The translations under genes and the position numbers were made by a program. Shown piece by piece: positions 1 through 64,000 of a DNA stretch of 64,000 bases. Below the pieces are notes generated by a model. The model ran no database searches, had not been told where the DNA came from, and worked only from the letters and a program-made list of their open reading frames with translations. Source of the stretch: Kitasatospora acidiphila (GTDB lineage: Bacteria; Actinomycetota; Actinomycetes; Streptomycetales; Streptomycetaceae); the NCBI RefSeq assembly GCF_006636205.1, contig NZ_VIGB01000003.1, positions 6,884,501-6,948,500 of the forward strand, in the 5' to 3' direction. How positions within the stretch are numbered: the first letter of the stretch is position 1; every line of letters starts with the position of its first letter.

Positions 1-756
1 AGGATCTCGGATGAGATCCTCTCGTGCACCTTGCCGGCCGAGGATGATCTCTTTGCGGAGCTGTCGGCGTCGGCTCGTTTGGAAGACGTGGGAAAGGGCC
101 GGCGAGGCGCCGTGCTCACCAGGACCGACGAGGCGGGTGGTGTGCCTCTCGTACGTACGACCACTCGGTACGGCAGCCCGACGCAGCGTTTCCAGGCGGT
201 GCACGAGCGGCTGGCGCAACGGGTTCAAGAGCGTGCGGCGCTCCCGGTCGGCTTCAACAACGCTCTCATCGAGAGCTACACGAACGCCTACACGACCATG
301 GGCAGCCATTCCGACCAAGCCCTCGATCTGGCCGACGAGTCGTTCATCGCCGTCTTCTCCTGCTACCGGCATCCCGAAGCGGGCCCGCCGAGGAAGCTGA
401 TCTTCGAATCAAAGGGGTCCGGTGGCGAGAAGTTCGAGGTCCCCCTCGCCCACAACAGTGTCGTCGCCTTTTCCGTCGACTCGAATCGGCGACTCAGGCA
501 CAAGATCGTATTGGACGCGCCCGCCCAGGCGGCGGACAACCAATGGCTGGGTGTGACTTTTCGAACGTCAAAAACCTTCGTTCGGTTTCGCGACGGACAC
601 GCATACCTCCCGCAGGGTGCGCGCCTCATGTCGGCCGACGATGAGCAGAGGCGCGAGTTCTACCGACTGCGGCGCCGTGAGAACCATGAAACGGACTTCG
701 GCTACCCCCTGCTGACGTACACCATCAGCGAGAGCGATCTGATGCCGCCCGTCTGA
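1..756 (+). CDS. AlkB-like 2OG-Fe(II) oxygenase (5' end outside window)
   Basis: The reading frame is open from base 1, so the gene begins upstream of the window; a TTG at 31 exists but the residues before it (ISDEILSCTLP) look like genuine protein. The centre carries the AlkB pattern: NNALIESYTNAYTTMGSHSD places a metal-binding HxD after a conserved N...Y stretch, followed by a distal His in RLRHKIVLD and a closing Arg strand, LGVTFRTSK, that normally contacts 2-oxoglutarate. Family members remove alkyl groups oxidatively from nucleic acids or modify small molecules or proteins; the substrate here cannot be told. The gene ends at TGA 754-756 and converges on the CHAP protein gene, with a hairpin between. 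The family call is motif-based and moderately sure; the gene itself is sure. Confidence 0.7.
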   Translation, partial: RISDEILSCTLPAEDDLFAELSASARLEDVGKGRRGAVLTRTDEAGGVPLVRTTTRYGSPTQRFQAVHERLAQRVQERAALPVGFNNALIESYTNAYTTMGSHSDQALDLADESFIAVFSCYRHPEAGPPRKLIFESKGSGGEKFEVPLAHNSVVAFSVDSNRRLRHKIVLDAPAQAADNQWLGVTFRTSKTFVRFRDGHAYLPQGARLMSADDEQRREFYRLRRRENHETDFGYPLLTYTISESDLMPPV

Positions 757-787
757 CCTGGATCGCGGGGTGGAGCGGGTGAGCGTA

Positions 788-823
788 CCGGGCCCCCGGA
801 GCGGGGAGGCTCCGAGGGCCCGG
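788..823. terminator. Hairpin terminator between convergent genes
   Basis: Arms 788-802 and 809-823 pair over 15 bases with one mismatch around a 6-base loop. The hairpin lies between the stop codons of two convergent genes, so it probably ends transcription in both directions. There is no T tract, which is normal for streptomycetes. Confidence 0.6.
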
Positions 824-834
824 GGGTGGGGGTG

Positions 835-2541
835 TCAGCCGCAGTGGGACCAGCCGCTGGTCCAGGAGGTGCTGCCGTAGGAGCCGCCCCACTCCACGCA
901 GGTGCTCGGGGCGTACTCGCGTACCGGGCCGGCGTAGTAGGTGAAGTTGCCCGGGTTGCCGGCGGACGGGCCGCCCTGGACGGCGAGGGTGGCGTTCATG
1001 GCGACGGCGCCGCTGGGGTTGGCGGCGAGGGTGGTGGTGCAGTTGGTGCCGGTCGAGGTGTTGTAGAGGAGGTAGACGGTGGCGTCGCCCAGGCTGTGGG
1101 TGTCGATCACCGAGTAGCCGCTGCCGCAGACCTGGCCCGCCGTGTACGGGTTGCCGGTGGCGGGGGAGGGGGTGGGCGAGCCGGTGCCGCAGTGGCTCCA
1201 GCTGCTGGTCCAGGAGCTGCCCGCGTAGGAACCGCCCCACTGGACGCAGGAGTTGGGGGCGTAGGCGGTCACCGGGCCCGCGTAGTAGGTGTAGTTGCCG
1301 GAGTCGCCGGCCGGACTGCCGCCCTGCACGGTCAGGTTGGCGCTCATCGCCGCGCTGCCGCTGGGGCTGTGGGCGAGGGTGGTGACGCAGTTGCGGCCGG
1401 TGGCGCCGTTGTACAGCAGGTAGGTGGTGGCGCTGCCGAGGTCATGCGAGTCGATCACGCCGTAGCCGCTGCCGCAGACCTGGACCGGGGTGTAGATGTT
1501 GCTGCCCACCGGGCCGGGTGCACCGGAGCCGCCGCCGCAGTGCGACCAGCCGCTGGTCCAGGAGCTGCCCGCGTAGGAACCGCCCCACTGGACGCAGGAG
1601 TTGGGGGCGGATTCGGTCACCGGGCCCGCGTAGTAGGTGTAGTTGCCGGAGTCACTGGTCGAGGGGCCGCCCTGGACGGCGAGGGTGGAGCTCATCGCGG
1701 TCGCGCCGCTCGGGTTGCCGGCCAGGGTGGTCACGCAGTTGCGGCCGGTGGAGGAGTTGTAGAGCAGGAAGATGACCGCGCTGCCCAGGCTGTGGGAGTC
1801 GATCACGCCGTAGCCGCTGCCGCAGATCGTGCTCGGGCTGTACGGGTTGCCGCCCGGGACCGGCGGCGGGTTGTTGCCGGTGCCGCTGGCGACGGGGGTG
1901 GTGTAGCCGACGATGTAGTAGCCGTCGCCGGGGTCCACGCTGCTCGGTTCGTCGCCGACCGCCTTCTGGCCCGCGGATATGGTGATGGACGCCACGTGGG
2001 AGCTCACCGCGAATCCGGCCATCGAGCCGGTGCCGGTGGTGCCGTCCCAGTCGCCGTTGGCGGTGGTGATCGAGCCGTCGGAGTTCGCCGCGGTCACGAT
2101 GCCGACGTGGTGGATCGAGGAGTCGTAGATGCTGCCGTACTCGACGGCGTCACCCGGCTGCGGGTTGTAGGTGGTCGAGGTGTGCTGGGTGCCGTTGTTG
2201 AACCCGTAGGTCTGGAAGCTCGCGGCGGCGGCGTCCAGGCCGCCCGTGTAGAAGCCGGAGTTCTCCCAGACCCACATGGCGAAGTCGGCGCACCAGTACT
2301 CGGGGCCGCCCGAGTAGCCGCCGGAGCAGCTGTGCTCGTACTGGGAGCCGCCGAGGCTGTTGTAGGTCGGGTTGTTGGCACACGTACCGGCGCTCTTGCC
2401 GATGTTGGCGGCGGCGAGCGAGGCCGCGTTGCCGCCGGCCGCCGCGGTGGCGGCCGGGGAGTCGAAGAAGGCGAGCAGGCCGGCCACCAGGATGGCGGCG
2501 GCCAGCGCGGCTAAGCGGCGGGCGAATTGCTTGAGCTTCAC
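835..2541 (-). CDS. Secreted CHAP-domain hydrolase with three SapA-like repeats
   Basis: This 568-residue protein starts at GTG 2541, eight bases after AAGGAG. Residues 1-35 form a signal peptide (KLKQFARR, hydrophobic core, AxA). Residues about 50-215 resemble a CHAP amidase/endopeptidase: Cys84 in EYWCADFAMWVWENSG and His144/145 in IHHVGIV are the likely nucleophile and base for peptidoglycan cleavage. After a Gly/Pro linker come three copies of about 103 residues (roughly 233-336, 350-452, 465-568), each running from CGSGY.VID.H.LG to WTS.WSHCG with four spaced cysteines. They resemble Streptomyces spore-associated protein A (SapA). I infer a wall hydrolase held at the cell or spore surface by the repeats. 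The gene stands alone and its upstream region holds a tandem repeat. Confidence 0.75.
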   Translation of the reverse strand: MKLKQFARRLAALAAAILVAGLLAFFDSPAATAAAGGNAASLAAANIGKSAGTCANNPTYNSLGGSQYEHSCSGGYSGGPEYWCADFAMWVWENSGFYTGGLDAAAASFQTYGFNNGTQHTSTTYNPQPGDAVEYGSIYDSSIHHVGIVTAANSDGSITTANGDWDGTTGTGSMAGFAVSSHVASITISAGQKAVGDEPSSVDPGDGYYIVGYTTPVASGTGNNPPPVPGGNPYSPSTICGSGYGVIDSHSLGSAVIFLLYNSSTGRNCVTTLAGNPSGATAMSSTLAVQGGPSTSDSGNYTYYAGPVTESAPNSCVQWGGSYAGSSWTSGWSHCGGGSGAPGPVGSNIYTPVQVCGSGYGVIDSHDLGSATTYLLYNGATGRNCVTTLAHSPSGSAAMSANLTVQGGSPAGDSGNYTYYAGPVTAYAPNSCVQWGGSYAGSSWTSSWSHCGTGSPTPSPATGNPYTAGQVCGSGYSVIDTHSLGDATVYLLYNTSTGTNCTTTLAANPSGAVAMNATLAVQGGPSAGNPGNFTYYAGPVREYAPSTCVEWGGSYGSTSWTSGWSHCG

Positions 2542-2654
2542 TGTTCGTTCTCCTTGTGGTCCTCGGCTGGAGCCGCGTCGAGGTGTGGGCTCGACGTCTG
2601 CGTCGATCGGGCACGGGTGGTGCGAAGGAGTTGCGGGAAGGAGCTGTGCGAAGT

Positions 2655-2752
2655 GGAGCTGTGGGCAGAGCGCGGGGTTGTAGGCAGAGCGCGGAGCTGA
2701 GGCAGCACGTGGAGCTGAGGCAGCACGTGGAACTGGGGCAGCACGTGGAACT
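2655..2752. repeat. 18-19 bp tandem repeat upstream of CHAP gene
   Basis: Five full units and a partial sixth lie head to tail. Units at 2655-2673 and 2674-2692 are 19 bp. Those at 2693-2710, 2711-2728 and 2729-2746 are 18 bp, the first two of these identical (GGAGCTGAGGCAGCACGT). The repeat occupies the 357-bp space between the CHAP gene and cobG, in which I see no gene. Confidence 0.85.
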
Positions 2753-2885
2753 GGGGGCGCTCGAGGTGCGATTGGAGCGCGCGCCGGTGGGATTATCGGC
2801 ACAGGGAATATGAGAAATCGATAGGGCGGCATGTGGAGATATGGATCACGCCGGGTGGAGGGCATACGTCTGGTCGGATGATCGG

Positions 2886-2891
2886 TATGCT
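2886..2891 (+). promoter_or_regulatory. -10 box of a probable leaderless cobG promoter
   Basis: TATGCT ends seven bases before the ATG at 2899, the spacing expected when transcription starts at or next to the start codon. No good -35 box is visible. This supports 2899 as the cobG start over the upstream in-frame ATGs at 2833, 2878 and 2887. Confidence 0.45.
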
Positions 2892-2898
2892 CGCGGCC

Positions 2899-4127
2899 AT
2901 GTCACCCTCACTCGCCGCCCCGGAGCCTGCCCGCGAACGCGCAGGTCGGGGCCGTGACGACGCCTGCCCCGGGGCGCTGCGACTGCACGCGGCGGATGAC
3001 GGGGCGTTGGCGCGGATCCGGGTGCCGGGTGGGCTGCTGACGGCCGAACAAGCGCTTGCTCTGGCGACGGCTGCCGAGGAACTGGGCGACGGGGCGCTGG
3101 AGACCACCTCGCGCGGCAACGTCCAACTGCGCGGCCTGGCGGCGGATGCCGGTGCGGAGCTGGCGGCGCGGCTGACCGAGGCCGCCCTCCTGCCGTCGCT
3201 GAGCCACGACCGGGTGCGCAACATCGTCGCCACCCCGCTGGCCGGCCTCGACGGCGGCACCGAAGGCGGCATCGACCTGCGGCCGTGGATCCGCGAGCTG
3301 GACGCGCTGCTCTGCGCCAGCGACACCGCCCGTGCGCTCTCCGGCCGGTTCCTGTTCGCCCTGGACGACGGGCGCGGTGACGTCGCCGCGCTGGACGCCG
3401 ACGTGACGCTGATCGCCCGCCCCGACGGCAGCGCCCTGCTGCGGCTCGGCCGCGCCGACTGGTGCGCGGAGGCGGTGGACGGCCCACGGGCCGCCCTGCG
3501 GGCCGCCGAGGAGTTCGTCGGCCTGGCCGACGGCGCCTGGCGGGTGCGCGAGGCCGACCCGGACGGCACCCGGCTGGCGGCCCGGCTCGGCCTGACGCCC
3601 CGCCCGCTGCCCGAGCTGACCGGCCGTCGGCCCGTGGTCGGCGTCCAGGCGGGCGCGATCGGCGTGGGCCTGCGGTTCGGCCGGGCCACCGCCGACCAGT
3701 GGCGAGCCCTGGCAGGCGCGGCTTCGGCGGCCGCGAACGAGCTGCGGGTCACCCCTGGCGCACCGTCCTGCTGCCCGGTGTCGCCCCGGGCATGGCACCC
3801 CGGCTCGCCGCCTGGGGCCTGCGCACCGACCCCCGCTCGCCCTGGGAGGGCGCCACCGCCTGCACCGGCGCCCCCGGCTGCGCCAAGTCGCTCGCCGATG
3901 TGCGCGCCGACGCGGCCGCAGCGCTGGAGGCCACCCACGAGCCCGGTGCCCTGCCCGTCCACTGGTCCGGCTGCGCGCGCCGCTGCGGCCACCCCGCCGG
4001 CGCCTGGGTGGACGTGCTCGCCACCGGACCGAGCGGCTACCTGATCTCCCAACCGACCGGCAGCACAACCGAAGTGACGAATCAACAGATGGCAGCGGCG
4101 GTCGCCGCGGCCCGGAGGACCCCGTGA
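2899..4127 (+). CDS. cobG: Precorrin-3B synthase-like CobG, with apparent frameshift
   Basis: The nitrite/sulfite-reductase-like enzyme of the oxygen-dependent cobalamin pathway oxidises precorrin-3A to precorrin-3B. The N-terminal ferredoxin-like half is clear (LETTSRGNVQLRGL, LSHDRVRNIVATPLAG). At about 3750-3755 the frame changes: the sequence reads ACCCCTGG where ACCCCCTGG would keep the frame (TPWRTVLLPG). Downstream, in the next frame, the Fe-S/siroheme cysteines appear as CTGAPGC and CARRC, so the shifted part is essential. The same type of one-base loss occurs in four other genes here, so a sequencing error is likely; if real, the gene is dead. The stop overlaps cobH by 4 bases (GTGA), and cobG-cobH-cobIJ form an operon. 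Confidence 0.85.
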
Positions 4128-4750
4128 TCGAGTACGAGAAGGACGGTGCGGCGATCTACCGCGAGTCCTTTGCCACCATCCGCGCCGAGGCCGACCTCGC
4201 CGCCCTCCCGGCCGACGTGGCACAGGTCGCGGTGCGCATGATCCACGCCTGCGGCATGACCGACCTGGTCAAGGACCTGCTCTGGACCCCCAACGTGGTG
4301 GCCGACGCGCGCGCCGCGCTGCGCGCCGGTGCGCCGATCCTGTGCGACGTCTCGATGGTGGCCAGCGGGGTGACCCGCAAGCGGCTGCCCGCCGACAACG
4401 AGGTGATCTGCACCCTCTCCGACCCGTCCGTGCCGGCACTCGCCGCCGAACTGGGCACCACCCGCAGCGCCGCCGCCATGGAACTGTGGCGGGACAAGCT
4501 GGCGGGCTCGGTGGTGGCCGTCGGCAATGCGCCGACCTCGCTGTTCCGCCTGCTGGAGATGATCGAGGACGGCGCGCCCCGCCCGGCCGCGGTGATCGGT
4601 GTGCCGGTCGGCTTCGTCGGCGCGGCCGAGTCCAAGCAGGCGCTCGCCGAGCACCCGTCCGGCCTGGAGCACATCGTGGTGACCGGTCGGCGCGGCGGCA
4701 GCGCGATCGCCGCCGCAGCCCTCAACGCGATTGCGAGTGAGGTCGAGTGA
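4124..4750 (+). CDS. cobH: Precorrin-8X methylmutase
   Basis: CobH/CbiC moves the C11 methyl group to C12 of the corrin ring, giving hydrogenobyrinate or its cobalt equivalent. The 208-residue length is typical. The catalytic-His segment VRMIHACGMTDLV and the family signatures LGTTRSAAAMELW and GVPVGFVGAAESKQAL are all present. It starts at GTG 4124 inside the end of cobG and overlaps cobIJ by 4 bases (GTGA) at its own end, so the three genes are probably translationally coupled. Confidence 0.95.
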   Translation: MIEYEKDGAAIYRESFATIRAEADLAALPADVAQVAVRMIHACGMTDLVKDLLWTPNVVADARAALRAGAPILCDVSMVASGVTRKRLPADNEVICTLSDPSVPALAAELGTTRSAAAMELWRDKLAGSVVAVGNAPTSLFRLLEMIEDGAPRPAAVIGVPVGFVGAAESKQALAEHPSGLEHIVVTGRRGGSAIAAAALNAIASEVE

Positions 4751-6273
4751 CGGACCGTCAAAGCCCCCAAGGGGCGAGGCTGTACGGGGTCGGGCTCGGC
4801 CCCGGCGACCCCGACCTGCTGACCCTGCGGGCCGCCCAGGTGATCGCGAAGGCCGACGTCATCGCCTACCACAGCGCCCGGCACGGCCGTTCGATCGCCC
4901 GCTCGATCGCGGCGCCGCACCTGACCGGCGAGCAGATCGAGGAGAAGCTGGTCTACCCGATCACCGTGGAGACCACCGACCACCCGGGCGGCTACCGGGG
5001 CGCGTTGGAGGAGTTCTACGAGGAGGCCGCCGCCCGGCTGGCCGTCCACCTGGACGCCGGCCGGACCGTCGCCGTGCTGGCGGAGGGCGACCCGCTCTTC
5101 TACGGCTCCTACCAGCACATGCACAAGCGCCTGGCGCACCGCTACCCGACCGAGGTGATCCCCGGGGTGACCTCGATCAGCGCGGCCGCCGCCCGACTGG
5201 GCGAGCCGCTGGTGGAGGCGGAGGAGGTGCTGACGGTGATACCGGGCACGCTGCCCGAGGAGGAGCTGACGGCCCGCCTGGCCGCCACCGACTCCGCCGT
5301 GGTGATGAAGCTCGGCCGCACCTTCCCGACCGTGCGGCGGGCGCTGGAGCGGGCGGGCCGGCTGGACGAGGCCCGGTACGTCGAGCGGGCCACCATGCCG
5401 GGCGAGCGCACCGGCAAGCTGGCGGAGATCGACCCGGACGGCGTGCCGTACTTCTCGGTCGCCGTGCTGCCCAGCCGCATCAACCACCCCAAACCGGAGC
5501 CCGAGCAGGGCGAGGTGGTGGTGGTCGGCACCGGTCCGGCCGGGCCGCTCTGGCTCACCGCCGAGGCGCGCGGGGTGCTGGCCGCCGCCACCGACCTGGT
5601 CGGCTACACCACCTACCTGGACCGGGTGCCGGTCCGCCCCGGGCAGGTGCGGCACGGTTCGGACAACAAGGTGGAGTCCGAGCGCGCCGAGTTCGCCCTC
5701 GACCTGGCCCGCCGCGGCCGCCGGGTCGCGGTGGTCTCCTCCGGCGACCCGGGCGTCTTCGCGATGGCCACGGCCGTGCTGGAGGTCGCCTGCCAGGAGC
5801 CGTACCGCGAGGTCCCGGTGCGGATCGTGCCGGGCATGACCGCCGCCCATGCCGCCGCCTCCCGGGCCGGTGCGCCGCTGGGGCACGACTACGCCGTGGT
5901 CTCGCTATCCGACCGGCTCAAGCCGTGGACCGTGGTGGCCGAGCGGCTGCGGGCCGCAGCGGCCGCCGACCTGGTGCTGGCGCTGTACAACCCGGGCTCC
6001 AAGAGCCGCACCACGCAGGTCGGCCTGGCCCGCGACGTGCTGCTGGAGCACCGTGCCCCGGACACCCCCGTGGTGATGGCCCGGGACGTCGGCGGGCCGA
6101 CCGAGCGGGTGCGGACGGTGAAGCTGGGCGAGCTGGACCCGGCCGAGGTGGACATGCGGACCATCCTGCTGATCGGCTCCTCGCAGACCCAGGCGGTGCA
6201 GCGCGGCAACGGCACCGAGGTGGTGTGGACACCGCGCCGCTACCCGGAGCCGTCGTCGGAGCGGGAGGGCTGA
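4747..6273 (+). CDS. cobIJ: CobI-CobJ fusion: precorrin-2 C20- and precorrin-3B C17-methyltransferase
   Basis: Two SAM-dependent tetrapyrrole methylases are fused in 508 residues. Residues about 10-245 are CobI (LYGVGLGPGDPDLLTLRA, AEGDPLFYGSYQHM); residues about 255-500 are CobJ (VVVVGTGPAGPLWLTAEA, SSGDPGVFAMA, ALYNPGSKSRT). CobI methylates C20 of precorrin-2. CobJ methylates C17 and drives ring contraction, immediately after the CobG step encoded upstream. The start is GTG 4747, overlapping the cobH stop. A strong hairpin follows the gene, which probably ends this operon. Confidence 0.95.
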   Translation: MTDRQSPQGARLYGVGLGPGDPDLLTLRAAQVIAKADVIAYHSARHGRSIARSIAAPHLTGEQIEEKLVYPITVETTDHPGGYRGALEEFYEEAAARLAVHLDAGRTVAVLAEGDPLFYGSYQHMHKRLAHRYPTEVIPGVTSISAAAARLGEPLVEAEEVLTVIPGTLPEEELTARLAATDSAVVMKLGRTFPTVRRALERAGRLDEARYVERATMPGERTGKLAEIDPDGVPYFSVAVLPSRINHPKPEPEQGEVVVVGTGPAGPLWLTAEARGVLAAATDLVGYTTYLDRVPVRPGQVRHGSDNKVESERAEFALDLARRGRRVAVVSSGDPGVFAMATAVLEVACQEPYREVPVRIVPGMTAAHAAASRAGAPLGHDYAVVSLSDRLKPWTVVAERLRAAAAADLVLALYNPGSKSRTTQVGLARDVLLEHRAPDTPVVMARDVGGPTERVRTVKLGELDPAEVDMRTILLIGSSQTQAVQRGNGTEVVWTPRRYPEPSSEREG

Positions 6274-6346
6274 GCAAGCGCTTGGTTGAGGTGCGGCGGT
6301 GGCTGAGCGCTTGGTCATCGCCGCGGCGCTGAGCGGACGTTCGGCG

Positions 6347-6379
6347 CGAGCCCGGCCGGGTGGGGGCCGGCCGGGCTCG
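6347..6379 (+). terminator. Hairpin terminator after cobIJ
   Basis: Perfect 13-base arms (6347-6359 and 6367-6379) enclose the loop GTGGGGG. It lies about 75 bases after cobIJ and should end the cobG-cobH-cobIJ transcript. The rest of the 362-base space (6274-6635) holds two near-identical AGCGCTTGGT stretches but no gene I can support. Confidence 0.65.
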
Positions 6380-6635
6380 GCCCGGAAGCATCCCAAGCGT
6401 GGTAGAAACCCATGCCTAGGACGCCCGGCTGCCCTCCCCTGTATGGCAGCCGGATCTGCCCCCTGCCCCTGAGCGTACGGATGGGTGACCACCTGCGGAT
6501 ACCTCATCCGTGCACTCTCACCGCCGCCGGACGCTCACCACTGCACAGCCCACCGCACAGCCGCACCACCGAGATGACGCCGGACCCAGGGGCCCTGAAG
6601 GGGCGGCAGCCGAGACCGGATCAGGAGGACCGCAG

Positions 6636-8263
6636 ATGTCCGTGGGGTCGAGGTCCATGGCCGACGAACCGCGGCCGGGGAGTGGCCGGCCCGACGATGG
6701 ATCGGAGGCCGCCCGCCACAGCGACCGGGTGGACGCCCTGTTCGACCAACTGCGGTTGCAGGCCGACCGGCCCGACGGTCCGGCCCGGCTGGTCGGTTGG
6801 CTGGCCCGGCAGTTGGCCGCCGACGTCACCCTCACCGTGCGCGCCCCCGGCACCCCTGCCACCCCCACCCGCCCCGCCCCGCCACCGCACCCCCCGCCCC
6901 CGAGGCCTCAGCACCCGCCGGCGCCGCCGAGCGGCTCGCACCGGCCGCCGCAGCGGTGGGCCGCCTACTGAACGGCGCCCCGCTGCCTCCCACCCCCGCA
7001 GCACCCGCCACCCCCGACCCCACCGTGCGGCTCTTCCCGATCGGCGGCCGGCACCCCGACGCGGTGCTGGCGCTGCGCCGGAAGGAACCGCTCACCGCCC
7101 TCGACGTCCGGCTGATCACCCACACCGAGACGGTGCTGGCCCGTCTGCTCGCCGCCCGCGAGTCCGCCGCCGAGCGCGCCACCCTGCACCAGGTGTCCGC
7201 CTCCCTCCGGGTCGCCGCCTTCCAGTTGCTGATGGGCGGCCAGATCACCCTGGCCCGGCGCATCGCGTCGCCGCTGCTCCCCGGTGTCCTGGTGCACGAG
7301 CGTGCCCGGGTCTACCTGGTCGACTGCACCACCACCGACCGCAACGTCACCGCCCGGGTGCTCGCCGGCAGCCTCGCCGGCCGGGCGCTCCTGGCGCGCT
7401 GCCCGGCCTACGACACCCACCTGGTCGTGCTCGCCCCGCTCCCGCTGGACGCGTCGCTGGACGAGCAAGGCTGGTGCCCCACCGGGCTGGCCCTGCGCGG
7501 CGTGGTCGAGCCGCGCCCCGACCACCACCTGGGCGGCAGCACCACGGTGGACCTCGCCCAGACCGCCGACGCCTACCGCGAGGCGTTCAACGCGCTCACC
7601 GTGGCCCGCAACCTGCCGCACCGGCACGCCCTTTACCAAGCGCAGACCCAACTCGCCCAGCTGGTCGGCGAACCGGCCGCGGGCTGGGCGGAGCGGCTGC
7701 TCGGCCCGGTGCTGGAGCTGCCCCGGAACCAGCGCGACGAGGTGATCGAGACCACCCGCCTGGCGCTCGCCTTCAGCCATGCGCAGACCGGCAAGATACT
7801 GGACGTGCACCGCAACACGGTGGCCCGTCGGATCGAACGGGGCGTCGGCCTGCTCGGCCTGGACTGGGGATCGTTCCAGGACCGGGCGCTGCTGGACCTG
7901 GCACTGCAACTGCTCACCGAGGCAACCGGGGCAAGCGAGGCAACGGACCAGCGGAGCGCCGGCCGGCGGGTCGGGCTGCCCGAGATCCTCTCCAGCGAGG
8001 CGGCCCGGGCCTGGGCGCAGGCGTTCCTGGCCCCGCTGGCCGAGGACCGGCGCCCGCTGCTGCGCACCCTGGCCGGCTGGGTGGCGGCGGGGGCCAACGC
8101 CCGCGACACCCAGACCGCGCTGGGGCTGCACCAGCAGACCGTGCTGGACCACCTGCGCACCGCCGAGCGGCTGCTGCAGCGGGAGTTGACGGTGGGCCGG
8201 AGCGGCGCGTACGAACTGGCCTGGGCACTGTGGATCAGTGGAGCGGCCGCGCTGCCGAGGTAG
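6636..8263 (+). CDS. PucR-type transcriptional regulator with two C-terminal HTH domains, apparent frameshift
   Basis: The start ATG 6636 follows AGGAGG by seven bases. The first part (MSVGSRSMADEPRPGSG..., DALFDQLRLQ) runs into a Pro-rich linker, where the frame must change by one base within C runs at about 6870-6905 to enter the long downstream frame (AAERLAPAAAAVGRLL...). One missing C explains this. The central part has no recognised ligand domain. There are two PucR-like HTH segments: ALAFSHAQTGKILDVHRNTV and, about 130 residues later, WVAAGANARDTQTALGLHQQ. Such proteins activate nearby catabolic or biosynthetic genes. This one sits inside the cobalamin cluster, but its target cannot be told from sequence. 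Confidence 0.65.
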
Positions 8264-8276
8264 CCGCTCCAGTAGA

Positions 8277-8316
8277 CCCTCAGGCCCTCAGGCCCTCAGG
8301 CCCTCAGGCCCTCAGG
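8277..8316. repeat. Five perfect CCCTCAGG octamers
   Basis: CCCTCAGG occurs five times head to tail with no mismatch between the convergent regulator and SDR genes. The last copy contains the SDR stop codon (TCA at 8312-8314 on the plus strand). Changes in copy number would alter only the gene end. Confidence 0.9.
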
Positions 8317-9331
8317 CTGGGAACCCCACCCCGGTCAGCTGCTCGGAAGCGGTCCAGAGCCGGGCCGCCATCGCCAGGTCGGTGGCCGCTCGCGGCAGCC
8401 GCGCCGTGCTCGGCGCACCGACGATCTCGAACGGCCCGCCGGGCCCGTAGTACCCGCCGCCGACCACCCGCGCACCGGTCGCCGCCAGCAGGCTGGGCAG
8501 CGCGCCCTGTTCCGCGCTCTGCGAACCCACTGGGAGCCGCAGCAGCAGACCGGCGGCTCTGTTCGACTGACGACCGAGGCTCCACTGCCGACCAGAGCTC
8601 GACCGGCGACCAGGGCTCGCCTGCCGACCGAGCCGAGGGCCCGAGTTGACCAGATTGGTCCGGGAGAGGCCCGGGTGCGCGGCGGCGCTGAGGATGCCCC
8701 AGCGCTGGCGGTCGCTCAGCCGCTGCAGTTCCTGGGCGAACAGCAGGTTGGCCAGCTTGGAGGCGTTGTAGGCGGGCCAAGGGCGGTAGGAGTGCTCGGC
8801 GTTCAGATTGCCCAGGTCGATCCGGCCCAGCCGGGCGGCCAGGCTGCTCACGGTGACCACCCGGGGCGTGGTGGCGGCCCGCAGCAGCGGCAGCAGTCGG
8901 CCGGTGAGCGCGAAGTGGCCCAGGTGGTTGGTGCCGAACTGGAGCTCGAAGCCGTCCTTGGTGGTGTGCCGGGTCGGCACCGCCATCACCCCGGCGTTGT
9001 TGACCAGCAGGTCGACCGGCCGGCCGCGCTCCAACAGGACGTCGGCGAACGAGGCGACCGACTCCAGGTTGGCCAGGTCGACGGTGGCCACCGAGACCGG
9101 CCCGGTGGTCGGGGCGTTGGCGCGGATCCGGTCCGCCGCCGCCTCGCCCTGGGCGCCGTTGCGCACCGCCAGCACCACTTCGGCGCCGGCCAGCGCCAGC
9201 AGCCGCGCGGTGTGGTAGCCGATGCCGCTGTTCGCTCCTGTGACGACGGCCAGCCGGCCGCTCTGGTCGGGGATCGCGATGTTCCGCCCCCGTGGTCCGG
9301 CGCTTTGCTGGGGCGTGGTCCGACGGGCCAT
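8312..9331 (-). CDS. Short-chain dehydrogenase/reductase with repeat insertion
   Basis: This 339-residue classical SDR resembles the retinol-dehydrogenase/WWOX-like group. The NAD(P) motif TGANSGIG, the structural NNAG, the catalytic Ser of VSSLAARLG and YNASK are all present, so it should be active on an unknown alcohol or carbonyl substrate. Between the catalytic core and the C-terminal region lies a low-complexity insert of about 25 residues built from six-residue units ([18 protein letters not shown]). It is encoded by an 18-bp imperfect tandem repeat at 8572-8640. The gene converges on the PucR-type regulator and lies next to cobK, with nothing tying it to corrin synthesis. Confidence 0.85.
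8572..8640. repeat. 18-bp imperfect tandem repeat inside the SDR gene
   Basis: Units beginning GACC recur at 8572, 8590, 8608 and 8626 with an 18-bp period, for example GACCAGGGCTCGCCTGCC. The period keeps the reading frame, so copy changes add or remove six residues from the SDR C-terminal half. Confidence 0.75.
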
Positions 9332-9378
9332 CGCAGGCTCCCTTCAGGGCCGAGTGGTAGTTCGAGCAGGACGGTACC

Positions 9379-10116
9379 TCACCAAAGCCCCAACTCGCCT
9401 AGAGCTTCCGACACATCAGTCACCACTTGGACACCGGTGGGCGCGTCGGGGCGCCGTACGAGTACCACCGGCAGGCCCAGTTCACGGGCCACCGCCAGCT
9501 TGGGGGCGGTCGCCGCGCCGCCGCTGTCCTTGCTCACCAGCAGGTCGATGCGGTGCTCCCGGAACACCGCCCGCTCGCCGTCCAGCGTGAACGGGCCGCG
9601 CTCCAGCAGCACCGTCAGGTCGGCCGGGAGCGGCGGCTCGGGCGGCTCCACCGAGCGGGCCACCAGGTGCACGCCGCTGACCTGAGCGAACTCCGACAAC
9701 CCGAGCCGCCCGGTGGTCAGCAGCGCCCGCCGTCCCAGCCTCGGCAGCAGGGCCGCGGCGGCGGCCAGCGAATCCACCGAATGCCACCGATCACCCGGGA
9801 CCGGGACCCAGCTGGGCCGGCGCAGCGCCAGCAGGGGAGTATGGGTCGCGGCGGCCGCCTCGGCCGCGTTCCGGCTGATCACCTGGGCGAAGGGATGCGT
9901 GGCGTCGATGAGGGTGTGCACCTGCTGCTCGCGCAGCCAGGCGGCGAGGCCGGCGGCCCCGCCGAAGCCGCCCACCCGCACCTCGCCGGCCGGCAGCCGC
10001 GGCTCGGCCACCCGGCCCGCCAGCGAACTGGTCACCCGCACCGACGGCTCGGCCGCCAGTGCCGCGGCCAGCTGCCGCCCCTCGGTGGTGCCGCCGAGGA
10101 TCAGGATGTGCTTCAC
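9379..10116 (-). CDS. cobK: Precorrin-6A reductase
   Basis: CobK/CbiJ reduces a double bond in the contracted ring of precorrin-6A with NADPH. Its 245 residues match the family size. Typical segments are the N-terminal HILILGGTTEGRQLA, the central THPFAQVISRNAAEA, LLTTGRLGLSEFA, and the closing LLVSKDSGGAATAPKL with LPVVLVRRP. It starts at ATG 10116 and is divergent from cbiD, with only 65 bases between the two starts, so the promoters must be packed back to back. Confidence 0.93.
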   Translation of the reverse strand: MKHILILGGTTEGRQLAAALAAEPSVRVTSSLAGRVAEPRLPAGEVRVGGFGGAAGLAAWLREQQVHTLIDATHPFAQVISRNAAEAAAATHTPLLALRRPSWVPVPGDRWHSVDSLAAAAALLPRLGRRALLTTGRLGLSEFAQVSGVHLVARSVEPPEPPLPADLTVLLERGPFTLDGERAVFREHRIDLLVSKDSGGAATAPKLAVARELGLPVVLVRRPDAPTGVQVVTDVSEALGELGLW

Positions 10117-10181
10117 GGGTGTCTCCTCGGGGCTTGCTGACGGGCCCTTCGCGGCGGGCCCGGACGAACGAAGGGGTTGGC

Positions 10182-11327
10182 GTGGCTGAGAGTACGGGTA
10201 CCGGTGTGGGCGGACGCAGCGGGCAGCTGCGCAGCAGCGGACTGCGCCCCGGGTGGACCACCGGGGCCTGCGCCACCGCTGCCACCACCGCCGCCTACAC
10301 CGCCCTGCTCAGCGGAGCCTTCCCGGACCCGGTCCGGATCACCCTGCCCAAGGGCCAGCAGCCCGCCTTCGCCCTGGCCGGCGAGCGACTGGCGGACGGC
10401 AGCGCGATGGCCGCCGTGGTCAAGGACGCCGGGGACGACCCGGACGTCACCCACGGCGCCGTGGTGCGCTCCACCGTGCGGCACGGCGCGCCCGGCAGCG
10501 GCGTGGTGTTCCGGGGCGGCGACGGCGTCGGCACGGTCACCAAGCCCGGCCTGCCGCTGGCCGTCGGCGAGCCGGCGATCAACCCCGTGCCGCGCGAGAT
10601 GATGCGCACCGCGATCGCCACGGTCGCGGCCGCGCACGGCGGCAGCGGCGATGTGGAGATCGAGATCGCCATCGACAACGGCGCCGAACTCGCCCGCTCC
10701 ACCTGGAACCCGCGGCTGGGCATCCTCGGCGGGCTCTCGGTGCTGGGCACCACCGGCGTGGTGGTGCCGTACTCCTGCTCGGCGTGGATCGAGTCGATCC
10801 GGCGCGGTGTGGACGTGGCCCGGGCCGCCGGACGCACCCATGTGGCCGGCTGCACCGGCTCCACCTCGGAGAAGGTCGCGATCGCCGAGTACGGGCTGCC
10901 CGAGGACGCGCTGCTCGACATGGGCGACTTCGCCGGCGCCGTGCTCAAGTACCTGCGCCGCCACCCGGTGCCGCGGCTGACCATCGCCGGCGGCTTCGCC
11001 AAGCTCTCCAAGCTCGCCGCCGGCCACCTCGACCTGCACTCCGCCCGCTCCCAGGTGGACAAGGGCTACCTCGCGGGGCTGGCCCGGATCGGCGGCGCCG
11101 ACCCAGAGCTGGTGGCCGCCGTGGCCGACGCCAACACCGGCTTGCAGGCGGTGCAGTTGTGCCGGGCGGCCGGGGTGCCGCTCGGCGACCTGGTCGCCGA
11201 GGCGGCCCGCGCCACCGCCCTCGAGGTGCTGCGCGAGGCACCGGTCGCGGTCGACGTCATCTGCATCGACCGCGCCGGCACCGTCGTGGGCCGCTGCGCA
11301 CCGGCCGCCAACCGCGCAGCGCACTAG
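10182..11327 (+). CDS. cbiD: CbiD-type (cobalt-)precorrin-5B C1-methyltransferase
   Basis: CbiD methylates C1 of the ring in the deacylation step, using SAM. The start GTG 10182 follows AAGGGG. The protein (381 residues) has LRPGWTTGACATAATTAAY near its start, then NPVPREMM, GGLSVLGTTGVVVPYS and GCTGSTSEK, all typical of CbiD. In purely aerobic pathways CobF does the C1 methylation, so its presence beside cobG indicates the hybrid pathway seen in many actinomycetes. It converges on cobM, and both genes end in the same CTAG. Confidence 0.94.
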   Translation: MAESTGTGVGGRSGQLRSSGLRPGWTTGACATAATTAAYTALLSGAFPDPVRITLPKGQQPAFALAGERLADGSAMAAVVKDAGDDPDVTHGAVVRSTVRHGAPGSGVVFRGGDGVGTVTKPGLPLAVGEPAINPVPREMMRTAIATVAAAHGGSGDVEIEIAIDNGAELARSTWNPRLGILGGLSVLGTTGVVVPYSCSAWIESIRRGVDVARAAGRTHVAGCTGSTSEKVAIAEYGLPEDALLDMGDFAGAVLKYLRRHPVPRLTIAGGFAKLSKLAAGHLDLHSARSQVDKGYLAGLARIGGADPELVAAVADANTGLQAVQLCRAAGVPLGDLVAEAARATALEVLREAPVAVDVICIDRAGTVVGRCAPAANRAAH

Positions 11328-12076
11328 GGCTGGAGGGACCGGTCGCGGTCGCAGGAGTACAGGTGGCTGTCCTGGAACTGCTCCGCGGCCAGCGTGCGGC
11401 CCACCATGATGACGGCGGTGCGCAGCACCCCCGCCGCCTTCACCTGGTCCGCGATGTCCGCCAGGCTGCCGCGCAGTACCAGCTCGTCCGGGCGGCTGGC
11501 CATCGCCACCACCGCGGCCGGGCAGTCGGCGCCGTAGTGCGGCAGCAGCTCGGCCACCACCCGGTCCACGTAGCGGGCCGCCAGGTGCAGCACCAGCAGC
11601 GCGCCGCTGCGCCCCAGGGTGGCCAGGTCCTCGCCCGGCGGCATCGGGGTGGCCTGCTGGGCGATCCGGGTCAGGATCACCGTCTGGCCGACCGTCGGCA
11701 CGGTCAACTCCCGCTTCAGCGCTGCCGCGGCCGCCGCGAAGGCCGGTACGCCGGGCACCACCTCGTAGGGCACGCCCGCCGCGTCCAGCCGGCGCATCTG
11801 CTCGGCGACCGCGCTGAACACCGAAGGGTCGCCCGAGTGCAGCCGGGCCACGTCCTGGCCGGCCCGGTGGGCGGCGACCAACTCCTCGGTGATCTGGTCC
11901 AGGTTGAGCTTCGCGGTGTCCACCAGGCGGGCGCCGGGCGGGCATTCGGCCAGCAGCTCGGCGGGGACCAGGCTGCCCGCGTACAGGCACACCTGGCAGC
12001 GGGCCAGGGTCCGGGCCCCGCGCACGGTGATCAGATCGGCGGCCCCGGGGCCGGCACCGATGAAGTAGACGGTCAC
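11324..12076 (-). CDS. cobM: Precorrin-4 C11-methyltransferase
   Basis: CobM/CbiF adds the C11 methyl group from SAM. The 250-residue protein has the tetrapyrrole-methylase signatures VYFIGAGPGAADLITVRG, CLYAGSLVP, LHSGDPSVFSAVAEQM and EVVPGVPAFAAAAAALKREL. The start is GTG 12076, overlapping the cobL stop by 4 bases, so cobL and cobM form a coupled pair. The stop TAG is formed from the CTAG shared with the convergent cbiD gene. Confidence 0.95.
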   Translation of the reverse strand: MTVYFIGAGPGAADLITVRGARTLARCQVCLYAGSLVPAELLAECPPGARLVDTAKLNLDQITEELVAAHRAGQDVARLHSGDPSVFSAVAEQMRRLDAAGVPYEVVPGVPAFAAAAAALKRELTVPTVGQTVILTRIAQQATPMPPGEDLATLGRSGALLVLHLAARYVDRVVAELLPHYGADCPAAVVAMASRPDELVLRGSLADIADQVKAAGVLRTAVIMVGRTLAAEQFQDSHLYSCDRDRSLQP

Positions 12077-13323
12077 AGGGTTTCTCCTCGCTCCGACCCT
12101 CGCTTGACGACGGACCACTGGGTGACCGGCATCGCCTGCCGCCACCCGGTGAACCCGCCCACCGGCACCGCATGTGCGACCGCCAGCTTCACCAACTCTC
12201 CACCGTGGCGCCGGTACCACTCGGCCAGCAGGGCCTCCGACTCCAGCGTCACGGTGTTGGCCACCAGCCGCCCGCCCACCGGCAGCGCCGCCCAGCAGGC
12301 CTCGAGCAGCCCCGGCGCGGTCAGCCCGCCGCCGATGAACACCGCGTCCGGCGCCGGCAGTTCGGCCAGCGCGGCGGGCGCCGGGCCGGTCACCACGCGC
12401 AGCCGCGGCACGCCGAGGGCACGGGCGTTGCGCTCGATCCTGGCGGCCCGGGTCTCGTCCTTCTCCACACTGACCGCCTGGCAACTCGGGTGCGTCCGCA
12501 GCCATTCGATGCCGATGCTGCCGGAGCCGCCGCCGATGTCCCAGAGCAGCTCGCCAGGGGTCGGCGCCAGTGCGGCCAGGGTGACGGCCCTAATATGACG
12601 CTTCGTCAACTGACCGTCATGTTCGAACAGTTCATCGGGAAGTCCGGGGGTCAGACCGCGGCGCGAAGTGCCGTCGGCGGCCCGGCAGTCCACGGCCACC
12701 AGGTTGAGGTTCTCGCCGGCCGGGTGCGGCCAGTCGGCGGCCGTGCCGTCCAGGTGGTGTTCCCGCTCCGCGCCGAGCTGCTCCAGCACCCGCAGCCGGC
12801 TGGGCCCGTAGCCGTGCTGGGTCAGCAGCGCCGCCACCAGCGCCGGGGTGTCCGCGTCCGCGCTCAGCACCAGCAGCCGCCGCCCGTCGTGCAGCGCACC
12901 GAGCAGGCCCGCCGGGTCGCGGCCCACCAGGCTCACCACCGCGGTCTCCTCCACCGGCCAGCCGAGCCGGGCGCAGGCCAGCGACACGGACGAGGGATGC
13001 GGCAGCACCCGCAGCCGCTCGGCGCCCAGCTCCTCGGCGAGGGTCCGCCCGATCCCGTAGAACATCGGGTCCCCGCTGGCCAGCACCGCCACCCGGCGCC
13101 CGGCCAGCCCGGCGAACAGGCCCGCCACGGCCGGTCGCAGCGGGGACGGCCAGGCGACCCGCTCGGCCGTCACGTCGGCCGGCAGCAGGGCCAGCTGGCG
13201 GCCCCCGCCGACGATCGCCTCGGCCGCGAGCAGCGCCTCCCGCGCCGCGGTGCTCAGACCCGGCCAGCCGTCCGCGCCGATCCCGACCACGGTGATCGGC
13301 GGGCGCGCGGTGGGGCTGCTCAA
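12073..13323 (-). CDS. cobL: Precorrin-6Y C5,15-methyltransferase (decarboxylating), CbiE-CbiT fusion
   Basis: CobL methylates C5 and C15 and removes the acetate side-chain carboxyl at C12. Residues about 8-205 are the CbiE-like methylase (TVVGIGADGWPGLS, LASGDPMFYGIGRTL). Residues about 230-405 are the CbiT-like Rossmann methyltransferase (LLWDIGGGSGSIGIEWLR, VSVEKDE). The start TTG 13323 is preceded by GAGGAG at good spacing. The product feeds CobH. It is the first gene of a cobL-cobM pair. Confidence 0.94.
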   Translation of the reverse strand: MSSPTARPPITVVGIGADGWPGLSTAAREALLAAEAIVGGGRQLALLPADVTAERVAWPSPLRPAVAGLFAGLAGRRVAVLASGDPMFYGIGRTLAEELGAERLRVLPHPSSVSLACARLGWPVEETAVVSLVGRDPAGLLGALHDGRRLLVLSADADTPALVAALLTQHGYGPSRLRVLEQLGAEREHHLDGTAADWPHPAGENLNLVAVDCRAADGTSRRGLTPGLPDELFEHDGQLTKRHIRAVTLAALAPTPGELLWDIGGGSGSIGIEWLRTHPSCQAVSVEKDETRAARIERNARALGVPRLRVVTGPAPAALAELPAPDAVFIGGGLTAPGLLEACWAALPVGGRLVANTVTLESEALLAEWYRRHGGELVKLAVAHAVPVGGFTGWRQAMPVTQWSVVKRGSERGETL

Positions 13324-13404
13324 CGGGACTCCTCGCAGGTCAGCAGGACGAAGGGGGTGGACCCGGGCAGCCTATCGCCCGGCCGGAATCCATGGCGGGC
13401 TGCG

Positions 13405-13410
13405 TATAGT
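13405..13410 (+). promoter_or_regulatory. Possible -10 box for the SpoU methyltransferase gene
   Basis: TATAGT stands out in the 133-base divergent space between cobL and the methyltransferase gene, about 47 bases before GTG 13457. I see no convincing -35 hexamer, so the assignment is weak. Confidence 0.3.
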
Positions 13411-13456
13411 TGCCCAGGTCACAGTTATCGCCGCGCGAAACACCAGGTGCCTGCCC

Positions 13457-14299
13457 GTGTTGAGGATCAGCTCCCGCAATGCCCGCTTCCAGCAGTGGCA
13501 GTCGCTGCTGACCAACCGGAACAAGCGGCAGCGCGCCCACGAGTTCCTGGTCCAGGGCGTGCGGCCGATCTCGCTGGCCGTCGAGTACGGCTGGCCGATC
13601 CACGCCCTGATCCACGACGCCGACCGCAAGCCCTCCGAGTGGGCGGCCAACCTGCTGCGCACCGTGCCGGGGGCCGAGCGGATCGCCATGGCCCCCGATC
13701 TCATGGCCGAGCTGGGGGAGAAGAACGAGGCCGCGCCCGAACTGATCGCCGTGGTCGAGCTGCCCGCCGACGACCTGGCCCGGATCCCGGTCTCCCACGA
13801 CTTCCTGGGCGTCCTCTTCGACCGCCCCACCAGCCCCGGCAACATCGGCAGCATCATCCGCTCCGCCGATGCCTTCGGCGCCCACGGCGTGCTGGTGAGC
13901 GGCCACGCGGCCGACGTCTACGACACCAAGTCGGTGCGGGCCAGCACCGGTTCGCTCTTCGCCCTGCCCGCCGTGCGGGTGCCGTCGCCGCGCGAGGTGA
14001 TGGACTGGGTGACCGCCGAGCGTGCGGCCGGGCACCCGATCGTGCTGGTCGGCACCGACGAGCACGGCGACTGCGACGTCTTCGACTTCGACTTCACCCA
14101 GCCCACCCTGCTGCTGGTCGGCAATGAGACGGTCGGCCTCAGCAACGCCTGGCGCGAGCTGTGCGACTACACGGTGGCCATCCCGATGAGCGGGTCGGCG
14201 AGCTCGCTGAACGCGGCCAACGCGGCGACGGCGGTGCTGTACGAAGCGTCCCGGCAGCGGCTGGCGGCGAAGCGGGCGGCGCGCACCGAGCGGACCTGA
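13457..14299 (+). CDS. SpoU/TrmH-family RNA 2'-O-methyltransferase
   Basis: The 280-residue protein shows all three SPOUT motifs: RPTSPGNIGSIIRSADAFG (catalytic Arg and Asn), LLLVGNETVGLSNAW, and IPMSGSASSLNAANAATAVL, which form the knotted SAM site. An N-terminal substrate-binding part of about 90 residues (RFQQWQSLLTNRNKRQRAHE) precedes it. The expected reaction is ribose methylation of rRNA or tRNA; similar actinomycete genes include thiostrepton-resistance-like enzymes, so the exact base is uncertain. GTG 13457 gives a sensible N-terminus; the frame is open further upstream without a better start. Confidence 0.88.
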   Translation: MLRISSRNARFQQWQSLLTNRNKRQRAHEFLVQGVRPISLAVEYGWPIHALIHDADRKPSEWAANLLRTVPGAERIAMAPDLMAELGEKNEAAPELIAVVELPADDLARIPVSHDFLGVLFDRPTSPGNIGSIIRSADAFGAHGVLVSGHAADVYDTKSVRASTGSLFALPAVRVPSPREVMDWVTAERAAGHPIVLVGTDEHGDCDVFDFDFTQPTLLLVGNETVGLSNAWRELCDYTVAIPMSGSASSLNAANAATAVLYEASRQRLAAKRAARTERT

Positions 14300-14341
14300 A
14301 AGGTCTCCGCGACGGCTTGATCGGCAGATTCCGCCTCGCCC

Positions 14342-14376
14342 GGGGGCGGGTGGCAGCAGCGCAGCCACCCGCCCCC
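14342..14376. terminator. Bidirectional hairpin terminator
   Basis: Perfect 13-base arms (14342-14354, 14364-14376) with a 9-base loop lie between the convergent SpoU methyltransferase and protease genes. Confidence 0.7.
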
Positions 14377-14386
14377 ACGGCTTTCA

Positions 14387-15790
14387 TCAGCCGGTGTTGA
14401 TGGTCCAGCCCTTGTCGTGGAGGATGATGCCGATCGGCACGTAGTAGACCCCGTGGAAGCACCAGGGCTTCCGCTGCCAGGCATCCGCCGTGGTGAAACC
14501 GCCGCAGTCCATGGTGTTGTCGAGAGCGGTGATCACCCCGCGAGCCTGGTCCTTGGTCCAGCCGTTCGACCCCGTGAACACCGGGCCGCCACTGTCGCCG
14601 TTGCCCGCGGCTATGCCGTTGGAGTAGGCGAAGTCCACATCCGGCCTGGTGATGCCGTTCTCACCGGTCACGCTGATGTCCGTCTGCCGGATGGAGAGTC
14701 CGCAGTGGGCGCCGGAGTTGGCACCGGACGTGCACACCTGGTCGCCGACGTTGTTGCTCCCCCAGCCCGAAACAGGCTTCGAGTAGCCGTTCGTGGCGTT
14801 CCACGGTCCGTCGTAGACGCGATTCCCGGAGGGGCTGTTGCCGGGGTCCAGACCGGTGACGTCGTCGGTGGCCGACTCGTTCTCGCTCTTGGCGGTGCCG
14901 ACGAACGCCTGGCTGCCACCCCAGGTGTAGAAGTTGCCCTTGTCACCGCAGTGGTAGGCGGTGGTGATGAGCTTCTTCCCGTCCGACTTCCTCGTGACCG
15001 CGAAGCCGGTCGAGCAGATCGTGCCGGCGAACGTCTTCAGGCCGGCGCCGCCCTGCCACGGAGCCGCGTCAGCCTCACGGGTCGCCGAGGCGTCGATGCT
15101 CAGCAGCTGGTACCGGACGTGCGTGTCGACACCGGTGATGCCTTCCGTCGTCGCCTGGACCTCGCGCGTCTTGTCCTGCCGTGTGGCGGAGGACAACGCA
15201 TCACGCGCATCGAACTTGCCCTGGCCGCGGTCCTCGTCATAGGTCACGTCGAGCCCGCTGCCGTCAACCGCGGGGGCGATGCTGGTTATTCGGGTGGCGG
15301 CCGGGGTCACCTTCGACGCCAGGTCGTTCTGCTTCCCGTTCGGCATGAGCTTGTCCCGGGCGGCGTGGAGTTCCGCCTTCGAGTACTTGGCCGGCACTAC
15401 CTCCGCAGAAATGCCGGTCGGGAGCTTCGCCAGAACTGCCGCCACCGGGGCCGGGACCGCGCCCTTCCAGTGGAGGCGAATGTGCATGTGGGCGGGGTCG
15501 ACCTCCACCTCGGTGAAGCCCGGTATCTGGGCCCGGTCCGATTCGGACCGTCCGCCGGTGATCTGGTCGACGACCTTGTCGAGCTTCTCCTGGTTGCTCA
15601 TCAGCTGAGCGTCCTGCAGGGTCACTCCGCGTGCGGGGCTGCCGCTCTGATCATCCGTGAACCCTGTCGCTCCGGCGGGGGAACTCGACGGGGACGCGTC
15701 GGCGAGAGCCGGCGACAGGATCGGGGCAGCGGTGAGAATTGCGATGGCGAGAGCCAGTTGTGTCCGGCGCCGTGAAGCTCCGTGATTCAT
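14387..15790 (-). CDS. Secreted chymotrypsin-like (S1) serine protease with pro-region
   Basis: The 467-residue precursor begins at ATG 15790 after GGAGGA. Residues 1-31 form a signal peptide. A long pro-region (about 35-245) precedes the catalytic domain. The triad candidates are His280 in TAYHCG, an Asp near 309-314 (TDDVTGLD) and Ser400 in GNGDSGGPVF. Cysteine pairs flank the His and Ser regions. Streptomyces proteases of this kind are exported, cleave off their own pro-region and degrade extracellular protein. The gene is monocistronic and divergent from the methyltransferase gene. Confidence 0.88.
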   Translation of the reverse strand: MNHGASRRRTQLALAIAILTAAPILSPALADASPSSSPAGATGFTDDQSGSPARGVTLQDAQLMSNQEKLDKVVDQITGGRSESDRAQIPGFTEVEVDPAHMHIRLHWKGAVPAPVAAVLAKLPTGISAEVVPAKYSKAELHAARDKLMPNGKQNDLASKVTPAATRITSIAPAVDGSGLDVTYDEDRGQGKFDARDALSSATRQDKTREVQATTEGITGVDTHVRYQLLSIDASATREADAAPWQGGAGLKTFAGTICSTGFAVTRKSDGKKLITTAYHCGDKGNFYTWGGSQAFVGTAKSENESATDDVTGLDPGNSPSGNRVYDGPWNATNGYSKPVSGWGSNNVGDQVCTSGANSGAHCGLSIRQTDISVTGENGITRPDVDFAYSNGIAAGNGDSGGPVFTGSNGWTKDQARGVITALDNTMDCGGFTTADAWQRKPWCFHGVYYVPIGIILHDKGWTINTG

Positions 15791-16188
15791 GATTTCCTCC
15801 CCAGGCGAACCGTGTCGATTCCATGAAGGAGTCGAGTGGGTGCGACGTTACCAACTGCAATGGAGTGACGACACATTGGGCTCCAAGGTTGCAGGGGCGG
15901 CGGCGGAAGCGGAGACGGATGGGGCGACAGGCCGGTTCGAGCGGGCCCTGGTGGGATCGGCGCGCACGGCGGGAAAGTTTTCCGGGACCACCTGATCGGC
16001 AGGCTCCGCCGTCGTCCGGAAACAGCCCGTGCGGGGTCTTGAGTCGGGTGCGGCAGGGCGTACAAGCGGACCCTGGAGGGGGAGTCGATCGGCTCCGCCA
16101 GAGCCCCGCAGCGCCCCCACTCCGGCCCCCGGCACCCCCGCTGACCAGCACTAAGCTCCAAAGCGCCGACATCGCGAGGAGTTTGCTG
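15791..16188. other. Intergenic region without a supported gene
   Basis: About 400 bases separate the divergent protease and methyltransferase starts. Both promoters must lie here. The short open frames in it have no plausible start context or recognisable product. Confidence 0.6.
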
Positions 16189-16910
16189 ATGAACCGTCAG
16201 ATACGCACCGTCGAGGACGTCCTGATTCTGCTCGACGGCCTCTTCACCCCCGACGCCGACCGCTGGACCCCCAAGGGCGCCGACTGGTGGGACCGCTTCT
16301 ACGCCGACCGCGACCGGGGCGTCCCGTTCTTCGTCGACAAGCCCGACGAGAGCCTGGTCGGCCACCTGGAGCGCGGCCTGCTCACCGGCGGCCGCGCCCT
16401 CGACCTCGGCTGCGGGCCCGGCCGCAACGCCCTCCACCTGGCCGCCCACGGCTACGAGGTGGACGCCGTCGACCTCTCCCCAGCCGCCCTGGCCTGGGCC
16501 GAGGACCGCGCCGCCGACCACGCCACCCCGCCCCGCTTCCACCAGGGCGACATCTTCACCGTCGACCTCCCGCACGAGCAGTACGACCTGATCTACGACT
16601 CCGGCTGCCTGCACCACCTCCCGCCGCACCGCCGGATCTCCTACCTGGCCCTGCTCGCCCGCCGCCTCGCCCCGGCGGCCACTTCGCCCTCACCGCCTTC
16701 GCCACCGGCCACGGCTGTGAGCTCTCCGACGCCGAGTTCTACCGCCGGGGCCGGCTGGAGGGCGGACTCGCCTACACCGCAGACGACTTGCGCCACCTCT
16801 TCGCCGACCTGGAGGAGGTCGAGATCCGCCCGATGCGCGAGCAGCCGGCCGAGTCCCCGCTGTTCGGGGTGGACTTCCTGCTGACCGGCCTGTTCCGCCG
16901 GGTGCGCTAG
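16189..16910 (+). CDS. Class I SAM-dependent methyltransferase, apparent frameshift
   Basis: The start ATG 16189 follows GAGGA. Residues about 60-130 form the SAM-binding fold: ALDLGCGPGRNALHLAAHGY (motif I), VDLSPAALAWA (motif II) and YDLIYDSGCLHHLPPHRR. The frame breaks at 16673-16677 in CGCCTCGCCCCGGCGGCCAC; one more C would read LAPGGHFALTAF, the expected post-I motif. The rest (CELSDAEFYRRGRLEGGLAY...) follows in the next frame to TAG 16910. The substrate is unknown. One lost C is the likely cause, as in four other genes here. The stop is shared with the convergent TetR gene through CTAG. Confidence 0.8.
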
Positions 16911-17533
16911 TCGGCGTCCGCAGGCCCTGAAGGGAGCCGGCCGGCCTGCCCCGCGGCCGCCAGCAGGGTGGCGGTGAGGCGCTCGGCGGTCGGGGCGTCC
17001 AGCGGGCCGTGGCCCAGTACGAAGCGGTACCAGAAGAGGCCGTAGACCTGATCGACCATGAGGTCGAGGTCCGCGCCCGTGGCCAGCTCGCCACGGGCGC
17101 GGCCGCGCTCCAGGAGGGCATGGAGGACGGCGCGGCGGGTGGCGGTGTAGCGCTGCAGCAGGTCCGCGAGGTGCGGATCGCGGGCCGACTCGCGCAGCAG
17201 CGCTCGCAGGACTGCGCTGGTGGGGTCCTGCTGGGCGGCCTCGAAGGTGGTGGCGACGAAGGAGCGCAGCTCGTCGTGGAGGGTGCCGGCGTCGGGGACG
17301 GTGACGTCCTGGCCGGCCCGGTCGATCAGGGCGTCCAGCAGGACGGCGCCCTTGGAGGGCCACCAGCGGTAGACGGTCTGCTTGCCGACGCCGGCCGCGC
17401 GGGCGATCGCGTCGATGGTGACCGAGGCGCCGTCGGCGGCCCCGGCCAGGCGCAGCGCCGCGTCGAGGATCGCTTGGCGCGCCGCCTCGTTGCGGCGGCG
17501 GCCGGTGTGCGGGCGGGGCTCCGGTGTGTCCAT
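16907..17533 (-). CDS. TetR-family repressor
   Basis: The 208-residue protein has the usual N-terminal HTH: RQAILDAALRLAG..., then IDAIARAAGVGKQTVYRWWP, with recognition helix VGKQTVYRWW. The C-terminal part (DPTSAVLRALLRESARDPHL) resembles TetR_C subtypes of the AefR-like group. It is divergent from the SDR gene at 17768, and the space between holds two matching dyads likely to be its operators. It probably represses itself and the SDR until a small ligand binds. The start ATG 17533 follows AAGGGA. Confidence 0.9.
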   Translation of the reverse strand: MDTPEPRPHTGRRRNEAARQAILDAALRLAGAADGASVTIDAIARAAGVGKQTVYRWWPSKGAVLLDALIDRAGQDVTVPDAGTLHDELRSFVATTFEAAQQDPTSAVLRALLRESARDPHLADLLQRYTATRRAVLHALLERGRARGELATGADLDLMVDQVYGLFWYRFVLGHGPLDAPTAERLTATLLAAAGQAGRLPSGPADAD

Positions 17534-17550
17534 GGGTGGGTCCCTTCTGT

Positions 17551-17694
17551 CGGTGGCTCGGTGGCTCGGTGGCTCGGTGACTCGCTGGCTTGCGGTGGCT
17601 CGGTTGTTCGGTCGCTCGGTGGCTCGGTTGTTCGCTGGCTCGCCGTGGCTCGGTATCTCGGTGGCTCGGTATGGCGGCGGCTCGGCGTCGAGCA
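17551..17694. repeat. Array of about 16 CGGTGGCT-like octamers
   Basis: Octamers such as CGGTGGCT, CGGTTGTT, CGCTGGCT and CGGTATCT follow each other with an 8-base period, broken by two 2-base insertions. The array fills the leader of the TetR gene, between the operators and its start codon, and could affect its RNA structure or expression. Confidence 0.85.
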
Positions 17695-17696
17695 GC

Positions 17697-17721
17697 TTGA
17701 CAAGACTATAGGTCTCGACAA
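17697..17721. promoter_or_regulatory. Candidate TetR operator 1
   Basis: Left arm TTGACAAGACT (17697-17707), 3-base spacer and right arm GGTCTCGACAA (17711-17721) match as an inverted repeat at 8 of 11 positions. The right arm is identical to that of the second site 31 bases downstream. Confidence 0.6.
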
Positions 17722-17727
17722 TCATCA

Positions 17728-17752
17728 TTGCCGGGACCAACGGTCTCGACAA
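17728..17752. promoter_or_regulatory. Candidate TetR operator 2
   Basis: Left arm TTGCCGGGACC (17728-17738), 3-base spacer and right arm GGTCTCGACAA (17742-17752) match at 9 of 11 positions. It ends 15 bases before the SDR start, where a bound repressor would block expression. Confidence 0.62.
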
Positions 17753-17767
17753 TTGGGAGGGAACACG

Positions 17768-18499
17768 ATGAGCACTTTCACCGGTCAGCGCGTGGTCGTC
17801 ATGGGTGGCAGCTCCGGGATCGGGGAGGCGGCCGCAGCGGGCTTCGCCGCCGACGGCGCCGAGGTCGTGATCACCGGGCGCAACCAGCAGCGGCTGCAGG
17901 AGGCGGTGGCCCGGATCGGCCACGGTGCCACCGGGCGGGCCGTGGACGCGGTGGACCAGGCTGCGGTGGCGGCCCTCTTCGCCGAACTGGGCGCGGTGGA
18001 CCACCTGGTGCTGTCGGTCAGCGGTTCGGCGGGCGGCGGTGCCTTCGCCGACCTCGACCTGGCCGAGCTGGCTCGGGGCTTCGACGGCAAGTTCTGGCCG
18101 CAGATCCGCTCATTGCAGGCCGCGGTGCCGCACCTGCGCAAGGACGGCTCCGTCACCTTCATCACCGCGGGCTCCTCCCGCTCGGCCTTCCCCGGTACGG
18201 CCGGCCTGGCCGCGATCAACGGTGCGCTGGACGCGATGGTCCCGCCCCTGGCCGTGGAGCTGGCACCGCTGCGGGTGAACGCGGTCTCCCCGGGTGTGAT
18301 CGACACTCCTTGGTGGGACCGGGTGCCCCAGGAGCAGCGCGAGCAGCTCTTCCAGGGGCTCGCCGCCGCCACCCCCGTCGGCCGCGTCGGCCGGCCCCAG
18401 GACGTCGCCCAGGCGATCCACATGCTGGCTGCCAACGGCTTCATCACGGGCATCGTGATCGACTGCAACGGCGGCAGCAGTCTGGCGACCGGACGCTGA
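17768..18499 (+). CDS. SDR-fold protein lacking the YxxxK catalytic pair
   Basis: The 243-residue protein keeps the Rossmann NAD(P) motif MGGSSGIGEAAAAGF and the C-terminal pattern RVNAVSPGVIDTPWW and IDCNGGSSLA. At the position of the active-site YxxxK it reads LAAINGALDAM, so both Tyr and Lys are missing. A degenerate SDR subgroup with this change exists in actinomycetes; it may use another mechanism or only bind ligand. The start ATG 17768 follows GGGAGGG. Its divergence from the TetR gene and the twin operators suggest repression by that regulator. Confidence 0.82.
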   Translation: MSTFTGQRVVVMGGSSGIGEAAAAGFAADGAEVVITGRNQQRLQEAVARIGHGATGRAVDAVDQAAVAALFAELGAVDHLVLSVSGSAGGGAFADLDLAELARGFDGKFWPQIRSLQAAVPHLRKDGSVTFITAGSSRSAFPGTAGLAAINGALDAMVPPLAVELAPLRVNAVSPGVIDTPWWDRVPQEQREQLFQGLAAATPVGRVGRPQDVAQAIHMLAANGFITGIVIDCNGGSSLATGR

Positions 18500-18649
18500 A
18501 CCGGCCTCCTCCGGCCTCGTCCGAGCCCGCCGTTCGGCTGGGCCGGGACGCCCATCCACCGCCACCCCCGAACTCCTGTGCTTCATTGACGGCGGGAGGT
18601 GTGTCAGGGAACCTTGACGCACATTCCGACTGTGGAAGGGGGCGGCACA

Positions 18650-19225
18650 GTGGTCTGGGGCGATGAGACCGGCCGTCATGAGGGCTATCTGGCAGCGGTG
18701 TTGGCGGACGGCAGCGAGCCGGGGCCGATCGCCGACGGGCGCACCACCTGGTGGCTGTACAACGGTGCGGACGGTCCGCGGGCCGTCGCGGTCCGGGGCG
18801 CCTGCAGCTGCGGCTGGCGCGGCACCGACACGCATCCGATCGACTTCGGCAACGACGAGAAGACCGAGGGGACCGGCCGCCGCACCGGCCCGTACGCGGA
18901 CTGGGAGTACCACATCGACCAGGCCGAGGGCGGGATCCCGCGCGACGTCGAGCAGTTGCTCGCCACCCTGGCGCAGCGCGTCGAGCAACTCTCCACGGCG
19001 GGCCAGTCGATGGCGGCGCTGCGGATCACGGCCCAGATGGAGCAGGCCAGTTCGCGCTGCACCTTGGACGCGGTCCGCCTCGCCCGCGCCAACCTCCTCT
19101 CCTGGCAGGCGATCGGCAAGTCGCTCGGCTGCAGCCGGCAGGCCGCCCATGAGCGGTTCTCCCGCCGCCTCGGATCCCTTGAGGCCATGCCGGACCCGGA
19201 GGACTTCGAGGACTGCGACGACTGA
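18650..19225 (+). CDS. Uncharacterised protein with C-terminal HTH-like segment
   Basis: I do not recognise the family. The start GTG 18650 is chosen because GGAAGGGGG precedes it; GTGs at 18599 and 18632 are also in frame. The N-terminal third is rich in Trp and Gly with a CSCGW pair (possible metal site or disulfide). The middle is helical (VEQLLATLAQRVEQLSTAGQ). The end contains LLSWQAIGKSLGCSRQAAHE, which fits a sigma-region-4 or Xre-like helix-turn-helix, then an acidic tail. A DNA-binding role is possible but unproved. It is monocistronic and followed by short repeats and a terminator. Confidence 0.6.
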   Translation: MVWGDETGRHEGYLAAVLADGSEPGPIADGRTTWWLYNGADGPRAVAVRGACSCGWRGTDTHPIDFGNDEKTEGTGRRTGPYADWEYHIDQAEGGIPRDVEQLLATLAQRVEQLSTAGQSMAALRITAQMEQASSRCTLDAVRLARANLLSWQAIGKSLGCSRQAAHERFSRRLGSLEAMPDPEDFEDCDD

Positions 19226-19263
19226 GGGCTGACGACTGAGGGCTGAGGGCTGAGGGCTGAGGA
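19220..19263. repeat. Short GAGGGCT tandem repeat
   Basis: The heptamer GAGGGCT occurs at 19224, 19238, 19245 and 19252, the last three contiguous, just at and after the stop codon of the preceding gene. Confidence 0.7.
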
Positions 19264-19302
19264 CTACCGAGGACTGAGGTCCACCGAGGCGACAACGCAC
19301 AA

Positions 19303-19331
19303 CCGGGCCCTGGATGATGTCCAGGGCCCGG
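19303..19331. terminator. Bidirectional hairpin terminator
   Basis: Perfect 12-base arms CCGGGCCCTGGA (19303-19314) and TCCAGGGCCCGG (19320-19331) flank the loop TGATG between two convergent genes. Confidence 0.75.
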
Positions 19332-19359
19332 CCACGGCATTTACCGACTAGCAGTCAGA

Positions 19360-20883
19360 TCAGTTGTGCTGCCCGGCAGTCGGCGCGGCGTTCGGGGTGG
19401 AGACCGTCACGATGGGCCACTCGTTCTGGTAGACCTTGAACGGCAGGTCCTTCTCCAGGAGCGGGGTGCCGAGAATGGCGATGCGGGCCAGCACCGCCCC
19501 GTTGACGTCGAGTCCGGCGTAGAGGCCGGCCTTGCCGGTGAGGGTGGGCTTGCCGGCGCTGGAGTCGATGGTGACGCTGCCGTTCACCGCCGCGCGCAGG
19601 TAGGGCTCGATGGTCGCCTTCACGCCCACCGTGTCGTACAGCGCCACCGAGCCGTCGGCCACCAGGCCGGCCCGGACATTGGCGTTGCCCGCGAACGCGG
19701 CCTTGACCGGGGAGACTTCGGTCTTGACCGGCTCGGTGGCGGAGGTCCAGCCGGCGCCCTTGGCGTAGTCGGCGTGGATGCCCCAGTCGCCGTCGACGCT
19801 CTGCCCGAGGTCGACGGTGACGGTGCCGTCGGCGGACACCTCGGCGTAGACGGTCAGGTTGAGGACGATCACCACCGGCACCGCGCCGACCATGACGGTG
19901 GGGGTGGCGGTGAGGTTGGCGATCGGGATCTTCACCGGGCCGGTGGCGGCGCTGAGCGCGCCGCTGACATGCCAGTTGGCGTGCGCGCCGAGCTCGAAGC
20001 CGACCTTGGCCTGGTCGGTGCTGAGGATGCCGTTGGTGCCGTGGTAGCTGAAGTCGACGCTCGGGTCGAGGGCGATCGAGCCCGAGAGGTTGATGGAGCC
20101 GCCGCCGGGCAGCGGGACGCTGTCGTTGGCGTCGAGCTGCAGCACGGCCGAGGCGGAGCCGCTGCCGCCGTCGGGCTTCGGCACGTAGGAGGCCTTGACG
20201 TCCTTGAGCTGCGGGGTGACCTGGATCTGGTGCGGGTCGAGGGCGGTGCTGATCGCGGCCTTGGCCTGGCCCAGCAGCTCGGAGATGGTGGCGGGCCGGG
20301 TGGCGGCCTCCACCTTGCCGTCGCCGGTCGGCTTGACGTCCGTGACGGCGAGCAGCGCGCCGTGCGGGGCGGCCGCCGTGGGCGGGCTGTCGATGATCTG
20401 GCCGGGCTTGACCGCTGCCGTGGCGGCGGCCGAGGCCGACGGGCTCGGGGTGCTGCCGGAGCTGGTGACGGCGGCGAGGACGACCGTGCCGGTCTGCTTG
20501 TTGTAGGCGTCCAGCTTGAGCGCGGAGCCGCCCGTCGCGACGGGCTTGCCCGAAGGGGACGGGTCGGCCGAGGCGCTCTTCGCGGGCGTGCCGGCGGCGA
20601 CCGCACGGGACGGGGCCGACGGCGTGGACGCGGCCGGGGTGGCCGGCGACGACGTGGCCGGGTCGGCCGAGGTGGTCGTGGCGGCAGTCGGGTCGACCAG
20701 GGTCACGTCCGACGGGCCGGTGATGGCGGACAGCGTGGTGGCGGTCGAGCCGGCCGCGGCCTGGGCGGCGGCCCCGCTGGTGGGGCCGGCGGGCTGGCCG
20801 GTCGACGCGGTCGGGTCGCAGGCGCTCAGCGAGAGCACCACGGATGCGGCGAGCGCGGGCAGGGCGATGGTGCGCATGTGCAT
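19360..20883 (-). CDS. Large secreted lipoprotein of unknown function
   Basis: The 507-residue protein starts at ATG 20883 (MHMRTIALPA; ATG 20877 is an alternative). The signal peptide ends in the lipobox LSAC, so it should be lipid-anchored outside the membrane. A Ser/Thr/Ala/Pro-rich linker of about 100 residues follows. The rest is predicted beta-rich, with repeated DG/DS turns (SINLSGSIALDPSVDFSY, SADGTVTVDLGQSVDGDW) and no cysteines. I recognise no enzyme motif; a beta-solenoid or binding protein is possible. It is divergent from a TetR gene, and an A+T-rich dyad lies between them. Confidence 0.75.
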   Translation of the reverse strand: MHMRTIALPALAASVVLSLSACDPTASTGQPAGPTSGAAAQAAAGSTATTLSAITGPSDVTLVDPTAATTTSADPATSSPATPAASTPSAPSRAVAAGTPAKSASADPSPSGKPVATGGSALKLDAYNKQTGTVVLAAVTSSGSTPSPSASAAATAAVKPGQIIDSPPTAAAPHGALLAVTDVKPTGDGKVEAATRPATISELLGQAKAAISTALDPHQIQVTPQLKDVKASYVPKPDGGSGSASAVLQLDANDSVPLPGGGSINLSGSIALDPSVDFSYHGTNGILSTDQAKVGFELGAHANWHVSGALSAATGPVKIPIANLTATPTVMVGAVPVVIVLNLTVYAEVSADGTVTVDLGQSVDGDWGIHADYAKGAGWTSATEPVKTEVSPVKAAFAGNANVRAGLVADGSVALYDTVGVKATIEPYLRAAVNGSVTIDSSAGKPTLTGKAGLYAGLDVNGAVLARIAILGTPLLEKDLPFKVYQNEWPIVTVSTPNAAPTAGQHN

Positions 20884-21009
20884 GCGGAGGGTCACCTTCG
20901 GCGTAAGAACAAAGCAGGGAAGAAGAACCGATTCGGCAACCTGGCTCGGGGGTTGGTGGTGGCCGAAACCCGCCGTCGGCCGCCAAGCACACGCCACCAG
21001 GCCCGTTGT

Positions 21010-21030
21010 AAAACTAGAGCCAGTAGTTTT
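21010..21030. promoter_or_regulatory. A+T-rich dyad between lipoprotein and TetR genes
   Basis: AAAACTA (21010-21016) and TAGTTTT (21024-21030) form a perfect inverted repeat with a 7-base spacer. In such G+C-rich DNA it stands out, and it sits between two divergent starts, so it is a candidate operator for the adjacent TetR protein. Confidence 0.55.
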
Positions 21031-21135
21031 GCCTAAGCGAGAACGTACACTAGCCCGAACCCACAGCTCAAACCCGGGGGAACAGCGCGATCTGACGGGG
21101 CGACGAAGTCAGAAGCCGAACGAGAGGACGGGCCG

Positions 21136-21780
21136 ATGGGCAGACCGCCCAGACCGCTGGTGACCAAGGAGCGGATCATGCGGACGGCACTCGCCCTGGT
21201 CGACGACGAGGGTCCTGAGGCCCTGTCGACCACCCGGATCGCCGCCCGGCTCGGCGTCAAGGGCCCCTCGCTCTACAACCACATCTCCGGGCGCGACGAG
21301 ATCCTCGACGGGATCAGCGAGCTCATCGTCGCCGAGATGGACCTCGATCTGAGCATCCGCCCCTGGACCACCGCGCTGGTCACCTGGGCGCGCCGCTACC
21401 GTGCCGTCCTCGCCACCCACCCGCACGCCGTGCCGCTGTTCCGCACCCGGCCGGCGCGGTCACCCTCGGCCCTGCACATCTACGCTGAGGCCTTCGCCAC
21501 CCTGCGCGCGGCCGGCTGGCCCGAGGACCACCTGCTCGCGGTCGTGCACTCGATCGAGAACCTGATCATCGGCTCGCTGCCCGTGCTGACCGCACCGCAG
21601 CACCTCCCGCTGCCCGCCGAGGAGTTGCCGCCCGGCCTCGGCCCCCTCCTCGACCCGCCCCCCGACCAGCAGGCCCGCACCTTCGAACTCGGCCTGTCCG
21701 CCCTGCTCCGCGGCTTCGAACACACCCTGAAGCGCCTGGACGGCGCTGCCGGGGTCGAACTCCTCGTGCGCCAGGGATAG
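21136..21780 (+). CDS. TetR-family regulator
   Basis: The 214-residue protein has an N-terminal HTH (ERIMRTALALVDDEG..., TRIAARLGVKGPSLYNHI) of the TetR class proper. The C-terminal part (LVTWARRYRAVLATHPHAVP and EDHLLAVVHSIENLIIGSL) resembles the ligand and dimer domain of TetR_C-type repressors. The start is ATG 21136. It faces away from the lipoprotein gene and probably controls it, itself, or both through the dyad at 21010-21030. Confidence 0.88.
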   Translation: MGRPPRPLVTKERIMRTALALVDDEGPEALSTTRIAARLGVKGPSLYNHISGRDEILDGISELIVAEMDLDLSIRPWTTALVTWARRYRAVLATHPHAVPLFRTRPARSPSALHIYAEAFATLRAAGWPEDHLLAVVHSIENLIIGSLPVLTAPQHLPLPAEELPPGLGPLLDPPPDQQARTFELGLSALLRGFEHTLKRLDGAAGVELLVRQG

Positions 21781-21811
21781 TTCGGCCGACGATCAGCTCC
21801 CGGGCCGGCCA

Positions 21812-21817
21812 CCTATA
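21812..21817 (+). promoter_or_regulatory. -10 box of a probable leaderless promoter (VOC gene)
   Basis: TATACT lies nine bases before ATG 21827. This places the transcript start at or next to the start codon, and no ribosome binding site is present. Confidence 0.55.
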
Positions 21818-21826
21818 CTGACGGGC

Positions 21827-22210
21827 ATGGCATGCCGCATCAGTGAGCTGGTCATCGACTGCGCCGACCCCGAGCGGCTCGCCGCGTTCTGGAGCGAAGT
21901 CCTCGGCTACGTCGAGCTCGACCGGGAGGACGACGGAAGCATCGAGATCGGGCCGCCCGACACCGGCTTCGGCGGCCCCCAGCCCACCCTCATCCTCAGC
22001 CCCAGCAGCGACCCTCGGGCCGGGAAGCTGCGGCTGCACATCGACGTCAACGCCACCGACCGCGACCAGGGCGCCGAGTTGGAGCGGCTGCTCGCCCTCG
22101 GCGCCAAGCCCGTCGACGTCGGCCAGACCGGCACCGAGAACTGGCACGTCCTGGCCGACCCGGAAGGCAACGAGTTCTGCCTCCTGCACGCCCGGCTCCT
22201 GCCCGTCTGA
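21827..22210 (+). CDS. VOC-family (glyoxalase-like) protein
   Basis: The 127-residue protein has paired beta-alpha-beta-beta-beta units: ISELVIDCADPERLAAFWSE at the start and WHVLADPEGNEFCLLHARL at the end, typical of the glyoxalase/bleomycin-resistance fold. His (RLHIDVNA) and Glu (GNEFCLL) are at positions that often bind metal. The substrate cannot be inferred. It appears to be transcribed alone from a leaderless promoter. Confidence 0.85.
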   Translation: MACRISELVIDCADPERLAAFWSEVLGYVELDREDDGSIEIGPPDTGFGGPQPTLILSPSSDPRAGKLRLHIDVNATDRDQGAELERLLALGAKPVDVGQTGTENWHVLADPEGNEFCLLHARLLPV

Positions 22211-22365
22211 GGCGACGAGCAGACGAGCATCCGGGTCACGCCCGCTGCCTGCGCGGGGCACTGTCCCAGCGCTGATCGTGGCCGTCGCAGGATTTTCGGA
22301 CAATGGCCACGCGCGGTTCGCCCCGGTCACGGTAGGGCGGCGAACCGAGCGGGAAGACAGCCCTC

Positions 22366-23016
22366 ATGACCTCGCAGACCCCCGACCGTGAGTACCGCGC
22401 GCTCATCCTCGACTTCGGGGGTGTGCTGACCGACAACGCCAGCCTGGCGATCCGCGAATGGTGCGTCAGTGAAGGGCTGGACCAGGAGGCCTGGCGCCGA
22501 ACCCTCGGCCAGAATCCGGATGTTGGCGCCTGGTACCGGCAGCTGGAGCGCGGCACGATGAGCCAGGCCGAGTGGAACCGGCGCACCGCGCCGATCCTCG
22601 GCGTCGCCCAACACGAGAACCTGATGGGCCGCGCCTGGGCCGGAGTGAAGCCCTCCACCGGCATGGTCGCCTTGGCGAAGGCCGCACGGGCGGCCGGATA
22701 CCGGCTCGCGATGCTGTCCAACTCCTTCGGCCTCGACCCCTACGACCCGTACGCGGCCTGCGGCGTATGGGAGTTGTTCGACGTCACGGTGGTCTCCGAA
22801 CTCGAGGGCATGGCCAAGCCCGACCCGGAGATCTACCAACTCGCCCTGGACCGCCTCGACCTGCCGGGCGAGGCCTGCATCTTCGTCGACGACTATCCGG
22901 GCAACCTCCCACCCGCCGAGGCACTGGGCATCACCACCGTGCTGGCCGCCAAGCCCCACCAGGGGACCGTCAGCCGGCTCGGCGCACTGCTGGGACTGGA
23001 CGCCGCGCTGGCGTGA
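22366..23016 (+). CDS. HAD-superfamily hydrolase
   Basis: The 216-residue protein shows HAD motif I as LILDFGGVLTD (first Asp present, second replaced by Gly, as in epoxide-hydrolase-like and some phosphatase branches). Motif II is AMLSNSFG, motif III MAKPDPEIYQLAL and motif IV IFVDDYPGN. The alpha-helical cap lies between motifs I and II. A small-molecule phosphatase or dehalogenase-type role is possible. The gene stands alone, about 70 bases before a lipoprotein thioredoxin gene. Confidence 0.85.
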   Translation: MTSQTPDREYRALILDFGGVLTDNASLAIREWCVSEGLDQEAWRRTLGQNPDVGAWYRQLERGTMSQAEWNRRTAPILGVAQHENLMGRAWAGVKPSTGMVALAKAARAAGYRLAMLSNSFGLDPYDPYAACGVWELFDVTVVSELEGMAKPDPEIYQLALDRLDLPGEACIFVDDYPGNLPPAEALGITTVLAAKPHQGTVSRLGALLGLDAALA

Positions 23017-23084
23017 TGTCCGCGGAGGTGCACAACACCCCACCCACTGCCAGGCGTTCGGGTGCTTTGTGCAAAACTCTTCGC

Positions 23085-23690
23085 ATGGATGGCACGAAGC
23101 GCTCTCGGATCCTCCTCGCCGCAGCGGCCACCGGCGTCGCGTGTGCTCTCGCGGGCTGCTCCTCGCCCGGATCACCCGCCGGCGGCGGAAACCAGGGCGG
23201 CTTCGTCTCCGCCAAGGGCAGTGCCATCGCGACCGTCCCGCTCGGCCAACGCAAGGACGCCCCGGCCATATCCGGCAGCACTCTTGACGGTCCATCGGTC
23301 AGCATGGCCGATTACCGGGGCAAGGTGGTCGTCCTGAACATCTGGGGTTCCTGGTGCGACCCCTGCCGCGGTGAGGCCAAGGGCCTGGAGTCACTGTGGG
23401 AGAAGTACCGGAGCCAGGGCGTCCAGTTCCTCGGCATCAACACCCGCGACACCAGCCCGGCCAACGCGGTCGCATTCGAGAAGGACAAGGGCGTCACCTT
23501 CCCGAGCATCTACGATCCGGATGGCATCCAGATCCTCAAGTTCCCCAAGGGCAGCCTCAATCCGCAGTTCATCCCGACCACACTCGTGGTGGACCGTGAC
23601 GGAAAACTGGCCGCCCGGGTATTCGGCGGCCAAACCGCCGACACCATCGAGTCGATGCTCCGGCCCGTTCTCACGGAGAAAGGCCAATAG
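23085..23690 (+). CDS. TlpA/ResA-like lipoprotein thiol-disulfide oxidoreductase
   Basis: The 201-residue precursor has a signal peptide ending in the lipobox LAGC, so it is anchored outside the membrane. The thioredoxin fold follows, with the active site WGSWCDPCRGEAKGL (CxxC) and the cis-Pro loop FIPTTLVVDRDG. Proteins of this kind reduce disulfides in the envelope, often for cytochrome c maturation, although no ccs genes are nearby. The start ATG 23085 gives a clean signal peptide. Confidence 0.9.
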   Translation: MDGTKRSRILLAAAATGVACALAGCSSPGSPAGGGNQGGFVSAKGSAIATVPLGQRKDAPAISGSTLDGPSVSMADYRGKVVVLNIWGSWCDPCRGEAKGLESLWEKYRSQGVQFLGINTRDTSPANAVAFEKDKGVTFPSIYDPDGIQILKFPKGSLNPQFIPTTLVVDRDGKLAARVFGGQTADTIESMLRPVLTEKGQ

Positions 23691-23795
23691 CGCCGGCCGC
23701 GCCCATCCACCTGCGGCAACAGGGGTTCAATCCGCTCCCGGGCCGCGTCCGCCGCCTCGCCTCGACCTGCCACGAGATCAATTATCAGACCGGCT

Positions 23796-23801
23796 TAGAG
23801 T
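23796..23801 (+). promoter_or_regulatory. Possible -10 box of a leaderless promoter (methyltransferase gene)
   Basis: TAGAGT ends seven bases before GTG 23809, matching the leaderless pattern seen elsewhere in the window. No ribosome binding site is visible. Confidence 0.4.
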
Positions 23802-23808
23802 CCTTCCT

Positions 23809-24438
23809 GTGGCGGATCATCAGGATGAGACCAGGGCGGCCTATGACGGGGTCGTCGAGCTGTACGCGTCGCTGTTCGCAGACCGGCTGGAGAAGCAGCC
23901 GTTCGGCCGGGCCATGATCGGCACCTTCGCCGAACTGGTGCGCGCGACGGGCAACCCGCGGGCAGCGGACGTCGGATGCGGGCCTGGACATCTGACGGCC
24001 ATGCTGCACGAACTGGGCCTGGACGCCTTCGGACTCGACCTCTCCCCGGGCATGGTCGACCACGCCCGGCGGGCCCATCCGGCGCTGCGCTTCCAGGAGG
24101 CGCGGATGGAGTCCCTGCCGGTCGAGGACGGCGCGCTCGGCGGCGTACTGGCCCACTACTCGATGATCCACACCCCGCCGGGGGAACTGCCGGAGCTGCT
24201 CGCCGAGCAGGGGCGCGTCCTGGCGCCGGGCGGTCTGCTCCTGGTCTCCTTCTTCGGGACCGACGGACCGGAACCGGTCCGCTTCGACCACAAGGTGACG
24301 CCTGCCTACAGCTGGCCGGTGGACCGCCTCGCCGAACTGCTGGCCGGCGCCGGGCTCGTTCCCTTCGCCCGGCTGCTCCACGACCCGGCCTCCGAACGCG
24401 GCTTCGTCGACGCCCACCTGCTGGCCCGCCGTTCGTAG
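23809..24438 (+). CDS. SAM-dependent methyltransferase (methyltransferase-11 type)
   Basis: The 209-residue protein has motif I AADVGCGPGHLTAMLHELG, motif II FGLDLSPGMVDHARR and the post-I loop RVLAPGGLLLVSFFG. SAM binding is therefore well supported and the acceptor unknown. GTG 23809 is the likely start. The gene converges on a secreted hydrolase gene, and no partner genes are nearby. Confidence 0.88.
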   Translation: MADHQDETRAAYDGVVELYASLFADRLEKQPFGRAMIGTFAELVRATGNPRAADVGCGPGHLTAMLHELGLDAFGLDLSPGMVDHARRAHPALRFQEARMESLPVEDGALGGVLAHYSMIHTPPGELPELLAEQGRVLAPGGLLLVSFFGTDGPEPVRFDHKVTPAYSWPVDRLAELLAGAGLVPFARLLHDPASERGFVDAHLLARRS

Positions 24439-24494
24439 GTCCTGGCCGACCATGCCCGCCGGGCGGTCGACGCACCCCCAGGCGGCCGGCGCGG

Positions 24495-25685
24495 TCACGG
24501 GTGCTGGAAGTCGACCTCCGGGTAGGTCTGCGACGGTCCGTCGAGCAGGGGCTGCGGGGTGCCCTTCAGCTGCTGGTCGAAGAAGGCCGCGACGTAGGTG
24601 TGGGTGATCTCCAGGGCTCGGAGCGCGGAGATCGAGCCGTTGGCGCCGGGGATGCCGGCCTCCGTGGCGAGGAGGGGTACGTCGGTGAAGCTGACGTGGG
24701 TGGTGCCGGCGATGGTCAGCCAGCGCTTCCAGCCGTCCAGTTGCGGCCAGGCGACACTCCAACTGTGTTCGTCGCCGCCCACGTCGTGGTTGACCGGGTT
24801 GCCCAGCAGCAGGAACGGGCGACCGTTGAGGCCGGTGGGCGGTATCGAGGTGTCGATGCTCCCGTCCAGGTCGATCCCGGCCCGCACCCGCTGGTCGGCC
24901 ACCATGGTGGGGACGGCGGCCGCGCCGCCGATGGAGTGGCCGGCCATGCCGATCCGCTTCGGGTCGATCATGTGCGCGTACGGCCAGGCCGGGTGGCGGC
25001 CGACCAGTTGGTCAAGCACGAACGAGACGTCCTCGGCCCGGCTCGACTCGATCGCGGCGGGGTCGTTGGTGGGATGGGTGCAGAGCTCGCAGCCGAGTGT
25101 CTGCCCGTCGGGGAAGGTCGTCCCGGAGTCCTCGTAGGTGTGGTCGACGAGGGCGACGACGTAGCCGCGGCTGGCCAGGTCCACGGCCAGACCGGTGAGG
25201 GTGGCGCGCGGCAGCTTGAAGCCGGGGGAGAGCACGACCAGGGGGTACTTTCCTTGCTCGGGGCGGGCGTTGTCGTAGGCGTAGGTGCGGGTGTCGACCA
25301 GTTCCCGGGCCGGGACGGCGCTGTCGGGAATGTCCTCCATGGCCAGGAACAGCCGGGCCTCCTCGGTGGTCATGTAGGGGGCGGGTTCGCCGCTGTGCGG
25401 CCGGGCGGGGTAGTACATCGACACCATCAACTGCCGCGGGCCCGCGGCCGGTACCCAGGGGTCCTGGCGGTGCTCGTCGACGAGGTGCAGGGTGCTGCGG
25501 CCGACCGCGTGCGGGCCCGTCGGGCGGGGGAGTTGCAGCTGGACGCTGGACCCGGCAGGGGCCGTCGAGGGGGTGGCAGCGGAGGTCTCGGGGGCGGCGG
25601 CGAACGCCGTTCCCGCCGCGGCGACCGGCAGCGGGAGGAGGAGCGCGATCACGGCGGTCGCGGCAGTGCGACGGATTCGAGTCAT
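24495..25685 (-). CDS. Secreted alpha/beta hydrolase, PAF-acetylhydrolase-like
   Basis: The start ATG 25685 (MTRIRRTAATAVIALLLPLP) opens a signal peptide; the mature enzyme has about 370 residues. The nucleophile elbow is GMAGHSIGG, the acid is probably an Asp in RAGIDLDGSID, and the His is in TTHVSFTD. The segment YPLVVLSPGFKLPRA forms the oxyanion-hole region. This pattern fits the platelet-activating-factor acetylhydrolase/lipase branch; the natural substrate is probably a lipid or ester outside the cell. The gene is monocistronic. Confidence 0.85.
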   Translation of the reverse strand: MTRIRRTAATAVIALLLPLPVAAAGTAFAAAPETSAATPSTAPAGSSVQLQLPRPTGPHAVGRSTLHLVDEHRQDPWVPAAGPRQLMVSMYYPARPHSGEPAPYMTTEEARLFLAMEDIPDSAVPARELVDTRTYAYDNARPEQGKYPLVVLSPGFKLPRATLTGLAVDLASRGYVVALVDHTYEDSGTTFPDGQTLGCELCTHPTNDPAAIESSRAEDVSFVLDQLVGRHPAWPYAHMIDPKRIGMAGHSIGGAAAVPTMVADQRVRAGIDLDGSIDTSIPPTGLNGRPFLLLGNPVNHDVGGDEHSWSVAWPQLDGWKRWLTIAGTTHVSFTDVPLLATEAGIPGANGSISALRALEITHTYVAAFFDQQLKGTPQPLLDGPSQTYPEVDFQHP

Positions 25686-25955
25686 GATGTGAACGCTAGG
25701 GCGGGGAGCGGATTCTGACGTCACCTCAGAGTCGCACAGCGACCCTAGGGAACACGGGATCGGCAGCGGCTGCGGCCCTTAGGGGGCCACTTCTGTTCGT
25801 CGATTTCTTTGATCCGCAGCCCACTTGCGTCTCGGCGGATACTGCTGGTTAATGGTCGTCACACACTCGGCCCGCGCCCGGAATCCCGTCGTCCTGCCGC
25901 GCCGCACGGCGCCCGCGCCAGGTTGAGCTGTGACCGACAGCCTTGGGGGGCGCCG

Positions 25956-26615
25956 ATGCAACCGACCGATCCGTCGGAACCGGCCGGGGACGGGCCCGCC
26001 GCGCCTGGCCCGCGGCCCCCGTCATCGGCCGCACCGCCGATTCCGCCCAAGCCCTGGTTCGCCCCGCACACGCTGAATGTCGCGGTGACCAGGCGCATCC
26101 TCTGGATCGGGAACGCGGCCTACCCGCTCGCGGGAATCACCCGGGTCAGCGTCACCGTGATCGTGCCGGCCTACGGCGAGGCGATGCGGCGATTCATGAA
26201 GTTCGCGGGGCGCCTCCTGCTCTCCGGGTTCGGCCTCGCCGCGGCGGTGGCCGTCGTGGACCTGGCGAGCCCGAGCCGCTCCAGTGACGACCCGGGACGG
26301 CCCGTAGGGTGGATCATCGGTGTGTCCCTGATCCTGCTGGTGCTCTACTTCCTCCTCGACACGTTGCCGGTTCTGCTCAGACGCACGCTCTACGCACTGG
26401 CCGTCGACACGGCGGGACCGCCGACCGCGCTGGTCGCCTGGAAGAAGGCGGAGCCCGCGTTCGACTTGGCGCAGGCGATCATCGACGCGATCGAGAACCC
26501 GCAGACGGAGTTCCGGCAGTTCATCCACAACACCGTGGTGGACCTGCGGCAGTACCAGTACGGCGACAACGTCAACATCTATGGCGGCCAGGGGAATACG
26601 GGGATCATCAAATGA
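25956..26615 (+). CDS. DUF6232-like membrane protein with C-terminal GD-V-I-GG motif
   Basis: This 219-residue protein has a Pro-rich N-terminus (1-35), a small beta region (RRILWIGNAAYPLAGITRVS) typical of DUF6232-like proteins, and two membrane helices (about 84-105 and 117-141). After them comes a soluble part with an amphipathic helix (AEPAFDLAQAIIDAIENP) and the ending YGDNVNIYGGQGNTGI (202-217). The next gene begins with a very similar stretch. The start ATG 25956 follows a G-rich site, and the stop overlaps the next ATG (ATGA). The role is unknown. The motif pairing recalls amyloid-type signalling pairs, which is inference only. Confidence 0.7.
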   Translation: MQPTDPSEPAGDGPAAPGPRPPSSAAPPIPPKPWFAPHTLNVAVTRRILWIGNAAYPLAGITRVSVTVIVPAYGEAMRRFMKFAGRLLLSGFGLAAAVAVVDLASPSRSSDDPGRPVGWIIGVSLILLVLYFLLDTLPVLLRRTLYALAVDTAGPPTALVAWKKAEPAFDLAQAIIDAIENPQTEFRQFIHNTVVDLRQYQYGDNVNIYGGQGNTGIIK

Positions 26616-26989
26616 GCAGCGACAACCGCGACGACGGCCCGCGCGTCCACTACGGCGACCAGGTCAGCATCCACGGTGGCAGCAAGCACATCGGCATCCA
26701 GCACAACCACGGGCGGGGCGGCGATGAGGGGATGCCGCCCGAGATCGCTGCCATGTTCGCCCAACTCGCCACCCTGGTCACCCAGCTGGCCGCCGACTCC
26801 CGGGTCGGCGACGAGGACCGGCAGAGCCTGACCGAGACCCTGCCCGTACTCAGCCAGCCCGCCAGGGCCGAGCGCCGCCACTGGCGCAACACCCTCTACC
26901 TGTTGACCAACCTGGCCCGCGACATCGGCGATGCCGCCGCTCCCATGCTGGGCCTGGCCACCCAGCTGATCTCACTGATCCGCGCCTGA
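26612..26989 (+). CDS. Small soluble partner of the DUF6232-like protein
   Basis: The 125-residue protein starts at ATG 26612, overlapping the previous stop, so translation is coupled. Residues 14-29 read YGDQVSIHGGSKHIGI, matching the C-terminal motif of the upstream protein at nine of sixteen positions. A His/Gly-rich hinge follows. The remainder is helical (PPEIAAMFAQLATLVTQLAA; WRNTLYLLTNLARDIGDAAA) and could form a small bundle. I do not recognise an enzyme domain. It probably acts with the membrane protein. Confidence 0.65.
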   Translation: MSSDNRDDGPRVHYGDQVSIHGGSKHIGIQHNHGRGGDEGMPPEIAAMFAQLATLVTQLAADSRVGDEDRQSLTETLPVLSQPARAERRHWRNTLYLLTNLARDIGDAAAPMLGLATQLISLIRA

Positions 26990-27014
26990 GACCGGGCTGC
27001 CGCACGGCAGTTCG

Positions 27015-27125
27015 CCGCTGCGCTCCAGTGCCGGCGCCCGTGTGCTCCAGCCCCAGTGCCGGCTCCAGTGCCAGTGCCGGCGCCGGCGCCGGCGCCAGCG
27101 CCCGTGCCTGGCTCCAGCGCCAGTA
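27015..27125. repeat. Low-complexity CCAGTGCCGGC / CCGGCG repeat
   Basis: Short imperfect units such as CTCCAGTGCCGG and GCGCCGGC recur throughout the 250-base space after the two-gene unit. I see no gene in it. Confidence 0.6.
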
Positions 27126-27152
27126 CGAGTCTGCAAGGCGTTGCCAAACGCC

Positions 27153-27182
27153 GGCGGGGCGGGCCCGAAGGCCCGCCCCGCC
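27153..27182. terminator. Hairpin terminator with CGAA tetraloop
   Basis: Perfect 13-base arms (27153-27165 and 27170-27182) enclose the loop CGAA. It lies between the DUF6232-like unit and the convergent secreted-protein gene. Confidence 0.75.
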
Positions 27183-27234
27183 GTTGTCAGTTGTGGACCG
27201 GTAGCGGCCGGCTAGCGGCCGCTACCAAGCCGGG

Positions 27235-28361
27235 TCAGTGCAGGATCGCGTGCGAGATGGCGCAGCTGTTGGTGTCGTTGGACCAGCTGGCCTGCTCGGC
27301 GTAGGTGCCGAAGGTGCCGAACTTGACGTTGGCGGCGCCGCCCGTGGTGCCGGGGGAGAGCCAGGCGCACTCGTCGGAGTTCTCCTGGCCGTAGTAGGAG
27401 CTGCTGCTCTGGTTGTTGGTCCAGCCACCGGCCGGGTTCTGGTCGGACATCATCTCGTGCCACTCGTGGCCGAGGGTCATCGTCCAACCGTCAAGGGTTC
27501 CGGGGGAGTTGACGAAGCCGACGCCGCAGCCCGCGCCCGAGTCCATGTTGTAGGGCTGGTTGCTGAACGCGATGTCGCCGTAGGGCGAGTTGACCGCGCC
27601 GCCGGTGAGCGTGGTGTCACCGGTGTAGTCGTGCCAGGCGCAGTACTGGCCCTGGTAGCTGTCCGGGTTGGTGCCGTGCGGCGACATGATCACGTAGTAG
27701 GCGTCGCGGTTGGCCGCGGCGGTGGTGTTGCCGAAGTGGGAGGCGGCCTTGACGGCCTCCTGGCCCAGCGCGTGGCCCGAAGCGGCGGACGGCGACTTGG
27801 CCGAGTTGTCGTACCAGACGCCGGCCAGCACGCCACCGGACTGGTACGGGATGAAGTTGGCGTTCGACGGGCAACTGGTCGCGCCGGCCGAGACGTTCGG
27901 GCCGTCACACCACTGGGTCAGGTCGGCCGACCAGGTCTCGCCGCCGGTGCCGATGCCCTTGAACATCTGCTGGGCCGCGCCGGCTCCGCCCTTGCTGTCG
28001 TTGGTGAACTTGGCGTTGCCGTTGGAGTCGGTGCTCTTGGTGCCCCACTGGCTGCCGTAGAAGACCAGGTAAACCTTGGAGTGGCCGCTCTGCACGCCGA
28101 TGCCGTCGATGCCGCCGCCGTAGGACAGCGTCTGGGACCGGTCGCCGCCGTCGCCGTCTTCGCCGCGTTGGCGTGGCCGAGCGTGGGGAACTCACCGTGC
28201 CGGGTGTGCTGGCCGGCCGAGCTCGCCTGCGAGGCGTCCTGCGGGGTGCTCGCCGAGGCCGGGGCCTGGGCCGCGATGAAGGCGGCACCGGTGATCATGG
28301 TGAGCGAGGCGATTCCGGCAAGGAGCTTGTGGCTCGCACGGCGCTGCTGGGGGTGACCCAT
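27235..28361 (-). CDS. Secreted protein of uncertain family, apparent frameshift
   Basis: The start ATG 28361 gives a signal peptide (MGHPQQRRASHKLLAGIASL..., ending ASAS). About 70 residues in, at 28138-28146, the frame changes by one base: SQTLSYGGGIDGIGVQSGH continues in the neighbouring frame and runs to the end. The mature part is Gly/Ser/Asn/Trp-rich. It includes YLVFYGSQWG, YYVIMSPHGTNPD and the potential metal cluster LGHEWHEMMSDQNPAGGW. The latter resembles the SHEL-type helix of exordium/PHI-1-like and some peptidase-like secreted proteins but is not a standard HExxH. Function is therefore open. The shift is probably a sequencing error. Confidence 0.65.
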
Positions 28362-28419
28362 GGAATGGTGTCCTCTCTGCGTTGCGCTGACTCTGGGGGA
28401 GTCGGCGCAGTCGGCCAGC

Positions 28420-28460
28420 GTGATCCCCCGTGCGGCTGTCACAGGCGCACGGGGGATCAC
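28420..28460 (-). promoter_or_regulatory. Long hairpin in the leader of the secreted-protein gene
   Basis: Perfect 15-base arms (28420-28434 and 28446-28460) enclose an 11-base loop, 59 bases upstream of ATG 28361 in the probable 5' leader. It could be a leader structure or a terminator for transcription coming from 28.6 kb. A TTGACC at 28559-28564 on the minus strand could belong to the promoter. Confidence 0.5.
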
Positions 28461-28635
28461 CAACCGGCGTGGGGGAAAACGTGCTTGAGGAAGTTCACGG
28501 TGGATCAGACGAGCGGTGCACCACTTGGCCTCAGGTAGAGAACCAGACTTGTTCAGACCAGGTCAATGCCTTGTACGAAAGACGGAGGCGCCATTACGCA
28601 TTGCGTTCGCGCCTTCACTGAATCCCACCAAGCAC

Positions 28636-30015
28636 CTAACGAAGCGACGGGCTCTCCTTGGCAGTTGGCGTCGCCGGGTTTGCCGAGCCCGTGACCTGGG
28701 AGTGCGACGCCGACGGGCTCGGCGCGGCCGGCGAGCCGCTGGGCGACGGGGAGTCGCAGCCCGGTGCGGGGGAGCCCGAGGGCGGCGCGGACGGGCCGGT
28801 CGCACTGGGCGAGGGCGACGGCGTGCCGGTCGGGGTGGCGGACGGGGACGGCGTGGTCGTCGGGGAGGGCGTGGCCGTCGGGGACGGCGTACCGGTCGGC
28901 GAGGGCGTGCCGGTCGGCGTGGCCGAGGTGCTCGCCGTGGGCGACGGGCAGCCGGTTGGCGTCGGCGTCGGCGTCGGCGCCGGAGTGGAGGGCGACGGCG
29001 AGGCGGCCGTCGGGCTCGCGAACGGCGAAGGGGTGGCGGTGGCCGTGGGCTTCGGCTTGGGCGTGGCCGGCGGAGTGGCGAACGGCGAAGGGCTGGCCGT
29101 CGGCGTCGGCGTCGGCGCCGGAGTGGAAGGCGACGGCGACGCCCCGACCACCGGGCCGGGTACGACCGGTGACACCGGTCCGGTCGGCAGCAGCACCGGG
29201 CCGGGCAGCGCGGGGCTGTCCGGGCTCGTCGAGACGCCCGTCTGGAAGAACGTCATCCAGGACTTGACGGTGCGAAGGTAGTCGTCGGAGTGGTTGTAGC
29301 CGAGGACGGCCTGGTCGAGCTGGGCCGGCACGGCCAGGTCGCGCCCGTCCGCGCACAGGTACCGGCCGGCGGCCAGCGCCGCGTCCCAGATGTTGTTGGG
29401 GTCCGCCACACCGTCACCGTTGCCGTCGGCACCCCAGGTCGCCCAGGTGGAGGGGATGAACTGCATCGGCCCGACGGCCTGCGCCCACACCGTGCTCTCG
29501 CCGTACTTGCCGCCGTCGCTGTCGGGGATCGCGGCGTTGCCGCCGGTGCCGTCGAGCAGCGGGCCCAGGATCGGCGTGTAGGTGGTGCCGTTGGCGTCGA
29601 CCCGGCCGCCGTCGGCCTGCCCGGACTCCACCTGGCCGATGCCGGCCAGCAGTTGCCAGGGCAGGTGGCAGTCGGGGGACGAAAGGGCGAGGGACGCCTC
29701 GGCCTTGTGGTAGGCGGCGAACACGGTCGCCGGGAGTTGGGCCCCGCCCACGACCGGGACCACCGGCTGCACCGGGCCGGGGCTCGGCGCGCTGCCGGCC
29801 GGAGTCGGAGCCGGAGCCGGCGGCTGGGGCAGGCTGCGGTGCGCACCACCGTCCAGCGCCTGCCCGGGTGGCAGGGCCACCGCGCCCACCGGGGATTCGG
29901 CACCCAGCGGCGGCGGCGGCGCCGCGGCCAAGGGTGCCGTGGGTGCGGCTACTGCGGCGAAGGTGACGACCGCCCCCGCTGCCCGTAGCACGCGCTTCCG
30001 TATCCGCCCAGCCAT
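28636..30015 (-). CDS. Secreted lytic transglycosylase with long Pro/Thr/Ser tail
   Basis: The 459-residue protein starts at ATG 30015. A signal peptide (to about 32) and a Pro-rich linker (33-90) precede a soluble lytic transglycosylase domain of the MltB-like group (about 95-265): Glu130 in LLAGIGQVESGQADGG is the expected acid, followed by AVGPMQFIPSTWATWGADGN and NNIWDAALAAGRYLC. Such enzymes cut peptidoglycan glycan strands to 1,6-anhydro-muramyl ends. The last 190 residues are almost only P, T, S, A and G, with SPSPSTPAPTPTPT occurring twice. They probably form a wall-spanning or O-mannosylated stalk. Confidence 0.88.
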   Translation of the reverse strand: MAGRIRKRVLRAAGAVVTFAAVAAPTAPLAAAPPPPLGAESPVGAVALPPGQALDGGAHRSLPQPPAPAPTPAGSAPSPGPVQPVVPVVGGAQLPATVFAAYHKAEASLALSSPDCHLPWQLLAGIGQVESGQADGGRVDANGTTYTPILGPLLDGTGGNAAIPDSDGGKYGESTVWAQAVGPMQFIPSTWATWGADGNGDGVADPNNIWDAALAAGRYLCADGRDLAVPAQLDQAVLGYNHSDDYLRTVKSWMTFFQTGVSTSPDSPALPGPVLLPTGPVSPVVPGPVVGASPSPSTPAPTPTPTASPSPFATPPATPKPKPTATATPSPFASPTAASPSPSTPAPTPTPTPTGCPSPTASTSATPTGTPSPTGTPSPTATPSPTTTPSPSATPTGTPSPSPSATGPSAPPSGSPAPGCDSPSPSGSPAAPSPSASHSQVTGSANPATPTAKESPSLR

Positions 30016-30212
30016 TCGGTAGTTCCCCTCTCGACGATCACGCGGTCTGTACATGGACGAACCAACGGCACATCAGGTTCCACCCTAGGCGGGCACGGCG
30101 ACGGCGAGGGCGCCATTGCGCATCCTCGTCCCGGACCGGCACCGCCGGTGAGCTGCTGAGCGGCCCCGGCCTTACGGGGAGGTAAATAAGATTTGGATGC
30201 TACTTTCTGCGG

Positions 30213-31865
30213 ATGCTCTTGGATGCCCGTCAGGCTGGCCCCGCTACGGCGGGAGCGCACCCGGACCGCCGCCTTCGCACCCGGTGGGCGCTGGCGACCG
30301 CCGTCGTCGGCGGCGCGCTGCTGTTCTGCGCGTTCCCCCCGATCAACGCGTGGCCGCTCGCCCCGGTCGGTGTCGCCCTGCTGGTCGTGGCGGTGGCGGG
30401 GCAGCGGATGCGCACGGCCGCAGGCATCGCCCTCGTCTTCTCGCTGGTCTTCTTCGGCCTGCTGGTCCGCTGGCTGTCCGGCAACATCGGCCTGCTGCCC
30501 TGGGTGGCGCTGAGCGTCGCCGAGTCGCTGCTGCTGGCCGCGATGACCGCGCCGCTGCCGCTGCTGCTGCGGCTGCGCGGCCGGGTACCGCTGATCGCCC
30601 TGTGGTGGACGGCGACCGAGGCGGTGCGCAGCCGCCTGCCGCTCGGCGGGTTCCCGTGGGGGCGGCTGGCGTTCAGTCAGGCCGACTCGCCCGCGCTGGG
30701 GTGGGCCCGGGTGGCCGGGGCGCCGGCCGTCACGTTCGTCGTCGCGCTCGTGGGCGCCGCGCTCGCCGGGCTGGTGCTGGCGCCGCCCACGACCCGGCGG
30801 CGGCTGTTCGCCGCCGGCTGGTGCCTCGTCGCTCTCGCGGTGTCGCCCGCGATCCCGCTGCCGAGCGCGACCGCCGGCAGTTCGACGGCAGCGGACAAGA
30901 CCGCGGCCGGCAACTCGAACGCGGCAGACAAGTCCACTGCGGTGCTCTCCCTGGTGCAGGGCAACGTGCCGCGTGAGCGCTCGCTCGCCGAGCAGGCCCG
31001 CATCCAGCAGGTGACGAGCAACCACGCCGACGCGACCCTGAAGCTGGCCCAGGACATCCACACCGGCAAGGTCCCGCAGCCGGATCTGGTGCTCTGGCCG
31101 GAGAACTCCACCGACTCCGAGCCGCGCACCGACCCGGCCCTGAGCTTCCTGATCGACAAGTCGGTGGCCGCCGTCAACCGGCCGATCCTGGTGGGGGCCA
31201 TCCTCGACGGCCCGCAGGACCAGACCTACAACGCCGGCCTGCTCTGGGACCCGCTCAACGGCCCCGGCCCCTGGTACGCCAAGCGCCAACTGGTCCCGTT
31301 CGGCGAGTACATCCCGCTGCGCAGCCTGTTCGGCGGCCTCGGCGACCTGCAGCTGATCCCGCGCAACTTCACCCCGGGCAGCCAGACGGTCATCTTCAAC
31401 ACCGGCAACATCCACCTGAGCGACGTGATCTGCTACGAGATCGGCTACGACGGGCTGGTCCGGGACGGCGTGCGAGCCGGTGCCAACCTGCTGGTCGAGC
31501 AGACCAACGACGCCGCCTTCACCCGCGACGGCAGCCCCGACGAGACCGACCAGCAACTCGCGATGGCCAGGCTGCGCGCCGTCGAGCACAACCGCTCGGT
31601 CGCCGTGGTCTCCACCACCGGTGTCAGCGCGGTGATCCGGCCGGACGGCACGGTCGCCGCCCAGACCGGGCTGTGGCAGCAGCAGGCCCTCACCGAGCGC
31701 GTGCCGCTGCGGACCGGCCTCACCCTGGCCGACCGGGTCGGCGCCTGGCCGGAGGCGGGGGCGCTCGCCGCGACCGTCACCGCCCTCGCGTGGGCTGGCT
31801 ACCGCAGCCGTAAGGGCCGCCGCAGCACGGCAGCGGGCTCGGCCGAGGCCGGCGCGCAGGGGTAG
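30213..31865 (+). CDS. lnt: Apolipoprotein N-acyltransferase
   Basis: Lnt transfers an acyl group from phospholipid to the N-terminal Cys of lipoproteins. The 550-residue protein has several N-terminal membrane helices (starting ALATAVVGGALLFCAFPP). These are followed by the external nitrilase-like domain with its triad: Glu in VLWPENSTD, Lys in WYAKRQLVPFGEYIPLR, and Cys in SDVICYEIGYDG. A C-terminal helix anchors it. Two lipoprotein genes in this window (19.4 and 23.1 kb) could be substrates. The start ATG 30213 is the first in frame. Confidence 0.92.
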   Translation: MLLDARQAGPATAGAHPDRRLRTRWALATAVVGGALLFCAFPPINAWPLAPVGVALLVVAVAGQRMRTAAGIALVFSLVFFGLLVRWLSGNIGLLPWVALSVAESLLLAAMTAPLPLLLRLRGRVPLIALWWTATEAVRSRLPLGGFPWGRLAFSQADSPALGWARVAGAPAVTFVVALVGAALAGLVLAPPTTRRRLFAAGWCLVALAVSPAIPLPSATAGSSTAADKTAAGNSNAADKSTAVLSLVQGNVPRERSLAEQARIQQVTSNHADATLKLAQDIHTGKVPQPDLVLWPENSTDSEPRTDPALSFLIDKSVAAVNRPILVGAILDGPQDQTYNAGLLWDPLNGPGPWYAKRQLVPFGEYIPLRSLFGGLGDLQLIPRNFTPGSQTVIFNTGNIHLSDVICYEIGYDGLVRDGVRAGANLLVEQTNDAAFTRDGSPDETDQQLAMARLRAVEHNRSVAVVSTTGVSAVIRPDGTVAAQTGLWQQQALTERVPLRTGLTLADRVGAWPEAGALAATVTALAWAGYRSRKGRRSTAAGSAEAGAQG

Positions 31866-31875
31866 GGTGGAACGC

Positions 31876-31914
31876 ATGCCGACGAGTCTTGTCCTCCCAC
31901 CGCCAGCCGCCTGA
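31876..31914 (+). CDS. Possible 12-residue leader peptide upstream of the EamA gene
   Basis: ATG 31876 opens MPTSLVLPPPAA and stops at TGA 31914. TAGGGT lies seven bases before the ATG, so the small frame could be translated from a leaderless transcript. It contains three consecutive prolines, a known ribosome-slowing sequence. It is followed by a compact hairpin and then the EamA transporter gene 109 bases later. A translation-attenuation leader is plausible but unproved; chance is not excluded. Confidence 0.35.
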   Translation: MPTSLVLPPPAA

Positions 31915-31944
31915 GCGGGCGGCCAGGCCACGGATGACGTGAAC

Positions 31945-31961
31945 CCCCGGGTGTCCCGGGG
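31945..31961 (+). promoter_or_regulatory. Compact G+C hairpin between leader ORF and EamA gene
   Basis: CCCCGGG (31945-31951), loop TGT and CCCGGGG (31955-31961) form a perfect 7-base stem in the transcript leading to the EamA gene. Confidence 0.45.
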
Positions 31962-32022
31962 CGGTCGGTGCTGCCCGCAGACGAGAGCACGCGACCATTT
32001 CTCGTCCCTGTGGGAGACCTCC

Positions 32023-32961
32023 TTGTCTGCGACACCCCTGTCGGCTCCGCGTACCCTCACCGTCGGGCGCGGCGTTTGCTACCTGCTCGTCTCCGCCACC
32101 TCCTGGGGCACCGCCGGTGCCGCCGCCGCGCTGCTCTACGGGCGCAGCGGCCTGGGCCCGGTGGCGCTCACCTTCTGGCGCTCGGCGGGCGGGGTGGCAC
32201 TGCTGCTGCTCGCCTGCGCGGTGCGCGGACGGCGGCTGCCGAAGCGGCCACCGTTCAGCCAACTATCCATCAACGGACTTGGATTGACGCTCTTTCAGAT
32301 CGCCTACTTCGAGGCCGTGGCCGGCACGGGGCTTGCCGTCGCCACCGTGGTGACGCTGGGCGCGGCGCCGGTCCTGGTGGCCCTCGGGGCCCGGGTACTG
32401 CTGCGGGAGCGGCTGGGCCTGGCCGGGGCGACGGCGGTGGCCGGGGCGGTCACCGGCCTGGCGGTACTGATGCTGGGCGGCGCGGGCAGCGGGGCGGTGC
32501 GGCCGGGCGGGGTCGCCTGGTCGCTGGCCTCGGCCGCCGGGTACGCCTGCATGACGCTGTACGGGCGGCGGTCGGCGCAACGCGGCGTCACCGCCGACCC
32601 GTTGGCCAGCACGCTCTACTCCTTCCTGGTCTGCGCGGTGCTGCTGCTCCCGTTCGCGGCCGGCAGCGGACTGCTGCCGCAGGCCGAGGGGTTGGGCCGG
32701 ACGGTGCTGCTGCTGGTCTACATCGCCGCCGTGCCGACCGCGCTCGGCTACGGCCTGTACTTCGCGGGCATGGCCGTGGTCCGCGCCACGACGGCGTCGG
32801 TGATCGCGTTGATCGAACCGGTGAGCGCGGCAGTGATCGCCGTGGCGCTGCTCGGTGAGCACCTGGCGCCGGCCACGGTGGCCGGGACCGGGGTGCTGCT
32901 GCTGTCGGTTACGGGGCTGGCGCTCGCGGAGGCACGCCAGGCCGGCGACGGCCGGGCGTAG
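32023..32961 (+). CDS. EamA/DMT-family transporter
   Basis: The 312-residue protein has ten membrane segments in two EamA halves (about 10-140 and 155-305). The first half contains SATSWGTAGAAAALLY and LTFWRSAGGVALLLL; the second has YIAAVPTALGYGLYFAGM and ASVIALIEPVSAAVIAVALL. The drug/metabolite transporter superfamily usually exports amino acids or small metabolites. The start TTG 32023 is chosen because GGGAG precedes it and the first helix follows shortly; the frame is open upstream. A possible leader peptide and hairpin precede it. Confidence 0.88.
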   Translation: MSATPLSAPRTLTVGRGVCYLLVSATSWGTAGAAAALLYGRSGLGPVALTFWRSAGGVALLLLACAVRGRRLPKRPPFSQLSINGLGLTLFQIAYFEAVAGTGLAVATVVTLGAAPVLVALGARVLLRERLGLAGATAVAGAVTGLAVLMLGGAGSGAVRPGGVAWSLASAAGYACMTLYGRRSAQRGVTADPLASTLYSFLVCAVLLLPFAAGSGLLPQAEGLGRTVLLLVYIAAVPTALGYGLYFAGMAVVRATTASVIALIEPVSAAVIAVALLGEHLAPATVAGTGVLLLSVTGLALAEARQAGDGRA

Positions 32962-33266
32962 CACGGGGGTTGTGCCCCGGCGGGCCCGCCGGGGCGCCGT
33001 GCTGCCGGGGCGCCGTGCCGCCGGCCCGCCGTGCCGCCGGGGCGCAACCCCGACAGGACTTGCTCGTGGACGGCGGACGATCTGATTTTTGAAATGGGCC
33101 GCGGTGCAGGGCTTTGAGTCTCGGATGGATAGTCGGGATGCGCCTCTGGATGGTCGGGATACGCCTCGTGAATGCCGCCGCCCCCCTCCACGACCTGTCA
33201 CAATGGGTTGCAGCGGCCCTGGGAGGAGATCCGACCTCCAGGGCGACGGGGAAAGCATGGGGATAC
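32962..33266. other. Intergenic region with low-complexity and direct repeats
   Basis: No gene is supported. Positions 32980-33052 hold repeated GCCGTGCCGCCGG-like units. Positions 33122-33168 hold an imperfect direct repeat (GGATGGATAGTCGGGATG followed by GGATGGTCGGGATACG). The promoter of the WXG100 gene must lie at the right end. Confidence 0.6.
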
Positions 33267-33590
33267 ATGAGCGACATCAGCGTTCACCCGGGTACGCTGC
33301 GGACTTCGGCAGACAACCTGCAGACCACGGCCGGACAGGTCGGGCCGGCCGCCGGGCACTGGCTCGACGCCAGTTCGACCGCCGCGGCCTCCATGGCCGG
33401 CTGGCAGTCCGGACCCGCGCTCAAAGCCTGCGCGGACAATTGGCAGACGCACATCAAGTCGATCGTCGACCAACTTCATACCTATGCCGGACAGTTGCGT
33501 GATTCGGCGCAGTCCTACGACGCGGCCGAGCAGGAGGCCAACCGTCGCATCGCCGAGGCTCTGACCGACCTGAATTCGACGGAGAGCTGA
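33267..33590 (+). CDS. WXG100-family secreted helical protein (EsxA-like)
   Basis: The 107-residue protein has the helical hairpin of WXG100 substrates of type VII (ESX-like) secretion: two helices around MAGWQSGPALKA, where W-x-G marks the turn. A C-terminal helix follows (YDAAEQEANRRIAEALTDL). The start ATG 33267 follows GGGGA closely. The next gene starts two bases after its stop. It probably forms a complex with, or escorts, the downstream amidase protein. Confidence 0.82.
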   Translation: MSDISVHPGTLRTSADNLQTTAGQVGPAAGHWLDASSTAAASMAGWQSGPALKACADNWQTHIKSIVDQLHTYAGQLRDSAQSYDAAEQEANRRIAEALTDLNSTES

Positions 33591-33592
33591 TC

Positions 33593-34852
33593 GTGGACAT
33601 CGCAACTCTCAAGGCCGCCAACAGCGGTGACGTCGATGCCGCCGCCGGCGGCTGGATGTCCCTCTCCAAGGAGTGCTGGCAGGCCGTCAACGACATCCAC
33701 GACAACGGTGTCGACCCGCTCAAGGCGAACTGGAAGGACCGCGTCGGCGCCGCCGCCGGTCAGAAGCTCGAGGAGCAGGCCCGCGCCCTGGAGGCCGGTG
33801 CCGACATCATGCGCGGTGTCGCCATGGTTCTCGACGGTCTCGGCGCCGAGATCAACCGGGCCCAGCAGCTGCTGAACTCCGCGCTCTCCATGGCCAACGG
33901 CTACGGGCTGACCGTCGACGAGGCGTCCGGAACGGTCCACGCGGCCTCCGGCGGCGCGGACTCCTCCCTGGACTCCGTCGTCCAGGAGGTCAACGCCATG
34001 GTGCAGGAGGCGCTGCGCGAGGCCACCCAGGCCGACCAGCAGGCGGCCGCCGAACTCCAGAAGCTCGGCAACGCCACCTGCGAGACCGACCCGGACAAGG
34101 CGCTGAACGACCTCCAGAACGAGGCCTCCCAGGTTGAGATCAACGAGTACAAGGGCGGCATCCCCGACGGCCAGGACCCGCGCCTGGTCGCCGACTGGTG
34201 GAAGGCCCTGCCCGACGACCAGCGCCAGCAGCTGATGCTCTCCAACCCGGTGGAGCTGGCCAACCTCCCCGGCATCCCCGACGACGTGAAGCTGCAGCTG
34301 CGCGGTGGCCCCGACGCCAAGTACGACCGGGTCAAGATGGTGCAGTGGGCGCTCGACCACTGGAACGACCACAGCGTCGACAGGTTCGACGACAACTGCA
34401 CCGACTTCGCCTCCGAGGCGCTGCTCCAAGGCGGCCTCAAGCCCAAGTGGGACTCCTGGTGGGGCTGGCGCGGTGACGACACCTGGGGCCGCAGCGACGA
34501 CCCGGGCAGCGACTGGCTCTCCCAGCGGACCGACTACTCGAAGAGCTGGGCCGGTGCGCAGAACATGCACGACTTCATGATGCGCCACGGCAGTCAGGAG
34601 ATCCCGCCGGACCAGGTGAAGCCCGGCGACCTCGTCTACTACGAGGAGGACTCCAGCCAGGACTCGCAGGACGGCAAGGGCGTCATCCACCACACGGCGG
34701 TCGTCACGGCCGTGACCCCGGACGGCGACATCCGCTACACCCAGCACAGCGGCGACCAGCGGGACGTCAGCATCGGTGGTCGCATGGACGCCTTCCAGGA
34801 GGGGCGCGGCCACCAGAAGCTGCACTTCGTGCGCGTGAATCCGGACTGGTGA
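33593..34852 (+). CDS. Type VII-linked protein with C-terminal amidase domain
   Basis: The 419-residue protein has no classical signal peptide. Residues about 1-160 are long helices of the WXG/ESX type (GGWMSLSKECWQAVNDIH). The C-terminal domain (about 243-419) matches the Amidase_6 pattern: YDRVKMVQWALDHWND, then DDNCTDFASEALLQGG with nucleophile candidate Cys269, and HHTAVVTAV with His366/367. Such domains cut peptidoglycan or similar amide bonds. Architecture and position suggest a secreted effector or wall enzyme. GTG 33593 follows GGAGAG and is coupled to the WXG100 gene; the membrane protein gene starts seven bases after its stop. Confidence 0.8.
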   Translation: MDIATLKAANSGDVDAAAGGWMSLSKECWQAVNDIHDNGVDPLKANWKDRVGAAAGQKLEEQARALEAGADIMRGVAMVLDGLGAEINRAQQLLNSALSMANGYGLTVDEASGTVHAASGGADSSLDSVVQEVNAMVQEALREATQADQQAAAELQKLGNATCETDPDKALNDLQNEASQVEINEYKGGIPDGQDPRLVADWWKALPDDQRQQLMLSNPVELANLPGIPDDVKLQLRGGPDAKYDRVKMVQWALDHWNDHSVDRFDDNCTDFASEALLQGGLKPKWDSWWGWRGDDTWGRSDDPGSDWLSQRTDYSKSWAGAQNMHDFMMRHGSQEIPPDQVKPGDLVYYEEDSSQDSQDGKGVIHHTAVVTAVTPDGDIRYTQHSGDQRDVSIGGRMDAFQEGRGHQKLHFVRVNPDW

Positions 34853-34858
34853 GAGACA

Positions 34859-35338
34859 GTGATCGACGTCGATGTCAATCGGACACCGGGGTGGCTCAAG
34901 GCCCGGTACTCCCTGGCCCTGGTCGTTGCGGCCTGGGCATGCACCGTTCCCACGCTGCTGGCGGACGATGACATAGGAGCGCTGCTGCGCAAGTGCCAGA
35001 ACAGCCCTGGTGCACCGGGCTACGTCCTGCCCCTCGCCTGGGCCGGTCTGGTGCTGGGCATCGGTGCTGTCGGCTGGGGCGGCTGGCAGTTGGTCGCCGT
35101 GATGCGGGCCAAGTCGCGCCAGTTCAGCGGCGGGCACGCCCTGCTCTACGCCGTCCTGCCGGTGGCGGCCATCGCCGCGCTGCTCCAAACGGCGGTGCTG
35201 CAGACGGCGATCAAGGACTCCCACCCGCGGCCGAGCCCCTGCTTCGGCAGCGCGCGACTGGCGACGGATTGGACTGCGTCGACAACGGGGCTGCCGGGCG
35301 CGGTAGTTAGGAATGTGAAGCAGTTGCCGGGGTTGTAG
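34859..35338 (+). CDS. Three-helix membrane protein, possible immunity protein
   Basis: The 159-residue protein has three likely membrane helices: near 14-35 (YSLALVVAAWACTVPTLL), 55-80 (PLAWAGLVLGIGAVGWGGWQ) and 94-118 (YAVLPVAAIAALLQTAVLQ). The last 40 residues are polar and of poor quality, so the original C-terminus may have been altered. No family is recognised. It is the third gene of the WXG100-amidase operon, the usual position for an immunity protein protecting against the amidase; this is inference. The start GTG 34859 follows GAGAGA. Confidence 0.65.
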   Translation: MIDVDVNRTPGWLKARYSLALVVAAWACTVPTLLADDDIGALLRKCQNSPGAPGYVLPLAWAGLVLGIGAVGWGGWQLVAVMRAKSRQFSGGHALLYAVLPVAAIAALLQTAVLQTAIKDSHPRPSPCFGSARLATDWTASTTGLPGAVVRNVKQLPGL

Positions 35339-35461
35339 AGGTCGATGGCGCGGCTGCCGTCTCAGGTCATGCCTGGTGATCTGTGCGCTGCCGCGCCAGC
35401 GCTGAATCCGCTGTCGTGGACGATGGCAAGCCTGTCGTCCATGCGTCGATGCATCCGCGGT

Positions 35462-36130
35462 TCAGTCGCCGAGCAGTAGTGCGGCGACCGCCTCCGGGGC
35501 CTCGTGCATGGCGTCGTGGCCGGTCGGGAGGTCGTGGACCTGCCACTCGGGATCGGCTTGGAGACGGGTGCGGAGTTCAGCGAACGGCGTCCGGTCCTCC
35601 CACCCCGAACAGTAGATGAACTCCCGACGGGGGATCGCGGCGAGCGTGCCGGTGAGCCGGATCGTCTGCAGGAACGAGGCGAAGGGATGCGGGCGGCGGC
35701 GGGGATCGCCGCCGCCCGGCGGTCGGACGGCGTAGCCGGTGGCCGCAGCGCCGGTAGCGAACACTTCCCGGAAGTGCTCGTTCGTCGCCGACCAGCACGA
35801 CTCGCCATCGCGCGGCACGTAGGCGTCGAGATGCACCAGTCGTGAGATCCGGCCGCCGGCGCGATCGGCTGCGGCGGCGACCACCATCCCGGCGTAGCTG
35901 TGGCCGACCAGGGTCGCGTCGGTGATGTGGTTGCGATCGAGGTGCCGCAACACGTCGTCGGCGTGCGTGTCGAGGTTGGCGGTCGCGACCGTCGCGTTGT
36001 CGTCGTCGGGCCCTAGACCGGTCAGGGTCAGGGCGTGAACGGTGTGACCGGCACGCTCCAGCAGCGGAACCACCGCCTCGAACGACCAGGAGCCCTTCCA
36101 AGCGCCGGGCACAAGGACGAACGTCGCCAT
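35462..36130 (-). CDS. Alpha/beta hydrolase (esterase-like)
   Basis: The 222-residue protein belongs to the small plant-esterase-like/EstC branch: TFVLVPGAWKGSWSF (oxyanion loop), LVGHSYAGMVVAAAA (nucleophile Ser), RLVHLDAYVP, and the final His in LPTGHDAMHEAPEAVA. It should hydrolyse a small ester. The start ATG 36130 follows GGAG. It is divergent from the AraC-type regulator at 36305, which is the likely controller. Confidence 0.87.
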   Translation of the reverse strand: MATFVLVPGAWKGSWSFEAVVPLLERAGHTVHALTLTGLGPDDDNATVATANLDTHADDVLRHLDRNHITDATLVGHSYAGMVVAAAADRAGGRISRLVHLDAYVPRDGESCWSATNEHFREVFATGAAATGYAVRPPGGGDPRRRPHPFASFLQTIRLTGTLAAIPRREFIYCSGWEDRTPFAELRTRLQADPEWQVHDLPTGHDAMHEAPEAVAALLLGD

Positions 36131-36304
36131 GAGCTTCTCCTTCTCTCTCAGGTTCTCTCGCAAGCCGCGGCATCGAGGCACGCTGCCTCGATGCCATGTG
36201 GTCCGGTCAATCCGGTCGGGCGCTGTGCGCGACCGAAGGCCACGCGGCATGGAAGTAGTGTCACCAGATCAAGGTGTGGCTTGTTACCGATAGGACGCCA
36301 ACTG

Positions 36305-37330
36305 ATGCCTGTTCACGGCCAACCTCGCCGCAACGCCGGTGTGACGTCGCAAATGTGGCCGACTGGCGGGCGCCACCTCTGGCCGTCCGGCGGAGCAAGC
36401 GCACTGCAGTCGCACGCACGGGGACACCTGGTCTACGCAGCCAGCGGCGTCCTGGCAGTTCACACCGAGCGCGGCACGTCGATCGTTCCCGCCAACCGGG
36501 TCGCCTGGACCCCCGCCGAGTTCACGCACCACCACCGCGCCCACGGCGACACCGATATGCGGATCGTCTTCCTCGCGCCATCCCTCGCCCGGCTCATACC
36601 GGACCATCCCGCCGTGTTCCTGGCCTCCGGCCTCGCCCGCGAGGTCCTGCTCGCCCTGACCAGGCCCCGCGCTTGCGGGGATGCCGCGCCTGACTACAGC
36701 CGCTCCGCGCGCTCCCGCCTCCATCGCGTCCTCGTCGATGAACTCCGCGAAGCACCCGAACAGCCACTGCACCTGCCGGAGCCACGGGACGACCGACTGC
36801 AAGCCATCGCCCGGATGCTGCACGAGACGCCGGCAGACAACGCCACGCTGGCCGAACTCGGGAAGACGATCGGAGCCAGCAGCCGCACCCTCAGCCGGCT
36901 GTTCCGCAGCGAACTCGGCATGACCTTCTACGAGTGGCGCACGCAACTACGCATCCACCACGCACTCGTGCTCCTCGCCGACGGCCACGACACCACCCGA
37001 ACCGCCTACGCCTGCGGATGGGCCAACCCCAGCAGCTTCATCGCGGCGTTCACCAACATCATCGGCACGACACCGGGCCGTTACCGAACCGGTCCTGGGC
37101 CACTGCCCACGCATCTCAACTCCCGGCGGTGGTTGGGTCGTCGGGGTGATGCGCAGTGGTGCGCACGCGCACCCGGACCGATGTGGTCCGCGAGCGGCGG
37201 ACAGGAGATGACCCCCGGCGTGCCTCGCGATTTCCGCGCAAGGACAGAGTCGAAAAGCGGCCCGGAGCAGTCTGCTCCGGGCCGTTTTCTCGTAGCGGTG
37301 ACGGGAGTTGAACCTGTGATCGCTGGGTAA
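36305..37330 (+). CDS. AraC-family regulator with abnormal C-terminal extension
   Basis: Residues about 10-105 form a cupin-like sensor (WPTGGRHLWPSGGASALQSH, TSIVPANRVAWTPAEFTHHH). Residues 165-262 form the two-HTH AraC domain (TLAELGKTIGASSRTLSRLF, AYACGWANPSSFIAAFTNII, ending TPGRYR). Homologues normally end near here, but this frame continues for about 80 residues of low quality. It passes through a transcription terminator (37258-37284) and a tRNA 3' remnant before stopping at 37330. The original end was probably lost by a rearrangement. It is divergent from the hydrolase gene, its likely target. Confidence 0.8.
   Translation: MPVHGQPRRNAGVTSQMWPTGGRHLWPSGGASALQSHARGHLVYAASGVLAVHTERGTSIVPANRVAWTPAEFTHHHRAHGDTDMRIVFLAPSLARLIPDHPAVFLASGLAREVLLALTRPRACGDAAPDYSRSARSRLHRVLVDELREAPEQPLHLPEPRDDRLQAIARMLHETPADNATLAELGKTIGASSRTLSRLFRSELGMTFYEWRTQLRIHHALVLLADGHDTTRTAYACGWANPSSFIAAFTNIIGTTPGRYRTGPGPLPTHLNSRRWLGRRGDAQWCARAPGPMWSASGGQEMTPGVPRDFRARTESKSGPEQSAPGRFLVAVTGVEPVIAG
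37258..37284. terminator. Bidirectional rho-independent terminator
   Basis: Arms CGGCCCGGAGCAG (37258-37270) and CTGCTCCGGGCCG (37272-37284) pair perfectly. TTTT follows at 37285-37288 on the plus strand, and CTTTT follows on the minus strand. On the minus strand it comes right after the tRNA 3' remnant, as expected for a tRNA terminator. Confidence 0.8.
37293..37317 (-). other. 3' fragment of a tRNA gene (T-arm and acceptor strand), attachment-site-like
   Basis: On the minus strand GGTTCAACTCCCGTCACCGC followed by TA matches the T-loop, T-stem and 3' acceptor strand of a tRNA, with a terminator nine bases later. The T stem has one mismatch (ACAGG against CCCGT). No D-arm or complete 5' half lies upstream; the sequence there leads into the truncated XRE gene. 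This is what remains when an element integrates into, or is lost from, a tRNA 3' end. The tRNA identity cannot be settled. Confidence 0.6.
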
Positions 37331-37351
37331 CCGCGCGGCAGGTCACGACTG

Positions 37352-38107
37352 GTGAGGCGGTGGTCTCAGGTCGAGACCGGCAAGCGGATGGGGTACTCGA
37401 ACACCCTCATCTCGTACCTCGAAAGAGGACAGCGTTCCCCAACAAGGCCGTTCGCTGTTAAAGCTGATGAGGTGTTCGGTACGGGCGACCTGTTCCTCGA
37501 ACTGTGGCGGCGCTACACGCGTGCCGCTCAACTGGAGGGCTTCGCCGAGTTCGCTGACGCCGAGGCTCGGTGTCGGCGGCTGCGGGCGCTGGCGCTGACG
37601 GTAGTTACGGGACTTTTCCAAGTGCCGGACTACGCCTGGGCGCTAGCGCTAGCTGCCGTGGAACGTGGTGCCATCACGCGCGCAGCGGCTGAGCAGCGGG
37701 TGGAATTCCTGCTGACGCGCCAACAACTTCTGCTGCAGAAGTCGCCACCCATCGTCCATGCCGTGTTGGACGAGAGCTGCCTGGCGCGACCGATTGGCGG
37801 TCCAGTCGTGATGGGCAAGCAGTTCGACCACCTGGCTGAGCTAGCAGCCCGACCGAACATCACCATCCAGGTGGCGCCCTTCTCGCTCGCTGAGAACCTA
37901 CCGTTCACGTTGCCAGTGATCCTCCTCGATCTGCCGGACGGCACCGTAATCGGGTATGCCGAATCGCAGACTCAGGGTCATCTTGAGCGTAGGCGCCAGA
38001 CCGTAGCGGGATGGGAGAGAGAGTACGATCAGCTACTGGTGGAAGCGCTGCCCAAGGCGCCCTCCCTGGCACTGATTCGCAAAGCTCGAAGGGAGCTTGC
38101 TCCATGA
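37352..38107 (+). CDS. XRE-family regulator with DUF5753 domain, N-terminus truncated
   Basis: The protein matches Scr1-like actinomycete regulators: an HTH remnant (WSQVETGKRMGYSNTLISYL, ERGQR) and a DUF5753 effector domain (FLELWRRYTRAAQLEGFAEF; LDESCLARPIGG; NITIQVAPFSLAENLPF). Normal members have about 30 more residues before the HTH. Here the open frame begins at 37331, just beyond the tRNA remnant, so the gene has probably lost its original 5' end. GTG 37352 is only the first available start, and translation may no longer be effective. The stop overlaps the DUF397 start (ATGA). Confidence 0.8.
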   Translation: MRRWSQVETGKRMGYSNTLISYLERGQRSPTRPFAVKADEVFGTGDLFLELWRRYTRAAQLEGFAEFADAEARCRRLRALALTVVTGLFQVPDYAWALALAAVERGAITRAAAEQRVEFLLTRQQLLLQKSPPIVHAVLDESCLARPIGGPVVMGKQFDHLAELAARPNITIQVAPFSLAENLPFTLPVILLDLPDGTVIGYAESQTQGHLERRRQTVAGWEREYDQLLVEALPKAPSLALIRKARRELAP

Positions 38108-38313
38108 TCCCTGACCTGTCCAACGCTTCCTGGTTCAAGTCGTCTCACAGCAACAATGGCGGTGAGTGCGTAGAGGTCTCCGCCAGCCTCCCCAGTGCCG
38201 TCCCGGTCCGCGACTCCAAGAACCCCGATGGCCCCGCCCTGATGTTCACTCCCGAGGGCTTCGCCGCCTTCGTCCTGGGCGTGAAGCGTGGTGCCTTCGC
38301 CGCCACTGTGTGA
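38104..38313 (+). CDS. DUF397 protein (Scr2-like partner of the XRE regulator)
   Basis: The 69-residue protein has the DUF397 signature: ASWFKSSHSNNGGECVEVS, VPVRDSKNPDGPALMFTPEG and the closing FAAFVLGVKRGAF. DUF397 proteins bind and counteract the cognate XRE/DUF5753 regulator, in an arrangement reminiscent of toxin-antitoxin pairs, and many such pairs occur in streptomycetes. ATG 38104 overlaps the XRE stop, so the two are coupled. Confidence 0.92.
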   Translation: MIPDLSNASWFKSSHSNNGGECVEVSASLPSAVPVRDSKNPDGPALMFTPEGFAAFVLGVKRGAFAATV

Positions 38314-38550
38314 CAGATCGTCAATCTGACTAATCGTCCCCCATGCACGTCACCACGGACCCCAACTCGCCAAATCCGCGACAGACTCCGCCCGTTGAGT
38401 TCCACGAGGCGGGGGCATCCCGGGTGGGCGGTGGGAGTCGGCCACCCGGGCGTTCCGGGACGCTCATCAGAACTCCCGACGCCGCCGTGACCCCGCGGCG
38501 CCAATACGATGTCGGTGATCACCGTCCGACCAATACCCACGGGGGAACTG

Positions 38551-39282
38551 ATGACGGGTCAGTGGCAGGAACTCAACACACCGGGTGGCATCGAGGCGTA
38601 CGTCCAGCGGCCGGCGGGCGAGCCGCGGGGTGCGGTGGTGGTCTGCTCGGAGTTGTACGGGGTGAACGAGTACGTGCGCGGGATCTGTGCCGAGCTGGCC
38701 GGGCTCGGGTACCTGGCGATCGCGCCGGACTACTACTGGCGCGACGCCCGGCGCACCGAGCTCGGCTACTCGGCCGAGGAGCGCGACACCGGCATGGTGC
38801 TGATGCGCGCGTTGGGCCGCGACCAGCTGGTGGCGGACGCCGGCGAGGCACTCGCGTTCGCCCGGGCGGAGGCCGGCGGGCACGGCGTGGCCTTCCTCGG
38901 GCTGAGCATGGGCGGGCACATCGCGGTGCGGGCGGCCACCGAGCTGCGGTTCGAGCTGGCGGCCGTCTTCTACCCGGGCTGGCTGCTCAACTCCGGGATG
39001 CCGCTGGTCGGTCCGGTGCCGCCGCTGGAGACCGCGGAGCGGATCGCCGGGAACGGCGTCTTCGTGCTGGGCTTCTGCGGCGATCTGGACCACATCCTCC
39101 CGCCGGCGGAGTGGCAGGCCGCCGAGCAGCGGCTGACCGAGGCGAAGGTGGCGCACGAGCTGGTCACCTACCCCGGCGCCCGCCACGGCTTCGCCTGTGC
39201 CGACCGGCCCGCCGACCACGACCCCGCCAGCGCCGAGGATGCCTGGCAGCGGGTGCGCCGGGCGCTGGCCGAGCACCTGTAG
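38551..39282 (+). CDS. Dienelactone hydrolase family protein
   Basis: The 243-residue alpha/beta hydrolase has VVVCSELYGVNEYVRGICAE, the nucleophile elbow LGLSMGGHIAV (Ser where classical dienelactone hydrolase has Cys), the acid in CGDLDHILPP and the His in GARHGFACADRP. The substrate is unknown; the family acts on lactones and esters. ATG 38551 is preferred over ATG 38509 because GGGGGA lies five bases before it. The gene stands alone. Confidence 0.88.
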   Translation: MTGQWQELNTPGGIEAYVQRPAGEPRGAVVVCSELYGVNEYVRGICAELAGLGYLAIAPDYYWRDARRTELGYSAEERDTGMVLMRALGRDQLVADAGEALAFARAEAGGHGVAFLGLSMGGHIAVRAATELRFELAAVFYPGWLLNSGMPLVGPVPPLETAERIAGNGVFVLGFCGDLDHILPPAEWQAAEQRLTEAKVAHELVTYPGARHGFACADRPADHDPASAEDAWQRVRRALAEHL

Positions 39283-39498
39283 CCCGCCGGTCGGCCGCTC
39301 ACCGAGTGGGGGTCGTACGCAGACCCCGCCCGCGCGGGGCTGGAGCGCTGGTTGCTCCGGTGCTCCTCGATGGACGATCACCATCTGATGACCCATCGGC
39401 TCGCCGGCGGAGAACACCCTACCTGGCGCGGAACGTGACCTCCGGAATCAACGATGGAACGCCCCGTCAGGGGTGTGCGAGCACGTAAGGCCGATCGA

Positions 39499-40416
39499 TC
39501 AGCGCCCGGCCGTTGCGATGAGGCGCCGCAGCGCAGCGTGGCCGGGTGGGCCCCAGGTGGGCTTGCCGCCGGGGCGGCCGTGGTCGCCGGCGTCTCCGAT
39601 GAGGATGCAGGAGAGGGCCTTCAGTACCGCGTAGCCGCGGGCGCGGCGCAGGGTCGCCGCGTCCGGGGTCGGCTGGTACGCGGCGTGGAAGCGGTCGGCG
39701 GCGCCGTCCGGCAGCAGGAGCCACGCGGCGGCGAGGTCGCAGGCGGGATCGCCCGCACAGAGGTCGCCGAAGTCGATCACGCCGCAGAAAGTGCCGTCCG
39801 CGGTGAGGACGTTGGCCGGATGCAGGTCGGCGTGGAGCCACAGTGCGGGGCCGGCCCAGTCGGGCGCCGCGGCGGCGTCCTCCCATACGGCGCGCACCGC
39901 GTCCGGGTCGGGGAGCAGCCCCAGCTCGGTGGCCGAGGCGAGCTGCGCGGCGAACCCCTCGGCGTACTCGGCCAGCGGTCCGCCCCGGTAGCGACCGGCG
40001 GGCGCCCCGGTGGGAGCGGGCTGGTGAAGTTCCGTCAGGAAGGCGGCCAAGGTGTCGGCCGCCTCCGCAGCGCGCGTGGCGGGGGCGCGGTCGGCGGGCT
40101 CGCCCTGCACCCAGGTGGTGACGATCCAGGGCCGTGGAAACCGCTCGGAGGGCTCACCGAGGCGCTGCGGGACGGGGACCGGCAGCGGAAGCCGCGGAGC
40201 GAGGGCCGGCAGCCAGGCGTGCTCTTTGCGCAGCAGTGCATCGGCGGACTCCGTCGCCCAGGGCAGCCGCACGGCGAGGTCGTCGCCGAGCCGCCACAGC
40301 TGGTTGTCCCAACCGCGCGCGCCGAGCTGCACGGGGTGGTCGGCCAGGTCGGGGTGCTGGTCGCGCAGCAGCTCCCGGACCAACTCCGCGGTGATGTCCA
40401 TCTCGGTGTGGGTCAT
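39499..40416 (-). CDS. Aminoglycoside phosphotransferase-family kinase
   Basis: The 305-residue protein (from ATG 40416; ATG 40425 is also in frame) has a protein-kinase-like fold: N-lobe LAVRLPWATESADALLRKEH, catalytic loop LWLHADLHPANVL (HxDxxxxN) and metal-binding VIDFGDLCAGDP. Members phosphorylate antibiotics, sugars or amines, and drug resistance cannot be assumed. TACCGT lies nine bases before ATG 40416, suggesting a leaderless start. Confidence 0.87.
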   Translation of the reverse strand: MTHTEMDITAELVRELLRDQHPDLADHPVQLGARGWDNQLWRLGDDLAVRLPWATESADALLRKEHAWLPALAPRLPLPVPVPQRLGEPSERFPRPWIVTTWVQGEPADRAPATRAAEAADTLAAFLTELHQPAPTGAPAGRYRGGPLAEYAEGFAAQLASATELGLLPDPDAVRAVWEDAAAAPDWAGPALWLHADLHPANVLTADGTFCGVIDFGDLCAGDPACDLAAAWLLLPDGAADRFHAAYQPTPDAATLRRARGYAVLKALSCILIGDAGDHGRPGGKPTWGPPGHAALRRLIATAGR

Positions 40417-40492
40417 GCGGAGCAACGGTAGTCGGCTGTTGGTAACGAGCGTGTCACAAGCTCAGGCGGGGTGATCCCGCTGATCAGCCTCT

Positions 40493-40522
40493 TGCATACG
40501 AGGTATGCATACTCGGTATGCT
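40493..40522 (+). promoter_or_regulatory. Promoter overlapped by two tandem perfect palindromes
   Basis: GCATAC-GAG-GTATGC (40494-40508) and GCATAC-TCG-GTATGC (40507-40521) are both perfect 15-bp palindromes sharing two bases. The same stretch contains TTGCAT (40493-40498) and TATGCT (40517-40522), 18 bases apart, a good -35/-10 pair on the plus strand. A dimeric repressor binding here would block the promoter. The first downstream gene is the acyltransferase at 40678, 155 bases away. Confidence 0.65.
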
Positions 40523-40677
40523 GCTTCACAGGGCTCGACGAGTCCCCGCCGACGGCGCGCGCAACCTCCTGTGCCCGCCCATGCCCCGTGATGCCCCGAA
40601 CCACTGGGACGCGTCCGAGCGAGGTTCCTGATGCAACGTCATCTTCCGCTATCTGCTGACTGGTTGGTGAACACACA

Positions 40678-42006
40678 ATGAGTGGCACTCTCTCCGTGCC
40701 GGAGACGGCACCGACCGCCCCGAGACCCCCCGCCGGCAAGGCGGCCCGACCGAACAGCGCTCGGCTCGGCTGGCTGGACGGCCTGCGCGGGATCGCGGCG
40801 CTGCTGGTGGCGATCCACCACTTCGGACTGGCGGACTGGATCCCCGGGGGAAAGGACTTCGAGAAGCACTTCGATCTCGGCCTCTATCCGGTGATGCTGT
40901 TCTTCCTGGTCAGCGGCTACATCGTGCCCGCCTCGCTGGAACGGCGCGGTGACGTCCGGGGGTTCTGGGTGGGCCGCATCTTCCGGATCTACCCGCTGGT
41001 CATCATCGCCGTCACGCTGGCGGCCGTGCTGCTCCCCAAGGACTACTCGGCCGTGCCGTCGCAGGTCACCGACCGCCCGTTCTGGGCGTACCTGGCGAAC
41101 CTCACGCTGCTGCACGAAATGACCAACATCGCCAGCGCGTTGGGCTCGATGTGGACGCTCTGCTACGAGATGGTCTTCTACTTCTTCGTCAGCGCGCTCT
41201 TCGTCAACGGCCGCCACCGCCAGAGCGCCCCGATCTCGCTCTTCTTCGCCGGCGCCGCGCTGCTGCTCGGCGCCTGGTGGAAGCCGCAGTTGATCACGCC
41301 CAAGGCGGCGTGGGTGGCTCCCGGCCCGACGCACCACATCATCGCGGCCACCGGGCTGCTGATGCTCACCGGCCTGGTCCTGATCACGCTCGGCCGCCCG
41401 CAGCTGATCCGGATCGGCGCCATGCTGCTCGGCGGTCTCGGCGCGGCGCTGCTCTTCATCAACGCCCGCTCCACCTTCTTCGAGAGCATGACGATCCTGG
41501 CCACGATGTTCGCCGGCACCGTCATCTTCCGCGCCGAGCAGCGCCAGATCGACCGCAGCCTGGCCTGGATCTGCTGCGCGTTCGTGCTGACCACCGGCTT
41601 CCTGGTCGGCTACTTCTACGACAACCCGGATGCCCAGAAGATCACCTGGACCGGCAGCTGGCAGGGCTTCTCCCTCGCCTACGTGGGGGCGTGGGCGACC
41701 TTCGGGCTGGGGATGCTGCTGCGCAACCGGCGCTGGCCCCGGGTGCTGACCTGGCTCGGCAAGATCAGCTACTCGGTGTACCTGGTGCACCTGCCGGTCC
41801 TCTGGGCCACCTGGTGGTTCAAGGACAAGGTCGTCCACTTCCCGGACAACGGCGCCGGCCGCTGGCTGCTGCCCGCGTTCTTCATCGCGATGGTCCTGCT
41901 GTTCAGCGAACTCACGTACCGGCTGGTCGAGATACCCGGCCAGAAGCTCGGCAAGCGGATCGCCGCCGCCCTGAACCGCCGCACCGGCGACAGCGCGGAG
42001 GTTTGA
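40678..42006 (+). CDS. Acyltransferase-3 family membrane protein (OafA-like)
   Basis: The 442-residue protein has about ten membrane helices. The conserved start GWLDGLRGIAALLVAIHHFG contains the catalytic His, and further family landmarks are MLFFLVSGYIVPASL, ARIFRIYPL-like GRIFRIYPLVII, and ISYSVYLVHLPVLWATWW. These enzymes O-acylate polysaccharide, lipid or antibiotic sugars using acyl-CoA. No partner biosynthetic genes are nearby. The promoter at 40493-40522 probably drives it, giving a long leader. Confidence 0.87.
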   Translation: MSGTLSVPETAPTAPRPPAGKAARPNSARLGWLDGLRGIAALLVAIHHFGLADWIPGGKDFEKHFDLGLYPVMLFFLVSGYIVPASLERRGDVRGFWVGRIFRIYPLVIIAVTLAAVLLPKDYSAVPSQVTDRPFWAYLANLTLLHEMTNIASALGSMWTLCYEMVFYFFVSALFVNGRHRQSAPISLFFAGAALLLGAWWKPQLITPKAAWVAPGPTHHIIAATGLLMLTGLVLITLGRPQLIRIGAMLLGGLGAALLFINARSTFFESMTILATMFAGTVIFRAEQRQIDRSLAWICCAFVLTTGFLVGYFYDNPDAQKITWTGSWQGFSLAYVGAWATFGLGMLLRNRRWPRVLTWLGKISYSVYLVHLPVLWATWWFKDKVVHFPDNGAGRWLLPAFFIAMVLLFSELTYRLVEIPGQKLGKRIAAALNRRTGDSAEV

Positions 42007-42028
42007 ACGGGCGCCGATCACCGTTCGG

Positions 42029-42601
42029 TCAGCACGGATCCGGCCAGACGCCCCGCTCGGACAGGTGGAGCACGAGGGCGGCGATGTTCCAGGCGTCATC
42101 CTCGCCGCGGTGGTGACGGCCTTCGAGTCGCCGCCCGGCGATCTCCAAGGCCTGTGCCATACCTGGGCGTTTGCGAAGCCCGTATGCCTCGGTGAAGGCC
42201 GCTTTGGCGTTGGTGTGGTGCCGGCCGAAGGGGTAGGGCGTGCGGGTGTCCTGGCACTGCCGGGTGAACTGCTTGCGGTCGTAGTCTCCCCAACTGGCCC
42301 ACGGGCGGGACCCGGCGTGGTGTTCGGCCGCCAGCAGCCGGCACGCCTCGGCGAAACTCACCCCTTGGTCCACCTCGTGCTGCGTGAGGCCGGTCAACTC
42401 GGTGCAGAACTCGCTGACCGTGGACCGGGCGGGACGCACCAGGATCCGATGCCGGCCGAGGCGCTCGGCGGTGGTCAAGTCGACGACGGTCAGCCCGATC
42501 TCGATGATCTCGCTGACCGCGCCCGGCGGTTGGGCGCCGGCCCAGCAGGTGGCTTCGACATCCACGACGTTCAGGAGGCGCTCGGCCCCGGTGCTGTCCA
42601 T
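42029..42601 (-). CDS. DEDDh 3'-5' exonuclease (ERI1/KapD-like)
   Basis: The 190-residue protein has exonuclease motif I NVVDVEATCW (Asp and Glu), motif II around TVSEFCTELTGLTQ and SWGDYDRKQF, and motif III HHRGEDDAWNIA (His and Asp): the complete DEDDh set. It should remove nucleotides from RNA or DNA 3' ends. TACGCT upstream of ATG 42601 suggests a leaderless start; longer N-terminal versions exist but add poor sequence. It is divergent from the hydrolase-glycosylase operon, with a LexA-like box between. Confidence 0.87.
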   Translation of the reverse strand: MDSTGAERLLNVVDVEATCWAGAQPPGAVSEIIEIGLTVVDLTTAERLGRHRILVRPARSTVSEFCTELTGLTQHEVDQGVSFAEACRLLAAEHHAGSRPWASWGDYDRKQFTRQCQDTRTPYPFGRHHTNAKAAFTEAYGLRKRPGMAQALEIAGRRLEGRHHRGEDDAWNIAALVLHLSERGVWPDPC

Positions 42602-42721
42602 GGCGGGAAGCGTAGGGACGAGTGGCGGGCGGGGCACCTGGGTTTTCTGCTGCGGTGCGGATGTGCGCGACCCCCAGGGCACTACGACCTCATGGGTGCC
42701 GATCGTGCCGATCGACATGAG

Positions 42722-42737
42722 TCGAACGTCTGTTCTA
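42722..42737 (+). promoter_or_regulatory. LexA (SOS)-like box
   Basis: TCGAAC-GTCT-GTTCTA matches the actinobacterial SOS consensus TCGAAC-N4-GTTCGA at 11 of 12 conserved bases. TAGGAT (42736-42741) right after it is a suitable -10 box for the plus-strand operon at 42799. The other flank is an exonuclease gene. LexA bound here would repress the operon until DNA damage. Confidence 0.62.
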
Positions 42738-42798
42738 GGATCCCTGTCGATCGTGCGGCCAACCGAGGCCGACATCGAGGGGCGGGAGCGACTCGGGC

Positions 42799-43377
42799 AT
42801 GGCAGAGATCGTCTTGTTTCACCACGCGCAGGGGCTGACTCCCGGCGTGGTCGGCTTCGCCGACCAGCTGCGGGCGGCCGGGCACGTCGCCCACACCCCG
42901 GACCTGTTCGACGGGCGCACGTTCAACTCCATTGACGAGGGCGTCGGTTACGCACGGCAGGTCGGCTTCGACGAGATCACCGAGCGCGGCGTCCGCGCGG
43001 CCGAGGGCCTGCCCGGGGGGATCGTCTACGGAGGCTTCTCGCTCGGCGTGCTCCCCGCCCAGAGGCTGGCGCAGACCCGGCCGGGCGCCCGAGGTGCGCT
43101 GCTGTTCTCCGCCTGCCTCCCGGTCTCCGAGTTCAGCGCGGCCTGGCCCGGTGGTGTGCCGGTCCAGGTGCACGCGATGGAGGGCGATCCGTTCTTCGTC
43201 GAGGACATCGACGCCGCCCGCGCGCTCGTCGCCGGTGCCGCCGACGCGGAGCTGTTGCTGTACCCCGGAGACCAGCACCTGTTCGCGGACGGCTCGCTGC
43301 CCTCCCATGACCCGGGCGCCTCCGCGCTCCTGACCCAGCGCGTGATCGAGTTCCTCGACTCCGTCGACGCGCAGTGA
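42799..43377 (+). CDS. Dienelactone hydrolase family protein, first gene of glycosylase operon
   Basis: The 192-residue alpha/beta hydrolase has EIVLFHHAQGLTPGVVGFAD, the nucleophile elbow YGGFSLGVLPAQ, the acid region EGDPFFVEDIDAA and His in GDQHLFADGS. The substrate is unknown. The end overlaps the next gene by 4 bases (GTGA), so it is co-translated with a YcaQ-type DNA glycosylase and shares the LexA-like promoter. Confidence 0.87.
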   Translation: MAEIVLFHHAQGLTPGVVGFADQLRAAGHVAHTPDLFDGRTFNSIDEGVGYARQVGFDEITERGVRAAEGLPGGIVYGGFSLGVLPAQRLAQTRPGARGALLFSACLPVSEFSAAWPGGVPVQVHAMEGDPFFVEDIDAARALVAGAADAELLLYPGDQHLFADGSLPSHDPGASALLTQRVIEFLDSVDAQ

Positions 43378-44612
43378 CTCCCTCTGTTGTGGCGGTCAGT
43401 CAGGCGCAGGCGCGCCGGCTGGCCATCTCACGGCAGTTGCTGTCCGGGGCCCGGCCGCCGGCCGGCGCCGAGGGGGTGCGCGCCGTGTGCCGGTCGCTGC
43501 GCTTCCTCCAGCTGGATCCGATCAGCGTCGTCGCCCGCAGCCACGAGCTCGTGCTGTGGAGTCGGCTCGGCGCGCAGGGTGTGGCCGCCTTCGACGAGGT
43601 GTGCTGGCGCGACCGCTGGCTGTTCGAGTACTGGGCGCACGCCGCGGCCATCGTCCTGTCCGAGGACTACCCCCAGCACCGGGTGGTGATGGACGCCTAC
43701 CCCCAGCGCGGCGGTGAGAAGATCGACGCCTGGATCGCGGCCAACGACCGGCTCCGCAGGCATGTGCTGGACCACCTCGGCGAAGGCGAGCCCCTGCCCA
43801 CCGACGCGTTCGAGGACTGCGCGGTGGTCGACTGGCCGTCGAGCGGCTGGACGAACGGCCGCAACGTCGAACGGATGCTGGGGTTCCTCTGGCGTCAGGG
43901 CAAGGTGATGATCGCGGCACGGGCCGGCGGGCGGCGGCTGTGGGGGCTCCCCGACGCCTGCCTGCCGCCCGACGTCGTCCGCGAGCCGCTGGCGCCGCGC
44001 GCGATGGTGACCGCCGCCGTCGAGCACTCGCTGCGCGCCCGTGGGCTCGCCCGTGCACTGGACGTCAAGCAGTACTTCCTGCCCGATCAGTACGTCGATC
44101 TGCCCGGCGTTCTCGACGAGTTGACGAAGCAGGGCCGCATCCAGCCGGTGCGGATCGAGGGCGCCCCGGCGTCCGAGACCTGGTACGTGCACGCCGACTC
44201 GCTGAGCCGGCTGGAGGCGATCCGGGTCGGCGACTGGGAGGGGCGCACGGCGCTGCTCTCGCCCTTCGACAACATGATCAACGATCGGCGGCTGACCGGG
44301 CGACTGTGGTCGTTCGACTTCCGCAACGAGATGTATGTGCCCAAGGCGCAGCGGAAGTTCGGCTACTACGTGCTGCCCGTGCTGCACGGCGACCAGTTGG
44401 TCGGCCGGGTCGCTCCCCGGATCGACCGGCGCCGGCGGGTCCTGGCCATCGAGGGCCTGTGGCTGGAGCCGGAGGTCAAGCCGACCGCGGCGCTGCGCCG
44501 GGCGATCACCGCGGAACTCACGGACCTGGCGGCGTTCGCGGGCGCCGATGCCGTCGAGTTCGGTGACCGTGACACGGTGCCCGATCGCTGGCGCTCCACG
44601 CTGCTCGGATGA
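43374..44612 (+). CDS. YcaQ/AlkZ-like DNA glycosylase
   Basis: The 412-residue length and sequence match the winged-helix HTH_42 family that unhooks interstrand crosslinks and removes bulky alkylated bases. The catalytic QxD is present as Gln46 and Asp48 in RSLRFLQLDPISVVARSHE. Further hallmarks are WLFEYWAHAAAIVL, LLSPFDNMINDRR, LWSFDFRNEMYVPKAQRKFG (barrel core) and YYVLPVLHGDQLVGRV. The QxD type is shared with E. coli YcaQ, whereas antibiotic-specific AlkZ proteins use QxQ. GTG 43374 lies within the hydrolase stop. The LexA-like box upstream of the operon fits a repair role. Confidence 0.9.
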   Translation: MTPSVVAVSQAQARRLAISRQLLSGARPPAGAEGVRAVCRSLRFLQLDPISVVARSHELVLWSRLGAQGVAAFDEVCWRDRWLFEYWAHAAAIVLSEDYPQHRVVMDAYPQRGGEKIDAWIAANDRLRRHVLDHLGEGEPLPTDAFEDCAVVDWPSSGWTNGRNVERMLGFLWRQGKVMIAARAGGRRLWGLPDACLPPDVVREPLAPRAMVTAAVEHSLRARGLARALDVKQYFLPDQYVDLPGVLDELTKQGRIQPVRIEGAPASETWYVHADSLSRLEAIRVGDWEGRTALLSPFDNMINDRRLTGRLWSFDFRNEMYVPKAQRKFGYYVLPVLHGDQLVGRVAPRIDRRRRVLAIEGLWLEPEVKPTAALRRAITAELTDLAAFAGADAVEFGDRDTVPDRWRSTLLG

Positions 44613-44660
44613 CCTGACCGCGTTGCGGCATGAAAGGTCTTCGCCCGTACGGCTGAACCA

Positions 44661-45134
44661 GTGCATCCCATGGCCTCGTCGGCCGTTAACCAGGCCATGG
44701 AGACCAGGACTTGGGCCGGGCTGCTCGCGGGTGTCGCCGTGCTGGTGACGGGGGCGACCCTTGCCCCCGTCGCCGGCGCGGCCGATGCGCCGACCGCGCC
44801 GCGCGACCCGTACACCCGCACCGAGCTGTTCTTCGGCACTGAGCGGCCCAATGGCGGTACTGCCGTCACCGACCAGGAGTTCCAGGACTTCATCGACTCC
44901 CAGGTCACGCCGCGCTTCCCCGACGGCCTCACCGTCGAGCAGGCGCGCGGCCAGTACCGGGACAGCCACGGCGTGATCGAGCATGAACGGTCTTACGTGA
45001 TCACGCTGTTGTACCCGACTTCCAAGGGGAGGACGGCCGGCGCCGCAGTCGAGGAGATCCGCCGCGACTACGACCAGCGGTTCCAGCAGGAGTCGGTGGG
45101 ACGGGTGGACGAGCCGGTCAAGGCGTCCTTCTGA
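44661..45134 (+). CDS. Secreted DUF3574 protein
   Basis: The sequence YTRTELFFGTERPNGGTAVT and FQDFIDSQVTPRFPDGLTVE matches DUF3574, small exported proteins of unknown function. A signal peptide is visible from METRTWAGLLAGVAVLVTGA. The start is uncertain: GTG 44661 follows TACGGC with leaderless spacing, and ATG 44670 and 44697 are in frame; 44697 gives the neatest signal peptide. The gene stands alone. Confidence 0.83.
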   Translation: MHPMASSAVNQAMETRTWAGLLAGVAVLVTGATLAPVAGAADAPTAPRDPYTRTELFFGTERPNGGTAVTDQEFQDFIDSQVTPRFPDGLTVEQARGQYRDSHGVIEHERSYVITLLYPTSKGRTAGAAVEEIRRDYDQRFQQESVGRVDEPVKASF

Positions 45135-45163
45135 GGCGTCGTTCCAGCGTCCCGGCGTCGTGA

Positions 45164-45799
45164 TCAGAACACGTTGATCGCCCCCGGCGCCCGCTCCGCC
45201 CGAGTCAGCGCCCGCAGCATCGCGCCCTGACCGTGGCGCCGAGTGGCCAGGCGGGACAGCAGCGCGAGCACCGGGTCGTAGGCGTCGTCGGCGAACTCGG
45301 GCGTGGCCCAGCCGAGGCTGGCCGCCAAGTCGTCCTGATGCACCACCAGTTCCACCAGCCTGGTGGCCAGGAAGTCCTCAAGTCGCAGCGCCCATCCCGT
45401 CTGCGGCAGGAACAGCACCTCCGCACCGGTCCGCTTCGCCAACTCGCCGTGCTGCTCGGCAAGTGCGGCGCGGGCCCGGACAACCAGGGGCGCCGGGCCC
45501 TCGGTGCCGTGCTGCTCGGCGTGCGCCCGGATGCCCGCATTGGCTTCGCTGTCGAGCGGGGCGCCGATCCAGGCGGCGCGCTCGTAGTGGTCCAGCAGCG
45601 GGATCGGCGGCTCGGCGGACTCGGGGGCGGCCAACAAGGCCGAGACGCTGAGGATTTGGTAAGCGAGGTGGCCGGCGAGGGCGCCGACCGTCATCTCCGG
45701 CAGCGCGCTTGGTTGCTGCCAGGCTGCGGCAACATCCGGGTGAGCCACGAGAGCTACCGCTTGCTCGGCGGCGCTCAGGTAGCCGGTGATGACGGTCAT
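45164..45799 (-). CDS. DinB/mycothiol-dependent maleylpyruvate isomerase-like protein
   Basis: The 211-residue protein has the metal-binding four-helix DinB-fold pattern: TVGALAGHLAYQILSV near the start and VELVVHQDDLAASLG later, with His and Asp as likely metal ligands. Relatives use mycothiol as thiol cofactor in isomerisation or detoxification. The start ATG 45799 follows GGAGGACCG and lies 22 bases after the RNA-repair gene on the same strand, so it is probably the third gene of that operon, although no RNA-related motif is present. Confidence 0.8.
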   Translation of the reverse strand: MTVITGYLSAAEQAVALVAHPDVAAAWQQPSALPEMTVGALAGHLAYQILSVSALLAAPESAEPPIPLLDHYERAAWIGAPLDSEANAGIRAHAEQHGTEGPAPLVVRARAALAEQHGELAKRTGAEVLFLPQTGWALRLEDFLATRLVELVVHQDDLAASLGWATPEFADDAYDPVLALLSRLATRRHGQGAMLRALTRAERAPGAINVF

Positions 45800-45821
45800 C
45801 GGTCCTCCAGGCTGGTCCGGG

Positions 45822-48659
45822 TCAACGCAAGGTGGGTACGTCGCCGCCATGTTGCCACTCGACGGTGACTCCGGGCAGGCCGGCGACCCAGGGGGCGACG
45901 AGTTCGGCGAGGCGGGCGGGGTCGGGCGGGGTCTGGCCGAGGCCGATCGCGAACCGGGCCGACGTCGGGCCGGCTTCGAAGGGGCGCGGCCAGGCGTGCA
46001 GGTCGGGGGAGTCCTCGGCGAGGGCGGCGAGCAGGGTCAGCAGCCGACCGCGCATCCGGCCGAGCAGCTTCTCGAACGCCTCGGGGTCGGCGGCCCGCAG
46101 GGAGACGGTCGCCCAGCCCGCGTGGCGGCGGTGCAGTGGCGGGCCGGCCAGCGGCTGGTCGGCAGGATCACCACCGCCTTCCGTCAACTCCCAAGCGCGG
46201 TACAGCTCCTGGCCCAGCAGCTCCAGCCCGCCCGGCAGCAGCTGACCCGTGCAGCTGCGGACCGGCTCGGACGGCGTCAGCACGGTGCCGGGCGGGTACG
46301 AACCGCCGTCCCCCGCCCCGAGGCTCACCGGCCGCTGCCAGTCCCAGGCCGCCCAGTCGGCGAAGAAGGCGCACCGCAGGGCGTCGCCGTCCAGCTCCGG
46401 ATGCGCGAGCACCGTGCGGGCCGCCAGCACGGCCCAGGCCACCCCGGGCAGTCCGCCGAACGGCGCGCTGTCCAGGCCGCGTGCCTTGGCCCAGGCCTTC
46501 ACCTCGCGGGCCAGCCGGGCGAACGCCGGGTGGCGGTCGCCGACGGCCGCGCGCACCGCGTCCGCATCGCTCACCGCACTCAACGCGAGCGCGGCCGACT
46601 CCCCGAGCTCGGCGCGCCGGTCCACCGCCTCGGCGGGCGGCAGCGCCCCAGCACTCACCAGCACCAGATCGACGCCGAGCCCGCCCAGCCGGAACCGCAG
46701 CCCGGGGACCCGGGCACCGACCACCTCGCGCACGGCGGTGCCCGCAGGCAGGACGGCGGTGAGGCGCTGCTCGATGTCGGCAGGCCGTTCCTCACCCGGC
46801 AGCACGGCCGCCAAGTCCAGGTCGGACCCGTCCAGCGCGCACCCCATCCGGCGCGAGCCGACGACCTCCAGCACGGCGCCCGTTGCCGCCAGCGCCCGTG
46901 TCACCAGCTCCAGCGCCGCGTCGACCGCCTCCGCATCGGGCTCCCCGCCCGACGGCGGCCAGCCGCCCCGCGCCTCCGGCAGCCACCGCAGCTCGCCCGT
47001 GCCCAGCGCGACCACGGCACGCGGACGCATCGGTCCGGCGCCCCGGCGGGACAGCAGCACCACGGCGCCGACATCAGCCCACATGGTGTCAAGATGCCGA
47101 TCCGCAAAAGAGATCACGGCCTGCGGGTCGCTACTGCGCCCAAGGCTCAGATGCGGGGTGAATCCCGGCGCGCGCCCCCGGCAGCGCGGGAACCGCCGCA
47201 GCAGCTCGTCCCGCAGGGCGGCCCACGGCTCCTCGCTGTCGGCCGCCGGGTCGAGCCAGACCGTCGCATCGCCGTGGTGCTTGAAGCTGTGCACACCCGC
47301 CAGCCGGGCCGTGAACGGCGCGACCTCGGCGGCGGCCGCCGCGACCAGCGGTGCCGCGCGGTCGAACGCGGACTCCGGGACGAAGCCGAAGAGCAGGTTG
47401 ACGTGCGGCGGCCAGCGGTGGATCTGGCGGTCGTGCCGGCGGCGCACCTCCTGGATGGCGGGCCACAACTCGTCCGGCGGGAGCCAGGCCACCGCCGTGC
47501 GCGCCGTGGGCGCGATGTCGAGCGCGCCGCCCGGCGGGTCGTCCAGATCGAGTTGGCTCGCCACACCGTAATGGTCCGACACGAACAGCCCGTCCGGACC
47601 GGCGACGCGCCCGAGCAACTCGGCGGCGACCACGCGCGGGCCGCCGGGGCGCACCAGGATCCGGTCCAGGCGCGCTGCCCGCCCGGTCAGCGAGGAGATC
47701 GCGGCGAGCGGGTTGGCGGTCGGGTCGAAGGTCGGGGTGTGTGAGGCCGCGCCGTGCACCTCGGTCCACGCGTCGCGCATCCCCAGCGCCGCTCCTGGTC
47801 CCTGAGCTCCCTCGCGGCCGTCATTGAAGTCGCCGAGCAGCAGCAGGTCGCCCGGGGCTCCGGCCAACCCATCGGCCAGCTCGGCTAGTTCACGCTCGCG
47901 CTTGGCCGCGCCGTGGTCCGAGTGGTCGCTGCTCAGGTGGGTCGCCGCGACCACCAGCGGGCCGGCGGCGGTCTCCACGGTCAGCGCGGCGACGGCCTTG
48001 TGCGGGCCGAGGCTGTGCAGCGCCGCCTCACGCACCGGCAGTCGGCTCAACAGCAGCAGGCCGTGCTCGGTGACGTCCCGACCGTCCGGGGCGCAGCTCA
48101 CCGTGTAGTCGGCGCGCACCCAGGGCGTGCGGAGGAGGAGGTCGAGCAGGGCGGGCTCGACCTCCTGCAGGGCGATCACATCGGCGTCGGCGGCGGCGAG
48201 GGCGGCGAGCAGCAGCGGCCGGCGCTGCGCGGTGGCGATCCGGTTGCTGTCGTAGCGGTCCCACAGGACGTTCCAGGTGACCACCCGTGGACGCAACCCG
48301 GCTGTGCCACTTGGGAGTTCGGGAGCCGCCTCGGCCGCACGCCAGGCACCGGCCGCGTCGTCCCACCGGTAGGCCGGGCGGGCGCTGAAGAACGGCGCGC
48401 CCAGTCGGCGCGGTTCGCGGGCCCGGCCGGCCGTGCCGCGGTCCAGCACGTCGAGGCCGGTCGCCCGGTCCCACACCAACTCCCCGTCGGCCTCCACGAA
48501 CAGCACCCGGTGCCAGGGGATGTCGCCGCCCGGCACGAAGGCCGGCAGCGCTATCCGCTTGGGCTCGGCCTGCCGCCGGCTCACCCCGAGCACGAAGCGG
48601 GCCGGGTCGAACCGCGGGTCCCAGCGGACCTGGTGGTAGATCTGCTCGCTGGTGCGCAT
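45822..48659 (-). CDS. Multi-domain RNA-repair protein: MJ1316/DUF504 - EEP - 2H (LigT) - nucleotidyltransferase
   Basis: Four enzyme modules are fused in 945 residues. Residues 1-75 (MRTSEQIYHQVRWDP, IPWHRVLFVEADGELVWDR) form the DUF504/MJ1316 domain, proposed in the literature to recognise RNA cyclic ends. Residues 122-370 form an endonuclease/exonuclease/phosphatase domain (VVTWNVLWDR, Glu166 in LQEVE, THLSSDH, LLGDFND, SDHYG). Residues 385-560 form a LigT-like 2H phosphoesterase (His419 in HVNL, His503 in HLSL). Residues 575-890 form a poly(A)-polymerase-like nucleotidyltransferase (GSRRMG, GSDLDLAAVL with Asp613/615, GVDLVLV). ATG 48659 follows GAGGAG and overlaps the ligase stop by one base (TGATG). 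Confidence 0.85.
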   Translation of the reverse strand: MRTSEQIYHQVRWDPRFDPARFVLGVSRRQAEPKRIALPAFVPGGDIPWHRVLFVEADGELVWDRATGLDVLDRGTAGRAREPRRLGAPFFSARPAYRWDDAAGAWRAAEAAPELPSGTAGLRPRVVTWNVLWDRYDSNRIATAQRRPLLLAALAAADADVIALQEVEPALLDLLLRTPWVRADYTVSCAPDGRDVTEHGLLLLSRLPVREAALHSLGPHKAVAALTVETAAGPLVVAATHLSSDHSDHGAAKRERELAELADGLAGAPGDLLLLGDFNDGREGAQGPGAALGMRDAWTEVHGAASHTPTFDPTANPLAAISSLTGRAARLDRILVRPGGPRVVAAELLGRVAGPDGLFVSDHYGVASQLDLDDPPGGALDIAPTARTAVAWLPPDELWPAIQEVRRRHDRQIHRWPPHVNLLFGFVPESAFDRAAPLVAAAAAEVAPFTARLAGVHSFKHHGDATVWLDPAADSEEPWAALRDELLRRFPRCRGRAPGFTPHLSLGRSSDPQAVISFADRHLDTMWADVGAVVLLSRRGAGPMRPRAVVALGTGELRWLPEARGGWPPSGGEPDAEAVDAALELVTRALAATGAVLEVVGSRRMGCALDGSDLDLAAVLPGEERPADIEQRLTAVLPAGTAVREVVGARVPGLRFRLGGLGVDLVLVSAGALPPAEAVDRRAELGESAALALSAVSDADAVRAAVGDRHPAFARLAREVKAWAKARGLDSAPFGGLPGVAWAVLAARTVLAHPELDGDALRCAFFADWAAWDWQRPVSLGAGDGGSYPPGTVLTPSEPVRSCTGQLLPGGLELLGQELYRAWELTEGGGDPADQPLAGPPLHRRHAGWATVSLRAADPEAFEKLLGRMRGRLLTLLAALAEDSPDLHAWPRPFEAGPTSARFAIGLGQTPPDPARLAELVAPWVAGLPGVTVEWQHGGDVPTLR

Positions 48660-50539
48660 CAGTACTCCTCGGTGAGCTGGGCGTCGCCGAGCGGCCCACC
48701 GTCGAGCGGCGCCTCGGCGGATCGCGCGCCACCGATCCGCCCGTCGCAGGACCACCCGTGATCGAACCGCGCGCCGCCGGGCCACCCGTGGTCGAACCGC
48801 ACGTCACTGAGGGGCCCGTCGTCGATCTGCGCGTCGTCCGTGTCCTCGACCGTGCCGCCCGGCCCGATGTACCAGGTGCGGTGGGCCTCGCCGGGGTAGG
48901 GCGGGGTGAACCGGCGTAGTTGGGTGGTGAGGACGCTCTCGGGCACCGGGTGCTCGCGGACGGCGTTGCGGCGGCGCAGCTTGGCCTCGTCGGCGAGCAG
49001 CACCGCGTGGGTGGTCAGCGCGTCGCGGCGCTGCGCCACCGCGTGCACCTGGGCGCGCTGGTGCCGGTTGAGCGAGGTGGCGTCCCAGACGACCGTGCCA
49101 CCGGCCGCCAACGCGGCGTCCAGCCGGGCCAGTCCGTCGCGCAGCACCTCGCCGTTGGCGCGCTGGTCGGCGCGGTCACCCCGGTCGGTCCGCAGTTCGT
49201 CCAGTGCGACGAAGCAGTCAACTCCCTTGAGATGCCGGGCGAAGACGCTCTTGCCGCTGCCGGACGGGCCGACCAGCTGGATCAGCCGGGGGAACCGGCC
49301 ATCCCGCCAGCGCCAGGTGGCGGCCACCGCCTCCGCCGCCGTGCTGAGCCGCCCGGCCGCGAACGCCTCCCGGGCCTGCGCCCAGCAGCGGTCCACCACC
49401 TCGGCGTCCAGCCCGGCCAACTCCGCGCGCAGCTCGGTGCGCAGCGGTGCCAGCGGTGCGGGGCCGAGCAGCCCGGCGTCCTCGGCGTGCAGCGCGGACC
49501 ACTCGACCTGCTCGCGTTCCTCATCGGTTGCCGCGACGGCCGCCGCCACCGCGTGCAGCACTCCGAGGTCGGCCGCGATCGCCAAGCGCCGCAGGCCGGT
49601 CGGGCGATCCTGGTCGGGGTACGGCCGCAGCACCCGGTCGTGCAGCCCGACCAGATCGGCGACCCGCCGGGCCAGCGGCATGCCGACGACCGGGGCCAGC
49701 CGCCCGGCCAGTCGACTCCGAGGGGTGCCGTGCAGCAGCGCGGCGAGCACGCCGGCGAGCCGGGCGTCTCCCGTGCACCCCAGCACGTCGAGCCGCTCGG
49801 CGACCGCGGCCACCCGGCGCTCCGGCGAACCGAGTTCGAGGCCCCCGGTCACTCCGAGTGCCGCCAGCAGCTGGCCCGGCTCGGCCGCCGCGCCGGAGCG
49901 GACCGCCCAGAGTGCGGCGGCCGGGCCCAGCTCGTTGGGCACCACGGCCGCGTGCATCCAGTGCGTGCTGGTCTGCACATGGCCGGCCCGGACCCACTTG
50001 GCGACCCGCCGCCCGAACTCGGCCCGGGCGAACCCCGCGACGCTGCGCACCACATAGCCCTCCTGGCGGTCCAGGTCGAGCTTCAGGGCCCGCAGTGCCC
50101 GTTCGTCCAGCACCCCGCGCCACAGCACCGGCGGCACCGGTATGCCCCGAGCGCGCAGCCAACGAACCGTCAGATCCCAGTCCAGACAGCGGTCCTGACC
50201 GTTCCAGACGGAGAACCCGTAGAAGAAGCCGGCCAGTTCGCGGTACGGGATCGAGTGCCGGGCGTACAGGTTCTCGCCGCAGATCCGCCAACCGGCCGGG
50301 ATGCTCGGGCCGATCCGCCCCTGCAGCGCCTTGACCCAGGTGCGGGACGGGTGGTGCGCGGAGTCCAGCGAACGGGCGTGCAGGCCGTCCTGGTAGAGGG
50401 TGGTGTTCTCACCGTCGAGCTTCTCGGTGACCACCACCTCCAGGCCGCGCAGGCCGGACAGGTCACCGGTGCGGACGTCGTCCCCGGAAGCGCCCGGCGA
50501 CCAGGGCAGGTGGGGCGTCCGGGGATAGTGCGTGCGCAT
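48659..50539 (-). CDS. RNA ligase - polynucleotide kinase-like fusion
   Basis: The 626-residue protein starts at ATG 50539 after GGAG. Residues about 1-190 form an RNA ligase adenylyltransferase: Lys40 in VVVTEKLDGENTTLY is the AMP-accepting Lys (KxDG), with FFYGFSVW (motif III), QEGYVVRS (motif IV) and VAKWVR (motif V). A helical middle region (about 200-410) follows. Residues 415-560 form a P-loop kinase (LVGPSGSGKSVFARHL, then DELRTDRG and VVWDATSLNRHQR) like the 5'-kinase of T4 Pnkp. No phosphatase domain is present; the partner's EEP or 2H domain could process the 3' end. The tail contains repeated FDHGW units. First gene of the operon. Confidence 0.87.
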   Translation of the reverse strand: MRTHYPRTPHLPWSPGASGDDVRTGDLSGLRGLEVVVTEKLDGENTTLYQDGLHARSLDSAHHPSRTWVKALQGRIGPSIPAGWRICGENLYARHSIPYRELAGFFYGFSVWNGQDRCLDWDLTVRWLRARGIPVPPVLWRGVLDERALRALKLDLDRQEGYVVRSVAGFARAEFGRRVAKWVRAGHVQTSTHWMHAAVVPNELGPAAALWAVRSGAAAEPGQLLAALGVTGGLELGSPERRVAAVAERLDVLGCTGDARLAGVLAALLHGTPRSRLAGRLAPVVGMPLARRVADLVGLHDRVLRPYPDQDRPTGLRRLAIAADLGVLHAVAAAVAATDEEREQVEWSALHAEDAGLLGPAPLAPLRTELRAELAGLDAEVVDRCWAQAREAFAAGRLSTAAEAVAATWRWRDGRFPRLIQLVGPSGSGKSVFARHLKGVDCFVALDELRTDRGDRADQRANGEVLRDGLARLDAALAAGGTVVWDATSLNRHQRAQVHAVAQRRDALTTHAVLLADEAKLRRRNAVREHPVPESVLTTQLRRFTPPYPGEAHRTWYIGPGGTVEDTDDAQIDDGPLSDVRFDHGWPGGARFDHGWSCDGRIGGARSAEAPLDGGPLGDAQLTEEY

Positions 50540-50661
50540 GATCGACTCCGTGAATGGGCGTGGGTGCCACTGTAGGAGCGGACGGAAGGCCGGGCCATCG
50601 AAATAACGGGTCCGCCGATCAGTGGTGACGGACCTGTCGAGAGCCCGGCCCGCTCCCCGGG

Positions 50662-52199
50662 TCAGTCGGCGAGCGGCTCTCCGAACCAGCTGGTGAGCGC
50701 CTCGTGAAGCGCCTTCGGGTCCCCGTCGTGGTCGTCGGCTGCCCAAGCCACGTACCCGTCGGGCCGGATCAGCAGCGCCGCGGTCGACTCGCCCGGGCAG
50801 TCGGCCCGTTGCACCGCCACGCGGTTCCGCCAGCCGTGCGCCGCCGGTGCGAACCGGCCCTCGGCGCTCAGGTCGAGCAGCAACGGCCGGGCGCTGCGCA
50901 GCAGTTCGGCGACTCGTGGGCCGTTCAGCGGCAGCTCGGTGACGAACCGCCCGGCCAACGGGTGTGCGCAGTCGACCGGATAGCGCAGATCGGAGCCCGC
51001 CAGCAGCTCGGCGATGCGGCGCGTGTTGGCCGGGTCGGTCAGCAGTTCGCCGAAGAGCGTCCGCAGCGCGGTGACGGCGTGCCCGGGGCCATCAGCGCGA
51101 GTTGCGCCTGGGAGTGCATGAAGACCCGCTCGCCGACCGGGCGGCGCTCGCTCTGGTAGCTGTCCAGCAGGCCGGGCGGCGCCCAGCCGTGCACCTCGGC
51201 GGCCAGCTTCCAGCCGAGGTTGGCGATGTCCTGCAGGCCGAGGTTGAGGCCGGGGCCGCCGACCGCCGAGTGCACATGGGCGGCGTCGCCGGCCAGCAGC
51301 ACCCGCCCGCTGCGGTAGCGCTCGGCCAGGCGGGTGTTTCCGCCGCGGTGGCGGCGCAGCAGGTGCGGGCCCGGGCTGGTCGGTGCGGCGAGCGGAAGTT
51401 CGGCGCCCAGCACCCGCCCGGCGGCCTCGCTCAACTCCTCGAAGGTCAAGGGTGGTTCGGGAATCTGCTGGGCCTTGGGGGCCTCCTCCCACTCCAGGAC
51501 GGCGACCAGCGGTTTGCCCGGCTCGACGGCGGCGAAGACGAAGACGCCGCGCTCGGTGCGGTGGTAGCCGGCCGGTGCGATCCGGCCGTGGCCCGGGACG
51601 TCCAATGCGCCGGTCCGCTCGTCCACCCAGCCGGCGGGCAGCGTGACATGGGCGGCGCGGTGGACCACCTCGGGCCCGCTCACCCCCGGGAAGGCGATGC
51701 CCGCCAGCTTGCGCACGGTGCTGCGCCCGCCGTCGCAGCCGACCAGGTAGCGGGCCCGCAGCCGGTACGGGCCGTCGGGGCCTGCCAGTTGAAGGTCGAC
51801 TCCCTCCGCGTCCTGCTCGAAGGAGTCGAGCCGATGCCCGCGCCGCACCTCGACGCCCAGCTCCTCGGCCCGCTCGGCGAGCCGGGCTTCCAGCTCGCGC
51901 TGCTGCACCGGCAGGATGTGGAGCGGGTTGGGGTCGAGGCCGGTGAGGTCCAGCGGGAACGCGCCGAACATGTAGCCGGGCCTCGGTGTCGGTGCGTCCG
52001 GGCACCCGGTGATCCGCTGGTGGAGGCCGCGGTGGTCGAGCAGCCGGACCACCTGACCGACCAGCCCGTTGGCCTTGGGCTCCCTGCTGGGTTCGGTGAG
52101 TTGCTCCAGCACCACGGGCCGCACGCCGGCCAGGGCGAGTTCGCAGGCGAGCATCAGACCGTTCGGTCCGCCGCCCGCGATGGCCACGTCGATGATCAT
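50662..52199 (-). CDS. FAD-dependent aromatic-hydroxylase-type monooxygenase, apparent frameshift
   Basis: The first 370 residues (from ATG 52199) hold the class A flavin monooxygenase motifs: IDVAIAGGGPNGLMLACELA (GxGxxG), the DG motif YLVGCDGGRSTVRK and the GD motif VLLAGDAAHVHSAVGGPG. At 51085-51088 a run of four G (plus strand) breaks the frame. One more base would give LMAPGHAVTALRTLFGELL, and the C-terminal thioredoxin-like domain (GRFAPAAHGWRNRVAVQ, ALLIRPDGYVAWA) then continues to 50662. Polyketide or phenol hydroxylation is typical. The upstream TetR gene on the same strand probably regulates it. Confidence 0.85.
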
Positions 52200-52221
52200 T
52201 GAATTGTCCCCCAGGGAATTG

Positions 52222-52236
52222 CTGACGCTTCGTCAG
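52222..52236. promoter_or_regulatory. Dyad between TetR and monooxygenase genes
   Basis: CTGACG-CTT-CGTCAG is a perfect inverted repeat 23 bases upstream of the monooxygenase start, overlapping the last codons of the TetR gene. It is a candidate operator for control of the monooxygenase. Confidence 0.5.
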
Positions 52237-52871
52237 ATCAGTGTGGATGACGACGGATCGGGCAAGCCGGCCGCGAGCAGCGCCAGTGCCTCGCGCAGCA
52301 GCGCCGTGATCGGCACCGGCGGGTCGCAGCGCAACCACTGGTCGCCGGCCGCCTGCTGGGCGGTGAGCACGGCGGACGCCGTCAGGCTCGGGTAGAGGTC
52401 CCGGTCGGCGTCGGTGCCGGTGCGCTCGGCGATCGCCCGGGCGAGCTCGGCCCGCGCGGTGACCGCGACCCTGGCGAACTCGCCCTGCAGGGCGGGCTCG
52501 GCCAGCATCCGGCGGACACCGGCGGTCCACTCGGGGCCCGGCTCCTGGTCCGGCGGACCGTACGGCGCCAGCACGGCCTCGGTGATCGCCGCCCAGAGCG
52601 GCTCGTCGGCCGGGCGCTCGCGCAGGGCGGCGGCGGCCTGCCGGGTGCGGTCCAGGTGGCGGAAGAGGATCGCCTCGTACTTGCTGGAGAAGTAGTTGTT
52701 GAAGGTCCGCGGCGACACCCCGGCCGCCGTGGCGATCTCCTCGACCCGCACGTTCTCCAGGCCGCGCTCGACGGCGAGCCGCAGGGCGGCCCAGCTCAGC
52801 GCATCACGAGTGGCCTGCTTCTTGCGCTCGCGCAGCCCGCTCGGGGTGCCGGCGGCGGGATCCGTCGTCAT
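52233..52871 (-). CDS. TetR-family regulator
   Basis: The 212-residue protein has a typical HTH (LRERKKQATRDALSWAALRL; VEEIATAAGVSPRTFNNYF, FSSKYEAI). The C-terminal half is helical and ligand-binding by family. It lies 33 bases upstream of the FAD monooxygenase gene on the same strand and is divergent from the mycothiol-type protein at 52979. Repeated TTGCG/CGCAA half-sites in the divergent space are its likely operators. Confidence 0.9.
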   Translation of the reverse strand: MTTDPAAGTPSGLRERKKQATRDALSWAALRLAVERGLENVRVEEIATAAGVSPRTFNNYFSSKYEAILFRHLDRTRQAAAALRERPADEPLWAAITEAVLAPYGPPDQEPGPEWTAGVRRMLAEPALQGEFARVAVTARAELARAIAERTGTDADRDLYPSLTASAVLTAQQAAGDQWLRCDPPVPITALLREALALLAAGLPDPSSSTLI

Positions 52872-52886
52872 GGCACCACTCTAACG

Positions 52887-52939
52887 ATTCTTGCGAGGAA
52901 CGCAAGAATGCTCGTCACGCAAGATTGCGGGGTGCGCAA
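52887..52939. promoter_or_regulatory. Cluster of TTGCG/CGCAA half-sites (TetR operators)
   Basis: ATTCTTGCG (52887-52895) and CGCAAGAAT (52901-52909) form a perfect 9-base dyad with a 5-base spacer. CGCAA-GA-TTGCG (52918-52929) is a second dyad, and another GCGCAA lies at 52934-52939. The whole cluster lies between the divergent TetR and DinB-fold genes. Confidence 0.62.
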
Positions 52940-52978
52940 AGTTTGCTCAACCTGACGATCGGTCAGCAGAGTGAAGGC

Positions 52979-53779
52979 ATGGATCAGATCAGCCACTTCC
53001 GCCGCGAGAGCGCGGCCTTCGAGCAAGCGATCCGTCGGTCGGCCGAGGCCGAGGCGGCGCCTCTGGTGCCGTCCTGCCCCGATTGGTCGGCCGCCGACCT
53101 GGTGCTCCACCTAGGTGCGGTGCACCGCTTGGTGAGCCAGGTGATCACCGAGCGGTCGGCCGTGCCGCCCCAGCCTGACCAGCGCGCCGCCCACATCCCG
53201 GCCGACGCCGTCGGGTGGCCGTCCCCGGATCCGGCCGAGCAGCCGTTCCGCGGTCCGGTGGCGCCGGGCCTGGCCGACTGGTTCGCCGCAGGGGCGGCCG
53301 AGTTGGCCGAGGTGTTCGCCACCACGCCGCTGGACACCGAGGTGTGGACGTACGGCAACGACCGGACCGTCGCCTTCTGGCTGCGCGTGCAGTGCATCGA
53401 GCTGTCGCTTCACCGCTGGGACGCGGAACGGGCGTTGGGCGAGCCGGGCGGCCCGATCGCGGCCGACATCGCCACCGACGCGATCACGCAGAACTTCGAG
53501 GTGATGGCGCCGGCCCGCCGGATGATGAAGCAGGCCCCGCCCGGGGCCGGTGAGCGCTACCGGTTCCGGCGCACCGACGGCCCGGAGAGCTGGTCGGTGG
53601 AGTTCACCGGCAACGAGGTGCGGCTGGCTCGTCCGGCGGGCGAGGCTGAGGCGGAACTCGCAGGCACAGCAAGCGACTTGCTGCTCCACCTGTGGGGGCG
53701 CAGCCCCGCCGAGGAGTTGGCGGTCAGCGGCGACAAGGCCCTGCTGGAGCGCTACTTCACGCTGGTGCCGCACGTCTGA
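52979..53779 (+). CDS. Maleylpyruvate isomerase-family (mycothiol-dependent) protein
   Basis: The 266-residue protein has an N-terminal MDMPI metal-binding domain (FRRESAAFEQAIRRSAEAE, ADLVLHLGAVHRL, CIELSLHRWDAERAL, His/His/Asp ligands) and a C-terminal MDMPI_C-like domain (ATDAITQNFEVMAPARRM; ASDLLLHLWGRSPAEELAV). Members use mycothiol as cofactor or bind metal in detoxification. The start ATG 52979 follows GAAGG. It is divergent from the TetR gene and shares its operators, so co-regulation with the monooxygenase is likely. Confidence 0.88.
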   Translation: MDQISHFRRESAAFEQAIRRSAEAEAAPLVPSCPDWSAADLVLHLGAVHRLVSQVITERSAVPPQPDQRAAHIPADAVGWPSPDPAEQPFRGPVAPGLADWFAAGAAELAEVFATTPLDTEVWTYGNDRTVAFWLRVQCIELSLHRWDAERALGEPGGPIAADIATDAITQNFEVMAPARRMMKQAPPGAGERYRFRRTDGPESWSVEFTGNEVRLARPAGEAEAELAGTASDLLLHLWGRSPAEELAVSGDKALLERYFTLVPHV

Positions 53780-53790
53780 GCTGACACGTG

Positions 53791-53837
53791 GGCGCCGCCG
53801 CCCTTCCTGACCGCAGAGCAGGAAGGGCGGCGGCGCC
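53791..53837. terminator. Very strong bidirectional hairpin terminator
   Basis: Perfect 19-base arms (53791-53809, 53819-53837) enclose a 9-base loop between two convergent genes; this is the longest perfect stem I found in the window. Confidence 0.85.
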
Positions 53838-53861
53838 GTGTGGATCACCCGCGATCGATCG

Positions 53862-54533
53862 TCAGTTGACGAAGATCGATGGGCTGCCGGCCTGGCTGGA
53901 GTCCACGAACGGTCCGTAGACGCCGCTGAAGTAGGCCGTCGAGAAACACGCGCTCGGGCCGGTCAGCTTGTTGAACTGCTGGTTGCTGAAGGTGAGCGAG
54001 GAGTTGGAGTTGTTGCCGTTCGAGGACAAGTTGCCGGCCGCCTGGTAGGTGCAGGTCACCGTGCCCAGCAGGGTGTTGAGCACCACGGTCGCCCCGATCG
54101 GGCCGGACGAGCCGGCGGAGACGGTGTTGGGGAGGCCGCTGGAGTCACTCATGCTGTCGTTGTACGGCAGGTGGCTGAGGGTCAGGCTCTTCACACCGGT
54201 GACGCCCGGGGTGTTCACCACCTTGCAGCTGCCGAGGGTGAAGCCGGTGAGCGAGCCGGAGGCCGTGCCGGGCGCGGTCGGGTTGCTGCCGACCGTGCCG
54301 GAGAAGGTGGAGCTGGCACACTGCAGGCCGGTACCGCCCGCGGTGGTGGAGTAGAGGGTCGCGTTGGTGCCGGAGAGCAGCGAGGCGGTCATGGTGTCGC
54401 CGACGGCGACCGCGCTGCCGCCCAGGCTGCCGTAGGTCAGCACCGGACCGGCCGCCGAGGCGGGGATCGCGGTCAGGGCCGTGACGGCGGCGGCCGCCAG
54501 GGCCACGCCGCCGAGAACCAGGTGGTTTCGCAC
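53862..54533 (-). CDS. Secreted protein of unknown function
   Basis: The 223-residue precursor starts at GTG 54533 after GAGGT. Residues 1-28 form a signal peptide (RNHLVLGGVALAAAAVTALT, ending ASA). The mature part is Gly/Ser/Thr-rich and beta-predicted, with three cysteines and repeated LT/FS strands (FSGTVGSNP, SLTLSHLPYNDS). I recognise no catalytic motif. It lies next to another secreted protein gene on the same strand and near DUF6230/DUF6114 genes, suggesting a common surface or envelope role. Confidence 0.75.
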   Translation of the reverse strand: MRNHLVLGGVALAAAAVTALTAIPASAAGPVLTYGSLGGSAVAVGDTMTASLLSGTNATLYSTTAGGTGLQCASSTFSGTVGSNPTAPGTASGSLTGFTLGSCKVVNTPGVTGVKSLTLSHLPYNDSMSDSSGLPNTVSAGSSGPIGATVVLNTLLGTVTCTYQAAGNLSSNGNNSNSSLTFSNQQFNKLTGPSACFSTAYFSGVYGPFVDSSQAGSPSIFVN

Positions 54534-54587
54534 GAGGGTTACCTCAATTTCTGGGTGGGGGTGGTGTTTCTGTGTGGGGGAGTGGTC

Positions 54588-55550
54588 TCAGTGGGCCGCG
54601 GACGCGTTGAGCGCCGACGACAGGTCGGACACACTGGTGTCCAGGGCCAGTGAGGTGTCGGTCTGGTCGAAGGTCACCGAACCCTTGCCGGCGCCGGCGG
54701 GCAGCCCCATCGCCAGGTCGATGATCCAGTCCAGGCTGCCGCCCAGTCCGCAGCCGCTGGCGCCCGGCACGCTGAAGGTGTTGTCCACCAACTCGGCATT
54801 GGTGAACGAGGCTTCGAAGGCGCTGTAGCCGTTGGGGTCGCTGTTCAGCGCCAGTGTGCCGGGGTTGCCGGTCATCGGCGTGGCCGGGGCCGGCGGTGCG
54901 GTGGTGCCGGTGGTGGGGGAGAGCACGATCGGCGAGCTGTTGGAGCCGATGTAGCAGTCGTCGCCGAAGAGCAGGTTGGAGAGGTGCAGCTTGATCGGCA
55001 TCTTGAACACCGGGTACGACTCACCGGTTGCCAGCGGGGTGAAGTTCGTTATCGGGCCCGCCGGTTCGACCTGGGCGAAGATGCTGGTGATGCCCGGCAG
55101 GAAGTTGATGATCCCCGGGATGGTGATCTGGGCCGCCTGGGCGGTCATCAGCGGGGCGCCGGTCGGGGCCACGGTCGTGTACTGGTTGGCGGTGCTGCCG
55201 TCGGGGAAGTTGACCTGGGGAGCGGACTTGTCCCAGTACGCTCCGAACTGCAGCTTGATCGGCGAGGTGAGCGGCACCGTGGTGCTGCCGATGGTGAAGC
55301 TTCCGGCGTTGGTCACCGCGACCACGCAGCCGACCTGCAGGTTGCTCGGGTCCTGCATCGCCGGCGCGCTGATCGGGCAGTTGCCCATGCCGGAGTAGAT
55401 GCCGCCGGGGGTCGCGGCCTCGGCCGGGGTGACGGTGGCGGCCAGCAGGGCGGCCGAGAGCCCCGCCACCACGGCGGCGAGCCGCCGGCGCGTCGGGTGG
55501 GGTTTGCGGAGCTGGTGCGGTGCGGAGTGCGGCAGTTCGGTGCGGGGCAT
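54588..55550 (-). CDS. Secreted protein of unknown function
   Basis: The 320-residue precursor starts at ATG 55550 after GAGGAG; a twin-Arg-like PTRRRLAAVVAGLSAALLAA signal region ends near AEAATP. The mature part is beta-rich, with segments VGCVVAVTNAGSFTIGST, NFPDGSTANQYTTVAPTG and FKMPIKLHLSNLLFGDDCYI. It contains four well-spaced cysteines besides a Pro/Thr-rich patch. No enzyme motif is visible. It precedes the smaller secreted protein on the same strand (54-base gap), and the pair is probably an operon, divergent from a TetR-like gene. Confidence 0.75.
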   Translation of the reverse strand: MPRTELPHSAPHQLRKPHPTRRRLAAVVAGLSAALLAATVTPAEAATPGGIYSGMGNCPISAPAMQDPSNLQVGCVVAVTNAGSFTIGSTTVPLTSPIKLQFGAYWDKSAPQVNFPDGSTANQYTTVAPTGAPLMTAQAAQITIPGIINFLPGITSIFAQVEPAGPITNFTPLATGESYPVFKMPIKLHLSNLLFGDDCYIGSNSSPIVLSPTTGTTAPPAPATPMTGNPGTLALNSDPNGYSAFEASFTNAELVDNTFSVPGASGCGLGGSLDWIIDLAMGLPAGAGKGSVTFDQTDTSLALDTSVSDLSSALNASAAH

Positions 55551-55766
55551 GGCAGCGCTCCTCGGGCACGGCGGGTGGGCCGGCGCGGCAGCCGGACCGT
55601 CCCGGCGCCACGGGGGTCCGACCACTCAGCCGGGGGATGAGGTTTCGGTCATCGGGTTCGGCGGCTGCCACCGCTTTTCGGCACTTCCTGCGCCATACTG
55701 TGTCATCGGCTATTCGACCGCCAACTCACAGGCAGATCTTGCTAGTTGAAGCCCTGGCTCGATTGG

Positions 55767-55789
55767 AAACCTGGGAAGGTTTTAAACCT
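55767..55789. promoter_or_regulatory. AAACCT/AGGTTT half-site cluster
   Basis: AAACCT-GGGA-AGGTTT (55767-55782) is a perfect dyad, followed at once by a third half-site AAACCT (55784-55789). It lies 22 bases upstream of the TetR-like gene start and may be its operator. Confidence 0.5.
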
Positions 55790-55810
55790 GGTCCACGCCA
55801 GCGTCAAGGG

Positions 55811-56581
55811 ATGGAGCGGAAGTTGCGGAAGAATCTTGAACTAGACGTTACATCAGGGGACTTGATCCTTCCGGGAGTTCGCAGTGGTCGGGATCCGGCC
55901 CGCTCGATCCGACGTGGACCGAGCCGGGTGCCGCCCGAGGTGGTCGCCGCCACCCAGCGCGAGCGGCTGCTGGACGGGGTGGTCCACACGGTGGCCGCCT
56001 GCGGCTACGCCGGGGCCCGGGTGAGCGACATCTGCCAGGCCGCCGGGGTGACCAGGCCGGTCTTCTACGAGCAGTTCAGCGGCAAGGAGGAGGCCTTCCT
56101 GGCTGCTCACCGGCATGGCTGCGCGGTGGTGATCCGGCGCATGGAGGAGGCCTTCGCGGCCCAGCTGGACTGGTGTGCCGGTGTGCACGCCGCGCTGCGG
56201 GTGATGCTGGCGATCCTCGCCGAGGTGCCTGCGTTCGCCACCATGGCGGTGGTGGAGATCGAAGCCGTGGGGCCGGCTGGACGGCTGGCACGGGAGCAAC
56301 TGCGGGTGCGGCTAAGGCGGTTGTTCTCCGGCTGCCCGCTGGTGCCGGCCGGGATCTCGCGCGAGCTGCTGGTGGACAGCGTGGTCGGCGGCGCCTACTC
56401 GACCGTCTACCGCTACATCGCGACCGGTCGACAGGACGAACTCCCGGATCTGCTACCGACGTTGTCGTTCGCGGCAATGGCTCCGTTCCTCGGTCCCGAG
56501 GAGGCGGCCGAGCAGGTGGCCGCAGCACAGGCGGCCGGCGTCGGCTGGCGGCGACCGCTGCTACCCTGCACGGACTCTTGA
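55811..56581 (+). CDS. TetR-family regulator upstream of DUF6230/DUF6114 genes
   Basis: The 256-residue protein has an unusually long N-terminal arm before its HTH (LLDGVVHTVAACGYAGARVS, DICQAAGVTRPVFYEQFSGK). The rest is helical and ligand-binding by family (HAALRVMLAILAEVPAFATM). ATG 55811 is the likely start, although AAGGG is very close to it; GTG/TTG alternatives nearer the HTH cannot be excluded. It is followed after 165 bases by the DUF6230 gene on the same strand and probably controls this region. Confidence 0.85.
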   Translation: MERKLRKNLELDVTSGDLILPGVRSGRDPARSIRRGPSRVPPEVVAATQRERLLDGVVHTVAACGYAGARVSDICQAAGVTRPVFYEQFSGKEEAFLAAHRHGCAVVIRRMEEAFAAQLDWCAGVHAALRVMLAILAEVPAFATMAVVEIEAVGPAGRLAREQLRVRLRRLFSGCPLVPAGISRELLVDSVVGGAYSTVYRYIATGRQDELPDLLPTLSFAAMAPFLGPEEAAEQVAAAQAAGVGWRRPLLPCTDS

Positions 56582-56629
56582 CCCTCTGCTTACCCCGAGG
56601 TAACTTCTCGGCAGCTGTCTTACCGCCTG

Positions 56630-56642
56630 ATTGATCATCAAT
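56630..56642. promoter_or_regulatory. Palindrome upstream of the DUF6230 gene
   Basis: ATTGAT-C-ATCAAT is a perfect 13-bp palindrome in the 165-base space between the TetR-like and DUF6230 genes, with another TTGATCA at 56663-56669. It may be an operator. Confidence 0.42.
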
Positions 56643-56746
56643 TCCTCTGCCAGGGAGGGTGGTTGATCACACGGTGGGAGCGCTGTCCGCGCCAGGGCAA
56701 CGCGCGCTGTCCATCACAGGTCCTTCACCAACTCCCTGGAGCAGCC

Positions 56747-57394
56747 ATGGCCGAGTCCGTCGAGCCGACCCCCGAATCCGCAGAGCCAACCAGCCCGGCA
56801 TCCGGTCGAGGCCGAGTTCGTTTGAAGCGAGCCGCCCTGCTGGGGATCCCCGCCTGCCTGGCGGGTGGAGTGCTGATGGCGCTGACCGCGCAGGGCGTCA
56901 TCGGCGCCCAGTTCGCCATCTCCGGCATGGCCTTCACCGTCACCGCCGACCAGTTGCAGGGCAACGGGTTCGAGCAGTTCGGCGGCCTGGACAACATGAT
57001 CCCCAACAGCCCGAACGCCGGTAACACCGGCGGCCAGGTGATCGTCGCGGTCTCCGCGATCAAGTCCGCCTCGCTGACCAACCTGTGCCAGAGCGTCAAC
57101 CTCGGCGGCACCAACCTGAAGATCACCGCGGGCGACAACGGCACACCGGTGACCGCGGACGGCCTGACCACCGACTCCGACCTGCTCTCCGGCGACGCCT
57201 CGTTCAACAACATCGAGGTCGGCCGCGACGCCAGCACCTTCGACAAGGCCGGCGTCCAAGGCCCGGAGGGCGTCTTCGGCCAGCAAGCGGACTCGGTGAC
57301 CATCAACCACCTGCGGCAGGACAACTACGCCACCACCGCCGCCACCTTCAAGCTGCCCAACCTGCACCTCAGCTTCAGCGACACGGGCTGCTGA
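56747..57394 (+). CDS. DUF6230 family protein
   Basis: The 215-residue protein has an Arg-rich start, one membrane helix (AALLGIPACLAGGVLMALTA, about 28-48) and an external beta-rich domain (FAISGMAFTVTADQLQGNGF; MIPNSPNAGNTGGQVIVAVS; SVTINHLRQDNYATTAATFK) with a Cys pair. This matches DUF6230 proteins, common in streptomycetes and sometimes labelled cholesterol esterase without evidence. ATG 56747 follows GGAG. The DUF6114 gene follows after three bases, and the two are nearly always paired. Confidence 0.85.
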   Translation: MAESVEPTPESAEPTSPASGRGRVRLKRAALLGIPACLAGGVLMALTAQGVIGAQFAISGMAFTVTADQLQGNGFEQFGGLDNMIPNSPNAGNTGGQVIVAVSAIKSASLTNLCQSVNLGGTNLKITAGDNGTPVTADGLTTDSDLLSGDASFNNIEVGRDASTFDKAGVQGPEGVFGQQADSVTINHLRQDNYATTAATFKLPNLHLSFSDTGC

Positions 57395-57397
57395 CGA

Positions 57398-58093
57398 ATG
57401 GCCGAGCAGACACCGACACCCGAGCCGAGACCGACCGCCGAGGAGGCTCCTGAGCCGATCCTGGGTGCAGGGGAGGCTCGGGGATCCGAGGAGACCGCCT
57501 GGATCGCGGCGCCGCCGACCGCCGCGCCGGGCGGAACCGGTGCGGACCCGCAGGCCGCCGCGGCATCGGAGGCCACCGTTCCCCGCCCCGCCTCGGCGGG
57601 CGGGGCGGCGGTTGCCGCGAGCACGGCCGACGGGCCCGCACCGGTCGGCGGCCCCGCCGCCCCCGAGGGCGAGCGGAGCTGGGCCGAGGTGCCGACGAGC
57701 AAGCAGCGGCGCACCTTCAAGGAGTGGCGCGGCGCCCGCCCGTTCTGGGGCGGGTTGCTGGTCCTCCTCGGCGGGGCCGAGATCCTCTTCACCGAGAAGA
57801 TGCCGCTGCCGGTGATCATGCACATCGGCATGCAGGGCCTGGCCGGCCTCGCGGTGCCGTCCGTGATGGTCCTGTGCGGCGTGCTGCTGATCTTCAGTCC
57901 GGGTCAGCGGGTCTTCTACTCGATCCTGTCGGTGCTGCTCACCCTGGCCAGTTGGATCACATCCAACCTGGGCGGGTTCTTCATCGGCCTGCTGCTCGGC
58001 CTGGCCGGCAGCATCGTGGCCTTCGGCTGGGTGCCCAACCAACCCGCCCGGCGCCGCCTGCTGCGCCGCGGCACCCGGCCCAGCACCTCCTGA
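57398..58093 (+). CDS. DUF6114 family membrane protein
   Basis: The 231-residue protein has a Pro/Ala/Glu-rich N-terminal half (1-100), then a conserved FKEWRGARPFWGGLLVLLGG and about four membrane helices (AGLAVPSVMVLCGVLLIFSP; FYSILSVLLTLASWITSNLG; FFIGLLLGLAGSIVAFGWVP). This is the DUF6114 pattern. Its start lies three bases after the DUF6230 stop with little of a ribosome binding site, so translation is coupled. The pair may form an envelope complex; function is unknown. Confidence 0.85.
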   Translation: MAEQTPTPEPRPTAEEAPEPILGAGEARGSEETAWIAAPPTAAPGGTGADPQAAAASEATVPRPASAGGAAVAASTADGPAPVGGPAAPEGERSWAEVPTSKQRRTFKEWRGARPFWGGLLVLLGGAEILFTEKMPLPVIMHIGMQGLAGLAVPSVMVLCGVLLIFSPGQRVFYSILSVLLTLASWITSNLGGFFIGLLLGLAGSIVAFGWVPNQPARRRLLRRGTRPSTS

Positions 58094-58108
58094 GCCGGCC
58101 CCCGACCT

Positions 58109-58140
58109 GCCCCCGCGGAGGCCACCCACTCCGCGGGGGC
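58109..58140. terminator. Bidirectional hairpin terminator
   Basis: Arms GCCCCCGCGGAG (58109-58120) and CTCCGCGGGGGC (58129-58140) pair perfectly around an 8-base loop between the convergent DUF6114 and MarR genes. Confidence 0.75.
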
Positions 58141-58152
58141 AGGCCCCTGCCC

Positions 58153-58626
58153 TCAGTCCTTCGCGGCCAACTCGTCGAGGTGGCCGGCCAAGCGCTGCAG
58201 CAGCGTCATCAGCTGCGTGAACTCCTCGGCCGACAGGCAGGACATCATCTCGGCCCGCTGCCGCCCGGTCGCCGCATCGGCGCGCCGGTGCGCCGCCGTG
58301 CCCGCCTCCGTGAGGGTGATCTGCCCGCCCTCGTCGGTCAGCACCCAGCCGCGCTCGGCGAAGGCGTCGACATGGGGCCGCATGGTCGGCTCGGCGGAGC
58401 CGAGGAACGCCGCCATGGTCTCGTCGACCTCGGCCATGGTGAGCGGGCCGCAGGCGATGGTGTTGAGCACCTGCCACGAGCGCCGGTTCAGGCCCTGCTC
58501 GGCGAGCAGGGCGCGGAAGCTCGCGTCGATCGCGCCGTCGATGTGGCGCAGCCAGTAGCCGAGCGGGCGCTGCTCGCGGACGTTGGGCAGCGAGTGTGCG
58601 GTGGTGGCGGTGTCGGTGGTGGTCAT
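58153..58626 (-). CDS. MarR-family regulator
   Basis: The 157-residue protein has the winged-helix layout of MarR: LGYWLRHIDGAIDASFRALL, LNRRSWQVLNTIACGPLTMA, FAERGWVLTDEGGQITLTEA (wing) and a C-terminal dimerising helix (FTQLMTLLQRLAGHLDELA). It starts at ATG 58626 and is divergent from a second MarR-type gene; an A+T-rich palindrome lies between them, so both may bind it. Confidence 0.87.
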   Translation of the reverse strand: MTTTDTATTAHSLPNVREQRPLGYWLRHIDGAIDASFRALLAEQGLNRRSWQVLNTIACGPLTMAEVDETMAAFLGSAEPTMRPHVDAFAERGWVLTDEGGQITLTEAGTAAHRRADAATGRQRAEMMSCLSAEEFTQLMTLLQRLAGHLDELAAKD

Positions 58627-58655
58627 GATGGTGGCTCCCCCTGATGCATGTATTT

Positions 58656-58670
58656 TTACAATGAATGTAA
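58656..58670. promoter_or_regulatory. A+T-rich palindrome between divergent MarR genes
   Basis: TTACA-ATGAA-TGTAA (58656-58670) is a perfect dyad in the 54-base space between the two starts. TAACCT (58668-58673) lies seven bases before ATG 58681 and may be the -10 box of a leaderless transcript. A MarR dimer bound here would cover both promoters. Confidence 0.62.
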
Positions 58671-58680
58671 CCTAGCATGC

Positions 58681-59163
58681 ATGTCGAAGAGCAAGCAATC
58701 GGAGCAGGACGAGGCCGTGGCCGCGGTCGAGCGGGCCATGGTGGCGATCCGCCGCAGTCAGACCCGCCGGTCGCTGGCCCGGCAGTCACCACCGGAGGGT
58801 GAACGGCCCATCGACCCCACGCTGTTCGGGGTGCTCGATGTGATCGAGGGGTGCGCCCGGGCCTGCTCGGTGACGGATGTGGCGGTCAGCCTCGCCGTCG
58901 ACCAGCCGCGCGCCAGCCGACTGGTGCAGCGCGCGGTGGCGGACGGGCTGGTGGATCGTGAAGTCGACCCGGCCGACGCCCGGCGTACCCTACTCACCCT
59001 GTCCGGGGAGGGGCAGCGCCAGTTGGACCTGGTGCACCGGCGGCGCCGACAGGTCTTCGCGCGGGCGATGGAGGACTGGCCGGACGCTGACCGGGTCGCG
59101 TTCGCTCGCCTGATCACGGCCTTCGTGGCGGACTTCGCGGCACAACTCTCGGGTGGGGATTAG
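58681..59163 (+). CDS. MarR-family regulator
   Basis: The 160-residue protein has the MarR winged helix: LFGVLDVIEGCARACSVTDV, AVDQPRASRLVQRAVADGLV (recognition helix region) and REVDPADARRTLLTLSGEGQ (wing with the DxR signature). ATG 58681 is chosen over an upstream in-frame start because it fits the promoter spacing. It pairs divergently with the MarR gene at 58153. Neither has an adjacent obvious target, so mutual control is possible. Confidence 0.87.
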   Translation: MSKSKQSEQDEAVAAVERAMVAIRRSQTRRSLARQSPPEGERPIDPTLFGVLDVIEGCARACSVTDVAVSLAVDQPRASRLVQRAVADGLVDREVDPADARRTLLTLSGEGQRQLDLVHRRRRQVFARAMEDWPDADRVAFARLITAFVADFAAQLSGGD

Positions 59164-59188
59164 CAGTTCAGTGCGTTTTTGGTGGTGC

Positions 59189-59557
59189 TCAGTTCGCGGT
59201 GTCCGGGGTGGACTCGCGCAGGCCCAGGGCGGCGGCCAGGCGGTTGCGGGCGGCGAGTTGGCGGGCGATGCGCTGGTCGAGGACGGCCAGGCGGTCCAGG
59301 GCGATCCGGCGGCCGCGGTCGCTGGGGGTGCCGGCGGCCAAGTCGCCGTCGAGGCAAGCGGCGAAGGCACTCACGTCCTCCAACGTGAGCCCGGCGTCCA
59401 GGAGATGACGGATGTTCCGCACCCTGGTCGCGGTCTGCCCGTCGTAGTCGCGGTAGCCGTTGCCGGCCCGTTCGGAGCGGATCAATCCGGCCTGCTCGTA
59501 GTGGCGCAGGGCGCGTGCCGTGGTGCCGGTCGCCCTCGCCAGCTCGCCGATCCGCAC
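59189..59557 (-). CDS. MerR-family regulator
   Basis: The 122-residue protein starts at GTG 59557 with RIGELARATGTTARALRHYE (HTH), then AGLIRSERAGNGYRDYDGQT (wing) and a C-terminal coiled-coil (RIALDRLAVLDQRIARQLAA). There are no cysteines at the metal or redox positions used by MerR or SoxR. It follows the SDR gene on the same strand with a 61-base gap, and a MerR-type dyad lies in the promoter of that SDR. It probably activates the SDR-MerR operon. Confidence 0.88.
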   Translation of the reverse strand: MRIGELARATGTTARALRHYEQAGLIRSERAGNGYRDYDGQTATRVRNIRHLLDAGLTLEDVSAFAACLDGDLAAGTPSDRGRRIALDRLAVLDQRIARQLAARNRLAAALGLRESTPDTAN

Positions 59558-59618
59558 CCCGCACCGCCCCGTCGTTCACCCGCACCGATGGCTACTGCCT
59601 ATCACGCCACACCGCTTG

Positions 59619-60380
59619 TCACGCCACCACCGCACCGCCGTCGACCGGGAGCACCACGCCCGTGACGAAGGACGCCCGCGGATCGGCCAGCGCCGTGATC
59701 GCCCAGGCCACCTCCTCGGGCCGCCCGATCCGCCCCAGCGGCGTGTGCGCCAGCTGCCACTCCCGCACCGCCTCCTGCTGTTCGGCGGTCAGCCCCTGGT
59801 GCTCGCCGATCGGCGTCTCGATGCCGCCCGGGGCGACCGCGACCACCCGGATCCCGCGCGGCGCCAGCTCCACCGCCCAGCTGCGAGTCAGCAGTTCCAG
59901 CGCCGACTTGCCGGCCGCGTAGACCGAGCTGCGGGCCGGCCAAGCCCGCTGACCCACCGAGGTGCTGACGTTGACCACCACACCGCCGCCTCCCAACTCC
60001 ACTGCGGGGAGCGCGGCTTGGGTGAGCAGGATGGGCGCGGTCAGGTTGGTCGCCAGCTGGCTGTGGATCAGCGCCGCGTCAAGCGAGCCGAGCCCGCCGC
60101 CGCGCACGATCCCGGCGTTGTTGACGACCACGTCCAGCCCACCCGCCAACTCCACTGCCGCCCGCACGATCTGCTCGGGCGCGCCGTCCGCCGTGATGTC
60201 GGCGGCCAGCGGCGTGATCAGCGGGTGCCCGGCAGCGGTCTCGGCCAGCGGCTCCGGCCGCCGGCCGACCGCGAGCACATGGGCTCCCTCGGCGGCGAAC
60301 GCGCGGGCGGTGGCGCGGCCGATGCCGGTACCGGCGCCGGTGACGAGGACGGTGCGGGCTGGGGTGGTGTCCGTGTTCAT
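59619..60380 (-). CDS. Classical short-chain dehydrogenase/reductase
   Basis: The 253-residue protein has TVLVTGAGTGIGRATARAFA (NAD(P) site), DVVVNNAGIVRGG, the catalytic Ser in VNVSTSVGQRAW, YAAGK, and the closing FVTGVVLPVDGGAVVA. The complete YxxxK distinguishes it from the SDR-like gene at 17768. The substrate is unknown. It is first in an operon with the MerR regulator; the regulator's probable operator precedes ATG 60380. Confidence 0.92.
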   Translation of the reverse strand: MNTDTTPARTVLVTGAGTGIGRATARAFAAEGAHVLAVGRRPEPLAETAAGHPLITPLAADITADGAPEQIVRAAVELAGGLDVVVNNAGIVRGGGLGSLDAALIHSQLATNLTAPILLTQAALPAVELGGGGVVVNVSTSVGQRAWPARSSVYAAGKSALELLTRSWAVELAPRGIRVVAVAPGGIETPIGEHQGLTAEQQEAVREWQLAHTPLGRIGRPEEVAWAITALADPRASFVTGVVLPVDGGAVVA

Positions 60381-60395
60381 GGGGCTGATGCTCCA

Positions 60396-60417
60396 ACCCT
60401 GCCACCAGCGTCAAGGT
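60396..60417 (-). promoter_or_regulatory. MerR-type operator in the SDR promoter
   Basis: On the minus strand ACCTTGAC-6 bases-GGCAGGGT forms an imperfect dyad (six of eight pairs) close to the known MerR-family consensus ACCTTGAC...GTCAAGGT. It lies between a TTGACC (60415-60420, minus strand) and the SDR start. Confidence 0.6.
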
Positions 60418-60777
60418 CAAGCGGCGCGGGGTGGGGGTGGGGCGGTGCTGGAGCCGGGTGAGCGGTGATGGCGGGTGGGTGGCCGGCAGCCGGGAGCCCG
60501 GCCGCCGGTTCTCCCGGTGGTGGGGTGGGTTGGCGCCGGAGCAGCGTGAGCGCCCGAGCTCCGGGGGTTTGGCCATCTGCTCTCCCGGTCACCCGATCTC
60601 TCGCCCCCGCCAGCCTGCCACCCCGCTACCCCCGCCGCCTCACCGCCTCACCGCCCCGCCGCTCGGCGCCGCGGCGAAGCCGCTGGCGCCGGTGGTGGGG
60701 GCAGCGGGGCGTCAGCCCGGTGGTGGTGCGGGTGTCAGCTGCGCGGTGGTGGTGCGGGCGTCGGCCCCGGCGGGCGG
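60418..60777. other. Intergenic region without a supported gene
   Basis: About 360 bases of very G+C-rich, low-complexity sequence lie between the SDR promoter and the end of the MFS gene. GTGGTGGTGCGGG recurs at the right end. Open frames here lack ribosome binding sites and recognisable products. Confidence 0.55.
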
Positions 60778-61962
60778 TTAGGCCGTTGCGTTCCTCTCCG
60801 TACGGCGGCGCCGCAGTACGGCCGGGGCCGTGGCGAGGACGGCGACGACGAGCAGTGCGGCGGGTGCGGCCAGGGCGCCGAGCGGGCCGGCGCGGTCGAC
60901 CAGGAGGCCGCCGAGCGAGGCGCCGGCGGCGGCACCCAGGTTGTAGGCCGTGTTGACCCAGGCGCCCGCCTCGGTCCGGGAACCGGTGGGGACCAGCAAC
61001 TCGACCAGCTGGTAGGCGGTGATCAGCAGCACGTCCGTGACACCCCCGGCGAGCAGCAGCCCCAGTGCGGCGGCCGGGCTCCCGCGCAGCAGTGCGGGGA
61101 GGGCGTAGCAGGCGGTGGCGGCGGCGACCAGCAGCAGCGGGCGGCGGGTCAACTCGCCGGGCAGGCCGAGGCGTCCGTACAGCAGCCCGCCGATCACGCC
61201 GCCGATCGAGAAGAGCGTGGTGAGCACCCCGGTGGTGACCGTGCCCCAGGCGGCCAGCATCGCCACCTCCATCAGCGACAGGGCCGCCGCCACCGCCAGC
61301 ACCAGACCGAGAAGCGGCACAAATCCCGCTGCCAGCAAAGGAGTTCGCTGCCTGCCCGGCCGCACCTCGACGTGGCCGGGCACCGCCCGCAACGCGCCCG
61401 GCAGCAATCCGAAGCCCACCAGCGCCAGCACCGCGCACACCACCAGCACGGTTGCCGCGGATGACACCGCGATCAACACCCCGGCGAGCACCGGCCCGAG
61501 AGCGAAGACCGTCGACTCGGTGGCGGTGTCGAGGCTGAGCATCGACTGCCGCTGCGCCTCGTCGGCCGCGAGTCGGCCCCAGGCCGTGCGCAGCAGCGGC
61601 CCGACCGGCGGCGGGCAGGCGCCGGCCAGCACCGCGACGGCCACGACCAGCGCGGTCGGCTGCCGCTCGGTGCAGACGGCGGCCAACAGGAGTAGCAGCA
61701 GCGCATAGCAGCCGGCCATCGGCCGCAGCGCTCCCGGCCGGCGTTCGACCAGGCGGGCGCGGAGCGGCCCGAGCAGGGCGGTGGCCAGCCCGGCCAGGCC
61801 GACGGCGGTACCGGCCACCGCATAGGAACCGGTGCCGGCCCGAACCGCGAGCAGCATGGGGATGCTCAGCAGCCCGTAGCAGAGCCGGGCCGGCAGGCCG
61901 GTGAGGAAGAGGGCGCGCGCTCGGGGCAGCGCGAAGACAGCACGATAGGACGCACTGGACAT
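60778..61962 (-). CDS. Major facilitator superfamily transporter
   Basis: The 394-residue protein has about twelve hydrophobic segments. Residues 1-190 form the first six, with VERRPGALRPMAGCYALLLL near the loop between helices 2 and 3; the second half begins after VPGHVEVRPGRQRTPLLAAG. Landmarks include LGPVLAGVLIAVSSAATVLV and NTAYNLGAAAGASLGGLLVD. It resembles drug- or sugar-efflux-type MFS proteins, but the substrate is open. ATG 61962 follows GGAG. A dyad at 62055-62069 lies in its upstream region. Confidence 0.87.
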   Translation of the reverse strand: MSSASYRAVFALPRARALFLTGLPARLCYGLLSIPMLLAVRAGTGSYAVAGTAVGLAGLATALLGPLRARLVERRPGALRPMAGCYALLLLLLAAVCTERQPTALVVAVAVLAGACPPPVGPLLRTAWGRLAADEAQRQSMLSLDTATESTVFALGPVLAGVLIAVSSAATVLVVCAVLALVGFGLLPGALRAVPGHVEVRPGRQRTPLLAAGFVPLLGLVLAVAAALSLMEVAMLAAWGTVTTGVLTTLFSIGGVIGGLLYGRLGLPGELTRRPLLLVAAATACYALPALLRGSPAAALGLLLAGGVTDVLLITAYQLVELLVPTGSRTEAGAWVNTAYNLGAAAGASLGGLLVDRAGPLGALAAPAALLVVAVLATAPAVLRRRRTERNATA

Positions 61963-62054
61963 GGGGATTCTCCGAATACACAGCGCGATCGGCGGTCGCC
62001 GGATCGCGCGCGGGCACGACAGATCACCGTCTGGCGCTTGGCGGAGCAAGCGGC

Positions 62055-62069
62055 CTGACGGTCTGTCAG
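62055..62069. promoter_or_regulatory. Dyad between MFS and hydrolase genes
   Basis: CTGAC-GGTCT-GTCAG is a perfect inverted repeat of the TetR-operator type in the divergent space between the MFS and hydrolase genes. No TetR gene is adjacent, so its binding protein is unknown. Confidence 0.45.
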
Positions 62070-62151
62070 TGCGGTTCGGAGGCGAACATGAGTGTCAGAG
62101 TAGCCGACTAGGGTCACGAAGCGGAAGATCGTTGAGGGAGGTCGGCTGACC

Positions 62152-62829
62152 ATGACGACTTATGTACTGATCCCCGGTGCCGGCGCGGGTCCCTGGTCCT
62201 GGCACCTGCTGGCGGACGAACTGCGCCGGCGCGGCCGGCAGGTGGTGGCCGTCGATCTGCCCTGCGAGGACGACGAGGCGGGGCTCGCCGAGTACGCCGA
62301 CACCGTGGTGCGGGCGGTCGGTGACCGGCGTGAACTGGTGCTGGTGGCGCACTCGTTCGGCGGGTTCACCGCGCCGCTGGTGTGCGACCGGCTGCCGGTG
62401 CGCCTGCTGGTGATGCTGCAGGCGCTGGTGCCGGCGCCGGGCGAGACGCCGGGGGAGTGGTGGGCCGACACCGGCCACGCGGCGGCCCGGCAGGCCGAGG
62501 ATGAGCGCGGCGACTGGGATCCGGACGACACCACGGCGCTCTTCCTGCACGACACACCGCCGGAGGTGGCCGCCGAGCTGCTGCGCCGGGGCCGCGAGCA
62601 GTCGGCGACACCGTTCCAGAAGCCCTGGCCACTGGCGGCCTGGCCGGCCGTGCCGACCAGGGTCCTGCTGGCGCGCGACGACCGGTTCCTCCCGGTCGAC
62701 TTCATGCGCCGGGTGGTGCGGGAGCGCCTGGGCATCACGCCTGACGAGATGCCGGGCGACCACTGCCCGATGCTCGGGCACCCGGTGGAGCTGGCCGATC
62801 GGCTGGAGGCCTATGAGTCCGCGCTCTGA
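62152..62829 (+). CDS. Alpha/beta hydrolase
   Basis: The 225-residue protein has TYVLIPGAGAGPWSWHLLAD (oxyanion loop), VLVAHSFGGFTAPLV (nucleophile Ser), LLARDDRFLPVDFMRRVV (acid region) and His in MPGDHCPMLGHPVELA. It resembles the esterase at 35462. The substrate is unknown. ATG 62152 follows GGGAGG. Its 3' end overlaps the convergent GNAT gene by 19 bases. Confidence 0.88.
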   Translation: MTTYVLIPGAGAGPWSWHLLADELRRRGRQVVAVDLPCEDDEAGLAEYADTVVRAVGDRRELVLVAHSFGGFTAPLVCDRLPVRLLVMLQALVPAPGETPGEWWADTGHAAARQAEDERGDWDPDDTTALFLHDTPPEVAAELLRRGREQSATPFQKPWPLAAWPAVPTRVLLARDDRFLPVDFMRRVVRERLGITPDEMPGDHCPMLGHPVELADRLEAYESAL

Positions 62830-63311
62830 GGGAGCCGCAGCTCCAGCACCAGCTTGTCGTGCAGCGGGATTCCGTACTCACCGACCAGCGGGATGGCCGG
62901 TTTGACGGTGCGCGCCCGGTCCACCGCACCCGGGTTGACGGCGGTGATCCGCAGGCCACGGCGCTGGTAGAAGCGCAGTGCGTCCAGGTTGTCGTTGGTG
63001 GTGACCAGCCAGAGCCGGGCCGCGCCCGCGCGGCCGGCCGCCTCGATCGCGGCGGCCAGCAGTGCGCTGCCCGTGCCGCCGCCGCGGTGCAGGGCGTCGA
63101 GCGAGACCACCTCCAGGCCGTCCGCCGACAGCCGGTAGGTGAGCAGGCCGGCCGGTTCGCCGTCGCGCTCGGCCAGCAGGGCCGGCAGCTCCAGCGCGTC
63201 GTACCGGTCGCCGTGCACCACGATCACCGTGCTGCCCCAGGAGTCGGCGAGGATCCGCGCAATCACGGCCCGATCACCGGGCCCGGCGGCCCGGATGTGC
63301 GGCTCGGTCAT
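62811..63311 (-). CDS. GNAT-family N-acetyltransferase
   Basis: The 166-residue protein has IRAAGPGDRAVIARILADSW, the acetyl-CoA loop LHRGGGTGSALLAAAIEAAG (R/Q-x-x-G-x-G/A) and LDALRFYQRRGLRITAVNPG, typical of GNAT folds. Small-molecule or protein acetylation is possible. The start ATG 63311 gives the usual length. It converges on, and overlaps, the hydrolase gene. Confidence 0.88.
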   Translation of the reverse strand: MTEPHIRAAGPGDRAVIARILADSWGSTVIVVHGDRYDALELPALLAERDGEPAGLLTYRLSADGLEVVSLDALHRGGGTGSALLAAAIEAAGRAGAARLWLVTTNDNLDALRFYQRRGLRITAVNPGAVDRARTVKPAIPLVGEYGIPLHDKLVLELRLPQSADS

Positions 63312-63346
63312 GCTCGCCACCTCAGCCAGTAGGTCTGAACGAATGG

Positions 63347-63370
63347 ATCCTGCCCGATATCGGGCAGGAT
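63347..63370. promoter_or_regulatory. Perfect 24-bp palindrome in a divergent promoter region
   Basis: ATCCTGCCCGAT followed directly by ATCGGGCAGGAT forms an uninterrupted palindrome between the divergent GNAT and 63410 genes. The plus strand then reads TTCTTGGTTTT. It could be an operator or a terminator; its position between divergent starts favours an operator. Confidence 0.5.
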
Positions 63371-63409
63371 TCTTGGTTTTCTCGGATCGGCCACCTAGGC
63401 TCACTGTCC

Positions 63410-63691
63410 GTGTCCAGCTCTCCTCCTCCAGCGCCGTACGCGGATCTGCTCGCCCACCTCACCCGGACCAGTGCACTTGGGCCCCGGGACGCCGCCCACG
63501 TGGTGGCCGAGGTGCTCGCGTACTTCTCCGAGACGACCGCGGACTTCGTGCGGCGGCGGCACGCCGAGTTGCAGGCCCGCGGGCTGACCAACGAGCAGAT
63601 CTTCAGCCGGATCACCGAGGAGCTGCCCGGCCGTCGGGTCGTCGCACCGGAGCTGTCGGCACGCCAGCTGCGGCGCATCGTCTACGGCTGA
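63410..63691 (+). CDS. Small uncharacterised protein upstream of glmS
   Basis: The 93-residue protein starts at GTG 63410, eight bases after TAGGCT, so the transcript is probably leaderless. It is helical: [60 protein letters not shown]. No membrane or catalytic motif is seen and I do not recognise the family. glmS starts 94 bases downstream on the same strand, so the two could be co-transcribed. Confidence 0.7.
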
Positions 63692-63785
63692 GCACGGCCC
63701 GGCACCGTCGGCCGCGCACAGCACGACGCAGCAGAGTCAGGTAGTCCGTCCGTCCCTCCACCCACGTCAGGAGCCAGCCCTCACC

Positions 63786-64000
63786 ATGTGCGGAATCGTC
63801 GCCTACATCGGTCCCAAGGACGCCACCCCCTTCCTGCTCGAAGGCCTGCAACGGCTGGAGTACCGCGGCTACGACTCCGCCGGTGTCGCGGTCACCGGCA
63901 AGGGCACCGGCCTGAAGGTGCGCAAGACCAAGGGCCGGGTGGCCGACCTGGCGGCCGCCATCCCGGCCCGGTTCAAGGGCGGCACCGGCATCGGCCACAC
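63786..64000 (+). CDS. glmS: Glutamine-fructose-6-phosphate aminotransferase, 5' part
   Basis: The gene runs off the right edge; 71 codons are visible. It begins [20 protein letters not shown], where Cys2 is the N-terminal nucleophile that releases ammonia from glutamine, and continues [16 protein letters not shown], a GlmS signature. The enzyme makes glucosamine-6-phosphate, the first dedicated step to UDP-GlcNAc and peptidoglycan. AGGAG lies 12 bases before ATG 63786, rather far. Confidence 0.95.

Follow-up and report, generated by a model that had tools for sequence, protein, structure and literature searches.

Why does the end of a membrane protein resemble the beginning of the small soluble protein encoded by the next gene? 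The question is raised by two overlapping genes, here called A and B, in a stretch of 64,000 nucleotides from Kitasatospora acidiphila; this whole stretch is what we call the window, and its positions are used for the following features.

25956–26615, forward strand: gene A, a DUF6232 membrane protein with a C-terminal motif (219 aa; Pfam match)
26070–26168, forward strand: residues 39–71 of A, the first four strands of a probable split PH/PTB-like fold (AlphaFold2, VIA-align)
26172–26375, forward strand: residues 73–140 of A, a predicted transmembrane hairpin inserted in the PH-like fold (model, positive-inside rule)
26388–26528, forward strand: residues 145–191 of A, strands and a helix that probably complete the PH-like fold (AlphaFold2, VIA-align)
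26559–26606, forward strand: C-terminal motif of A, YGDNVNIYGGQGNTGI, residues 202–217 (low model confidence, disordered)
26612–26615, forward strand: ATGA overlap of the A stop and the B start, with the same −4 spacing in 74 of 91 pairs
26612–26989, forward strand: gene B, a soluble protein with an N-terminal motif and a helical bundle (125 aa)
26651–26698, forward strand: N-terminal motif of B, YGDQVSIHGGSKHIGI, residues 14–29 (low model confidence, disordered)
26738–26983, forward strand: residues 43–124 of B, a predicted antiparallel four-helix bundle (AlphaFold2, pLDDT mostly >90)

The initial annotation had counted nine identities in sixteen positions between the C-terminal 16-mer of A, which is followed by IK at the end of the protein, and the segment formed by residues 14–29 of B; a recount gives the same figure, and the ATGA overlap of the genes is present as described. 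Both motifs have the glycine spacing G-x7-G-x4-G (G203, G211 and G216 in A; G15, G23 and G28 in B), and the local score of the pair lies 7.3 SD over that of shuffled B heads. A codon pattern for GDxVxIxGG occurs three times in the 8.58-Mb genome, namely in A, in B and in one more protein (its reversed-pattern control, 0 times); the third holder reads as a pyruvate phosphate dikinase, and we consider it to be there by chance. When the genome was searched with a profile of 72 B proteins, that of the window included, A’s own C-terminus was the second match (E 4.8e-6; 11 of 344 first-look candidates scored), in an alignment that reads through the stop codon of A. The likeness of the two motifs exceeds chance, and it extends beyond this strain.

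The product of gene A had been described as DUF6232-like, and this is borne out: it matches the Pfam family DUF6232 (PF19744) with 57.7 bits against a gathering cut-off of 27.4, which makes it a member of the family, and no other Pfam family matches it. In the AlphaFold2 model, four strands are followed by a transmembrane hairpin (residues 73–104 and 116–140), more strands and a helix; the motif is modelled with low confidence. In VIA-align, PTB, PH and FERM domains match the soluble part with modest Z values of 6 to 8.3 (a level that the tool calls ‘common’), and the helical-pair matches of the hairpin only add to a mixed result in which the best Z overall is 8.3; Foldseek gave no match to the A model at E 0.001. 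Since Z for the soluble part is only 6 to 8.3, we regard a split PH/PTB-like fold with a transmembrane hairpin insert as likely but not certain. Among the 80 relatives (of 91 pairs) that have two predicted transmembrane segments, 75 are richer in lysine and arginine in the flanks of the hairpin than in its loop; by the positive-inside rule, this predicted topology puts both ends of A in the cytosol, and its tail would thus face that compartment.

As regards B, we found no Pfam family over its cut-off and no NCBIfam family, and DUF5955 (PF19380) gave no match. VIA-align recognises a generic, non-diagnostic four-helix bundle (best Z 10.1), Foldseek returned no match to the model at E 0.001, and a scan of genome contigs with the single B sequence gave no relatives. 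By eye, we also noticed that gene B is followed on its 3′ side by a low-complexity GCC/GGC tract (approximately 27030–27130) and then by a G+C-rich inverted repeat (27150–27185), a possible transcription terminator.

DUF6232 is encoded in at least 90 of 391 order-level genomes, at 99 or more places over the cut-off; since scoring covered a part of the first-look candidates, all counts from our order-, class- and phylum-wide searches are minimum values. A B-type gene lies directly 3′ at 93 of these 99 places: 91 were recognised by a filter for a gene of 100–130 aa directly behind the DUF6232 gene, and two more (L084, L090) have a TTG start and motif matches of z 12.2 and 11.8, respectively. At two further places, L058 and L103, A and B are fused via a single motif, DUF6232 and B standing in one frame as if two motif copies had recombined; the L103 fusion appears to be intact, and in that at L058 the frame is apparently lost towards the C-terminus. 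Behind the DUF6232 genes of L060, L067, L080 and L096 (4 of 99), no B gene was seen: the tails of L080 and L096 are degenerate, and the L060 frame continues beyond a motif-like stretch. A motif in just one of two partners, which the initial annotation had set against its reading, was met once in 99 places, at L067, where an intact motif is orphaned. The 101 DUF6232 loci that we found include two below the cut-off (L108, L109), and these stand outside the 91-pair test together with L058, L103, L084, L090, L060, L067, L080 and L096, ten loci in all.

Within the window’s genus, a B homologue is present in only 7 of 70 genomes, its own counted, which makes for a patchy distribution; by eye, a DUF6232-like gene adjoins the homologue at L003–L007 and L009 (L008, from the same genus search, is not counted among these). 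Three DUF6232 loci from outside the family, L256, L257 and L258, have matched neighbours (z 17.5, 11.5 and 8.5); motif and B are both absent from L254 and L255, the two DUF6232 loci that were read in a further family.

The layout that the initial annotation had proposed, a motif at the C-end of one protein and at the N-end of its neighbour, is strongly supported by the 91 pairs: the mean local score of a tail against its own head is 74.6 and falls to 50.0 when the partners are re-paired (0 of 10,000 permutations). Of the 91 pairs, 90 beat their own shuffled heads by 3 SD. The A tails fall into seven classes, including GDxVNxYG, NYGPVVxM, NGPVFxQ, QYGxGxIG..HSGSG, GDVVxGDKxGRD, IGSMRDFYNASG and GDxIxxxG (L032 and L104 were assigned by hand). 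For 85 of 89 B heads, the best match among the A tails of other operons belongs to the class of their own partner (38.3 expected); the misses are 1 of 55 heads in the GDxVN class, 1 of 17 in GPVV and 2 of 5 in GDxI. In the last of these, just three of five heads pick their own class and the A/B match appears less clear. This 89-head test leaves out L030, in which the B start is truncated (and which was also dropped from the partial correlation, tree and codon tests), and L056, which is alone in its class; the latter’s B scores 92 with its own A and no more than 38 with others. The window’s own B ranks 54th of 91 by local score for the tail of the window’s A.

On a tree of the A domain from which the motif had been removed, the seven classes need six changes, which is the minimum; this is a quick tree without bootstrap that leaves 31 of its 87 inner branches open and places the window’s A on a long branch. 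Taken together, the class match and the six-change tree indicate that most changes of motif type in A were accompanied in B. Even unusual residues agree between A and B in sister operons: both proteins of L098 contain NGPVFNQ, and both of L099 contain NGPVFHQ. With domain distances removed, the partial correlation between the motifs is 0.30 over 90 pairs (0 of 5,000 permutations) and 0.59 outside the main class (0 of 5,000); it is a weak 0.24 in the GPVVxM class (409 of 5,000 as high). In the GDxVN class, to which the window’s pair belongs, we found no residue co-variation beyond descent (partial r −0.05; 3,894 of 5,000 as high). Because of these partial correlations, the evidence is for a concerted change of motif type, the likeness within GDxVN requiring no more than shared descent. 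Co-variation of the two copies, for which the initial annotation had looked to homologous pairs, thus exists at the level of motif types but not at that of residues in this class.

A second membrane family, which was reached via B-like proteins and which we name type II, has the same layout. Its members are longer (476–811 aa, median 599) and occur in at least 27 of 246 class-level genomes, including the window’s own (L182). Their separation from DUF6232 rests on length, on transmembrane pattern and on a Pfam scan of three members, none of which had a match above cut-off. The type II tail mirrors the head of the next gene’s product in many different motifs, for example FNGPVAAGTGAHA with FNGPMAAGAGAHA, or NVQNQPGA in both tail and neighbouring head. 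In a test of 24 pairs, the score with the own partner was 69.8 and that after re-pairing 37.5 (0 of 10,000); the own partner ranked first in only 14 of the 24, and L197 (z 3.4) and L200 (z 2.1–2.4) are weak pairs. The 24 derive from 30 loci after subtraction of the query (L179), of L203 and L208, which were not entered, and of L192, L194 and L205, behind which the filter recognised no B. Of these last three, L192 does possess a matched gene (z 5.6), L194 lacks both B and an evident motif, and L205, like L219, sits at a contig end. Additional matched pairs were found at L220, L221 and L234 (z 8.6, 15.6 and 14.8). By hhalign, the helical domain of the type II B proteins is related to that of the B proteins next to DUF6232 (E 8.4e-9, probability 95.7).

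Eight core-genome relatives of type II (L222, L223, L226, L227, L228, L230, L231, L232) have no motif, and the filter found no B-like gene behind them; these are perhaps the ancestral, uncoupled form. A motif-free relative also appears to exist on the B side: DUF5955, encoded in at least 117 of the 147 genomes searched, is related to some type II B proteins, one of which (L142) exceeds the DUF5955 cut-off at 32.3 versus 27.1. In 12 DUF5955 loci examined among 30 fetched (L149–L178), there was no such motif and no same-strand partner, and the family looks like a solitary relative of some B helical domains. We further observed that the window’s genome has, outside the window, a second matched-motif pair (L182:1444–3641, forward strand) in which a type II protein is followed by a 190-aa B-like protein; the latter has two motif copies with a proline-rich linker between them, and is one of four type II B proteins in which we see two copies by eye.

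In five relatives, the second domain of B is exchanged for EAD1 (46–58 bits, cut-off 24.2): L257, L258 and the type II loci L192, L200 and L201. The motif match is clear in four of these five pairs (z 5.6, 8.4, 8.5 and 11.5), L200 being the weak one; for the tails of L192 and L201, a different head from the same subfamily gives an equal or higher score. EADs have been proposed to be homotypic coupling adaptors, according to the account given of them in PMC7159879. The five genomes contain 42 EAD1 places, the EAD1-type B proteins counted in. Ten of the 42 EAD1 proteins were scanned: five contain TIR (from four of the five genomes) and one contains AAA over cut-off, and the others have, one each, AAA/STAND just under cut-off, WD40 repeats, EAD2 and DUF6777. 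EAD1 itself has no Pfam match in the window’s B, which aligns with the five EAD1-type B proteins at an hhalign probability of 0.2, and none in the window’s genome; since the bundle of B is not detectably related to EAD1, the link is, for the window, an analogy of position.

Six of ten window ORFs around the pair encode TetR, HAD hydrolase, PAF-acetylhydrolase, LNT/CN-hydrolase, EamA and amidase proteins and four match nothing; no STAND protein is among these ten (Pfam, E 0.001), and six proteins, including A and B, matched no PADLOC defence family at E 0.1. Nor was a recurrent immune neighbour recognised at 18 places (17 relatives and the window; clustered and judged by eye), where the recurrent families were likewise read by eye as ordinary. 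The pair has common chromosomal neighbours at L236, L248, L251 and L253, which we take to be cytochrome c biogenesis and menaquinone genes.

Our answer to the opening question, which we judge to be probably correct, is that A and B form a membrane-protein/adaptor module in which a private motif is the connector, probably by way of cross-β co-assembly. A would be a membrane-anchored protein, probably of PH/PTB-like fold, with its two ends in the cytosol; B would be a small cytosolic adaptor in which a linker connects a short motif to a helical interaction domain. We hypothesize that a trigger, either sensed or scaffolded at the membrane, starts the joining of the A tail and the B head, which would bind each other directly and fold together, most likely into a cross-β assembly that is akin to those of amyloid signalling; the helical domain of B would thereby be clustered at the membrane, and downstream partners would be recruited, the signal running from the membrane to these effectors. 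Our preference for a cross-β plug derives from the motifs themselves: they are rich in glycine and asparagine, are of low order alone, vary in type and yet match, and are sometimes in tandem, all of which recalls the signalling amyloids described in the relevant parts of PMC7885112 and PMC9815663. By this analogy, the module resembles amyloid immune signalling without its usual receptor. We also entertain, more tentatively, a wider proposal: actinomycetes may possess a large and diversifying amyloid signalling that is independent of NLRs, in which different membrane proteins each end in a private motif that templates the matching head of a small adaptor; the helical domain of the adaptor, either a four-helix bundle or EAD1, would then recruit TIR, STAND or other immune effectors.

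The motifs might instead build a constitutive, non-amyloid complex, forming a small β element that docks B permanently as a structural subunit. The −4 stop/start overlap in 74 of 91 pairs suggests coupled production, the two fusions tolerate a permanent A–B linkage, and the chromosomal neighbours of the pair recur in several relatives. We nevertheless consider such a complex to be rather unlikely: the diversity of the private motifs and their patchy presence (DUF6232 in at least 90 of 391 genomes) look like a diversifying recognition system, and the EAD1 domain of certain B proteins suggests coupling that is inducible; the low model confidence of both motifs on their own is not decisive here. 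Another alternative is that each protein assembles only with itself (A–A and B–B), the likeness of the motifs reflecting a common origin and co-inheritance with no contact of A with B. This would agree with motif co-variation in the largest class that is not above that of the domains, and with the two motif copies seen by eye in four type II B proteins; a joint change of motif type in A and B is, however, unexpected if the proteins never meet, and so are A–B fusions that retain a single motif, and we rate self-assembly alone as improbable.

The initial annotation had itself offered a simple duplication at the junction as the alternative. A recent duplication is contradicted by codon usage: the codon at identical motif residues agrees in 0.712 of 1,192 within-operon comparisons and in 0.702 of the 38,457 made between operons of the same class. 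That a functionless junction duplication or gene conversion keeps the copies alike, as their separation by some 90 bases and the possible recombination between them in the fusions might suggest, is scarcely credible when codon identity at matched residues is barely higher within than between operons and the matched motifs are retained in 90 of 91 pairs tested and in the second membrane family too; an ancient duplication preserved by selection is compatible with the reading that we favour.

How does this putative module compare with known systems? The initial annotation had likened the pair to bacterial amyloid-type signalling pairs, and the matched motifs at C-end and N-end sustain that part of the comparison. 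As the BASS1–10 NLR/Bell pairs are presented in the passages of PMC7889193 and PMC9815663 that deal with them, they too have a short motif that stands at the C-terminus of one protein and recurs at the N-terminus of its neighbour, adjacent or overlapping genes, several motif families and occasional tandem copies. The partner domains differ: B is a four-helix bundle protein of 125 aa without NTPase or repeats, and hence not an NLR, and A has a β-rich model with a transmembrane hairpin in place of an α-helical Bell domain. Membership is thus not sustained, as there is neither an NLR nor a Bell-type partner; the A/B pair is outside the NLR–Bell amyloid systems, set apart by its partner domains. 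The core shared by RHIM, PP and BASS3 motifs is given in PMC7885112 as G-(I,V)-Q-(I,V)-G. This core, searched for as G[IV]Q[IV]G, is absent from all 235 tails and heads (0 of 235), and we reject a RHIM reading. Adaptors of the RHIM/death-domain kind, such as RIPK1, join a short assembly motif and a helical interaction domain in one protein; unlike these, A and B have no RHIM core and no kinase, and the resemblance is an analogy only.

The EAD1 conflict systems (Kaur et al. 2020, PMC7159879), as characterised in the sections on EADs, are similar in their small helical coupling domain and in having partners in neighbouring genes, and EAD1 itself is present in five relatives of B; they differ in that the window’s B has no EAD1 and that its coupling to the membrane would proceed via a short motif rather than duplicated EADs. 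The EACC1 two-gene system of the same paper is, in the portion concerned, likewise linked to the membrane, prevalent in actinobacteria and sometimes accompanied by EAD1. There, a domain with a single transmembrane segment is followed by a gene that often encodes a caspase-like protein, whereas in the present pair the first gene encodes a transmembrane hairpin within a probable PH-like fold, and the second a small protein in which no enzymatic domain is recognised. The search of Dyrka et al. 2020 (J Mol Biol) was aimed at adjacent Bell and NLR genes, as reported in the relevant part of PMC9815663. The open literature that we searched makes no mention of DUF6232 or DUF5955, and among the titles and abstracts searched there were no NLR-free matched motif pairs in bacteria; a survey outside the open literature is possible. 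In a passage of a 2021 review (PMC7889193), it was asked whether bacterial signalling amyloids operate in NLR-independent pathways. The A/B pairs supply concrete candidates for such amyloids that are short and easily expressed, and their natural specificity classes, motif-free relatives and two single-motif fusions lend themselves to swap experiments and controls. If these pairs do co-assemble, bacterial amyloid-type signalling would be far wider than the NLR/Bell systems, reaching membrane proteins and EAD adaptors.
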